Assembly: GCA_020747065.1 (NCBI GenBank)
Contig: JAGMVK010000002.1
Span: 1,054,001-1,118,000, forward strand
Direction: 5' to 3'
From: Cadophora sp. MPI-SDFR-AT-0126
Taxonomy: Eukaryota > Ascomycota > Leotiomycetes > Helotiales > Ploettnerulaceae
Length of the DNA stretch: 64,000 nucleotides
Shown here: positions 1 to 64,000 of the stretch, piece by piece
Layout of the letters: the number at the start of each line of letters is the position of its first letter
Position numbering within the stretch: the first letter of the stretch is position 1
Translations under genes and position numbers: made by a program
The notes under the pieces: model-generated
Database searches by the model: none
What the model was told of the DNA's origin: nothing
Seen by the model: only the letters and a program-made list of their open reading frames with translations

Positions 1-2331
1 AGCTGTGATATCTATGGATGGGAGGACAGGTGTAGCACCAAGGTACTTTGGTCAGTGCGTGACTGTCAGCCTCAATTCCCTGAAGTGGAGTCAACCTTGA
101 GCGATACAAAAGTCCTCGCTCCTTCTGATTCTCCTAGTCTCAGTCTATCGGCGGTGGGTTTGAGGAAGTGATGCAGGGAGTGCATGGTTGATCATCCTAT
201 TGCTCGAAGCCATGGAGCTAAACTTTGCAATAAGAACTGCACACTTGCATCTTTCCTAGTCAGAAAAGGCAAAAGGTCCAAGTATCAGGAAGAGTCAAGA
301 TTTTGATGACCGACAGGATCCCTCGCTGGTACTACTGCGTTTAGTATGACCGTAGCCATCCTGACTTGACGATGTCTAGAAGTCCCAGCATGATTTCTCG
401 AGAGCTTCAATGCTCAGCGGGGTCTCGAAATAGCGTCGTAGTTAGACCGCAAATGGTGGAGAGATTGAGGTCGGTCTTCAAGTTGCTATTCAATGAGAAA
501 CCCGCACTGTGCTGCCGAATTGACTGGATCGTTGGCCAATTCCTACTCGATAGACATCAGAAATAGGTTTCGCAGACGCTTGACGCGCCTTCTTACCTGC
601 GTAGAAGAGGTATCGTCTTCTCTTGTTCCAGTGTCTGACTAGAAGGGGATGTGGAAACAGAGTAAGGGTACCATAGCCGAGATGTCACCAAAGAATGCCT
701 TTCTCTTCCGAACACAATGCCGGGCCACCCGCGTTGGCAGGAGCCGAATTAATAAAAAAGAATTATAAGTTGAACTCTCGGTCCGAGATCAGATATTGGT
801 GAAGCTGTGGAAGCCGTGAAGTTGACATTGACATCCACGAGTACCACCGATTACATCGGCACTAACCATACTGCAGCCAGCCTGACCTTCTCCATCCGCA
901 CTCCAACACGGATCCAAACACTCTGACCACCTTGGTGACTTTCACTGTTTAACATGGGTTAATTAGGTCGAAGAGATCCATGAGCTGGTCTCGGTAATGA
1001 ACTCATTACCTCTTAGCAGGGGAGATATCGCTCCGAGGATGCAGCGTGGAATCGAAGCTCTGTAGCCCAGATGCATCAGATGTGCAAGAAAGACTGCGAC
1101 GTCCTAATTTATAGTGCAGGCTCTGAACAACTCAAGGAGTGCCTTGAGTGATCCGTTGCGTGGCACTTGGTTGATATGGAGTCTCTGAAGCATCGCAACT
1201 TTCCGTATTGCGAGAAGACTTCGACATGACGGACCACAGCAGACCAATTGTCAGGCAAGGAACCTTGAATCTAAACACAAAAGACTATTACGGGTAGAAA
1301 GCAGGAGATAGGTTTGATAGGTCTAAGAAACCATGAAAAAAGCTTGCCTCTCTTCGGATGTTTATTGCGGGTGTAGATACCTCCGTAGATAGGATCCAAA
1401 ATGACTTGCAACAGATCCAACCCACTAAGGATGATACATTTCGCGGAGGGTTTTTCCAGCAGAACGTCTCCTGATCAGGACATGGAGTAAAAGAAAAAGT
1501 TCATGTTCAACTTCCGAATGAGGTTTTGGAGAGAAAGCATTGCACGAAGAAGCAAGCTTGGAGGAACAGCATCAGCGAAAATACGAAAGGCACTGGCTCA
1601 TCTTTCGAAAAGTCATAAATCACTCTGGCTGGCCTCAGCATCTGACAATTCTGCGAGGAACTTGATCATGAGTCTGTCATGATTTTGTAGGACTTTTGAG
1701 GTGTATTGAGAATGGTTGCTTTGAATAAGGCGAAGCCAAAGTAGATGTCTCGATCGATAGGAGTGGGGCAACCCAGCACTAGTTCAGTCCCCTAGCGAGA
1801 TCAACTAGGGGAACGATAGTCGATCCCGGATAGGGGTAGCGAAGGTCTCGACCCCTGCCCTGGAATTCCAAGCTTCCCAGCAATCTCTAAGTCTGGACCG
1901 AGCTTAGGGTGAGTGAGTGAGTGATAAGCTCGAAATTTTGTCCATAGTTTCCCAAGCGCTTCTTTTTAGGGTCCCAAGGAAACGGGATGAGCTTGACTTT
2001 GACTCTGGATGCAACCTTTCGGAAGCAGATTATTTTAAAGCAAGCCCCTGCAAGATGCATTGATCTGGCACTCTCTCAGCTGAGAACTGACGCCTCATGG
2101 GTCCAGAGAATGCCAATATTCGTATCTAACGCCACAATTTCCCAATTTGGTGGAGAGGAAGAGACCCCTGTCAGAAGCAGCAGTAGTTCCCGTCATCTTT
2201 CTTCCGACGGTGGAATCATACAAATAAATCTTCTGGCTTTTGATCTTCTCGACAACCTGATTCTTTTGCCCACCAGTCGTCTGCCAGCAATGCATCTTTA
2301 CTGACCGGTGTCCGTCTCTCCACGGCAGAGA
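1..2331. other. Intergenic, upstream of the DUF5672 gene
   Basis: I see no supportable gene here. Open frames are all short (the longest is about 105 codons), show no recognisable family, and many begin at non-ATG codons. The base composition is balanced, with no tRNA, repeat array or transposon ends. The last few hundred bases should hold the promoter and 5' UTR of the next gene. Confidence 0.5.
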
Positions 2332-3419
2332 ATGGCTCTCGCGCTCCCCTCCCCCTCCGTCCTCCACAACCCCCAGACGAAGAAATGGCTGTACCCCACG
2401 TTGTGGTTCATGCTCGTGGTGTGGTTTCTCAAGTCCACCGTCAATAAGACAGGCCACTACCACGGAGCACACACTCGACTGCTTGCAAACTCCTCACTGT
2501 CACATCTCGTACACGATCTTACACACTCCGAATCATCGGATTCCTTATCGAATAGCGGAAACCAGCCAGGCGTCACGGCAAACGCGAGTACGAGCATCAA
2601 GTCTGCAGTCATAATCGAAACTCGAAGATCAGCAGCTATCATTCCCCTTGTACTACACTTTAGCGCTGTGTTGGGCCCCGACTGGCCTGTCATCATATAT
2701 ACTTCTGCGGAGAACTTTGGGTCGTTTACTACGTCGCAGGCGTTGCTGCGGCATCAGAAGAGTGGAAGGGTGGTCATTCGTTCTTTGCCCGAAGGACTTT
2801 TCTTTCCGAACTGGGACTCGGTGTCGAATTTCTTGACTACGCCGTGGTTGTGGAATGACCTGGCACCCGCGGACCATGTTCTTATTTTTCAGAGTGACAG
2901 TGTTTTGTGCGCCAACAGCGTGAGGAGTGTGGAGGATTTCTTTGAATATGACTATGTGGGAGCACCTATTGCGCCGGAGTTGGGAGTTGGATATAATGGT
3001 GGCCTGAGTTTGAGAAAGAGGAGTACGATGTTGAGGGTTCTGGAAGAGTTCCAGTGGGGTGGTGGTCCTGAAGATCAGTGGTATTTTGCCAGGTAAAGAA
3101 CCTTGAACAGCGGATGAGATGGACGGCTCGCTGACTTGCACAGAATGGCCGAACTTAGAACCGCGGATGAAGAAAGTGGAATAGAGGATGGTATTCGGTT
3201 ACCAACCATGGAGACAGCGAGGACGTTTGCTGTAGAGACTATAGATTATCCCACACCGTTGGGACTGCAGTAAGTACCCGTAGTAAGCTGCGTCTTGACC
3301 TCATACTGACAACTTCTAGTCAACCCACAAGATTTATAGCTGCACATGACCATATGATACCCTTGGACGACTGGTGTCCGGAATATAAATTGGCGCGAAC
3401 AGATCGGATTAATGAGTAG
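2332..3419 (+). CDS. DUF5672 family, glycosyltransferase-like type II membrane protein
   Basis: Three exons are inferred (2332-3092, 3144-3269, 3320-3419), giving 328 aa. Both introns are 50-51 nt with GTAAAG/GTAAGT donors and CAG/TAG acceptors. The start is the first ATG; the longer open frame begins at a GTG eight codons upstream. One hydrophobic segment lies near residues 20-34, after a short cytosolic tail, which suggests a Golgi/ER type II protein. The lumenal part carries the signature stretches of fungal DUF5672 proteins: a strand ending FQSDSVLC, then YDYVGAPI, GYNGGLSLR, EDQWYF and FAVET. This architecture resembles a glycosyltransferase with a nucleotide-sugar binding acidic motif (QSDS), but no donor or acceptor is known. 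Family assignment is fairly secure; enzymatic function is inference. Confidence 0.85.
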
Positions 3420-5331
3420 AATAGTGGGAAATAGAGATTTGTAAAACAACAATACAACAAAAACAAGCAAACAGAATCCTCGCCCCGGAAATATTGCCAG
3501 TTGACACAGACGAATAGTGAGGGCCATGGACGAGGCAGTCAACGTGAGGAATATCAAAGGCTGCTCCAAGAACATCTTCCTCGAGTCAGACCGATGTTCT
3601 TGTAAGCATAAGAGGATTGGAAGAACTGCCGACAAGATACTTCTAGCATGGTCTGGGGCTGGACCGAAAACCTCTCTCGTTGCTATTTAGGTTGGGATAG
3701 GCACTAGGAAGGAGCGACAAGGAAATCTGCATAGCATTAGTCAGCAAATCAGGAGTAAAAAGGAGCTCCAGGAGCATTTGTCTTCCCGACTTCAACATCA
3801 TCTGTCAAGAAAGAGTTCAATCACCGATGCAGCTCCAACCAAAGTCGCATTCGCCGAGCAAACACCGAGACAACTTCGGACTCTCTATCTGTGAGTAATC
3901 TCAAGGGTTCAACATGCAAGAGCATGACTGTGAGAGCTCGGAAGGAGAATCCGCCGCCCTCGCATTCGTCGACAGATTTTTGGCGTGAAACGAGGCCTGG
4001 GGAAAGTTCCAAATCGCAGTCATCAGAGTGGAAACGAGTCGTGTGCGCAGCCCTTGGCTTCTTGGATAGGCTGTCTAACTTTGAGGCGTTGATAATATTA
4101 AATTTTATGCCAGTTTTTCTTCAGGCCTTCTGTTCCTTTCCTTTTGTGATCATTTTTTTCTTGCTGGACTCTTTTACCACACTATTTCCCCCGGACTCTC
4201 TCTCTCTCTCTCTTTGTGTTGTCTGAAGATAGTCGCACTTTAGTTCAGGTGCTCTCATTTTGCCTTTCATTCCGCAGAACCGAGCGTTCTCCGCGTCGCC
4301 TAGTTCCCCAGGTAGACTGCAGCGCTCAGATCTCGTCCAAGTGTACATAAAGCTTCTGCACAGTCGAAAGTCACGGCTGTCTTCAACACATCAAATGACG
4401 ATACCGAAACTATTAAGTTGATCGCCGAACATGCCTCGGCCGGGGTTGGATGGCCATCTCAGGTTTTGGCTACGGAACAATTGTATGTTCCCGGGCGAAC
4501 TTAGAGCGACAATTCTCCATCCCTTCGTATGTTTGTTTTCTGTTTGAGACCACTCACAACTATTGAATGTGCACATGGCAAACAGTGGTAGAAATGCACA
4601 GTCATTTTTACGATCGTGATTAACCACATGCTTTGCCTCTTTTGTGGAGAGCGCGTCCCATTCTCCACGTTCTTTAGCACAACCGATCCATAGACGTATC
4701 TCCACGATCTTCGGTAATCCACAATTCTTCGCAAGCCCCTTTATTCCATCCACTTTCTCCAAAAATGATCACCGTTCCCGAACGTAGTGTCAATCTTGCG
4801 GCTCTTTCACGGGTGCTTCCCTTCGGGTAGTCTAGGCTATCCTAGCATGAGCAGGACTTTGACCTCTGCTAAGAATTCTAAACTCGGTCTTGAACCCATG
4901 GAATTTACTAACAAGTACCGCCATCTAAAATCTAGGACTTCCCATTGGCGCTCAATTCTCGCTTCCGAGCTGACGAAGTTTCGCGAAGCCCTTGAAACTA
5001 AACTCTGCAGGTGTTTGGATGATGCTTGAAAGTCTCCGACAGCGCATTAAATCTCAATATTGAGCGATGCTTCCCATTGGCTACTTATGAGAACTCTCTA
5101 CTACATGAAGCGAACTGACTCGCTGAAGAACATGGAGGTTGCCTCCAGCGAGGATTTCGCAGATGCATACATAGGTGATGACCACGGCCGGCTTGAGTCA
5201 TCTGGTCGTTCAGTCTCACTTCTGCTTCTGATATCCGTCTAAACTGCGCTGGGGCTTGTAGACTCTGTCTTGATGTTACAATACTGGATCCTCCATCTTC
5301 TTCTCCTCTCCTTTGAGCCTGATCAATCGTC
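3420..5331. other. Intergenic
   Basis: About 1.9 kb between two plus-strand genes. It contains the 3' end of the DUF5672 gene, a CT microsatellite and the promoter of the membrane-protein gene. Open frames of 60-130 codons occur on both strands, but they overlap each other, often start at non-ATG codons, and match nothing I recognise. Confidence 0.5.
4196..4213. repeat. CT dinucleotide microsatellite
   Basis: Nine perfect CT units in a row, flanked by pyrimidine-rich sequence. A simple-sequence tract with no gene attached. Confidence 0.9.
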
Positions 5332-6785
5332 ATGATCACTCTACTTTCCGATGATTTCAAGCCGCTCGTTGTCACTCAGTCTGATCTGGTCATTGCATCT
5401 ATTGCTTGGGGGTTCACTCTTGGCTTCGGTTTTCTCACCACATGTAAGTGGAGATTGAGTTCTATATATGGCCTTGGACTGTTCTAATGGCGTTGATAGG
5501 GACTGCCATCAAGCAGACAACAGAGGTTGGGCGACGATATGGATTTTCTAGAATTCATTCGCCGTATATTGTTATGATATGGCTGGAGATTCTCGTTTGT
5601 TTGATATTCTGCATAATATGTTGGCTCCACTTGAATGGCAATATTCCACCAAGGTATGGTTTTCAGGGTCCATCTAGCTACTTGATTGATGTCTAATGGT
5701 TTACAGCTTTGCGTTCTTCTTCGTCATTCGTAAGTGTTATACGCAGCACCACTGTCACCAGCCTAACAAGCTCAGTGACGACATGGGCACTCCAAGTACA
5801 ATTCTTGCTCCAGATCATCATCAACCGAGTCGCTATACTCCTCACGAATAAGATGAAGGCACTAAGAATTAAGATTGCGGTTGCTGTCTTGATCACTGCC
5901 ATCAACATCTCTGTGTATTGCATCTGTAAGAATACCTCCTCTCTGAGATTCCAGTACGAATATTGATGACCTATATGCTAGGGATCCCAGCACGACTGCA
6001 AGTTTCCCAAAGATACATCCATATCAACGACGTTTGGGATCGATGTGAGAAGTGCATCTACCTGCTAGTAGATGGAGCCTTGAACTACTATTTTATCCGG
6101 ATTGTGAAAACCAGGCTGGTACGCCAAGGTTTGATCAAGTATGATCGGTTGGTGCGTTTCAACCAAGGGATCGTCATTCTCTCTCTCAGCATGGACTGCT
6201 TAATTATTGGGATGATGAGCCTGAATAATGGATTTGTGTAAGAATCCCATCCAAGTGTCCCTCAAGTTCATCTACTCACCAAACAGATACATGCAATTTC
6301 ACCCAGTCGCATACATGGTCAAACTCAACATCGAAATGTCGATGGCGGAGATGATCGTCCGGATAGCATCAGACAAGGAAAACTTGAATATAATGGGCCA
6401 CCACAAGAACAGCGTTGCCACTCAACTCACGAAGACGTTCGGGACCTCAAAGGATGTCAGCTGGAAGATGGATGCCTCTGCAACAGGAGCATCCGCCAAA
6501 ATGGAAAACATAACATTCAATGCAAAGCGAGAAGTACATGTCGTCGTCGAGCGGAGGAAGAGCGTGGGAAGTTCAAGTACAGAAGCAAGTTTATCGAAGA
6601 CAACGTGGGATGAGAGGAATTACGCTGGAAGCCAGGAGGATATCCTTCCGTTGAAGGAACAGGATTCGAAGAAGGATTTCAAGCAGGAAGCTAGCGATAA
6701 CATAACAGGGATTGAGAGGGCGGGAGGTATGGGTATGACGGTGAAGATTTGGGGACCGCCTGAGACGAAAGAATTGTATCCTTGA
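5332..6785 (+). CDS. Uncharacterised fungal multi-spanning membrane protein
   Basis: Six exons can be joined in frame: 5332-5443, 5500-5653, 5707-5729, 5776-5925, 5982-6237 and 6287-6785. They encode 397 aa, and all five introns (46-56 nt) have GT...AG ends. The N-terminal ~240 residues hold about six or seven hydrophobic segments. Within them is the conserved-looking stretch YIHINDVWDRCEK, and later FNQGIVILSLSMDCLIIGMM and QFHPVAYMVKLNIEMSMA. The last ~140 residues are hydrophilic and rich in Ser, Lys and Glu, so probably a cytosolic tail. The layout is that of a seven-helix fungal plasma-membrane protein. I recognise the family as widespread and uncharacterised in Pezizomycotina, but cannot assign a ligand, and it does not show the PTH11/CFEM features I would need to call it a receptor. 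The 23-nt third exon is the least certain part. Confidence 0.75.
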
Positions 6786-7825
6786 GAACAAGCAGCATTG
6801 CGTGAGACTGTACAATTACTAGACATGGGATTTGCATATCTTAGACATAGGCACCATAATATGATCCTGGGAGAAGTTTAGTCCGACATTTGAAAGTATT
6901 TAAAACGTCGGTTGGCTGTCAATACTCGGCTCGAGAGCAAGCGAATTAAAACAACATACACAAATTCTCCAAGCGAGGCAGCTCATGAGCATGAAGGGCA
7001 AAGAAGGGTGGCAAGTGCCCGCCCATGTTGCAAACAAGCAAACATTCTTCCAATTTACCGATTGATGCCAATCGTACCGAGGGGCTACAAAGCGGCAACA
7101 TTAAAATTTTGACTCCAACAAACCGAAATACTAAAAGATAAAACTCTTTTTTTCCTCACGATTGTTCTGCTGAGAAGGCATGGCGGAAGGGAAGTAGGAT
7201 CGGAAATAGGGTCGGATAAAGCGGAATTACCTCGGCTGGCCTGCTCTCTGCGGGTGTTGTCGCTTCGGAGAGAGGCGGCGGTGGGCATTTTACGGGCAGA
7301 GGGAGCTGCCGAGGTTCGACTGCATATCGATAGAGATGTCAACATCGTCATTTCGCTTGATAACACATGCAAGAATGGGAGAAACAAACAAATATATCCC
7401 ACTGCTGGAATCTCAACTTCTCACCACCAGGCATCCGCAATCTCCACGAATTTGCACTGTGTCCACGATTCGATTGCAAGATCAACAACGTCATTTTGGA
7501 GACTATCCCCAGACTTTCATCGGCAATAGAGCGGCAACAAACTGCAACGCCGTTACTGGGGTTCCCCACATTCACAAGCTTCGTTTCTTACCAAACACTG
7601 CATTCCCCTCCACCCGGAGCCGTGCTGCTCTATCCGCTCTTCTGGGCTCTGCCGATTAGCTCCTCATTGCCGTGGTATTTATTTGAAGCTCCCTCCAATG
7701 ATGTAGCAGTCTCATCTGACGTATGAAAAGCATATAGCTCGCCGTGCTCGCCCTCCTCAATCCTCCAAAGCTTCTCCTCTTTAGAATCAAGCACATTTCT
7801 GCGAAGCACCAAATATACATACACA
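6786..7825. other. Promoter region of malate synthase
   Basis: About 1 kb between the membrane-protein gene and malate synthase. The small open frames here are unsupported. The distal part is AT-rich, and the last 250 bases are C-rich and end in an A-rich leader before the ATG. I could not identify FacB or CreA sites with confidence by eye. Confidence 0.45.
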
Positions 7826-9560
7826 ATGGCTACCACCGAATCTATTCTCCAGGGCGTCAACGTCGCTGGCACAATTAACGACTTCAACGGCAAGATCCTC
7901 AGCAAAGACGCCCTTGCATTCCTCGCTCTCCTTCACAGATCCTTCAATGGCACCCGCAAGCAACTTCTTCAACGACGTGTGATCAGACAAGCAGAGCTCG
8001 ACAAGGGTTCTCTGCCAGACTTTCTCCCAGAAACCAGACATATCCGCGAGAATGATGCATGGAGGGGAGCAAAGCCTGCACCAGGGCTGATTGACCGGAG
8101 AGTGGAGATCACAGGCCCAACAGATCGCAAGATGGTCGTAAATGCCTTGAACTCGAATGTCTGGACATATATGGCAGATTTTGAAGGTATTCATCTCTAC
8201 TATTCGTCGTATGACCATCAGCTGATTTGAACTTGATCAGATTCGAGCGCTCCCACTTGGGACAACATGATCAACGGTCAAGTCAACTTGTACGATGCTA
8301 TCCGCAAGCAAGTTGACTTCAAGCAAGGAGAGAAGGAATACAAGCTACGAACCGACCGCACACTCCCAACACTCATTGTTCGACCTCGAGGGTGGCACTT
8401 GGAGGAGAAGCACTTGACTGTTGATGGCGAGCCAATCTCTGGCAGTCTTTTCGATTTCGGTCTTTACTTCTTCCACAATGCAAAGGAGCTGATCAGGCGG
8501 GGAACTGGTCCATACTTCTACCTCCCAAAGATGGAATCCCATCTCGAGGCTCGTCTCTGGAACGATGTTTTCAACCTCGCCCAAGATTTCATCGGTATTC
8601 CCCGCGGCACAATCAGAGGTACTGTCTTGATTGAGACCATCCTCGCTGCTTTTGAGATGGACGAGATCATCTACGAGCTTCGAGACCACTCCTCAGGCCT
8701 GAACTGCGGAAGGTGGGATTACATTTTCAGTGTAATCAAGAAGTTCCGCCAGAATTCCAACTTTGTCCTCCCCGACAGATCCGCCGTCACAATGACCGTC
8801 CCATTCATGGATGCCTACGTCAAGCTTCTCATCCAGACCTGCCACAGACGTCAGGTGCATGCCATGGGCGGCATGGCCGCTCAGATTCCCATCAAGGACG
8901 ACAAAGCTGCGAACGACAAGGCAATGGAAGGTGTCTACGCTGACAAACTCCGTGAAGTCAAGGCTGGCCACGACGGAACCTGGGTTGCTCACCCAGCACT
9001 CGCCGCCATCGCATCGGAAGTGTTCAACAAGCATATGCCAACTCCCAACCAGATGTTCGTCCGTCGTGAAGACGTCAAGATCGGGCAGAACGACCTTCTG
9101 AACATGAACGTCCCAGGCAAGATCACCGAGGACGGTATCCGCAAGAACTTGAACATCGGCCTCGGATACATGGAGGGCTGGCTCCGTGGCGTCGGCTGTG
9201 TTCCCATCAACTACTTGATGGAGGATGCTGCCACCGCTGAAGTGAGTCGTAGTCAGTTGTGGCAATGGGTGAAGCACGGTGTCCCCACCGCTGAGGGCAA
9301 GAAGGTCGATAAGGCGTACGCGCTGAAGCTATTGAAGGAGCAGGCGGAGGAGTTGGCTTCGAAGGGTCAGAAGGGGAACAAGTACCACCTGGCTGCTCAG
9401 TACTTCTCTGGACAAGTCACTGGAGAGGATTACGCTGATTTCTTGACTTCGTGAGTTCATCCTCCTTCCCATATCTGAGTGCTTACTGACTGAATTGTCC
9501 AGATTGCTGTATAACGAAATCACGAGCGTAGGAAATTCGTCGCCGGCATCGAAGTTGTAA
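7826..9560 (+). CDS. acuE: Malate synthase, peroxisomal/glyoxysomal
   Basis: Condenses glyoxylate with acetyl-CoA to malate in the glyoxylate bypass, needed for growth on acetate and fatty acids. Three exons (7826-8186, 8241-9450, 9503-9560) give 542 aa, the normal length for the class A enzyme. The malate synthase signature is intact ([16 protein letters not shown]). The substrate-binding region IVRPRGWH and the catalytic-loop region [12 protein letters not shown] near the C-terminus are present. The last exon of 18 codons supplies the C-terminus PASKL, so the protein ends in SKL, a canonical PTS1 peroxisome-targeting signal. That supports the third exon. Known fungal orthologues are induced by acetate and repressed by glucose; the sequence does not prove that here. 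Confidence 0.97.
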
Positions 9561-10508
9561 CCTTGTACCTTTTCAATATCTTTAAAGCGAAAATTGTTAG
9601 CCCTTTCAAAGCTCCATGTACGAATTATATGATCGAATGCAATTCAAGTTATTTATTAAACAACCACTGATGATTCCGTGTCAAGTATAATAAGTGCGCG
9701 ATCTCGAACTCACCAATTCAGCTCGCTTTCGGTCTCGCTTGTACGCCACGCCACTATTTTCATGGATTACACTGTTAATGCTTTGGGGGAGGTTCAGCTT
9801 GAACTTCCTGACATTGATCATTTCAAACATTTCAAAGCGCCCATAGTAATGAACATAAGACCTTCCTTTCCACTTCAAAGCACCTAGCATCCTGCTAAAG
9901 AACAGTCTCCAAAAGTTTCGAGACCCCTCATCCGATAACCTCCTAACCTCTCAGCCTTGTCGCCCGCCAAGTCTCGCCCTCAATAGCGCAACCCCTTTTT
10001 CCTCACTAGCCGCTAGGGGCCTGTCCCAGTCTCCAATTCCCCCCGTGTCGTTCAACCTCATCCCACCGAAAAACAGACTTGTCAGCCAGTCAGCCACAAC
10101 CCATGAACCAACATGGCCCATGGCCGCATGTGTAATAGCAAGCGCCCCGAAATGGACAAGGCCTTGTGCCCCTTCAAGACTATATGCGCCCCCACTATGG
10201 CCCAGCCATACTCGCTCAGCCTTCTCGGGGTTGATAGGGGATTGAGCTTTGTGGAACATGGGCAGGCAAGTATTCTGCGACAACCACAGTACCTTTCTCT
10301 TCGCATCTTGACTTTTGACTTGTTCCAAGAGTCGGTTCTTGTTTGCAAACACGTCTCTCAAGTGGTAGTCCACTCCTTCTCAATGTCCTTTTGATCACTC
10401 ATTTATTTTTATTCATACTGTTTATTTGATTTTTGTATATCCTTTGAATTTCCTGCGAAACAGCGAGCGCGCGAAATCCTCCAACGAAACTCGAATAGAC
10501 AGACAGCC
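9561..10508. other. Intergenic between malate synthase and GT92 gene
   Basis: Holds the AT-rich malate synthase 3' UTR (to about 9700) and the promoter of the glycosyltransferase gene. A minus-strand open frame lies inside it and is listed separately with low confidence. Confidence 0.5.
9951..10259 (-). CDS. Possible small hypothetical protein
   Basis: Open frame of 102 codons from an ATG. The frame extends 38 codons further upstream to a GTG, just after an in-frame stop. The middle is hydrophobic (GLVHFGALAITHAAMGHVG, then WLTSLFFGG), so it could be a small membrane protein. I recognise no family. It overlaps the likely promoter and 5' UTR of the downstream plus-strand gene, which argues against it. 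Confidence 0.18.
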   Translation of the reverse strand: MFHKAQSPINPEKAERVWLGHSGGAYSLEGAQGLVHFGALAITHAAMGHVGSWVVADWLTSLFFGGMRLNDTGGIGDWDRPLAASEEKGVALLRARLGGRQG

Positions 10509-11717
10509 ATGCTGTCCGACTTCAGCACCGAACAGGCCCTCAAGAGCATCCAGCAGATACAATGGAAGCACATATTAATTTTCACCATCTGCCTCATGGG
10601 CCTTCACTTCATCCTCTTCGAAGAAACCCCCTCCGAACTCAGCGCATCTCCTCCCCCTCCAGCAGCAGCACCACCCTCCTCGACAGCTGGACAAAAGCCC
10701 AAATCGAAACCCAAACCACCGCCCGTAGTCGACGTCTCGGATGCAGAGAAACCACACGTCGAAACCACACCTCCATTCCTAATGGCGCAGCCCGCAGACG
10801 GCAACATCGACAAACCATTCGACAGCATCCCGATCGCCGAACCGATCGCAGTATGCATGTCCGTGAAGGACCAGGCGGTAGACATGATCGAGTTCTTCGT
10901 ACACCACTACCACAATATGGGGATCAGGCGGTTCTATGTCATGGATGACGGGTCGGATCCGCCGCTGTCGAGTTTCCAGTATCCTGGGATTCCGAGGACG
11001 GCCCTGACGTTCACGTACCAGGAACGTGAGAGTAGAGATGGGTATATGCAGTTGACGTTCTATACGTGGTGTATAGAGCGGTATAGGGAGAGACATACGT
11101 GGATAGCTTTTATGGATGTTGATGAGTTTTTGGAGACGCCGGGGCCGGAGACGTTGGGTGAGGTTTTGAAGACATTTGAGGATGATGATTCGGTGGGCGC
11201 TTTGGGTGTTAAGTGAGTAGTTCTATCCCCAACTTCTGCACCAAGTCCAAATATGGCGATTGTGAAGAAGAGAATGCTAACAGAGAGGATCAGCTGGCGA
11301 ATGCACACTTCCTCGGGCCTAATATCTCGCCCTGAATCCGTCCGCAAAGCCTTCACAACCTGCATCTACGACGACCTCTCGCACAACGGCGACGACTCGG
11401 CCAACAGCCACATCAAATCCATCGTCAAGATGTCGCACGCGGGGCCGCCCATGAACCCGCACAAGTTCGAGACGTCGCCTGGCTCGCACACCGTAGGCGA
11501 GAATGGGGACGTGATTGAGACGGATGCGTGGAGGCGGCCGATCACGCGGACGAGGATTGGGTTGCATCACTATGCGGTGAAGAGTAGGCAGGAGTTTGAG
11601 GCGAAGATGGAGAGGGGGAATGGGATGACGGATCCGAAGGGGGAGGCGTTTTGGACGGAGATTGAGAGTGGGAATCCGCATGTTAATTGTAGTGAGATGG
11701 CGGCTTACGAGCCGTAG
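10509..11717 (+). CDS. Glycosyltransferase family 92-like type II membrane protein
   Basis: Two exons (10509-11212 and 11294-11717; intron 81 nt, GTGAGT donor, CAG acceptor) encode 375 aa. One transmembrane helix lies near residues 20-37, followed by a Pro/Ser/Ala-rich stem (about 40-95). The catalytic domain starts near residue 112 with AVCMSVKDQAVDMIEFF and FYVMDDGSD. It has the metal/nucleotide-sugar DxD motif in AFMDVDEFLE (Asp203 and Asp205) and continues across the intron with NWRMHTSSG and RPESVRKAF. This matches the GT92/DUF23-like fold of Golgi glycosyltransferases. Sugar and acceptor are unknown. Codons switch from C-rich in the 5' half of each exon to G-rich in the 3' half. Confidence 0.87.
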
Positions 11718-12277
11718 GTAATGCAAGAAGATTTGAACAACTAGTGAGGCGTGATTTTATGCTCTCTTGGACCTGTGAGTTTGAGGCATGTAACTGGAGA
11801 CTGATCATGGAGTTCGAGCTACTTCAAATGAAATAGGTTCAAGCTGCCAGCATGCTCTTGAACGAGAATCGTCATTTTTGTAGTGCGTAGAAGACCTCCC
11901 TTTCGTCGAGCCACAATTTACTGTGCATTTCGACCTGATGAACTCGCACATGTGTCCTGTAGCATGTGAGTCGGAATTGGGAAGGGACGGAACAGTGATT
12001 CAAGAAGTTGGTTGCAGGAAGAATGTCAGTCACTATTCGGACACCTTATTTAATCATTTTCGAGGTCTTACATAGTGAAGATCACCACTGAGTGAACTGG
12101 TCGCAGGCGTCTTGAGACACTACATACTCGCATCAGTTCACAGACGTAGAGAGGCTATGTTAGGCTGCATATTCATCCACTTCATTCATATTCACAAATC
12201 TACACACGTTCTTGGGTATGCGAACCCGAACGTCAAATTTATACAAAGAGGGGGTTCCACATCTTCCAATCAACCCT
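11718..12277. other. Convergent intergenic region
   Basis: Shared 3' region between the GT92 gene (plus) and fumarase (minus). It should contain both polyadenylation regions. No gene is seen. Confidence 0.6.
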
Positions 12278-14059
12278 CTATTTCTTCTTATACTCCTCAG
12301 GACCGATCATCAATTCTGGACGGACTAGTCTGTCGAAGTCCTCCTCGCTTAGTGCCTTCAGCTCCATTGCCGATTCCTTCAATGTCAAGCCCTTCTTGTG
12401 AGCGTTCTTTGCTACCTTGCTAGCCATGTCGTATCCGATCTTAGGGTTGAGGCAGGTTACCAACATGAGACTGGGCTTCTATTAGTACAGATACCCGAGA
12501 GAGGTGGGACTAGACTTACGATTCCTTCATGATATTCGAAATCTTATCCTCATTGGCTTGGAGACCAACAACCAAGTTCTTCTCGAAGCTCTTCATGCCG
12601 TCCGTGAGAATACGGATGCTGTGCAAAAGATTCCTAATAACCAAAGGCTTGAACACGTTCAACTCGAACTGTCCGTTCATACCACCAATGGTGGTAGCAG
12701 AGTGGTTTCCGATGACCTGAGCACAAACCATAGTCAAGGCTTCACATTGAGTTGGGTTAACCTTTCCAGGCATGATGCTGCTTCCAGGCTCGTTTTCCGG
12801 AAGGGCTAATTCTCCAAGACCGCAGCGAGGTCCAGACCCGAGGTATCTGATATCCTGGGCGATTTTGAAAAGAGATGATGAGAGGGTATTCAGAGACCCT
12901 GAAGCTTGCACGATAGCATCGTGTGCTGCTAGAGACTCGAACTTGTTTGGGGCGGTCTTGAACTCAGTACCGGTCATCTTCGTGACTTCGGCAGCGATTG
13001 CCTCGGCGAAACCCTTGAATGTGTTGATTCCAGTACCGACGGCAGTCCCACCTTGGGCCAGTAGACGGAGATCTGGGAGAGAAGATTCCACACGCTTAAT
13101 TCCAAAGTCCAGCTGAGCCACATATCCGGAGAACTCTTGAGCAAGAGTCAATGGTGTAGCATCTTGCAAATGTGTACGTCCAATCTTGATGATCTTCTTC
13201 GCCTCAAAATCGTCAACCTTGGCTTGGAGAGCATCACGGAGTGACTTGATAGCTGGGATAAGCTCCTGCTCAATCTCGAGCACTGCGGCGATGTGCATTA
13301 CGGTAGGGAAGGTATCGTTCGAGGAGGCACTCATATTGACATGATCGTTGGGGTGGACTGGCTTCTTGCTTCCCATCTTTCCGCCCAGAATCTCAATGGC
13401 ACGATTCGAGATAACCTCATTGGCATTCATGTTCGATTGGGTTCCGGAACCAGTTTGCCAGACAACGAGGGGGAAATGGTCGATGAGTTTGAGGGAAGCG
13501 ACCTCAGCAGCAGCTTCTTGAATGGCTTTCCCAATCTTTGGGTCTGTCGAAATCGTAAGCGCATATTCCAAATTTCGTTTCATCGGGGCGTACCAAGTCC
13601 AAATTGCATGTTGACCGTAGCAGCAGCACCCTTCAGAATGCCAAAAGCCTTGACAATTGGAGGGGGCATGCGGTCTTGCGGTTGATTGATCTTGAAGTTC
13701 TCCAACGACCGTTCCGTTTGTGCTCCCCAGTACTTGTCTGCCGGTACCTGCACCTCTCCAAAGGCATCTGTCTCTGCTCGTGTAGCAGCCATTCTGTATG
13801 CTGTTGCGTGGAAGTTTCGTTGGAAGCGGGGTTGAAAGGATTGTGAGGATGTTCGAGTTGCTGTAGCGGACGTCGAGGACAAGGCGGAACGGCTAGTATA
13901 TATGGACCGGCAGTTGGCAGGCGCAGAATTCGAGGCGGTGGATCTGGAAGTCGTGAATGTGAATGAGGGGTTCGACGAGAACTTGAAGGAAGCTCCTGCC
14001 CTCGGTTTAGCAGCTGACGCTGCGAGGACGGAGCTGGTCCCGCGTGCCGATCGAAGCAT
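12278..14059 (-). CDS. fumR: Fumarate hydratase, class II (fumarase)
   Basis: Interconverts fumarate and malate in the TCA cycle and, in the cytosol, in fumarate clean-up. Three exons (14059-13594, 13543-12520, 12470-12278; introns 50 and 49 nt) give 560 aa. Class II signature [11 protein letters not shown] is intact, as are [13 protein letters not shown], the [14 protein letters not shown] region and [13 protein letters not shown]. The first ~89 residues are Ser/Thr/Arg/Ala-rich with hardly any acidic residues, a typical though long mitochondrial presequence. The core starts at an internal Met90 (13792), in [15 protein letters not shown]. Single-gene fungi make mitochondrial and cytosolic fumarase from one locus, so Met90 is a plausible second start. 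The gene is convergent with the GT92 gene. Confidence 0.97.
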
Positions 14060-15887
14060 TGTGACGATAATCGAATCCAGAAAGTATCACGAAATGTTCA
14101 GAAAAGGCCAATTGAGCGCCTGTCAAATGGTCAAGTATAGGATAGGAAACTGAATGAGGATGCTTTTTGCAGCGATAGCTGTGTATAACGGGAGGTACCT
14201 GGAGGTGTTTGTGAGATTCAACACAAAAAAAAAGTTCCAAGCTCCGGAGCACGGGAGACGTGCTGGGGTTGGATCTCGAACTGAGAAAGCGGGAAACATC
14301 CGGCGCGGGATTTTCCGCGGTTTGTAATGAACCTCAAAACTTCGTCGATCTGTCTGAAAGTGAACATGAATAAATTTGAATACGTTACTTGTAGTACCTG
14401 GACATGATAATATCGTGTCGATATGAATGTTCCGTCATGTGGCCGAAGTATTTGATTACTACATACACGTATGCCGGTTCTTTCAGTCTGGCGAGATTCT
14501 GGTGAAGTCTCAGTCTTAGACATGGCTGAATATTTAGCCGGCATGTGGGAGACGAGCAAATTTCGAGAAGCTCGTCAACCTCCTGACAATGATTTGAATG
14601 GTATCTTATATGTTATATCAATGATCATTTGGGGCAACATTTGCTGTGTCTGTCTTAGTTAACTAAACTATTTTCAAAAATCGAAATCTCCGACAGTGAC
14701 GGGGAAGATCGAGTGCTACTGCCCAAACCCTGACTTAATGTGTCTACTTCCAAGTTCAAAATCATCGATCTGTATATGTTTTTAACTTCCAAGAAAGAAG
14801 TACCCAAGTCCTAAGCTCTTAGGTTCCCATAAGTAAGCGTCTATTGAAGATCTGATCTCCTCTCCCTAGGTCAACAAAGCCTTAGCTTCGTAAGCGAGCC
14901 ACTGTCAACAGTCCCCCTTTTTCTAGTTCTTAAATCTTCGCTTACCACATATGTGAATGTACGAAAGGTACCGTTCCCCATAATCAAACGAAACAGCACC
15001 CCGAAGCTATTCTCGCCCTGAAGCTATCCTCCCATCCAAGCCCCAACTCCAGACCACCCCCTTAACGATTACTTCCAATTCCCCTCTCCCGCCCCTTCCA
15101 TCTAAATCCAGACCAACCCCAAGTTCCAACCCGACCTAAAGAACCTGGGGAAACCGGGGAACCAAGCCAGACAAACTGTGTATCCACCGCATCACCTTCA
15201 CCCTCATCCAAGCATTGGCACCCTCACGAATGTTTAGCTCGAGGAGCCAATCTCATCTCTTGAATCCCCCCTTTCCTCAAATGTATAATTAGAGCATGAC
15301 GAGACCAAGGAAGCACGAAACAAACGTCTCGTCTTTGTTTTCTCTGAGCTAAGCTGAGGTGAGATCAGATGAGATGATGGAGAACGTGTTTGAGCAATAA
15401 ATAGATGTTTGATTGGTATGCGAGATGGGTTTAATTTGTGTTCTTGTTTTGTGGGTGAGGCTGAGTCTTGGCAAAGTTGGGACGAAGTTTGAGTCGGGTT
15501 TGGGTGGTATGGGGTCAAGCGATGTGTCTGGGGAAGTGGAGGGGAGAACGCCAAGATTCTTGAGAGATGTTTTCTTTTGGTTTTGGGGCATGGGGGATTT
15601 TGTTAAAAGAAGCCTCAGATAGACCAGTTTGAGACCAGATTGTGTAGGATAGAGCGGCGATGAGTATGGACAAGTCGTGGTATTGGCGTCTCATAGCGAA
15701 GTGTTGACAAGAGCATCCGAAGAAGGTAAGCATACGCATTCGTGAATTACAAAGTCTAGATGCTCAGCTATAAAACAGGTATCATAATCAAATCATTTAC
15801 ACGAACCAGAGCCAATCCCATCCCATATTTTTCCTAACCATAAACTCCATCCAACCAACCAGTTTCCCCACCCATTTCCAATCCCAA
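14060..15887. other. Intergenic
   Basis: About 1.8 kb between the fumarase 5' end and the 3' end of the reductase gene. It includes an A-rich run just upstream of fumarase and a C-rich block near 15000-15200. Several overlapping open frames at 15234-15982 show no family and are mostly low-complexity Pro/Ser sequence. No gene is called. Confidence 0.5.
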
Positions 15888-17915
15888 TCAAGCATACCCA
15901 AAGGTCTCCGCGTGTACATAGATTCCCTGCGCCCCCGTCCCCTTATGCACACCCCTATCATCACTAATCTTCGCCGCCGCATTCCTCGTCCTCTGCACTA
16001 ACCCCTGCGGTCCACAAACCACAACAGCCATCTCCCCCAAGGCGCTCTCAGCAGTCCCCCTTATAATCTCACTAACATCTGGTCGTCCACTTAGAATCGT
16101 AATCCGATTATCCACAGCGCTACTTCTTGAGTTGTCGAACGAGTTCGTGTAGTTGCTGCTGGTACGAGAATTGGCGGCTCGTGTAGTGGATACTGAGCCA
16201 CATTCGCAGACTGGGACGATGGCTTTCTCATCCTTAACGAGCTGTTTGCAACAGCATTCTGTGGAGGAAGAACCGCGAACTTCAGTCGTAACGAGACGTT
16301 TGTCGTCGATGTCGACAGAGGTGGATGATTTTATGATTGATGCTTGCCCGCTCGTCATGTTTTCGTCACATGTAACGTAGATGCTCATATCGAGACCGAC
16401 GTAGTGGCCGTCATGTCGTAAATTGTCCACATCACGGATCGCGCGGTCGAACTCTGATGCGAACCAATTGATAGCACAGCTTTGCTTCACTACCCAGACG
16501 AAGCGAATGTATCGAGTAACGGCGCCGGGAGGAGGGTCGAAATGGGATTTTCTGGATTGTCCTAACCCTTTCCATTGCTGGACGATGTCTCGCATGAGAG
16601 GGACGGTGAACGTCGCTCCTGTAGATCCAGCAATGAAGACTACACTGTCAAACTGTCTTAATGGCCGGATGCGAGAGTATGGCCCATCGATTAATACTGA
16701 TCGTCCCGAGTTTCTGGTGGAGTTTTGACCACTCGGGTATGAGCTCTCTGCATATTTGAAGAATCTCTTGGTTGCACCTTTCTTAGCTCGAACCACGAAC
16801 TCGACTTTCCCATCCGAGGGAATGCTGGATATCGTAAACGGATGTGATGATAGCGGGGCGACGACATGACAAGCTAAGAACAGATGTTGTCCTGCTTCCC
16901 ATTTGACAGGTGGATCTGAGATGGTGACTCGAGTGTGACTGTCATCCAAAGGTTCGAAAGTAGCTTTGCAGGCCAAGAATCCCGAACTATTTGGATGAAA
17001 GACAGCTAGATTATTGTACAGAAGGTATACTGCACGCACTAACCGGTCGAAACCCCAGAATGCAAGGGGAATCCAAAGCCATGTTTGGTTCTCCTTCGGA
17101 ACGTGAAGGTAGAGTGCAGCAACAAGTCCAAGCCATGAGAGGATATGTTGGATGACAAATATTTCGTAAGAGAGACCTCGAATTGGAGCAACCGATGAGA
17201 TGATGATCCACAACAAGACACTCGCAGCTGCGATGCCTTTCTGTGTGATAGGATCTGCCTTGATCTTGACCATTATGTAGTCGTACTTTCCCCATTCATG
17301 TAGGAAGAATCCAGCATGGATTGCGACTGTGAATAGAAGAGCTCGAGCGATCCATCGATGGAGCCAAGCCAGTCGTTCGTATCCAAGTCCAGTGAAATAT
17401 CCGATGAGGTTGCGCTTTGCGGCAAGTAGGATGATAAGTGGTAGTTGACAAATGGCGATATATCCTGCTCTATAACCCACATCTTCCCATTGGAGAACAT
17501 CCTCGGTATTGAATCCATAAAAACAACAAACGACGATCAGCACCAGGTATCCGATCAATATGGTCGACGGTCCCAATGGTGCAAAGTATATTTGCGTCTT
17601 ACGAATGGTCACCGGTAATGAATAATACCCATATTCTCTTACAATTGTTGCAGTCGTAGCATGGACCCTAAAGAACATTGACTTAGGCTTGGCGGCGGTG
17701 GAATTATCCCGAGCTGCAGATATTCGCTGGTGATAGAGGAGCTTGTTGAGGCCATTCGCAATAATAGCCAACCCGATGGCAGTTCCGACGAAGGCCCAGA
17801 ATATCTGCTGCATGTAGAAGAGGCCCGGTACGCCAGCGGACATCGACATGGACATTCCGCCAGTCGAGCCATGGTTGTGTTGCCTAGCAACTATCGACGA
17901 CAATTTTGAGGTCAT
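15888..17915 (-). CDS. Ferric/cupric reductase transmembrane component (FRE family)
   Basis: Plasma-membrane flavocytochrome that moves electrons from NADPH through FAD and two hemes to Fe(III) or Cu(II) outside the cell. Single exon, 675 aa from the first ATG (the open frame extends upstream only to a TTG). Bis-heme ligands are clear: His186, His200, His257 and His271, giving two H-x13-H pairs on two helices. The FAD motif is HPFTI (His358). The NADPH-binding glycines are in AGSTGATFTVPL (about 429-440) and VVCGPQGL (about 632-639). Two oddities stand out. The exposed N-terminus has HNHG plus a MSMSMS run, like the Met motifs of copper transporters. A ~110-residue Ser/Thr-rich insert in the NADPH domain carries CCC (554-556) and CEC (570-572). 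The gene is divergent from a Ctr copper transporter, which favours a cupric role. Confidence 0.93.
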   Translation of the reverse strand: MTSKLSSIVARQHNHGSTGGMSMSMSAGVPGLFYMQQIFWAFVGTAIGLAIIANGLNKLLYHQRISAARDNSTAAKPKSMFFRVHATTATIVREYGYYSLPVTIRKTQIYFAPLGPSTILIGYLVLIVVCCFYGFNTEDVLQWEDVGYRAGYIAICQLPLIILLAAKRNLIGYFTGLGYERLAWLHRWIARALLFTVAIHAGFFLHEWGKYDYIMVKIKADPITQKGIAAASVLLWIIISSVAPIRGLSYEIFVIQHILSWLGLVAALYLHVPKENQTWLWIPLAFWGFDRLVRAVYLLYNNLAVFHPNSSGFLACKATFEPLDDSHTRVTISDPPVKWEAGQHLFLACHVVAPLSSHPFTISSIPSDGKVEFVVRAKKGATKRFFKYAESSYPSGQNSTRNSGRSVLIDGPYSRIRPLRQFDSVVFIAGSTGATFTVPLMRDIVQQWKGLGQSRKSHFDPPPGAVTRYIRFVWVVKQSCAINWFASEFDRAIRDVDNLRHDGHYVGLDMSIYVTCDENMTSGQASIIKSSTSVDIDDKRLVTTEVRGSSSTECCCKQLVKDEKAIVPVCECGSVSTTRAANSRTSSNYTNSFDNSRSSAVDNRITILSGRPDVSEIIRGTAESALGEMAVVVCGPQGLVQRTRNAAAKISDDRGVHKGTGAQGIYVHAETFGYA

Positions 17916-18632
17916 CGTAAAATCAACAGCAAGAAAACTCCGAAACAGCCCACGCAAAATTACAAATTAGTGGAGATGGTATTAACGAAAACACAGTCCC
18001 AGCGCGCCAGGCGTATGTCTCTCGATAAAAGCACCGGTATGTCGGATTTCGATCTGGCAAAATGGAATGCAGTGACAAAGGGATCTGGGCGGCGTGTCAA
18101 GGTTATCAATCTAGCTTGGCTCAAGCTCAACCTCACACGCTGCCCAGCAGAGGATACCCAAGATGAGAAGGTTACAGAAAGAAGATCAAAAGAGCGCAGA
18201 AATGTGAAACTGAGTGAAGGACAGTCCATGCGTTAACCTGCACAGTGAGTTTATGATTGGGCAGCTGTTTCAAGATCTCCTTTCTGAGAAAGTTCGGCTG
18301 AGGCTGGAACAGAAACAGCAGGGTTCAGCACGCCTTTGTAAAGAGAGGATTATTCAAGACTCTAGACCCGCTATGAGCATGTTGTTCAGACAAGACTTTC
18401 ATGCCCACTTGGCGAACCCCCATGTTGGGTTGCAGGTATTCGTATGACGGGTGTGATTGTTTAGGAAATGGGGCTCAACCTTGGCTGAAGCTCTGAATTC
18501 CTCAGCGAGATCGCCAAGAACACTTAGCCGATAGTGGCATGGAGATGGGGTAGTCGCCCGTGGTAATGTACTGTACCAGAATCGTAACATTAGCAATACT
18601 TCTTTGCAAGATTAAGATACAGCGAAGACATC

Positions 18633-18664
18633 AAAGAAAGAAAGAAAGAAAGGAAGGAAGGAAG
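18633..18664. repeat. AAAG/AAGG purine microsatellite
   Basis: Tandem AAAG units running into AAGG units, all purine on the plus strand, in the reductase/Ctr intergenic region. Confidence 0.85.
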
Positions 18665-18724
18665 AAGCTTCAAAGTCAAAAAATGCTGCGACACGTGATC
18701 CAGGACTAGCGTGCGAGTGGATTT

Positions 18725-18736
18725 GTGCTGCAGCAC
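18725..18736. promoter_or_regulatory. Perfect palindrome GTGCTGCAGCAC, candidate regulatory site
   Basis: A 12-bp perfect inverted repeat about 535 bp upstream of the Ctr start and 810 bp upstream of the reductase start. Each arm contains GTGCTG. This resembles the T(G/T)TGCTC core bound by Mac1-type copper regulators in fungi but is not an exact match. A regulatory role is a guess. Confidence 0.25.
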
Positions 18737-19270
18737 TTGCTTCCCAGTTGGTCCATAAAGCAGCATGACGCTTCTCCCAAACAGGTAATTATTCGTTCTC
18801 AATTCGCTCAAACCCGCTCAAGGCGTTCGACGTCCAGGCTCTTTCATGCGCTGGGTAGACGCAGCTTACCCCAGACAGAACCCTGGGCCTTGGAAAGTCT
18901 TGGACAAGACAGATGGTAAGGTCAAGCCTCGCATCAAACAGCACTGTGTCAGTCCGGATCCGGTTCAAGACTGCGGAGGGCTGCATCTGAAATAACTCCC
19001 GCTTCTTATATCCCTCTCATATCTTCTCATTGTTTTACCGTATCCATTCACTTTTCCTTAATAATTGTACCTACTGTCCCTCTGTACGGCATTGCCAAGT
19101 ATCATCGATAATTCCTTCCAATTCAGCCGCGACTTAATTTCAAAGTACAGTACTTTACCATCCTACCTAGCTCTGCGAGTTATAACTTGGAGTCTGGACG
19201 CCCATCTCCACCATCCGCCAGTACTGTATCCTCGGAAATCACCCAAACAAATTACTCCTCCGCCATCAAG

Positions 19271-19918
19271 ATGTCTCCCAGTCCCCATGGCGCAGAGGCA
19301 GCGACGGATATGAGCGGGATGGATATGGGCTCGACCAGCGCAGCTAGCACTTCAATGTCGATGTCCATGATGTCCATGACTTTCTTCACCAGCACCTCAA
19401 CACCTCTCTACTCATCAATGTGGACGCCAAACAGCCCTGGAGCCTACGCTGGAACATGCATCTTTCTCGTGATCCTGGCAGTCATCTTCCGGTCTTTGTT
19501 GGCAGTCAAGGCATGGAAGGAAAGGGCATGGCTAGATGCCGAGTTCAACCGTCGATATGTTACCGTGGCTGGGAAGCTCCCGAAGTCTGAGAGGATATCG
19601 CAGGACTCGGATAGCAAGCGGATGGTCTTGTCGGAGAATGGGGTTGAGGAAGATGTGATGGTTGTGAAGAAGCGAGGCATGGGGGTACGGCCGTGGAGGA
19701 TCACTACCGACCCTGTGCGTGCTGTTATGGATACCGTTATTGTTGGTGTTGGCTATCTTCTGTGAGTATTCCCTCTACCGGATCTTGGAATCACATGCTG
19801 ATAATTTAATAGCATGTTGTCGATCATGACCATGAATGTGGGATACTTCCTGTCGGTGCTCGGCGGGACTTTCATAGGCAGCTTGGCGCTGGGAAGATAC
19901 GTTGTCAACGAGCACTAG
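19271..19918 (+). CDS. Ctr-family copper transporter
   Basis: High-affinity Cu(I) importer that works as a trimer in the plasma membrane. Two exons (19271-19761, 19813-19918; 51-nt intron) give 198 aa. The exposed N-terminus is rich in Met motifs (MSGMDMG at 14-20, MSMSMMSM at 29-36). TM1 is about residues 58-78. A cytosolic loop of ~75 residues leads to TM2, which carries the diagnostic M-x3-M (Met165, Met169). TM3 carries G-x3-G (Gly182, Gly186), the helix-packing motif of the trimer. All hallmark features of Ctr proteins are present. It is divergent from a metalloreductase, which can supply Cu(I), and 1.5 kb upstream of an X325/BIM1-like copper protein on the same strand. Confidence 0.95.
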
Positions 19919-20710
19919 AGGTTGCAACATAATGATTATGAGAAATGAACTGGCGTTCGGACACTGCAGCGGGTACTGCTGGGCGTCAAGCCTGTCTCTA
20001 CAGACTTGTGGCTTACATGTCGTATTTAATTACAAGCTGTACATTTTTCGCTCGTTTCCTTCCTCTTGTCACCATCTAGATTTTGCAAATTTGGATGATC
20101 TCATTGCCACATATTCATTCTCATCGTAGCCCTTTGAAAGAATCGTAGAGAGGGCTCCGAGACTCGGCGAGAGCGATACTCCTTCCCACCTGATCCCTCA
20201 AGCGAGCGATCAAACTTGGTCGCCATCTGAAGTCTCCAGAAACCTTCTCATTTCTCTTCGCTCAGAATTGCGGCACGTGTTGGCACCAACAATTCATCCA
20301 GGCTTTATTGGCTTGGGGGCCTCTGTTGGGTCATCAAAGGTTGCTTCATGTCTGTCACTCGAGCCGATTTTCTAATCATCACATGTCGATCTTTTTTTGC
20401 CTACCTCTGTTATGTTGTCAATAAACAAGGATACTTTTATCCTTGGCCATAAGTTGCTTACTCCCCACACATTTATACCTCCGCATATCTCCTTTCCGAA
20501 AGCAAGAGTACTCAACATTCACTATATCATAGCACTTTCACAAATCGTATTCCATCAACAGCTCATTGAATTTCTCATAGATTTAAGCTCAAAGAAGAAC
20601 AGATCAAGCTCCTGTAAACTTCTCGCAAGATCTCCAAACTCTCATCAAATCACGTTTTCGTAGTCGCTCGCCTCTTTTGAAACGAAACATCTCTCCTTCA
20701 CCGTCCTCCC
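19919..20710. other. Intergenic
   Basis: Ctr 3' UTR followed by about 500 bp that may serve the small ORF downstream. It becomes AT-rich and then CT-rich close to that ORF, as is common for fungal leaders. No other gene is seen. Confidence 0.5.
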
Positions 20711-21127
20711 ATGCCAACCAAGCCTCCCCGTGAAAAAGTTAAGCTTACCATATCTTCGGGCAGGCACGTCCCAAACCCACCTCACAGTTTTGAGAAAGTT
20801 CTCAGCACACTCCTTGCCCGAAGATGGTTTCAGTCTATTTTCAATTGGGTATCGATTCTTTGCGGCTTCATCGCGCTAGGTCATCGCTTCCAGATTCTTG
20901 AAACGCCGCTCGCTTCACAATCACCGGTCTACCCCGCCATCTTGCTCATATCTTCTCTCTCGTCATCATTCGCCCAGGAAGACAAGCTTCCATATCGTGC
21001 AGCCCACAGCGAGGAAGTCCCGCTAGGATCTGGCCCACGGGTGTACCGTTGCTGCGGAGAGATGATTGGAGGGACGTCTGAAAGCTTAGGCGACCCTGTC
21101 AGACTCGGGTATGAAGGCTTGATTTGA
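20711..21127 (+). CDS. Hypothetical protein between Ctr and X325 genes
   Basis: Intronless ATG-initiated frame of 138 codons preceded by a CT-rich leader. It has a basic N-terminus, one moderately hydrophobic segment (IFNWVSILCGFIALG, about residues 44-58), a second stretch ILLISSLSSSF, and a CC pair near the C-terminus (VYRCCGEMIGG). I recognise no family. Its place between two copper-handling genes makes it worth noting, but it could be a chance frame. Confidence 0.35.
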   Translation: MPTKPPREKVKLTISSGRHVPNPPHSFEKVLSTLLARRWFQSIFNWVSILCGFIALGHRFQILETPLASQSPVYPAILLISSLSSSFAQEDKLPYRAAHSEEVPLGSGPRVYRCCGEMIGGTSESLGDPVRLGYEGLI

Positions 21128-21475
21128 GCGCGTTTCGTTTTTCATGTATATCTACAGTGTCAGGTGTTGAGATCAGGAGGTTGTAGCAGGAACTTGCTCT
21201 CAAGTGCCAAAGCTAGAGAGGTGTAGCTGTGTGCGAAGATGTCTCCAAGGAGGATCCTTTGTTCTGGATGGCTGTATAAAGTGCGTAAATGCCCTTGCGA
21301 CTTCACATTGTTGGAGTAGCAGCAGCAAGCGAGACTTTCTCTGTTCCTAGATACTTCATATTCATAATCTTGCATTTCCATTCGCCAGTGTCATTCGTCT
21401 ATTCTCAATACGACATTTCTATCGTTCCATAGCAACATACATCATCGAGCGAGTCACTTCAAAACCACATCAAAA
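21128..21475. other. Promoter region of the X325/BIM1-like gene
   Basis: A 348-bp gap. It contains CTTGCTCTC near 21190, one base away from a TTTGCTC-like copper element on either side of the core, and an A/C-rich leader before the ATG. Nothing else is seen. Confidence 0.4.
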
Positions 21476-22126
21476 ATGCTCGACCGATCAACCCTCCTCG
21501 CCCTCTCGGCCCTCACCTCCCTCGCCACCGCACACTTCAATCTCGACTATCCCGCCGCCCGCGGCTTCGACGAGGACAAACTTGGCACCTTCCCCTGCGG
21601 CGGCCAAGACACCGTCTCCTCCACCAGGACACCCTTCCCCCTCTCCAACGGCCAAATAGCCCTAACAATGGGCCACATCGACGCGAACGTCGAAGTGCTC
21701 ATCGCAGTCGGCAACGACCCAGGCTCGGCCTTCAACACTGTTCTCCGCCCGACGTTCAAAGAACAAGGGCTCGGAGCGTTCTGTATGACAGGAATAGAGA
21801 TTCCGAGTAGTTTACAGATTACGGAGGGCATGAATGCGACGATTCAGGTTGTGACGAATGGGGATCCGGATGGTGGGCTGTATAATTGTGCGGATGTTAC
21901 GTTTAGTAGTACGGCGGCGGCGGCGGGGACTGATGTTTGTAAGAATGGGACGGGGGTGACGACCGGTGCGGCGACGGTAACGGGAAATCCTAACGTGACG
22001 AGTTCGGAATCGTCGAGTTCGAATTCGACGTCTGGGAAGTCGGCGGCGAGTCCTGGAGGTGTGGGAAATGCTTGGGTTGGAGGGCTGATAGTTGCCGGTG
22101 CGGCGGCGTGGGCTGTTGTTTTGTAG
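21476..22126 (+). CDS. X325/BIM1-like copper-binding GPI-anchored protein (LPMO-like fold)
   Basis: Single exon, 216 aa. The signal peptide (residues 1-19) ends in ATA, so cleavage leaves His20 as the new N-terminus (HFNLDYPAARG), as in X325 and lytic polysaccharide monooxygenases, where His1 forms the copper-binding histidine brace. His67 (in TMGHIDANV) is the likely second histidine and Asp140 (in LYNCADVTF) a likely third ligand. Cys41, Cys103 and Cys138 can contribute disulfides. The C-terminal ~60 residues are Ser/Thr/Asn/Gly-rich and end in a hydrophobic tail, typical of GPI attachment. Known members of this family do not cleave polysaccharides; BIM1 of Cryptococcus aids copper import with Ctr1. 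The nearby Ctr and reductase genes fit that job. Codons shift from C-ending to G-ending near the middle. Confidence 0.92.
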   Translation: MLDRSTLLALSALTSLATAHFNLDYPAARGFDEDKLGTFPCGGQDTVSSTRTPFPLSNGQIALTMGHIDANVEVLIAVGNDPGSAFNTVLRPTFKEQGLGAFCMTGIEIPSSLQITEGMNATIQVVTNGDPDGGLYNCADVTFSSTAAAAGTDVCKNGTGVTTGAATVTGNPNVTSSESSSSNSTSGKSAASPGGVGNAWVGGLIVAGAAAWAVVL

Positions 22127-22844
22127 ATCTGCAGAGGAGCTTTACTGACTGTATGTAATAAAATATGAATTTAATGAAGAGCAGTTTGTGCATGAGCCGG
22201 TCTAGTGATCTTCGTTACTTCTCGAATTCGCGTCCTGCGACATACATGGGTTCATTGCAATTGACCTTACCACTTTGTGGAGGACTCTCGGCTACCGAGC
22301 TTGGCATATGTTTACATGTGTTTTGTATATGGCATCTTGACATTGTGAAATCCATGAGCGCTGGGAGAGCTGGGATCTGAGAGATCTGCTGGTAATGCAT
22401 ATAAGAAAGTAACGTCTGTCATGCAGATCAACCTGGATTGCCTTATGTCCATTATAATAGGTGGCATTCTGGGAACTTTGAATAATAGGAGCACTTGATT
22501 GGTATTGAAGGTCAGCTTGGCAGATCGTTCAGTTATAGCACAAGCACGCGAGTGCGAGCCACTTCATCAACATGTTTTTGAAGTGAAAATCTTCGTCTCG
22601 ATGATCCCATCCCAACCCAACCCATCCCACCCATCCATGCCGTCCAACCTCCTGGCTCTGGCGATCCCGTGGTCATTTATCGCGTTATTGTACAACTCTT
22701 AAACTCCGTGTCCTCCAGTTGCAATTGCGTCGCTTCCAAAATTATGGTTGCAAGATAGATATCATCAATTCCGATTCTGATGCCAAACGCCTTAAAATCA
22801 AAAATTATACTGGCATGCCCAGTGACCGCAATCCATTCAGCCGT
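22127..22844. other. Convergent intergenic region
   Basis: 3' regions of the X325-like gene (an AATAAAA signal lies about 30 bases after the stop) and of SMC5 on the other strand. No gene is seen. Confidence 0.6.
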
Positions 22845-26453
<3,609 letters not shown>

Positions 26454-28162
26454 CGTTGCCCTTCAGTTATACTGCTGAAGTTGTGGTTGTCGTCTTTGAA
26501 GGTTGAAAGGAATAGAGCAACAAATGTGACGCGCCTGGAGTCGCGCGAGACACGGGTCGTCGCGCCAAGCCGGCCCGGTCGGCCTTTAAATAGTACATGA
26601 CAACCTCACTTCACTCAAGTTTATTTCACCTCCCATCGAACAGCTCAATTGATAACCAAGCTTCGCCAGTACGGAATATTTGTAACTTTGTCAGAGATGT
26701 CATGCTGTCACTTCTCTCAAGGATAAGGAGGGGAACATATTCAATAGCATCGCCGAGGTGCAGTTCCAAATGAGGCTGTGAAAAAAGCCGATTTGAGAAC
26801 TACTTTCCTCACGATCTTTAGCTGTATTTCACCCGGTAAAGAGAGGTTTCAAATGCCTACTGTCTATTGGCCTGTCATTTATTACGCATGGCGCTATCTC
26901 AAGATTTAATGTAGTACCTGCTAATCTCTGATCATAGTTCTGGAATGTGAAGACCGGGTCAGTGGAGAGCATGACCAATGCTCAGTCATGTCCTGGAAAA
27001 ACGTTCTTCAGATGCGTCTACACGCTTTGAATACGCTGTAGCATAGTCATCAGTCTCTATAAGCTAGGGATTCCCAAACTTCAAGCCTTTCGATTTGTGG
27101 CATGCACCCAGCCCACTCTTACCTAGGGGGCGTTGGTGTAAGCTGCCAAACATCCGTAAGTGTCGAGTCACAATACATCGGGCCCATGGCCTTCAACCAG
27201 GTAATAGCTCTATTGTAGATGTTGCGCTTGGAGCCCTAGAGGCGAGATCCTTCATGATGTTCGCATCGGGAATGATCTGGTCATGTAGCCTCCATGGCTG
27301 TATAGGTTGCGTATTCTCGAGCAACTGCAAGCGGCTATTCTCTCGGATGCTGCTGAGGACGTGCAATTCAAATGCACTGGGTCTGTAGCAGCGAAGAACA
27401 CATTCACACTCTCTTTTGAGGAATTGATAGCTGATACTTTTCTTCACAAACTCCTTACGCCCAGAAGTGCATAGGTACAGGCATACTCTACACATTGCCT
27501 TCTTCCATTGTCTTTTGCTTGAATTTATTCTGTGGCAATCTTGACTTAAGATTAATGTCTCTTTCAGTTTTCACTGAGTGATGTCCAGACACGTGGGTTA
27601 GAGACCAGACCGGAGGTACATTCCAAGTGCGCCGGAAACCGGGTACCCACCCAAGTATCGGAAGTCAATAAACATCCCTTTCTAACGGCAACACATTCCA
27701 CCACCGCCCCTAGACTGCTGTTTTACCTGCAACTACGTATCAATTTTCTCTTGCCTTCAGAACACTGTGCTATCTTCTTTCCTTTTCCCTTCGTCAGCTT
27801 GAACAGCCGCTTTTGCAGCATCGTTGCTCCTCGCATAGTCCCTTGGTTTGGTTCACGAGTTGCAGGTTTGTCACCACCCATTCCTCCGACGCGTGGTACC
27901 AGCACGAACTTCTGCACCCTGATATTATTGAGTTTGAGATTAGTAGCTGACCTGCCTGGTGAAGATTCCAGGTATTCCTTTCGTCTGCCTTATCTCTCTA
28001 CTTCTGTCACTTCGAGAATACGTCTCCCTGCCAAGCCGATGCAACGTCCCTCCAGCTAGTATTCCGAGCCCAGTCGAAACCTCGCTGGTCGAGAAGCCTT
28101 GTTTTCACGTCGCAATTGAGCAGGCAAACTTAATGTGGTTCTGAGAAGGACCGTCCGGCAAG
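26454..28162. promoter_or_regulatory. Divergent promoter region, SMC5 and kinase
   Basis: About 1.7 kb. Close to the SMC5 start (26526-26572) is a short GC-rich block with several GCGC/CGCG cores, including GACGCGCC, reminiscent of cell-cycle (MCB-like) elements; this is only suggestive. The 400 bases before the kinase are pyrimidine-rich and look like a long leader. Open frames here start at non-ATG codons. Confidence 0.4.
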
Positions 28163-31100
28163 ATGAACAATTACTCGCGCCCAACGACGCGTCGTCCACC
28201 TCTAGGTGAGGCGACTCGACGAGTGAACAATGCTCCGCCTCCAAGCCCCGAACAGCTTGCCAAACCCTCCTCTATACCACACCACGAAAGTCTGTGGACC
28301 AATGGCCTCCTCCAAAACCAGACACAGTCGCAAGACACTGGCCATGAACGGGATTCGCGTCGCGTAACATCCGTCAATCCCAACATGGAAAACCCGCGGT
28401 TGTCAGCAATCAAGGACTACCCAGAATCCAATCGCAATTCGCAGTACTCCACGACCTCAAACGATTCCAACGCCAAGATAATCAAGAAGTGTATTGGTCC
28501 ATGGAAGCTAGGCAAAACCTTGGGACAGGGAGCTACTGCACGGGTGAGATTTGCAAGGCATATGTATTCTGGGCAGGAGGCAGCCATCAAGATAGTCCAG
28601 AAGAAAAATGCACAGATCTCACAAGCTGGAAGTCTGGCAAATCTTGAAGAGGTGGAGTCTACCCAAACCAATGCGGAAGATGGTGTCAAACGTATACCGC
28701 TGGGAATTGAGAGAGAGGTGGCCATCATGAAGCTCATACAACATCCAAATATCATGAAGCTATATGATATCTGGGAGAATCGCACAGAGATGTAAGTGTT
28801 ATGTGAGCTCGTCGACATTAATCATACCGGCATTGACAAAGAATAGATACCTGGTACTAGAGTTCGTTGACAACGGAGAGCTTTTCGAGCATATTTCGAA
28901 GAGCGGCCGTCTTGACGAAGAGGAAGCTGTGAGATACTTTCGACAAATGCTCAGTGCTATCGGATACTGTCATTCATTCAAGATCTGCCACCGAGACCTC
29001 AAGCCCGAAAATATTCTCTTAACAAAGCAAGGAGAAATCAAGATTGCAGACTTCGGGATGGCTGCATTGCAACAGGCACCAGATCACAAGCTTAAGACTT
29101 CTTGTGGAAGTCCCCACTACGCAGCTCCCGAGCTGATTAGCGGCTCTGAATATCGAGGAGATATGATCGACATATGGAGTCTGGGTGTCGTATTCTACGC
29201 CATGCTTGCCGGCCGCTTGCCTTTCGATGTAGATGGCTCAAGCCAGGAAGCACTTCGGCCGCTGCTTCGGAAGATCAAGAAAGGTCAATACTCGATGCCA
29301 GCGGAGTTCAGTGAAGACGCGAAGAACCTGGTCCACAGAATTTTACAGGTCAACCCGAAGGACCGTATCCGGCTTCAGCAGATCTGGAAGCACCCTCTGA
29401 TCAAGAAGTACGACTATCTGGATAACTTGAGTCGTGGCTGTTATCCTCAATCTCCCAATGTCAAAGATTGCGATCTCACAGTTATCCGCAAGAGCGACAT
29501 TCACCAAGACCTTCTCCGCAACTTGAGATCGATGTGGCACATGTACACAGAGCAGCAACTCATTGATGCACTCCTCAGTGACAAGTAAGTTGCAGATATT
29601 AAAGAATCGTGCAGTCTTCTGACTTTTACAGGCCGAACGAGCCGAAGCTGTTCTACAGTCTCTTATTGAAGTATCGCGATGCAGCATTGGAAAACTACGC
29701 GCCGGAGCTTGCTTATTCTAACAGTGACTACCATCATGTCAGACCGGTCAATCTTACGAAGACATACTCCACTTGTCACTTTCCACCAGAAAAGGGACAC
29801 GGACGTCAGTCCTCGAAATTTACTGTCGTCAGTAATGGCGCAGAGACAGTGCAAAGTTATGATCCCTTTAAGGCATCAAGACCACAGCACCTCAACGCAC
29901 AACGAAATGGGGAGGCCAAGATCACCGTTCACCAACCGACCAAGAGCAGTACTTGGGAAGATGAGAAGACCACAGCCACACTACGAAAAGGATCTCGTGC
30001 TTCCTCCGGAAGCCGTAGTAGATTTCAGCAGCTCGGGCCCCCTCCTAAAATCTACGCTTCTCGGAGTTCGATGAGCTCTTCCCTCAGCCGTACAAGCAAC
30101 GGTCAGGTCAGAGCGAGAGTGGGCCACAAGAGAGGCGTGAGCTTTTCTCATTCTCGAAAACTTTCAAACATAACTCAGAGGAACGCATCGGCTCCTCCTG
30201 TTCCAAGTGCCCTCCACAGCAGACACAGTAATCATACGGAAGTCATTGACGACGGAGGTAGTGTTCTACGTCCAGTCAATGAAACACCTGCTTCTACCAG
30301 ATACATTCGCTCAAGAAAGGCTCAATCGGTCGCCTCCCAATCTTACATTGCAGGACCAAATCCTGGTCGCGTCAGTCAAATATGGAATGAAGATGTTCGG
30401 CAATTAAGCAGCAGTCTCGCCAAGGATTGCGACGAGGCATTCAATCGGATCTCCATGATATCAGAGGTTGATTCCGAGCCAAGGAAGCCGTCGAGTACGG
30501 AGCAAACAACCATTCCGGCAAATTCCAATTCCAATCCAAAAGCTAAGCATTCCTCGTTAGATACACGACCGCTCCCTGCGCCCCCAGCCCGCTCTGATTC
30601 AGTGAGACATGAATTGATAGAAGCACGAAAGCAGGCAGAGCTTCGGAAGCAATTCGGAAATGATGCCTCGCCGACTTACTTGGATCGGATGGTCAACCAC
30701 ATCGATCGCCTAATACAGCCACTATCTCCAACCCAGATTATGATAGACCGTCGCATCACTTCCGCCCCTTCGGATACCAGATATCAGCCTTTGAACCGAG
30801 CACTCCCATCAATTGACGAGTCAAAAGGCGAGGATTCATCACCTCGCAGGGCACGAGAGAGAGCTTCTCTCCTTGAACATCAACGTAAAGTCGAGGCAAA
30901 GGGTGGTCGCATTGCATCAGCACCTGAAGCTTGGAAATTGAGCCATCCACAGGACGATGTATATTTCAAAAAGGCATCCAACGGTATCAAGAACACAATC
31001 CGAGTTGTCCAGCCCTCATCGCCCTTGAGTCCTGTCAAACCACCTGCACCATTGACAATCCGAAAGAAAAGCTCACAAGTTGCGCTGCCTCCTTTGATGA

Positions 31101-32151
31101 CAGGCGGTCTAGGAATCGATGAGGGTGCTTCCTTGAACAGCCATCGACCATCTGGGCTTGACCTTCGCCAGCAATACAAGGCTACGTCCAGGTATGAGAA
31201 CTCGACAGATCTTGCACCTATCAGCGAAAGTCGGTTCGACGGAGAGCAATTCGAGAGCAGCACTGGTACAGTAGTGCGCAAGAGATCAGGGTGGTTTAAG
31301 CGCAATTCAAAGACTGAAGACGATGGCTCACGGTTGTCCACCATCAGCACCAGCTCTGTTCCATCGAAGACGATGAGCAATGATACAGTTCAGCCTCCGT
31401 ACGAACGCCCCGAAAACCCTCATCTCCAGAGCCCTCGTGGGCAACTACCTAAGAAGAAGCAATTCGGATTTGGCAGAATCTTCAAGAAGAAAAGCTCAAA
31501 GCCTGATATGTCTCTCAGTGGTCAGTACACAGAACAAGTCTCATCCCTTCTGGAAGCTAACGTTTCGCTAGCTCATGATGTACATGAGGATGAGGCCGGT
31601 GTTCAGGACTCAATCTCCAATGCACGGCTAAAAGCATTTGGCGTGCGTGATCAAAGTGTTGATGCAAGAGCCCGACAAGTTGCACCACAACAAAGCTGGC
31701 TAGCCAAATTGTTCCATGTGAAGCCTGCCTTTGGATTCCTCTGCTTCACTTTGTCGCAACGACGTACTAGACGAGAAATCACGTTCTTGCTGAAGGATTG
31801 GAAGCGTTATGGTATCCGGGATGTTCAGGTCAACAAGGAACAAAATATCGTGTTTGCGAGAGTTGGGGCTCAAAACTGTAAGTTTCAGTGCCCATACTAC
31901 TAGAAAGTAGCTGACAGCGCGCAGTCCTCGATATGAAGGAAGTTTCCTTCGCTATCGAAATCATGACCGTCATCGAACATGGCAAGAAGAACCACCTCAG
32001 TATTGCGCGACTGGCACAGGAAAAAGGCGCTGCCAGCACCTTCAATCACCTTCTCGAGACCCTGGAATCCGTTCTGAAAGTCAAAGGCGTGTTGGTGGCT
32101 GATGAACGCAAGAAGAGAATGATGATCAAGACTTTCAATGCTGCCACCTGA
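28163..32151 (+). CDS. Gin4/Hsl1/Kcc4-type serine/threonine kinase (NIM1-related)
   Basis: AMPK/Nim1-group kinase expected at septin rings or the bud/hyphal neck, acting on septin assembly and mitotic entry. Four exons (28163-28791, 28847-29584, 29632-31877, 31925-32151; introns 47-55 nt) give 1279 aa. The kinase domain spans about residues 113-400. It has the glycine loop GKTLGQGATARVR, catalytic lysine in AAIKIV, a ~45-residue insert typical of this group, HRDLKPENILL, DFGMAALQ, and the activation-loop end SCGSPHYAAPE. A long Ser-rich, basic, probably disordered middle follows. The last exons (KEVSFAIEIMTVIEHGKKNH and after) look like a KA1-type lipid/membrane-binding domain. Which of the yeast paralogues it corresponds to cannot be told from sequence alone. 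Confidence 0.93.
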
Positions 32152-35100
32152 CAGTATCTTTTTGTCTCACATTGCAACGAAATCCTCCCCACCTTTACCC
32201 GCCTTTGACGCGTATCACTCTCTCGATTAGTATTATGAAGTCTTAGGATCTTAGATGTTTGGGGTGAAGATTTGCTCAAGAATTGCCTATCCTTACTGGT
32301 TGGATGGGTCTTGCTTTTCGCATTGTTTGCGTTGCTTGCATAGCGGGTTCTGCATATTCATTCCTTGGGCTTTGCCTTGGTGGTACTCCTGCTCCTTGCA
32401 AGGTATATAATGGTAATGGTTGTGGTGCTGTAGATTATTTGAGTCGTTTTTTCTTCTCGGGGGGTGTTTTCGGAGACGGAAATGCGAAGATTGTTGAGTA
32501 TGGATGGATGATGGTGGATGATAGGTGGAAGTGGAAGGGGATGCTTGCAAATGGAAATTTGGTTGTGGGACTTTGTATAGGGTACTGAGATAATAAATTG
32601 AAAATAGTTGACCTCTTCCGCGTTGTAGATTTATGATGGTATCCCGAGCCAGGTAGCTTTTAGAAGATGGCACTGAGCGCGGAGAAGATGCTGTAGCTCG
32701 TTTGCCGCAATATACCATCATACATAGATAGAGCTATGAAGAGATGGGTGAGCAGGAAACTCGCCATATCTTAATTCCGGCTGTCTTCTCATGTAGTGGC
32801 GGTTTGCAGACTTTGAGCAGCTTTCAAAGGATCTATGAGACTCAGTTGTCGATACTTGTACAACCAGCTTACAAGCGATTTTCCGAATTCATTTGCATTG
32901 TAAAGAAGTCTAGCTCAGCAGTTTTTTTGATTTGATTTGACGGGATTTAACTTGAGAGCTACACTACCATAGTCGAATGCTCAAAAGCACTTCCAGCTAG
33001 TAGTATGTACTTGGGAGAGTACGATATCAAGACGTCACCAGCGCAAAATGAGTTAATAGACAAAGGTCTAGATTCACAACCTAGACGACAAGATATCTGT
33101 AACGGTTTTTCCCTGTTCGCCAGAATTCTGGTGTTTCTCCGCTATCAGCTAGCACTCTAAGTCCACCATCCCACCTCACATCAGCTCATCAGGACTCATC
33201 ACGAACGACTGACGGTTTCACGCCTACTTGCTCAGCACAACAAAGCTAGCTAGTGACACCGAAAAATCTCCATTCTCCGATCTTCGGCGCGCAAATACAG
33301 TTCCTCCATCTCCTTGTTATTTGTCAATATGCCTGACCTCGTCCACTCCTTGTCCATGGGACTTCACTTCTCCGTGCTCGCCCAAGGTCGGCCCATCTCC
33401 TCGGTATTCTACATTACATAGCGTTTCTTTCCGTAGAACTCTTCGTGACTTGTTGACTCCCAGATCCCGAATTTTAATTTCCAGAAGTCCGTTCAGATCT
33501 AGATCCAGATCGACCACCACTTCGGCTATGCCCGACACTACCAGCTCCAGCACCAGTCCGACACCAACGCCAGCACTAATGACCACGATACTAAGTCAAA
33601 CTACCCTAATCTAGCAAGCATCACCGGACCAGTCTGCTGGGTTAAAACTGAGCTTGGTAGCTGGGATCATGGGGTGATGACAGTTAGTGGCTCTGACTCA
33701 TTTGGCGAGCTGGAGCCGGACTTTACTGCTTTGGAGTGGTGCTGGAGGAGTCTAGATTTATTAATCGATACGGGGTGTTTGACATCGGAGGTGATGATGT
33801 AGACTCGTAACTTGTAAACTTATTACACTTAGAATGCAGGCGGAGATGCGAGGTGGGAATACACCGCGAACTTATGGGTAAGAGCTACAGGAAGTAGTTG
33901 GATTCAGATTAGATTTGATGCGTTCGATCTCTCACCGTCGTAACTTCGATGCTTGCAGACACGGCATATTAGTTGGTATCAGCATAGTATTGGGATTTCT
34001 TGTTTGCGAAGCTTGAGCAGGTTGAGTTGACTATTTTCTCGACATGGGAAGAGTCTCTAGAAGGGACGCGGGATGACTTCTAGTCGAGTTCGATGAGATG
34101 CTCGGACGGGCATACTGCTAGCTGGCAACATTAGCTAGAGCCGTCTAGAAGTCCATTCTGCAACCGAAATTGTCCATAGCTAGCCTCTCTCCTCAAGGAA
34201 AATATCATAATTGGAAAGCGGGATTTTCCCAACGGATCATAGACAATGGCTGCCGCGTGGAAATCCGCACCAGCAGTAGACGACAAGAAACCATGACGCC
34301 AACTCTACTGTGGCCTCAAATGGCTCGTCCGAATCGCGAGAGTTGTAACGGTATCTGGAGAGTCTAAACGCATCTAAGAGTAGCTGCTGTCAGGCGTTCT
34401 GTCGTAAATCAGCCAATGGTAGATTAAAAAGGCGGAAGAGTACCTGAAGAAGAGGTGCTTGTCTAGTCTTGGTCTCTTGGAGCCATTGCCTTCTACTTTT
34501 GGAGTGTGCCTTGGACGGTATTTGGATTCGAGCTATGCTTGATTGAAAGGAGTGCCAGAATGGTGGGTCGGCTTTGATCTGACAGTGAGGTCTCGATTGT
34601 GCCTGATGATGGGACCTGAACTGGACTGTTGTTCTGGAGATCAGTGCGGTTTCTGGGGCCCAGCATGCGGATCGTGCTGTATCTAGAATTGAAGTTCAAT
34701 GGCTGAGAACATGTTCGTATGAGAGAGAGTGTTTGGAACATCAAAGATTCATCTTGTAGATTTAGGTCTGGCTTGAGTCTCGACGCATGACTCCAGGTAC
34801 GGAGCCCAGAGGCGTCTGTCAAAAGTTGAGGCTTCGGCTGGCGTATACTTTGTGGACGCTGTGGACTTAAGCTGTTCTTCGATAATGCCAAGGGTCTGGT
34901 TGGTGGGATGGTGGATGGTTGATGGTTGATGGTGGAGAGGAGTGCCATGTGGATTCTTCGGATGCTGTTTCCTACCTTTCGAATAGCATGCTGGAAGGAT
35001 GACAGATGATAGCAAGGCTGGGCTTGCTATGAGAAGGATGTTGCGAAAGAGTATCCTACCGTACGACGATTAGAATGTACGCTGGAAAGGAAACTTTACT

Positions 35101-38100
35101 GTGGAGATTGTCTTGGGGTCCTGTCGAAGCTTCCAGGCTGTCCGTTTCGTTCTTCTGCTTGGAGAAGCAGACAACGAAGTTTGCAAGAGGAAATCGCAGT
35201 ATCTTGACTGGGTAGTCCTGAGGCATCAGGAAAAAGTAAAGACGACATCCACCGAGACAGGAGTCCCAGACCAAATACACTGGACCAACCTTCTCACATA
35301 TCTCATGGCCATGCAACAATCAGCTCATGCTGAGCACACAACTTACAGAGCCTCGATTCAAACGACCTATCATCACCGCCAACCATCAAGTAGACGTGCT
35401 CTAGAACTTTCAAAGTGGAACATCAACGTTCTCGAAGTTGACACTTGCGTTCTACTTGCATCCTGTTCCAAAGCCGGGCCACAACTTCACAACAAAGACG
35501 GCAGCCACATCCTACAGCAAGCGTTCCATTCCTCTTCCCTTTCCATTCCCTATCCCGCTTCCTGGATGGAAATCTGGCACTAGTTCGACAGGGAGTGCGC
35601 CATGGGTTCTCTGAGTCGAGGTCTTGGAGAAGGGGCTGGATCCGATGGCTTGCAGGAAAATAAGCTATTGGGTAAGTCAAGGCGGATGGGGTGAACTGGG
35701 CTGCAGATGCTGGCATGCTGGTATCCTTCTGAATGCGATGTGATTGAGTACCGACGTGCGTGGACGCTTTTGGCATGGGAATGAAGCCGTTGGATCGTGG
35801 TTGGCTTGAGGATCGAGATGTCTTGAGCTCCCGTCCAGAGTCTTGGTGTTCCTTTCTTTTTGTGCTGCGGGAGGTTCCATGGGCTTCTCCCTGGCGGCAT
35901 AGCCTTGCTAGAGTAGCAATAGTTGATGGTAGGGTTTGGTAAGGCTGTGTGTGCATTATCATGCTGCTAGAAGAAAGTAGTGATATTGCGGATTTGAACA
36001 TCAGTGACATCCAATATTCTGGCATTAAACTTTAGAGTCATGCTTGAAATAGATAGGGACGTTAGTATCGTCGAGTACCGGAAGCATTGGACTTTTCACT
36101 GTCACTTGAATATCCAGTGAGAGGGCACCTCTCAGATCTGGGATGACTTCAATAGTTCTTCACGCTTCATGCTTATTTCTCACCTTCATCCATGGAAGAC
36201 ATCGGATTTTCAACAGTTGAATGCTACCGCGGCTAGATTTGCCAGCATAAAGCGCTTGGGGGAACGTTGGCCAAATCAAAAGGACCATACACATCGGGCG
36301 TAGCAAGTGAGGGAGCTGAAAACGTCCAAACTGGAACCCCAATGACTGCCGAACGACTTTCGTAGATGATCGGGACTATCTCTTCCGCTAAACGCCATCC
36401 CGCGTCTGTGCCAGGAAGACGTTGAAATTGACAACTGACCGGACTGTTCGAACGGAACTCACCGAATCATCAGCCGTGCGTTCTTGCAGATCAGGGGGTC
36501 AAACTTTGAGACGTCTTGTGAGGATCGCTTTGGACGGAATGGGTGAGGTTTCTCCCTGACATAGGCAATCAATCAAAGAATATACCCGGCCACGAGTTTC
36601 TAATGATAGTAACTTGTAATTTGGAAAACCCGTCCCGGCAAATGCTGATCCCAGTCTCCCATGCTTTATTCTCTGCCCTATCCTTTCCTAGACGAAAAAA
36701 TTCTCGCCAAGATATTGGGGTTGAGAGCTGAGGTTTCTCCAATGATCTGATCGGCCTGAAAAGGAGCAGGAGCGGACACGGGCCAGAAGCAATCTCCAAA
36801 GGAACTCCTAGCGCCGAGTACGATTCAAGACACATCCAAGACATCAACAGATGTCAACATGTACACATCCCGGTTTTCGGTAGAAGAGATGCGGGGGATA
36901 GAATGATTCGTGCTGCTCCGCTTCGTGGTCGTCGAAGCGGCCGGGCTGCGGGTGGAGGTTGTGGTGTTCAGGGGTTGGCTCATTTGCTCAGTCGCCATGT
37001 ATGCAGTGGATGGACAATTGGCGTCCCAATGCCCTTTTCCGGCCTATGGTGACAGCCACCGGCGACGCCGCCCACTGGTTCTGGGAACGCTGGAAACACT
37101 TGAGATGCATGGGATGAGAGGAAGGGTTGCTCAAGCGATTCTGCAGTTATCCGTTGGCAATGACTCTGGGGTTTCGGAAGCTTGACCAGACGAGACGAAC
37201 GAGACGTGCGGAAACACAACTGTCGGTCGTGCACCCGTCCATGAACTGTGCTAGCTTTGCTGAAGGATTTCCGTCCGATAGACGGGAAGGAAGTGCGCTC
37301 TGGCCGCTGAAGGCGCTGAAATCCAGGAGCTTGGGTATTCCTCCAGTGCTTGACGCTATTCTTGGCCCCGTACGTTGGAATGGCATGGGGTGGGATGCGA
37401 CAGGATGCGGTACCCTACTAGGGTTCTCCGCATAGGATGGGATAGCTTTCCTCGGTAGGACAGCTGCATGCAACATCGCACGGGATTCATTCCGAGGGCC
37501 GCTTATGGCTGAATCTTATCTTGAATCCTGGTGAACCAAAGGTGTTGCAGGTGCATTGACATGTTCAGCCGAAAGAGCCATTTTGCAGGGCTCATGTCGG
37601 CCAGGGAGCTCTGGTGAGGCCACCACGCCTGGTCTCCTTCCTGTGATTTGGCCAATATTCGTTGTCGTGCATTTCACCTTGTCAATATCAGGGGTCGATA
37701 TACATACGACAAGGGCTGCAACATGGGGCCAGTGGACGTGCGCAAGCCCAAAAGTACCGTCTTACTCGCTTGGCAAAAGAAAGTGCACACCGTGGACGCC
37801 CAAATGATGCGGCTCTGCTTTGAAGCCAGCAATGTCACTCCTTGCATCTCAATGGCGTTTCTCGAGGCGGAGAGAGAGAGAGATGTCTCGGAAGACGATA
37901 CAAAATAAGTTAAGACGAGTGCTGTTGAGGAATGAATGAGAAAGGCGGGAAATACCCAGATGTGGTTCTCTCCGAGTACATTCCTTTTGTACATAACACA
38001 ACATCAGAGACCTTCCAGAACTACCACATGTGTACCGGTAAGCCTTCCAGAAATCCAGTATCGGCTCGTGATACAATACCGTCCCGAATTCCTGAGTAGA

Positions 38101-41100
38101 TTGGTATCTCTTTCAGTCTTGGTACAACAGCACCACGAGATGAGACATAGAGCCACTCCCGAAATGCTGGGAGAGCCCGACGGCGGGCGTCGGTCGGAGT
38201 AGGCAAGCCCAGACGACTTCCGAACACAAAGCAGAGCATCGAGTGGACTGAAATACGGGATTGTTACTGAATACATGAAAATAGTAGCATCGAGATATTG
38301 ACTGTGTCTGTGATTCGCCCTCATCCTGTTCATCCTTCTCGTATCATCAGAACAGGAAAAGTGACATAGAATAAGCATAACCACATGTTTCTCCGCTGCT
38401 CTCATCTCCCATCCCTCACTCAGCAGTCAGACATAAAAGCCAAATGGGGAGTCGGGCAAGCAGAGCCGATATTATCATCATGAAGCACCACAACTGCCAC
38501 ATCTCATCTGCCAGGCATGTTGTCTGCAGCTAGTTGAACGCTGAACGCCTCATGGGTATCTCCCGTTCATCCTCGTTGTCCCCACGAGCATGTTCATCCA
38601 TCGACCACCGGCCGCCAGCCTGACTCGAGCCCACCTATGAAGACTAAATTCAATAATCTGCGCGTCAATCGGCATAGTTGGTTTATCAGTTTATTTGACG
38701 ATGAAGAGCGGTCTGGAGTGAAGCCCAGCGGTCCCAGCTCATGCCGTATCGTTTCGTTGGTCGAGAGCAGCGCTCTCAACAGAAGGAAAAAGCATGATGC
38801 AAAGTCGCTGACAGGGGGATGAAAATAGTGAGCAAACAGGGACAGGGACATGGACCAGGACAGGGCATGACCAGACAAGAGCATTAACAGGGTCTCCAGG
38901 GCTCGAATAAGGTAGGCTGATCTCTGCCTCTTTGCCTTTAGTGAAGATAGCTGGGTTTGCTGGCGTTATTTAGCGACCCGAGAAATCGCGGAGGGCGTTC
39001 TTATGATGCGCCGTGTGTGTTGAGCTTAATTCGAGAGGAGCCAGCAGTATGACCGACGCGTTACCAGCTATTTGCTCCGACTCGCTTTAACAGGCCCAAT
39101 GCCCCAGATGTGAGATGAACGGTACATAAATCGTGACATAAGAAACAAATCCTCGAAGTCTTCCAACAGTTCCCTTACTTCCCTTCTGTCACATTTCTAA
39201 CGACGGGAGCCAGCCTGCCAACTGAGACACATCTTCCTTCCCCTCACTCCGTTCGGATCTTCTGATACATTGGGCAATTCAAGCGATGCCACTTGCGATC
39301 CTGGTAGTTACCCTTGGCATTGCTTGCTGTGTCTCCGGCGGAGGCCGAAAACCCTGGGTGGGGCCTAGAACGCAGAGCCTATGAATGGGGAAAAGATAAC
39401 CGAATTGGACATGTCACCCATATAACTTTCTAGATTATTGAACGATAACGACAATAACAGTGCTTCAGGGACCTCATGAAAGAAGAGAAGCGAAATGACA
39501 TTGTGTAACGCTTATTTTAAAATGGAAGAGCAGAAGGATATCAAGAGCAAGATAGAATTGCGGCGCGAGTACTGGTGCGACATCAGCGAAGGAATATTGA
39601 ATTTGACAGCCAGCAGCCACCCGCCTCTCGTCAAGAATAGAAGCTTTCACGTTACTAGATACTACTGTACCAAGACCCGAGAGACCAGGTACAGGATAGA
39701 CTCAGTGAACGTAGTTTCATATTATTATCAGCCGGCCTCTTGCCATAAGGTTCTCGCATGACCAGCATGCTTTGGGTTGTGATCAGATCGCTGGGGTTCT
39801 GATATGCCATATTGTTCAGTTACATTAATACAGACGTACTCTGCTTTCAGCTTGCATACGGCAACGGCAGAGCAGCAGAAACAGGGAGGGGGCTCATGAT
39901 TGGTGACCCATGTCGCAAAAGTGCAAAGGGCAGGCAAGCGATCGTTTGATCTCCTCGACAATCTTTCGTTTTATTTATTCGCTATTGGATGAAGAACTTT
40001 CAGATCCTAAAACTTTAAAAAGCTTGGAATCAAAGCTGTGATCACTCTGCGGTCTGTAAGTGTGCATCTCAGCCGTGTCGAAACGTCTGAACAAATAAAT
40101 GGAGGATGAAAATCAATTGATAACCGAATGGGACACCTGCCGGATTGCAAGATACAGCTTCGCCGTGCCAAGACCAACTGACACATAAATAATAGATAGA
40201 TAGGATATCCAAGACCGGGTCGATACAGGATTACATAAGGCTGAAAGGAATTAGGAGGGTCTCTTCCAGCGCTTAGAGGACCATTGACAGGATGCCCATC
40301 GTATACGCGTACGTGCCTGTCAACCGCAGCCACAGAGCATATGCGTGAAGCACAATTGCTTAGTCCTCTCTTTCTACTTCTCTCTGTCGTGTCAGTTCAA
40401 CAACAACAAAGTCAAAGTCAGCAAGAACCGCGACACAACCAATATCAAGCCGTAAGCTCGCCGACCAGATCCCTATCACGCCAATCACACATGCGCCTGA
40501 TCCACACATCCACACCCACCCACAATCCACTTCATCTACCCCCCCTGGTTTGGATCGTTGGTCCATGCGCTCCCTGTCACTCGCACCCAGAAATCCAGAT
40601 TTCCAGTTTCTGCCACCAAGCCCAGCCCGCCCCTAGCAAAGACCACACCCACTAACCCACCCACCACTCACCACAAGACTCGCCCCTGACCCCTGCGTAG
40701 TCGCCGTCGCTGATTATCTCCAAAGATTTGGAGCAGGGTACCCATCTAACCACTTTAGGCCTTTTCTCCTTTAGCTCGAACGTTGCCGCGAGCCTCGTGC
40801 CCAACTTGACTTTTTTCTCGATTCGATCGTGCTTTGCATCTGATGAAAGAAACATGATTGGCAGAGAGATAAGAGCAAATGTTGCATGTTGCTGCACTTT
40901 GTCGGACGAAAGAGAAACCTTGAAAAAACAAAAAAAAGGAACGAAAGAAAGGGGTTCCTACTACAGCGGTACCAGAAAAGAAGTAAACAGGTTGTGAAAT
41001 AATGCCAATGCATTGTTTGAAGTTTTGCACGGCTAGGTCGATCGAAATGATATGAATGATGCGATACTACTGTCCGAACAATCCTGGCTCGGACATAGCA

Positions 41101-41232
41101 ACGCAGCCTGTCATCCTCCTCCTCTTTGCTCCTTGCATCCCGTTTCAAGAGAGAGATCAATCAAAACGAAGCTCTGGATATCAAACTGCACTCACTCGCC
41201 TCCTATATCTGCGCACTGCACTGCATTGCATA

Positions 41233-41246
41233 CCACACACACACAG
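41233..41246. repeat. CA dinucleotide tract
   Basis: Seven CA units in the CT/CA-rich upstream region of the MtfA-like gene. Confidence 0.75.
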
Positions 41247-42892
41247 CAGTTGCAAAACCATCCCTGCCTTTCACGGTATTCTCCTCTCAAGATCATCGGG
41301 ACCGAGAACTGTGAAGTGAAGCGAAGAAGCGAGGAGATGCTGTATCGCAGTCGTAGCTCCGTCCCTCAACCCCAGAGATTGGGATTGGGCTGGTCACGGG
41401 CCACACCCAGCGCCAGCCGTCCCGTCCCCAAGCAAGCGTGTGCCCACCGAAATAAATCGGGGTAAAATTGAAAGTGGATGCTTTCAGCTGGGAATCGAAT
41501 CTCAAAAGGCGTCTTTTTAATAGTTGACCCCCCCTGCTTCTATCCCAAGTCCCAATCCTCCACTACCGTTTCCTCCCATGTGTGCACGGCTGTAGATAGA
41601 CATTAGATGGGATGGCTGCATTTTAGACTCAGCGGCTTAAGCCAAGAACCCGCCTCTGGGTACGATACTATCGCTCTCCCACATTATCCATCTGCCCATG
41701 CTCTCTCTTTCATGGGCTGCTCGCATGTAGCCGACAATGCCTGCAATGTTCATTTTAGGGAGGGGGAGCCACACCCACACCTCCGGAGCGAGCCAGCTGC
41801 AGCCCACCCACCATCTGCTCTCTCTTTGCTGCAGGACAGCGACTCGAGCATCTTGTTTCCTTTTTGCCTTTTATTTATTTGCTTTTACGGAAGTTGCAGC
41901 GTGTCTTGCTTTACTCCGTGGAGTCTAACTTTCATCATCCCTGTGACCGGGCCCTGTCCTTGCTTCCGTATGTTTCTCAATCTTTCGGACCAGAGAGCCT
42001 GAAGCGAACGGAGATCCAGCTGCACGGGATGGAGAGCGAGAGAGGGGGGGTCTAGACCGAGCCATTTTGAAGGACGACCTTTCGAGGGGTGGTCGAGACT
42101 CCATATCAGGACACTGAAGACTCGGGATGAGATGGGTATCATGAAACAGCGAGAGTAATAGACAGCATTGGAGATTCTGAATAGAATACTTTTTCTAATG
42201 ATTCAATCCACCTTGGTTCTCTTTTGCTTAACTTTCGTTTGCCTTGAAGGATTGGCTTGAGTCCGTGAGGGTGGAGTGCGTGAAGATTGGACATCCTGAG
42301 AATAGTCACTAGCCATGGTCTCCAATCATAAGCCGGGGTGATTAGCAAAGCTCCCCAGCATGCTCCTGTCTCATATCAAATCGCCAGAAGCTTGTCAGAT
42401 CCTTAAGCTTCTGCTCCGAAAGTCAGTGCTGAAAGTGTTTAGATAGGGCAGTAGGGTAGTATCCCGTCTGTAGTGTGTTTTGGCTTCTATTCCAATTCTT
42501 ATTTGCTTCACTTACTGCTGTGAATGCCGTCGCATCGCACCATGCCTCCCACGGAATACACCCACCGCCTGTCCCAGACTCAGAACAGGCTTTGAGTTTT
42601 TGGCTTTTAACTTTTGAATTGACTTTCCGACTACAGCACCTCATCAGTTCTTCAGCGGAGACGAGATGACACGCTGTGCTAAGCTGGGCTGGATGACTGC
42701 CCACTACCAACAAGTCCAGTCGCTAGTATGCTGCTGTAAATCCTCCCGCCAGCGTGGATTGGAATGGACTAGGAATATTAAAATAAAGTTAATTACCCGA
42801 TTTGTCTATCGTCGACTCGACGCGACACGGTTGCAATTTGGCTTGGGGTTGCACAAGACAATATTTGCCTGGACCCCAAACCCTGAAGCTGT

Positions 42893-42915
42893 GTGAGTGA
42901 GTGAGTGAGTGAGTG
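42893..42915. repeat. GTGA tetranucleotide microsatellite
   Basis: Nearly six perfect tandem GTGA units. Confidence 0.85.
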
Positions 42916-43085
42916 TGATGAACCCAACACCGGCAGTCTCCAGCGGACCCGACGAATGGGAAAGGCATGTCCTGGTCGTGGAGTCTCGGATGCATGTCTG
43001 GGGTCCAGGTTCCAAGAAGATGACTGAGGAATGGAACAGTACTTCGACGTGTGGAAAGAAGTGAGGACATGCCTACCGAGTGAAG

Positions 43086-43105
43086 AGTGCAGTGCAGTGC
43101 AGTGC
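43086..43105. repeat. AGTGC pentanucleotide repeat
   Basis: Four perfect tandem AGTGC units. Confidence 0.8.
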
Positions 43106-43241
43106 TAGAGCCCAAAACTTGATAGAGCCAGGTGCCAGAAGAAAGAAGATACAGCATAGCATACTCGTTCAGATGAGCCCAGAGCTAAATCGGAGTTGCT
43201 CGCCTATTGTCCACCCCCTCGTCCTTGTTAGCTTCATCCAT

Positions 43242-43268
43242 CAGACCAGACCAGACCAGACCAGACCA
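43242..43268. repeat. CAGAC pentanucleotide repeat
   Basis: Five tandem CAGAC units plus a partial one, about 0.9 kb upstream of the MtfA-like start. Confidence 0.85.
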
Positions 43269-44159
43269 CTGGCCGGCCAGTCCACCTCCTTCAGGACTCC
43301 TATCCTCTTCTGTCTCTGATCCCGGATCCTCCCCTTCCCTGCGCTACCCTACCCAACCCAAATTTACTGTTCGACTTTCCTCCCCACCCCGCCCCATGTC
43401 ATGCCCTCCGTCTCTCCTCCAGCTGGCCAGCTCGCGCTCTCTCCCTTTCCACGCTACAGCCCTCCTCGGCTCGCTCACTTCATGGACACATGGCGCATCG
43501 ATCCTAGCCTTATGCTAGTGTACTGCTAGTGTAGGTCTAGTGTTTATCCCCTGTAAGCAACCCCTGTCCCCCTCTGCCACGCTTCCCGCTGGTAATCAAC
43601 ACCATCCAGCCAAATGCACGCGGAAGCACACAGACCACAGCTGAGGGTCCCCATCTCCAGTAAGCTACATAAATCGACAGCGCCTCCCCGGCCGCCATCC
43701 AGGTGATCGACAACGCTCCGCTCCACATTCCTCACTTCATCCAAGGTCTTACTACTGACTGACTTTGCTCACTTCCTTGACTTGACTGGACTGCATATAC
43801 TCGACTTGTCCTCGCTTGACTTGACTTTACGAGAACGAGATCGTGAAAGGATCCGAGACGAGACCAGACGAAAGAAAGACAAAACCTCGACGGCGACAAA
43901 AACATTAGTCGAAGCAAGACAGACGACCCGAAACAAGACGGAAAAAAGTGACCTCGCGGGTGTCAACATCGGCCAAACCTTCACGGACTTTATATGCTAC
44001 AGGAGTGTTTACTATCTGGCGAGGTTGTCAGAAAGCCGACATCTGACCTGCTCCTCCACCTTGTCGAACCCCATTCTCCGCGACCATCAATCCTTAGTTG
44101 GCGCGACTTTTCCCTCCGTTTCCTCCAAGAAAACACCGTGGACTTCGCAATCATATTCC

Positions 44160-45590
44160 ATGATGGAGGCACAGAGCTTCACCGCTCGCCGCGCCGCAGC
44201 CAGCAGCCTTCCAACCTTCTCCCTCCCCCCGCCAGACCATCTTTCTCAGATGCACCGCCTTCCAGCTTATGCCCCGTCAACATCAACCCAGCCAACTCCA
44301 GCGATTGTCAGCAGCGTTCTGACTCCTCCTGCCGGTCTGGCAAGTGATCTCAGCCCTCTGGCTTCAAGTGTAAATAGTGGCAGTTCCCAGAGCTCGGCCG
44401 GAGGCGTCCCTCCATATCAGCCAATGGGTTTCTGGCCGACTCCCAATCAGCCCTCCTATGGCTTCAGCTCAGCTCCTCCAATGCCCGCATCTTTCGCCCA
44501 GTCCCAGCAGCCATATATGGGACGTCCGCTGAACTCTCCATCCATGAACTTCCCCAATCGATATACCAACTCTCCAACTGCAGGGGAGGGACTCCCCCCA
44601 CCTCCATATGATATCAGTGTGCCTCCTTTCCCTGCTCCAATGTCAAGTGGTGGTCATTCTCAACAGCAGACCCTTCCAGCCCTCTCCACTAGCCACCAAC
44701 ATCATCATCAACAACAGCAGCAGGCCCAGCAAAATCAGCAGCAAAATCAACAACACCAACAGCAGCTGAATAACAACAATGGCCTGCCAGCGGCTTCGCA
44801 ACCGCCACCACAAGGACCTCTCCACGCTCCAGATACCTATGGCGGGAGACCGCCTCCAACCCCAACTTACTACACACCATCTTCAACGCCACAGCAGTCC
44901 TCTTTCCCAGCATATACCCACCAATCTCCAACCCAGCAATCTCCTAATACATCTTCCGCACCCTCTAATCGTATTTCCCCCGTCTCGGCACAGAGTCACG
45001 CCTCGATGGCCGCACCCCAAGGCTACCCACGGCCTTATAACGGGTACAGCTTGCCAGCAATGGCCGGTCCCATCATGTCCAACGTGCACAATCCCGGAAA
45101 CCAAATGGCGTTGGTAGGCGGAATGAGCATGCAAGGCTACCCACAGCATCCTCACCAGATGTACGGACATCACCCACAAGGCCAGGCTCCACCCAACGAC
45201 CGCCCTTTCAAGTGCGATCAATGCCCACAGACCTTCAATCGTAACCACGATTTGAAGCGCCATAAGCGAATCCATTTGGCTGTGAAGCCATTCCCTTGCG
45301 GCCATTGCGAGAAGAGCTTCTCGCGGAAAGATGCATTGAAGGTTCGTTCTTTATCCGATTCTAATTCCAGTAATTGGAGGCAGCTTCCTGCTCTCGTTTC
45401 TTGATAAATTTCTGAAACAGTTGGCTGATTGAACGACCAGAGACATATCCTCGTTAAGGGGTGTGGAAAGGGTCCATCGACTGGCGCCGCAAACGCGAAT
45501 GGTGGCAGTCAGTCTCCTGTCGATAAGAGCGAGATCATGAGCGATTCGGCGGATGACAGTCCAGAAATGGCAAAGAAAGAGCTGCAATAG
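44160..45590 (+). CDS. mtfA: MtfA-like C2H2 zinc-finger transcription factor
   Basis: Nuclear regulator; MtfA in Aspergillus controls secondary metabolism and development. Two exons (44160-45341 and 45441-45590; 99-nt intron with a GTTCGT donor) give 443 aa. The first ~340 residues are low-complexity, rich in Pro, Ser and Gln, with a Gln/His run encoded at 44695-44780. Two tandem fingers follow. Finger 1 uses Cys352, Cys355, His368 and His372. Finger 2 uses Cys380, Cys383, His396 and Cys402, a C2HC variant ending HILVKGCG. The linker HLAVKPFPCGHC between them is characteristic of MtfA. The intron splits finger 2. The start is the ATG of MMEAQSF; the frame stays open 126 codons upstream but has no ATG there. 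A Seb1/Azf1-type factor is a less likely alternative. Confidence 0.87.
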
Positions 45591-48008
45591 AGATCATGCC
45601 TTCACGTCATCGTACACTAATCAACGTGGAGTCTTCTGGCTAGTTGACATATGGTTTTGGGTAGGCGAGCGAGAGGCGGGCATCGGTGGCGTACATTACG
45701 GGCTGTAAATCCGCTTCCCAGATAATATCGGAGGTCCTTCGATACCCGGCGTTTGTATTTTGTGTGAGGGTGTTTATGCTTGGGTCAGGGGTAGCGGGAC
45801 TGGAATAAGGACGGTTGGGATGAACGAACGGAACGAATCTCGATGTTCATTTTCTTTGGGGTCTCGGGTCGGGTTGTGGGGTACTGGAGTCGGTGTTGTT
45901 GACTTTTTCTTTCTTTTCTCACGGACTGGAAAAATCGCGGCCGAAAATCATTGTGTATTGTTGGGAGTGTCGATCGTGTTGTGTGCTGGGTTTTTGTTTA
46001 ATGAATGGAAGGATGGATGGATGGAGATACCTCTCTATAGAGAGGCATTTGCGTGGCTCGTTCTTATATCTTTTTGACCGATGTTGCTACTCGCGCTGCG
46101 ATGTCTTTTTGCTTTTCGGTTTCTGGGAGAGATATCCGATGGTCTGGTCTCGTGGAGGGGGGATAGAGACAGATCGATCTTGTTTGCCTGATGTATTTGT
46201 ATTAATCTGCGCCCTCGATACCTATTGATAAATGAAGAGATGCTTGGAGAAGATAATTACCACTTGACGAGTCGGAGAGACCAGCTATGAGAAGGTGGCT
46301 TGAATCAAAACCAACGATGAATGTCATCACACAGACAAATAAGACAAGGAACACGACAAAAGAGGAAGGAAGGAACGAGCATATCTGACGAAGTAGATCT
46401 TTAGAACAAAATCATCGAGGCAGAAGAGTGAGAGAGGAGAGAGGGAGGTGAGAGCAAGAGCAGGGCATAGAACAGGCGCACAAGGCAAGCGAAATAGACA
46501 AACCACAACGCAGACACATTACACGTCCAAATAACCTTTTCCACACAGGCCACACCATCGACTTCGGTACCAGACGAACTCTGAGACTTGACGCCATCAA
46601 GCATGAAGCCGCATTGTATTCTCCGCCATCATCCTAGGCCCCCTGGCAGCCAAACAAGAGGTCTGCAGCTCTCTCCACCAAGCAGATCCCCCCAAACGCG
46701 TTGAAGCGAGAGATGGCGTGCACTGCTGGATACGAGAACGATGGTTTGTTTTGGGTCGCTGGGAGATGCAGGTTTGTCGATCGGGTGATGGGAGATGCTG
46801 CTGATATTTAGTTAATAAGTGATGGGTAAAGTCCGATAGACCGGCAGCCGCTGAAGATGCAATGCGGAAATAAATCTTGTGAGGTCGGTCTTCATCACCT
46901 ATGAACCTACCTGTCCTGTCCAAGCAGATCAACGAACCACCTTGTAAGGCTGACCTAACCAAGCCCTCAATAAATAGCCTTCACGCACCACATTGCATCC
47001 CGTAAGCCACGTCCGATCGGGTGGCGTTTTCTGGCAGAAGCTTAAAACAGCCCTCTTCCCCACATCCATGTCCTGCCTGAAAAGTGTCCATGGATGATGG
47101 ATGTCTTCTTCCGTCCGAGATAACCGTTAGGTTTTTGAGGCTTGCTTGCTTGCCCGCCCTGCGCAGCGCAGCACTCTCGCTACCGCGTTGCCGGGCCTTT
47201 ATATACTGGGATTGCGGGCTTTGAATGAGAAGCCGGCGGGATTTGGATTTCGGATCTGGGGCCTTTGGATAAGATGGAGAAGATAAGATATGATGCAGGA
47301 TGTAGATCTCGGATGAGATGGGTGAGACATTATTGATTGATGTCGGGCTTTTTTCTTTGACTTGAGATGATGTACTGTCCGGTGCGGTCGATCAGGTAGG
47401 TACCCGTGGTGGCTTGCAGGGAAAATCATGGCGTGGTAGGTGTTGTGCAGGAAGCAGCACCTGGCTGGGACTGACTGAATGCCCTACAAGGTACTCACTC
47501 ACTGCCACACTCATGCACTGCGCCGAGCTCTACTAGTACACGAAAAGTCGCAGGCTCGAGTACACGCAAATACGACCTCATTACTGTCTGTACACGAGCC
47601 AACTCGGATACAACTGGGCTCCACTGCTCATTCTGTTTGTCAGAAGCCGGGGAAAATAGGGCCAGCACTTCTTATTTCGATGAGAAAGCAGATCTTCAGA
47701 ATCAGGAACCCATCTGGAGAAAGACAACAGCTTAATATTCGTGTAATTGCCTACTAGAAAGTTGTCACGTAGAGGGAAGCAACGAGCCTAGCAAAGTATG
47801 TTTACTTGAGACATCATGCTCGCTCGCATCTACTAACATACAATCTCACAAGAGGCTATGGTATATGCCGCAAATAGAACGGCAGCAGTCGAAACTTTTG
47901 TGGCACTGAATTCCCGCACAGAATCCGATTTGGAGAATCTGCACATCTCAGAGCTAACAGGATTATATACAACATATCCACATTATGTTCATCACAGGGT
48001 ATTGCATC
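45591..48008. other. Intergenic
   Basis: About 2.4 kb containing the 3' region of the MtfA-like gene and the 3' region of the minus-strand pepsin-like gene. The open frames (longest 121 codons) begin at non-ATG codons or lack features. A GGAT repeat lies near 46011-46023. No gene is called. Confidence 0.5.
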
Positions 48009-49487
48009 TTACAAAATCAATCCAACACTAATAGCTGCAGCCAGCAGACACAGACCAAGTCCGGCACCACTTCTTACACCATTGTTCTTCTTGCCTTCCC
48101 CAGTAGCAGTCGCAGAAGGAGAACTCGACGAGGTCTGCGAAGCCTCATAAGCTGCTTGGCTACCAATCGCCCAGCCTAGATCACCATCTGTGATGTTATG
48201 CGATACGCATTGTAATTCATCCGGTCCTTCTGTATATGCCATCGTGTTGTTCGCCAGTCCAACACTTAGAGTCTTGGCTTGGTAGTCTGCGAACACGTAG
48301 ACCTGACTCAGGAACGGCGCACCTAGGATAGGTGATTTGTCTGCATCTGACTCTTCACGGAAGGATACCAGAGTGGAGGGTATAGTGATGTTGAGCCCAT
48401 TCGAAAGTGTGATCGTCAGATCTGTGGAGTCTGAGCCCTGGAGACTTTGATAGATGGATTTGGGGAGGACGAGTGTGGCCTCCTGTGGCTCGACACAAGC
48501 TGTGAAAGAGGATTCGCTGATTTCTTGGCCCGAGACAGCCATGGATGCCACATCGACCTCCCATGGACACTGCCTAGCCAGCTCGAAAGCTCCAACAGGA
48601 TATGTTTCCTCCAGGAGATCGCCCTGTACTCGGCTTTTGGAATAGCCGCCCAATATCATAGTGCCATTCCGCTCGAGATCCGAACCCGCTTCAGGTGGAA
48701 CGCCGTAGTAGAGGCCAATGGACCGAGACGCAGTTCTGCCACTCTCGTAGAAGTATTTCATGAACGTAGAGTTTAGACCTAGTCCTAGCACTTGCTGTTC
48801 ACTTGTATCCACGAAGCCTAGCATTGCACCCTTTCCCGCAGTTGCATTGCTCCCGAACGAGTCGTAATGGGAAATAGAGCCGAAGATCCCACCTTGGATA
48901 TTCGATGAGTAGTAATGCTGTGGCAGAACTAAGTTCGTATATGCGGTGCCGTACTGAACGCCTGCGGCCTTTACGGCTGCGGTTGTGATGGTGTTCTCGG
49001 GTGAGCCCGTGAAGTTCGAGGAAGTCTCGAAGTATATCGGCGCCGATGTCTTGACGTCGTAGTAACCATGGCAGGTGAACGACGTATTGAAAGTATAATC
49101 ATTGTCCCAGCTTTTCGAATCGTAGTTCTCATCGTAGGTATAGCTATTAGGACAAGGCGCATCTTTGGAACCAGTTGATGTTGTAGCTATGTACGTCTGA
49201 TTGTAGGCAGTCGACAGCGCCACAACAAGAGGGTATGGTTGCCCAGGGGGCTTCTGCGATCCTCCTTCATATTGTACACCAATCCAGAGAGGTGCGCCGC
49301 GTTGGGAAGAGAGGGAGGGATTCGAGGTCCACGGATTGGGACTCAATTCGAATCGAAGGATGTCGGAGCCAAAGGTTGGATCGTCACAGACTCCCGTCTC
49401 GCGAGCGGCAGACAGCGTAGGAAAAGCGAGGGAAAGTAGGAGGATTGCATCTTTGACATGAAGTCTGTTGAATGAGTGTGGTGGCAT
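48009..49487 (-). CDS. Secreted GPI-anchored pepsin-fold protein, probably non-catalytic
   Basis: Single exon, 492 aa from the first good ATG; a longer frame starts at a TTG 28 codons upstream. Signal peptide residues 1-27 (hydrophobic core AILLLSLAFPTLSA). The body resembles fungal A1-type aspartyl proteases: the GIFGSIS turn, then MILGGYSKSRVQGD and the late SPILGAPFLSQVYVF strand with following loop. Many N-glycosylation sequons and a C-terminal Ser/Thr region plus hydrophobic tail indicate GPI anchoring. At the two places where DTG should stand, I read VVALSTAYNQTYI (N-lobe) and ACVEPQEATLVLP (C-lobe), so both catalytic aspartates appear replaced. It is likely a pseudoprotease acting as a wall or binding protein. 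The frame is otherwise intact, so it is not a decayed gene. Confidence 0.8.
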   Translation of the reverse strand: MPPHSFNRLHVKDAILLLSLAFPTLSAARETGVCDDPTFGSDILRFELSPNPWTSNPSLSSQRGAPLWIGVQYEGGSQKPPGQPYPLVVALSTAYNQTYIATTSTGSKDAPCPNSYTYDENYDSKSWDNDYTFNTSFTCHGYYDVKTSAPIYFETSSNFTGSPENTITTAAVKAAGVQYGTAYTNLVLPQHYYSSNIQGGIFGSISHYDSFGSNATAGKGAMLGFVDTSEQQVLGLGLNSTFMKYFYESGRTASRSIGLYYGVPPEAGSDLERNGTMILGGYSKSRVQGDLLEETYPVGAFELARQCPWEVDVASMAVSGQEISESSFTACVEPQEATLVLPKSIYQSLQGSDSTDLTITLSNGLNITIPSTLVSFREESDADKSPILGAPFLSQVYVFADYQAKTLSVGLANNTMAYTEGPDELQCVSHNITDGDLGWAIGSQAAYEASQTSSSSPSATATGEGKKNNGVRSGAGLGLCLLAAAISVGLIL

Positions 49488-51870
<2,383 letters not shown>

Positions 51871-52797
51871 GGTGTGTTAGCGGGTTGGCACAGAACAAGG
51901 GACATAAACACATTTTGGGCTATTTGCAAATCAATTTCAGCGCCACGGTTTGTGGAGATCCGGATTCATGTTAGCGACATCGAGTTGACTGTTGCTTGGG
52001 CTGAATTCCAGGTATTTAGGGAAAGTTGTTTTTCCATTCCGGTCTCAGTCTCATGCAGTGTGTTAAATGTTGAAGCTCCTTACCAGGTGGTCCCGTTTCT
52101 CGATTTCTTGCAAGAAGAGGTCAAACGTGAACAACGGAGAAGAGCCTGGGTGAAAGCGTTCTGATCAAATGGCGGTAGACAAAGGAGGCTGGTTTCTGTT
52201 CAAGATTGTGGAGGCGGCTGTAATCATCCGTGGCTTTAATTACATCAAGATTTCACAGAACGCCATAACTCGATTATATCTGTGTACAGATTTGAATTGA
52301 GTCAACTTTCGTCCTTTTCTTTGTCGGACTTCTTCCTGACATTCGGACCGTCAAGCTGTGGGGACCCCGCCAATGTTCGTCACCAAATCCCACCTTCGAG
52401 CTACCCCGCAGCGGCTCTCCTACGATTGACGAACCCATTGCCGACCTGCTTGTTCACCATGAGCTACTACTCCTATTTCTTCTTTCTGCATGTTCATCTC
52501 TTCAGGAAGCGCCTGGATGTCAAGTCTTGGCTCGACTTTCGGGACCGAGAAATATGCTTGGAACCTCGCATTCGGTCCTACTCTTGCTGTATGCTTAAAT
52601 TTGAGAGCTTAGATAGCTTCACTTCAACTAATCTACCCCGCAGGCCATAGCTATCCATAGCTTTTCAACTCTCGTTGCCGTCATCACGAGTGCTACAGGC
52701 TTGGCAGGTTCGAAGTTGCGATGAAGTTTTCACGCAAGTGAGCTTGGTATGGAAGTAGACTCCCGTTGTTGGTGTCAGAACAACATATAAGTAGTTC
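51871..52797. other. Intergenic
   Basis: About 0.9 kb between two plus-strand genes. It includes a C/T-rich block at 52290-52480 and the promoter of the esterase. No supportable gene. Confidence 0.5.
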
Positions 52798-54575
52798 ATG
52801 CAACATGTCAGAGTAGATGTTTTTCACATCAATCATATCCCAGAAGATTCAATGATCAACATGCGTTCGAACAATCATGGAATTCGGGGTTCGCTTCGCA
52901 CTTTGTTTACCGCGTTGCCTCTTCAAACCTGCTTAGCGATCTCTTCCCTCAAAGTCGACACAACAGTTGGAACTGTCTATGGCCTAATCAACGGTACCCA
53001 CCCCGATGTTGCCCAATTCCTTGGTATTCCATTCGCCGAACCTCCAGTCGGTGACCATCGATGGATGCCATCTGTAGCCAAGTCTCCCGTCGGAGATATC
53101 GATGCTACGTCTTTCAGCCCATCTTGTCCGCAGTACGACACCTCAATCCCATCGACTTATGAGATTGATGCACGAGACTTTCTGATATCAGGACCAACAT
53201 CGGAAGATTGCCTAACTCTCAGCGTCTGGGCTCCTTTCACGACAGCCAATAACTGCAGCGAGAAGTTGCCGGTCATTGTTTGGATTTATGGTGGTGGTCA
53301 ACTTACTGGCGGTGCTCATATTGAGTATCAAATCCCTACTCCTTGGGTACAGAGAAGCCAAGAGCATATCGTAGTGCAAATAAAGTGAGTAGATAATACT
53401 GAGATATCAAAGATGCGAATTCACAGAATATAGCTACCGTCTGAATATTTTCGGCAATCCACATGCTGCTGGAATCAACCAGACTCTCAATCTTGGTCTG
53501 CTAGATCAACGACTTGCTCTGGAATGGGTTCGGTCCAACATCGCCAACTTCGGTGGCGACACTTCCAGAATCACAATGTGGGGTCAGTCTGCTGGAGCCA
53601 GCTCTACAGACTACTACAACTATGCCTACCCTGAAGATCCCATCGTTTCTGGAATAATCTTGGATTCTTCTTCAGCCATTGGCGCTGCGCCGAGCAGCGA
53701 TCCCACAGGATCCAACTTCACTTTCCTGGCAGGGCAATTTGGGTGTGGCAATCTGAGTGCCAACGCCGAACTCACTTGCATGAAAAAAGTTAGTTTCATG
53801 GACATTGAGGCTTTTTTGAAGTCGTATCAGGACAATGGGTCGGCGCCCAGTATTAGCTTTACCCCGGTGGTCGACAATCTGACGAGGTTCTCAAATTATA
53901 CTGCCAGAGCATTGGCAGGCAATTTTTCCAAGGTCGTGAGTGCTCATCTAGCTTGATTTATGATGCCTTGATTGATCCAGCTCACATGCTTCAAGCCTGC
54001 CATCCATGGAACCAACAACAATGAAGGCTCGTCGCTTACCGAGTGGGTCAACAACGGAACCACATACAACGAGACTGCGGCAAATGCCAACACAGTCCAG
54101 CGAATCTGCTGGGCACAGCAGACCACCAAGTAAAGTCTCTACATTTTACGTTTTTCCTCTATTCTAATCCGAAGTTAGGAACCGATACGCAGCTAACGCA
54201 ACCACTTTCCGCTACTACTACACCGGTAACTTCTCCAACATCTCACCACGCCCATGGCAAGGCGCATACCACTCCTCGGAGCTACCTCTGATATTTGGAA
54301 CCCACGATATCGCTTACTCGGAATCCACACCATTCGAGTTCGCCGTGTCGCACAGAATGCAAGATCTCTGGCTTGCGTTCATGAAGGATGCTGTCAATGG
54401 ACTGCCCAGCCAGGGATGGGAAGCCTACGCGCCAGGAGGAAATGCTATTGAGTTTGCTTGGGATAATCTAGTTACTCGGAATATTCCTCTGAGCGAATTC
54501 GATGAGCTTTGTAGTGGCACTACCGCGATTCGAGGGGCTGTTCCGCCGGACCATGTGGGATTGGATGATTTGTGA
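52798..54575 (+). CDS. Type-B carboxylesterase, probably secreted
   Basis: Alpha/beta-hydrolase that cleaves carboxylic esters. Four exons (52798-53384, 53434-53935, 53981-54129, 54179-54575; introns 45-50 nt) give 544 aa. The catalytic triad is complete: Ser248 in WGQSAGASS, Glu378 in GTNNNEGSS and His444 in GAYHSSELPL. The oxyanion loop is IYGGGQLTGG, and the family marker SEDCLTLSVWAP is present. Intron 1 is fixed by the conserved INYRLNIFG. Several N-glycosylation sites and a hydrophobic N-terminus (LFTALPLQTCLAISS) suggest secretion. The signal would be better placed if translation began at the second or third Met (52852 or 52861), so the start is uncertain. Confidence 0.9.
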
Positions 54576-56015
54576 GGTGAATCTGGGAGCGTCCCCGGAC
54601 GTCCATCAATGCAGTCGATTCTCGTGTATGGAGTGACTTTTAGCGAATCACTGTGCGTTCTGCGTTACCTTCATTACATTGCACGCTCGTGAAGATGATG
54701 CAAACTGGCACAAAGAAGTCAGTGGCGGGATGCACGAGGAGGGTTGTGGTGAGAATGAATATCCACATAACGATCACCTGAATGCAGTCCTGGCATTCTA
54801 AAAGAATTGAGGACATTGTTGAATTATCTTTTCGCGTCACTGAGGCAGGTGAGTCTGCGAGGTTCTTTCAGCACTAGTCGCGAAAGTCATTTTCTTCTAG
54901 TCTTTACGGTGTGATCTAGAGAGTTGTAGAAATGAGTTGTGACTATCTCAAGATGATTAGGTTCAGGTAGCAGTATCAGGTTCAAAATATACTTCCTCCC
55001 CAACACTCTTTGGAAGGCGCTTGAATGGCTATGGTGTTGGGGAGTAGGCAGCCTCTTTTCGTTTATAGCAGCCAAAGCAAACGATTTTTGCGAGAAAAGG
55101 TTCGGTGCATGTTTGAATCATGAGGAGCAAGTATAATTTGACGAGATAATTGGAGATGTTTCCAGTCGTCGAAGTCATAACCAGATGGTATATCGATTTT
55201 GAAAAAGCGCGAGATGGTTTGGTACCAGTCTCTCCAAATGGATAGATAGATGCGGGTTCGCCCATCCACCAAAATTTTTTAGTAAGCGAAGCTTTTCCCT
55301 GCATCTAGCTAAATAATGAATTTTGCATCGTTCCAGCGGCGCAGATTGGCCATTCGCGATCTGTCAGGTCAAAGCTGGTTCGGGTGGATCGATTGGGAAT
55401 TTCTAACGCCAACTTCGATTCGCAAACGGTACATCTTATCTTGAAAAATCCTCCCTGGAGGATTTTCTACGAAGGCATCTCATCTCAAATGAGCTGTCTT
55501 CCGAGTTTTGCTATTTTATCCCACTTTATCATTTATGGGGTTTTGCCTGCTGGATGCAGGTTTAACCTGTGGCATTTTTTATTTTCTTTTTGGATATTCT
55601 GAACATATCGTCAATGTTGTTGATTTTTAAGCGAGCTGAGCAAGGTGCACTCACCGGAACATCTTGATGATTGCTCTCGATACTCAAGCCCCGCCACCGT
55701 TAGTGAATATTCTGATATTGTAACAAGGCCAAAGAAGAATTGGATTTTCGAACAATGTAATGCGATGTCGCAAGTCAAGTGATTGTCAAATTCTTGCTGG
55801 CCGAGATTCATTATCCCTTCCTCCCCAAAACCACGATCGCAACTACCAACCAACTCGGTGGCTCCACTTCAACGTCACAATTTTCTTTCACTTCGAACCC
55901 ACAACCCGCACCATCATTTCGACCAAGATTTCCAACGTGCTGGAGAAGCAACCAACCGCCGTCGATAATACCATGTTTGATTCAACGCGTCAAGATTCAG
56001 TCAATTCTGTGTAGC
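54576..56015. other. Intergenic
   Basis: About 1.4 kb, AT-rich in places (54880-55300, 55500-55640). The open frames do not extend, and none shows a known domain. No gene is called. Confidence 0.5.
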
Positions 56016-57151
56016 ATGGGTAAGCTCTTGACCATATCCCCCTCAACGTCACCGATCGCTGACAAGAAATTCAGCGCCAATCAACATGCCAGCGTCGAAT
56101 CTCGAGAGACAAGCCATTGCAGACACCAGGATGACCGACGGCACCCCTCGAAGCTATGAAGGGACTGCTAGCGCTGTCGTCGAACCTCGATGCTCCGTAA
56201 ATGGTAAACAATTGACAGAAAAGGCTCCCATTCCCCTCTCAACCACGAATAACAACGCCGCTACCGCAGATCAAATGCTCTCCGCTTCTGGCCCTCAAAC
56301 CTCCAATGTCGACGGTCAGCCACTTCCCACTGTACTGGATCTCGCGCCACATGTTCCTGCCTCTCCATTGCCTGCTGATCCCGAGAGTCAAGTCATAATC
56401 GGGACACTGGATAAATTCACGCTCTTCCCCAAGCTCCCAGCAGAGTTGCGCCTCCGCGTCTGGATAGAAGCACATCCAGCACCTCGTTGGATTGAAATTT
56501 GTATGTGGAGACACTGAAAATCGGGAGTGCATTGGAAAGCTCGCTGCGCAACGGAGCTCTCGCCCCTCTTCGCGGTCTGCCATGAGTCTCGCGCTGAGAT
56601 CCTGAAGACTCATCAATACCTTAACGGTAATAAAATGGATTGCCCTCCAATTATGTTCGACGGAGAGAAAGACACCCCGGTTTTTCGACTAGTCAACTCC
56701 TTTGACGAGGTGTCCTTGATATCATGGACACAGCTGCTTTCTACCGATACGCTCTGCAGCAATCAGATCTATTGTTTAGGAAGAAGATCCCGAGGAGCCA
56801 ATGTCACCCAAACACCAATTCGAAATATCAAATAGAGAAGGTCTTAGAATGCTGCCTGGATTGAAAGCGGTTCGGATTGCTGAATATAATAGACAGCGCG
56901 ATCAGTACATCGTTGTAGGCTACATTGAGTTGCAGCTGACGGATGAATACATCAAGGGAAAGGCGGGAATGAATAATGGGTTGAAAATGCTGCTGGAGAG
57001 GGATGCAGGTATTGATGCTAGCTACAAGGATGATAGAGGAATTGAAACAAGGAACACGTACCAGGTGGACGTTTCTGTTGGCAGAATGATACTTGCAGCA
57101 AACCAAGCGGGGCAGGACCCGAGAGGAGTTGAACATAGGACCACGCGATAG
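56016..57151 (+). pseudogene. Broken 2EXR-domain protein gene
   Basis: The 2EXR family is a large uncharacterised group in Pezizomycotina. A plausible first exon is only ATG plus one base (56016-56019), joined by a 55-nt intron (GTAAGC, CGCTGAC branch, TCAG) to 56075; alternatively the ATG at 56086 is used. After a ~110-residue Ser/Thr/Pro-rich leader comes the family hallmark FTLFPKLPAELRLRVW and PRWIEI. The frame then meets TGA at 56515-56517, but resumes in the same frame with LSPLFAVCHESRAEIL, the second hallmark. A further frame change lies near 56700-56800, before GLKAVRIAEYNRQRDQ and the family-like C-terminus ending at 57151. One nonsense change plus a frame break suggests a pseudogene. 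Stop readthrough or an atypical 39-nt intron (56501-56539) are weaker alternatives. Confidence 0.65.
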
Positions 57152-57643
57152 GACAGGTGGCTATATGCTCTCGAGATCATCGATGAGGAGTTCTGACTTT
57201 CAGCCTACTGCCCTTTCAAATGGTCTCACGATTGTGTACTTTAAACATGACAATAGGCTAAAGGCCTGGTTAGACACTTAACGTGAACACCGAAAGTCAC
57301 GCTGAAAAAGACTTATTCGATATGATGCCAAAGAATTTCTTTCGCGGCCATTCTTACGAAACCGCCTAAGGCCTCGAAGACGGCTGAAGAGGGTTCAAAA
57401 CAGCTCAAATCCGCCACATATTGCCTTCTGTTTCTTCTTGTAAAAGTTCGCGGACGGAAAGTCGGTGGCTGCTGAATTTCAGGTGAAAGAGGGGCAATTC
57501 GAGTCTTGGTCGAACTTCGGTTATTGGCTTTAGAAGAGGACCTAGTAAACAACGACACTACTTCGTCTCTTACAACCCAAAACAAGCACGTACATATCTC
57601 TATAATACACCAGATTTCTCATTCAAAATCGGCGAGTAAACCC
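57152..57643. other. Convergent intergenic region
   Basis: About 0.5 kb between the 2EXR relic and the minus-strand zinc-finger sequence. No gene is seen. Confidence 0.55.
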
Positions 57644-58244
57644 TCACTTATCCCTCTCATCATCCTTCTCAGCCCTCTCGGCATCAGCACCACCGTGCCT
57701 CTTCTTCAAATGCCTCCCCAAGTTATCCCTCCTCGAGAATTTCACCCCTGTTTGCCTACACTCCTCATGCAGACAGGAAATTCTTCCTCGCCATAGATGT
57801 CTTTATGTACGCCGTGTTGATGCCGACTCAGATCCTTCTGTCGACCGCATGTGTAGTCACAGCCTGTGATTGGACAGGTGATGGGGCGGGTGTGATATTT
57901 GACGTGTTTACTGGCAAGAGGTCAGTACGTCGAAACGGACAATGAGGAGGTACAGGGACACATGGATGAAGATGGCTTACTTCATGTCACTAGCACGGGT
58001 GAATGCTTTGTTACAGTGGCAACAGGCGTGTCTTTGCTGGACTGGAAGATGAGCTGGGTGGAGAGGGGAATTGCGGCGAAGGTAGTTTTGCTTCCGATAC
58101 CCCGCGAGGACGTCGAAGTTGTGTTGAAGTGGTTTTCGGTTCGATCTTGGTGAGTTCTTTGCTACCAAGCAATTGAGAATTCGAGTTGTGAGTTTCTGGC
58201 TCGGCCGGCGAGTGGATGATACCATGCTTTTCTACATCTCCCAT
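57644..58244 (-). pseudogene. Three-finger C2H2 zinc-finger gene with two frame breaks
   Basis: On the minus strand, three good zinc fingers are readable but not in one frame. Finger 1 is CCHCNKAFTRASDMNKH..YH, crossing a 70-nt intron (57911-57980; GTAAGC, TACTGAC branch, CCAG). Finger 2 is CPITGC followed by GRQKDLSRHQHGVH. Finger 3 is CLHEEC followed by VKFSRRDNLGRHLKKRH, ending in a charged tail and TGA at 57644-57646. Frame changes of one base are needed between a Ser/Pro-rich leader and finger 1 (about 58025-58045) and between fingers 2 and 3 (about 57771-57783). The leader begins at an ATG at 58244, 120 bp after the neighbouring gene. Well-kept finger residues argue for recent decay, assembly indels or an unusual splice pattern. 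The likely original role is a nuclear DNA-binding regulator. Confidence 0.65.
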
Positions 58245-58363
58245 ATATTGCCGCTCGTTCTCCTCATCGAAATTGAGCCCCAGATCACGATCTGACTTTT
58301 CGCTATAATTCGATTCTTCCTCGTCATCCTGGTGATGATTATTACCTGTCTGAGAGAAGACTA

Positions 58364-61114
58364 TCACATCGATCGGTAATGTAGTGCAGTTTTCTGGACA
58401 CCTTTCCCCAGCCCCTGCATTGAGATGAGTGGGACTGCTTCTTGGGTTTCGCTAAGCTCAAGATTCTCATCGAGGGTCATGTCTACGTCGATCAGATCCG
58501 AGAGCCAATTATCGAAAGTTTCCTGGTAGACTTCATTCGGCGAAGCTAAGCCGCCAGAGCTGGGCTGGCCTGGCCGGTTGAATTGTTTAGCAGACTGCTC
58601 CAGGGGATCAAATGGAAGTCCTAAAGTCGCCTGTATGCCATCCAAGTGAGAGTCGATGTTCGACGAACGCGGAGACACCGCACCAAGGAGCTCTATGAAC
58701 GATGAATTACTCAATTCTATCATATTAGAGGATTCTTGTGATATCTCAGGCTTGTTCCGTGATTGATCGGACGAGTGCAACCTTCGAGGCGTTGAGAATC
58801 GTGGTTTGTTGAATGCAGAGCGAAAAGGGTTAAAGGAAGCACGTTCGTATATCAGACATGTGGGAATTCTCTGAGCAATGCGAACAGCGAGCCAAAGGAT
58901 CCTCTCTTCTCGCTGTGCCGTCATCTGAGGAGCACTTGCCGTTTCTGAGCTATCTTCTACATCATCGTGAAACCAACTGTCTGGAAAATATGTTTCTGCC
59001 CAGAGTAACCCGCGCAGAGCGTAGTCTTCAGGAAGAGGACAAGCATCACTTCTTTTTGACATGGGAAAAGTCTCATTGTCAATGGCACTCCAGGATGTGT
59101 CGTACTTCTTCAGGAGGTTGTCCAGGAAGTTCACGAGGGATGTCCATGGGAAGTCTATCTGCACGAGGCGCGCAGTCCATGGATGAGAAACCATATAGAG
59201 CATGAACACCAAGGAGGCGTGAATACCCGTTAGTACATTCAGATCATCCAATCTAATTAGAAAGGAGTCTAGAGTCGCATGTGCTATTTTTCGTGCTGCT
59301 TCGAATTGTGGATTATACTGAACATCTTCAGGGAAGCTGGCAAAATCTTCGGTCCGGTCTTTCATGTCACGTATGAGTGAATCGTCGCTCCAGCCGTAGC
59401 CAAACACTGCAGCGCAGTTAACAATTACGACATGATAGCCATTTTCCGAGAATTTGTCGGCGAGTTGATCAATGTGGCTGTTGATCGATGCGAGAAAGCC
59501 CTGGCTTTGAGCTTCGAAAAGGTCGTGTTCCTGGTTAAATAGGAACCTATGTGTTTTTACAAACGCCAAATCAAAAGCTGACAACTGAAAGTCTGGGAAA
59601 AGGTGATTGCTTCCCGCCCCGACGATCAGGTCAAGGAGAGCCAGAATCGAGTTTTGGGCATGGCTGAATGGCACAGCTACACAAAGAGATTTCGAGAGCA
59701 GAGCAAGCTGCAGCAAAACATCTCCTCGAGTCAGCATCGCGAGACAATGATACAATCGGCCAGCTGTAGGTGCATTTCGAGATAGTGTGGAACACCAGTG
59801 CCGCGCGATGGCCACCCATTTTCCCCGATCCTCAAGATTCTCGCCCTCAATAGCCATACAATAGCTCGTAAGATCACCCACAACGACCCATGTATCCTCA
59901 AATGCCGGTACATTCTTGTATAATCTTTCCATCATCATATACGCAAGATGGATGAATTCTTCCATAGCATCATGAGAATGGGGCAAGCGATGCCTGAGAA
60001 ACTCAAGAAATGAGTATATACCATGTCGCCACATTCTCGCTGGCATTGCATATTGTGGGCCGAGGCACCGGAGAGCGTGACTGGCGGATGGGTGCTGGGA
60101 TGCCAAGAGAAAATCGTGATGTTTAATGCATAAAATGCAATGTAGAGAGATAAGAGCATGCAACTGCTCATTGTTAAGCATTGCTGAAGATCCAGAGGCG
60201 AAGGGCAGTGCCAGTCTCTCGCGCGTCTCGATACACTTCGCCTCCACCAATACAAGATCAGCGTAGATGCCTCTCACTTCCGCAAGTAATTGCTCGTGTG
60301 AAATAGATCTAGTCTCTGGTTGCAATACAATATCGTATGGGTCACTCGGCGTCGGCACTGGTGGCCTTGCACGTTCTTGCGTTTTCTGCCGTTTCCACCT
60401 ATCCGCCTCCAGCGTAGTGAAATACAAGGCACCGCCAAGTACAGCAACCGCAACCGGTGGAATGGCACTGGCCCAGGAAGGTTTGACGGGGTCGTCCTCT
60501 TCCTTCCGAAACCGGAACGTTCGTTTCCTGCTGTGGTACCTTCTCTGATGAGCACTCCATAGAGCATTGAGATCCTTCTGTGTATCATTTCCAATGAGAG
60601 ACTGATCATCTGAAGATGTGGTTTCAGCTTCGATTCCAATCTCGCCTGGCTGAAGCTGTTCATGAACGCCGATGGTAGAGTTCGTGACATGAACGATTCC
60701 CAGAGCAACGTCAAGGGTAGTGGTGATTTGTGAAGATACATGGATGTCAGACTGATGACCGTTGAGCGAAGTTTCGGAGCTGAAAATCGATGAATTGGAG
60801 GATTCTCCTCGTGATGGAATAGGTGGCCGATGATCTCCGACATAAGTCTGAGCCAAAGTTATCGTCAGACAGACTGGAGATGCGAGATTTGGAATCGGGG
60901 GCGTTAATGGGTCAGATATATCAATGCTATTGTGATCTATCAGCAGAAATTCATGTACACGCAAAACGTTGACCTACCGGGTAACCACCACAGTCACATC
61001 TACTGATATGAGAGCTGAATTGTCGACTCCTGAAGAAGTGGAATTGCCATCTTGTAGGCTCCCACAAATCAGAAGCTGGAACAGCAGCCATACCAGTGTA
61101 CCCGGACTGCCCAT
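58364..61114 (-). CDS. Membrane-anchored protein with E.t1-type (EST1/SMG7-like) domain
   Basis: Two exons (61114-60978 and 60926-58364; 51-nt intron with GTAGGT donor, TGCTGAT branch and ATAG acceptor) give 899 aa. The first exon encodes a convincing signal peptide (MGSPGTLVWLLFQLLICGS). The large second exon alone has no early ATG, which supports the splice. A ~150-residue Ser/Thr-rich region follows, then a basic stretch and one hydrophobic helix (about residues 200-218, IPPVAVAVLGGALYF). The C-terminal ~500 residues carry an E.t1/EST1-like helical repeat with ARMWRHGIYSFLEFLRHRLP, FEDTWVVVGDLTSYCMAIEG and NAPTAGRLYHCLA. EST1/SMG7 relatives act in telomerase or mRNA decay, but here the domain sits behind a membrane anchor, so that role is doubtful. 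Function unknown. Confidence 0.78.
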
Positions 61115-62477
61115 GGTGTTGTCTGGTAAGGCTGAACTTGACGGTCAATGAATTGTAACGGTTTCAACTCAATTGTGTACCTGTGGACAATGCACATTCG
61201 TCGTAAATAATTGGAGAAGTACCGACTGAGCGATGAGTGCGAAGCATGAGGCACTGCTACATACTTATGAGAATAATTCGAGGTGTTTCCTTGGCGGAAG
61301 TCGAGGCACCCTATCCTGATGACCTGCCGCACCAAAATACAAGTGCATCACCCATTGGCTGCTTCTTGGAGGCTTCCTACGAGTGTCGTGTGGTTGGATC
61401 AAGCTGTGTAATCGCGATCCAATGGGGCCAATGAGGCATGACTGGAGGCACCCCGCGACGCCCTGTCCGGCCTCAAGCTGCTGATTCGATGGATATCGCG
61501 GTGAAAGCCTCGCGGTGTTCTGGAGTCCTGTGGAAGACCTCACAACCTGTTGATGCGGGAAACATCATTATCCTTACTGTCGACGGAACCATCAACGAGA
61601 ATGTGTAGAATTAGCAGAGCGAACAAGAGCGAAGGTCTAGATTGGTGGTGAAAATCACGTGCCATGCGAAGAGATTCTGGAGCTGGATCTGGAGGGTAAT
61701 CTTGATAGGTACAAGGTGCTTTGATGAGGAGATACGGATCTCTTATATATCTATAGCATCGATAACTTGGTGTGAAAGGGGTACAAATCAAACACTTTAG
61801 AGTATATTTCGTGCGCATCGTCACACGCAGGCGTTGGACTAAGCAAACCAAAGTGGAAACTTACTTCGTTCAAGAAATAAGAGTACTTGACACCGAGCCA
61901 AGTAATTTCTGAACCACTTTGTCTCAGAATCATGTATTACAAACAGAAGTTTCGTTGATTTCCTGGTACCCAAAACCTTTAAAATGATGTAGGTGACCTT
62001 GAGAGGGGCACGCCCAAACATTCTAGGTGAACTGGGATCGCATTTAAGCATAAAATCTAGCAGAAAAACTTCATTTGAACTTCATCTTATTCTGATGCGG
62101 TATTAGATATGCCGCTGAATTATATTGAGAATCAACAACTTTGAAGTGATGTACATGACTTGACATTCTCGTTGATCTCGCTTAAATCCAGCAGCACCTC
62201 TCTCCGGAAGAGTATGGGCAGAAGCCCTGGACAGCCATTAGAATAGCGATCTACAGCACGATGTCTAAACTCATACCATCCTCTCATTTCCATATTCCAA
62301 AATCCTCATACCTCCCCTTCACCCGCTTCAAGCTCACCCATAAACCTCCCCCTTCCCCCCCAATCCACAATCCACACTCGGCTTTCTCATTTTCCCGAAT
62401 CCAAAACCCACAAGGCCCACTTCCCTAACCCACGCATATAACAAAATAACAACTTTTCTCCCATCCAATCACATCTC
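61115..62477. other. Intergenic
   Basis: About 1.4 kb between the E.t1 gene promoter and the tRNA locus. Open frames up to 103 codons lack features. A TATA-like GCATATAAC lies about 45 bp before the tRNA, a usual position for RNA polymerase III genes in fungi. Confidence 0.5.
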
Positions 62478-62513
62478 GGGCACGTGGTTTAGTGGTATAA
62501 TATTCGCTTAGCA

Positions 62514-62535
62514 ATTGTTCAGAGAAAAGACAAAT
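62514..62535 (+). other. Canonical tRNA intron in the anticodon loop
   Basis: 22 nt between positions 37 and 38, the standard site cut by the eukaryotic tRNA splicing endonuclease. The limits follow from pairing of the anticodon stem on both sides. Confidence 0.8.
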
Positions 62536-62556
62536 TGTGAATGGTCCTGGGTTCGA

Positions 62557-62617
62557 GTAAGTAGTTCTTTCTTCCTTCTTCAATTGAAGAAAAGCAAAGT
62601 CTTAACAGAAAAACCAG
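62557..62617 (+). other. 61-nt intron-like insert in the T-loop
   Basis: Begins GTAAGTAG, has a pyrimidine-rich stretch, a CTTAAC branch-like motif 12-17 nt from the end, and finishes ACCAG, so it has every visible mark of a short fungal spliceosomal intron. It also contains a perfect 16-bp palindrome TTCTTCAATTGAAGAA (62576-62591). The limits are ambiguous by one base (62558-62618 also restores a 7-nt T-loop). Confidence 0.75.
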
Positions 62618-62632
62618 TTCCCAGCGTGTCCA

Positions 62633-63176
62633 TCGATTGAAACTTTACTTTTGCACTTTTTTAATTCGGATTTTGAGACTCGGCAAGCTTTTTCCCTTCT
62701 ATGCTGGCTGAAGACTCTTTTGATGGTTTGAGGTTTGAAGTGGAGACATGGAGTGGATGAGATCCACAACCCAGTGTCCAGCCTCCTCTCGCTTGATTTT
62801 TGCAATGCAACGAACGCAACGCAACGCAACATACCAGCAGACTCACGAGAAGTTGTAGATTAAGTGGAATATACGCCCTCATCTTTCAAAAATGTCTATA
62901 AAAACAATGAATTTCGCTGTTATGATACATGAAAAATGCATTTGAATATATGGTACGAGAGTTATATGGTACGTCACTTACCTATCCCTCTTATGGCATG
63001 CGAGCAATCGAGCTGTATAAGTATCATACAAGCAACGAATTATCTCTTCAGGTACATACCCTCGAATCGGTCGTTCCACGTGGGGACTGGAAAGCAGAGT
63101 GCGGATGACTGCATTGCTTCCGTGTCGAATCCAATACTTGGAAGTCCATCTCATCCACACCCTCAGGAATCATCAA
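62633..63176. other. Spacer between the two tRNA-Ala copies
   Basis: About 0.5 kb, AT-rich (especially 62880-62960). Small open frames carry no features. I did not find extended similarity flanking the two tRNA copies. Confidence 0.5.
62649..62662 (+). terminator. RNA polymerase III terminator T-runs
   Basis: A run of four T (62649-62652) and one of six T (62657-62662), 17-25 bases after the tRNA 3' end, as expected for a polymerase III gene. Confidence 0.6.
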
Positions 63177-63331
63177 CCGAGGTGTTCAAATTGGTATAAT
63201 ATTCCCTTAGCACTCATTCCCCACTCCCCTGAATGAACAAAACGTGAACGCTCCCGAGTTCGAGTAAATCCCTCTATCCTCTATCCAAAAATGCCAGACT
63301 AATTTCAAACAATTAGTTCCCAGTGCGTCCG
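63177..63331 (+). pseudogene. Decayed tRNA-Ala copy with inserts at the same two sites
   Basis: Shares GGTATAATATTC.CTTAGCA, GTGAA, TTCGAG and TTCCCAG in the same order with the copy at 62478. Anticodon AGC is kept (63209-63211). The first insert is 31 nt (63213-63243). The T-loop insert is 53 nt (63264-63316), starting GTAAAT, with ACTAAT before the end and finishing ATTAG. The acceptor stem no longer pairs, the T-stem has two mismatches and the A box is lost, so it is a pseudogene. The inserts differ in sequence and length from the first copy but sit at identical positions. Confidence 0.7.
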
Positions 63332-64000
63332 CCCATTCGGTATCTTCTTCTCTTCTCTTGCGAAATTTCTCGTCTTCTCTTTTACATCTCATCATACCCT
63401 TGGTAGGTTCGATACTGCTATCTTTTTGTTTTCGGAGCGACGAGCACGGAAAAAGCTGCGACTACAGTCCCAAGATCATATTGTAATCACGTAGACTACT
63501 GAACAAGTTCCGACCCAACACTTCGAAGATTGAATCAAGACTCAAGAGAAGCAAACATCCATCCTTCTCTTCGGTACCTACTATCTAGCTAACTCACCGC
63601 ACTCTCATTCTCACTTACCGTATCTCTCTCTCCCTCTTGACATAATTTCCACCCAAGACTCCTCACATCTCTTCTCATCTCATTTCATCTCATCTCATCT
63701 CACATTCCAGCACGATGAACTCACCTCTACAACCCATTAACCCTTCAGGATACTACCGAACAGTCACTCCGTGCATTCATAAAACCACTCACCACAAAAT
63801 CCATCATCCTGGTACAAAGCGCGATGGATAGATGACTTCAAAAAGAAGTGAATGGGGGAATGGGGGGAAGGGAGGTCGGTATGGACTTACGTGCCGAGAT
63901 GAGGAAACCTGAAACTTGAAACCTTACAACTCGCAACTCGCAACTCCCGACACGCACGCAGGAGAAGTTGATACGCAGGCCTTGTATGGTGTGGACAGAC
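63332..64000. other. Window end, no gene seen
   Basis: C/T-rich sequence with a TCTCA-type repeat. No open frame of note. It could be the leader of a gene beyond the window edge. Confidence 0.5.
63673..63702. repeat. TCATC/TCTCA pentanucleotide repeat
   Basis: About six near-perfect five-base units (CATCT type, one with TTT) within a pyrimidine-rich tract. Confidence 0.7.

Follow-up and report, generated by a model that had tools for sequence, protein, structure and literature searches.

The analysed window, a stretch of 64,000 nucleotides from contig C12 of the 54-Mb genome of Cadophora sp. MPI-SDFR-AT-0126, carries a tRNA-Ala(AGC) gene composed of three exons (62478-62632, forward strand), interrupted once in the anticodon loop and once in the T loop (Table 1). 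Translation of the fumarase gene in the window gives the protein of this strain, with differences at intron edges only; the taxonomy assigns the strain to the Ploettnerulaceae within the Helotiales. The initial annotation had read a clean tRNA-Ala(AGC) from this DNA after removal of both inserts, and we could reproduce this reading: the resulting 72-nt form is called by ARAGORN and shows full stems and the G3:U70 pair. The GTAAGT, CTTAAC and CAG signals that it had pointed out in the longer insert are also present, in letters and coordinates. With the T-loop insert left in, the Ala(AGC) sequence gives no ARAGORN call, and in the whole window no tRNA was detected by ARAGORN and none by Rfam at gathering score. 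After removal of the insert all acceptor, anticodon and T-stem pairs are intact, i.e. the broken stems expected of a pseudogene are absent. The canonical 37/38 position is occupied by 62514-62535 and not by 62557-62617, which lies at 58/59 and whose ends cannot be slid by even a single base along the flanking exons.

Table 1. Features of the window (positions counted from its first base) and, in tRNA numbering, sites of the inserts in interrupted tRNA genes of the genome
Feature	Location	Strand	Remarks
AAAATAAC element, candidate Pol III TATA-like	62443..62450	+	about 30 nt upstream of the window gene; ATAAC at -32
Exon 1 of tRNA-Ala(AGC)	62478..62513	+	nucleotides 1-37
Ordinary tRNA intron, 22 nt, at 37/38	62514..62535	+	anticodon-loop intron by ARAGORN after removal of the T-loop insert
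Exon 2 of tRNA-Ala(AGC)	62536..62556	+	nucleotides 38-58; 3' end TTCGA
Spliceosomal-type intron, 61 nt, between nucleotides 58 and 59	62557..62617	+	donor, branch-like motif, acceptor
GTAAGT donor of the T-loop insert	62557-62562	+	
CTTAAC branch-like motif of the T-loop insert	62601-62606	+	
CAG acceptor of the T-loop insert	62615-62617	+	
Exon 3 of tRNA-Ala(AGC)	62618..62632	+	nucleotides 59-73; closes the T stem and acceptor stem
T runs TTTT (62649-62652) and TTTTTT (62657-62662)	62649..62662	+	3' of the window gene; likely Pol III terminator
Decayed tRNA-Ala copy	~63181..63330	+	5' acceptor half and T stem damaged; no ARAGORN or Rfam call
T-loop insert of the decayed Ala copy, 53 nt	63264..63316	+	GTAAAT...CTAAT...TTAG; same site as in the window gene
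Ala(AGC), window gene and L166	inserts at 58/59		
Ile(AAT), 3 genes	inserts at 6/7, 6/7, 5/6		
Arg(TCT)	insert at 6/7		
Ser(AGA)	insert at 69/70		
Met(CAT)	insert at 46/47		
Thr(AGT), 2 genes	inserts at 16/18 and 15/16		D-loop inserts
Asn(GTT), 3 genes	inserts at 25/26		
His(GTG), 3 genes	inserts at 12/13		
Pro(CGG)	3 inserts: 5/6, 27/28, 46/47		plus one 37/38 intron
Pro(AGG)	insert at 27/28		
Ala(CGC)	2 inserts: 10/11, 21/22		
Glu(TTC)	insert at 52/53		
Leu(CAG)	insert at 12/13		
Gly(TCC)	2 inserts: 11/12, about 22/23		

A decayed Ala copy, absent from the initial annotation, lies about 0.55 kb 3' of the end of the intact window gene. The count of Ala(AGC) genes elsewhere in the genome, which had been proposed earlier as a check, gave a divided answer among the tRNA genes located: one copy, L013 (G000:C1:797618-797711), is free of a T-loop insert, its acceptor pair 6 being a U-U mismatch, and another, L166, is interrupted at the same site as the window gene. 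Because L013 exists, the window gene taken alone is not proven to be needed.

Inserts of this kind are widespread in the genome. Outside position 37/38 we found 26 of them, starting with GT and ending with AG, in 22 of 79 located tRNA genes, at about 15 positions and on 16 contigs; their boundaries were drawn on the premise of GT-AG ends, the exon freedom being at most 3 nt in the 22 inserts for which it was measured. One whole-genome DNA search missed L166, and the figures are therefore a lower bound, of at least 26 inserts in at least 22 genes. The 79 genes comprise 48 located by the Rfam tRNA model and 31 added through pattern matches and DNA queries, the gene of the window included; the model was scored on 62 of 1988 candidates only, which makes this less than a full census. 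Not counted among them are the decayed window copy, the 3' half gene L145, four tRNA-like loci (L129, L155, L156 and L174), L130 and L140, and those pattern matches that had no tRNA around them. A T-loop pattern matched 55 places, from which 17 forward-strand loci of 30 fetched were tested and 2 more read; C34:1231818, one of these places, proved to be the second Ala(AGC) gene. A looser B-box pattern performed near chance (167 matches vs 147 for the reversed pattern), and four places chosen by eye among its matches listed gave two copies of a Gly gene, one interrupted and one uninterrupted, together with an Ala(CGC) gene and one tRNA-like locus.

Genes were classed from ARAGORN output and by eye, and position numbers were assigned by hand, as were the identities of the Met, Leu, Gly and one Asn gene. 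The ordinary 37/38 intron is, by reading, present as well in 18 of the 22 interrupted genes, the exceptions being the three Ile genes and Thr L132. Empty sites are seen in uninterrupted paralogues of Ile (L060), Met (L021), Thr (L003) and Gly (L173), and uninterrupted copies are also present for Arg and others. After splicing in silico, 21 of the 22 genes yield an ARAGORN cloverleaf, Gly(TCC) not being called; for the hand-assigned Met, Asn c and Leu forms ARAGORN gives another amino acid and places the 37/38 intron differently. With the inserts left in, 13 of 20 genes tested are not called and 7 receive a wrong end or anticodon.

The inserts are 47-74 nt in length. The donor is GTAAGT in 14 of the 26, and the remaining 12 all conform to GTNNG; the acceptor is CAG in 22, TAG in 2 and AAG in 2. 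Ahead of it a branch motif stands in 25 of 26 inserts (CTAAC 17, CTAAT 6, CTTAAC 1, CTGAC 1), at 8-16 nt from the intron end, and only the Glu(TTC) insert, which has GTTAAT, fails this test. The combined donor/branch/acceptor test was passed by 25/26 tRNA inserts vs 25/400,000 random window segments of like length; the signals exceed chance. Four mRNA introns of the window, identified by eye in the fumarase and malate synthase genes, are 49-54 nt long, with donors GTACGC, GTAAGT, GTATTC and GTGAGT and CAG at every 3' end, and three of them pass the same test, the GTATTC one failing. The tRNA introns themselves appear ordinary on these letters; what appears new is their location in tRNA genes, their number and the implied dependence on the spliceosome. 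Group I and group II ribozyme cores are far longer than 74 nt, and such introns are ruled out by the 47-74 nt size; in addition, Rfam at gathering score matched nothing of the kind in the window.

Inserts arising from faulty assembly or sequencing would have to be proposed for 22 genes on 16 contigs, where different inserts have common splice signals, which random errors would not give; nothing was found in favour of this origin, and we regard it as extremely unlikely. In the red alga Cyanidioschyzon and in nucleomorphs, D-arm and T-arm introns are known (PMC4090602, PMC9602550, PMC3978253), and the Cadophora inserts might likewise be ectopic introns cut by a relaxed tRNA endonuclease at bulge-helix-bulge folds, wherever in the tRNA these lie. 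The first of these organisms also corrects the statement of the initial annotation that no nuclear tRNA with a T-loop intron was known, as T-arm introns, with bulge-helix-bulge, are described for C. merolae (PMC9602550). The endonuclease is surely present in Cadophora, given the 37/38 introns in 18/22 interrupted genes. However, none of the 26 insert junctions reaches 9 of 10 bulge-helix-bulge pairs, the mean being 5.23 vs 4.90 for shuffled sequence, on a simple home-made score used without a positive control. As a caveat, many nucleomorph introns of Guillardia have no defined motif either (PMC3978253). Cutting by the endonuclease does not predict GT, branch motif and AG together, which 25/26 inserts have, and we consider it very unlikely as an explanation.

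Introns of paralogous genes were compared in ten pairs, one Thr pair included. Core identity ranges from 0.54 to 0.70, in all cases above the shuffled means of 0.50-0.54; the cores of Asn b/c and His a/b exceed every one of the 300 shuffles, and that of one Ile pair ties with the highest shuffle. In their letters the paralogue introns show some common origin. Of introner-like elements, near-identical intron copies at many sites would be expected. One Ala(CGC) intron and the Leu(CAG) intron (L141, L154) have the 3' end CTAATAATGAACAG in common, and these two are perhaps also of common origin.

The spliceosomal-type introns of paralogues have diverged far more than the exons around them. As far as compared, exons are identical between Ile a and b and, 37/38 introns aside, among the three Asn genes and among the three His genes; L172, with 2 introns, and L173, with 0, are Gly genes with identical exons. 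Where exons did change, pairing was kept. Between the window Ala gene and L166, both with the 58/59 intron, there are four compensatory double changes, at acceptor pairs 5, 6 and 7 and at T-stem pair 50-64, in stems that enclose this intron; in Ile c, pair 2-71 is kept across the intron by a change from A-U to G-C.

All Asn(GTT) genes found (3/3) and all His(GTG) genes found (3/3) are interrupted. The Asn DNA query gave three loci, matched only in pieces, which on reading all proved to be interrupted, and an uninterrupted Asn junction gave 0 matches in a whole-genome scan with a 31-nt pattern at up to 3 mismatches. The His query gave three loci as well, all read and all interrupted. A divergent uninterrupted gene may exist elsewhere, chiefly for His, which was covered by the query alone, since the DNA search missed L166 and the assembly is possibly incomplete. 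Nuclear genomes decode Asn with anticodon GTT and His with GTG, so the interrupted Asn and His genes should be needed.

These observations bear on the possibility that the interrupted tRNA genes died after entry of introns or intron-like elements and that other copies supply the cell. Such a course fits the decayed Ala copy next to the window gene, which has a like insert, and the existence of uninterrupted copies for Ile, Met, Thr, Gly, Arg and Ala; a review states that D/T-arm inserts occur mostly in one of many synonymous tRNA genes and are supposed pseudogenes (PMC4090602). A death of the genes does not agree with the Asn and His genes, all of those found being interrupted, nor with exons that were kept while introns diverged and with enclosing stems that were re-paired through double changes, and the decayed Ala copy itself demonstrates how decay looks in this genome. 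We find this course very unlikely. The initial annotation had left two readings of the window gene: either the spliceosome or some other activity takes the insert out, or the gene was killed. The recurrence in 22/79 genes, the interruption of every Asn and His gene found, the compensatory changes and the absence of bulge-helix-bulge favour removal by the spliceosome. The killed gene fits the decayed neighbour.

Features expected of RNA polymerase III (Pol III) transcription accompany the interrupted genes. An ATAAG, ATAAC, ATAGG, ATAGC or ATAGT starts 25-60 nt upstream of exon 1 in 20/22 interrupted and 17/21 uninterrupted genes tested vs about 10% of random window positions. As this AATAAG-like element lies upstream of exon 1, the expected element is present even with a first exon of five bases. 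The B-box consensus is GGTTCGANTCC. The initial annotation had considered the B box of the window gene broken in the DNA, which holds for 2 of its 10 fixed positions; at the other 8 GGTTCGAGTAA fits the consensus, and the box is mostly kept because the first bases of the intron supply part of it. In the Glu gene the acceptor CAG and the bases that follow re-form GGTTCAATTCC. The longest T run in the T-loop intron of the window gene is of 3 or fewer, and TTTT occurs in 1 of the 26 introns vs 5.5 expected by shuffling (P 0.011). The exception is Thr(AGT) L128, where TTTTT adjoins the donor within the intron and is likely a Pol III stop. All 26 of the 5S rRNA matches listed have 119-121 bases and hence no insert, though these too are Pol III genes.

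Spliceosomal introns normally occur in Pol II transcripts, and it might be argued that some interrupted genes give rise to short spliced Pol II RNAs, perhaps with another purpose. The AATAAG-like upstream element common to uninterrupted tRNA genes and the avoidance of T runs within introns speak against this, and we consider it very unlikely. Very probably, the insert in the T loop represents a U2-type spliceosomal intron, and the tRNA-Ala(AGC) gene around it works and is transcribed by Pol III; introns of this kind number at least 26, spread over no fewer than 22 tRNA genes. The grounds established from the DNA itself are the anatomy of the genes, the splice signals, their recurrence, the pairing kept across inserts and the fact that none of the Asn and His genes found is uninterrupted.

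The course of events may be pictured as follows. Pol III would make the interrupted precursor by means of the upstream AATAAG-like element and the internal boxes, stopping at the T run, and the spliceosome would remove the GT-AG introns early, ahead of the ordinary 37/38 intron. The rejoined tRNA body would then fold, its ends would be trimmed by RNase P and tRNase Z, and the tRNA endonuclease would take out the 37/38 intron in genes that have one. For introns in the acceptor stem, spliceosomal removal should precede trimming of the ends, and in genes with a 37/38 intron it should precede the endonuclease step; Pro(CGG), where three spliceosomal-type introns accompany one at 37/38, would depend on both splicing systems, one after the other.

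The prevailing view is that nuclear tRNA introns are substrates of the tRNA endonuclease and ligase and that spliceosomes act mainly on Pol II transcripts. It is likely that all tRNA-Asn, all tRNA-His and many other tRNAs, here and probably in relatives, are made as Pol III precursors on which the spliceosome acts at up to three sites before the endonuclease, which would constitute a second, independent route of nuclear tRNA splicing. If true, essential tRNAs of a plant-associated Cadophora depend on the spliceosome, mRNA splicing is tied directly to translation, and an entire group of housekeeping RNAs relies on splicing without a Pol II transcript. The absence of Asn and His among the 48 genes located by the Rfam tRNA model would then be explained as well. 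Many intron gains at known positions would provide material on how introns arise.

Several other loci were noticed in the course of reading. L129, L155, L156 and L174 are tRNA-like, with about 64-83 extra bases in the anticodon region according to ARAGORN, and are without GT-AG ends; L155, L156 and L174 have TTTTGGATA in common. Short loci at L130 (three places) and L140 contain A-box-like and B-box-like stretches and T runs, give no Rfam match at E 0.1 and are possible Pol III transcripts. The U6 gene that was read (L170/L171, G000:C38:2220930-2221230) contains a GT-AG intron, GGTCAAT|GTAAGC...ACTAAC...CAG|TTGAAACG, and two further U6 matches on C38 lie outside the reading; a U6-like locus (L169, G000:C11:486540-486800) has a GT-AG intron after GCATGGC and probably a second one upstream.

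For fission yeast and other fungi, Tani and Ohshima in 1989 and Canzler in 2016 reportedly described an mRNA-type intron in U6 snRNA. Like the Cadophora tRNA inserts, the fungal U6 intron places GT, branch and AG in a Pol III RNA; U6 is part of the spliceosome, whereas in Cadophora the interrupted RNAs are tRNAs, and a single gene contains as many as three such introns. The mRNA-type intron of fission yeast U6 is spliced out (PMC10484740). U3 and U6 were in 2017 the only small structured RNAs known so far as often interrupted by introns (PMC5832005), and rRNA genes of lichen fungi contain ectopic spliceosomal introns, which yeast removes from Pol I transcripts (PMC8527467). Fungal U3 snoRNA (PMC5832005) and lichen rRNA (PMC8527467) resemble the present case in that structured non-coding RNAs of ascomycetes are interrupted by ordinary spliceosomal introns, but these RNAs are not tRNAs. 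Among the literature matches listed, which covered open-licence papers without preprints, we found none that reports spliceosomal introns for tRNA genes.

According to PMC4090602, introns of eukaryotic tRNA genes are presumed to lie outside 37/38 only rarely, and genes with D/T-arm inserts are presumed to be pseudogenes; nucleomorphs and C. merolae are the exceptions. The ectopic introns of these exceptions are like those of Cadophora in their sites, which include the D arm and the T arm, in occurring several per gene and in standing beside a 37/38 intron (PMC9602550, PMC4090602, PMC3978253). The introns of C. merolae have bulge-helix-bulge and are attributed to the tRNA endonuclease (PMC9602550), whereas the Cadophora inserts have splice signals and no such motif was found at their junctions. 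The canonical 37/38 tRNA intron is represented in the window gene itself, by 62514-62535, from which 62557-62617 differs in position, length and signals.
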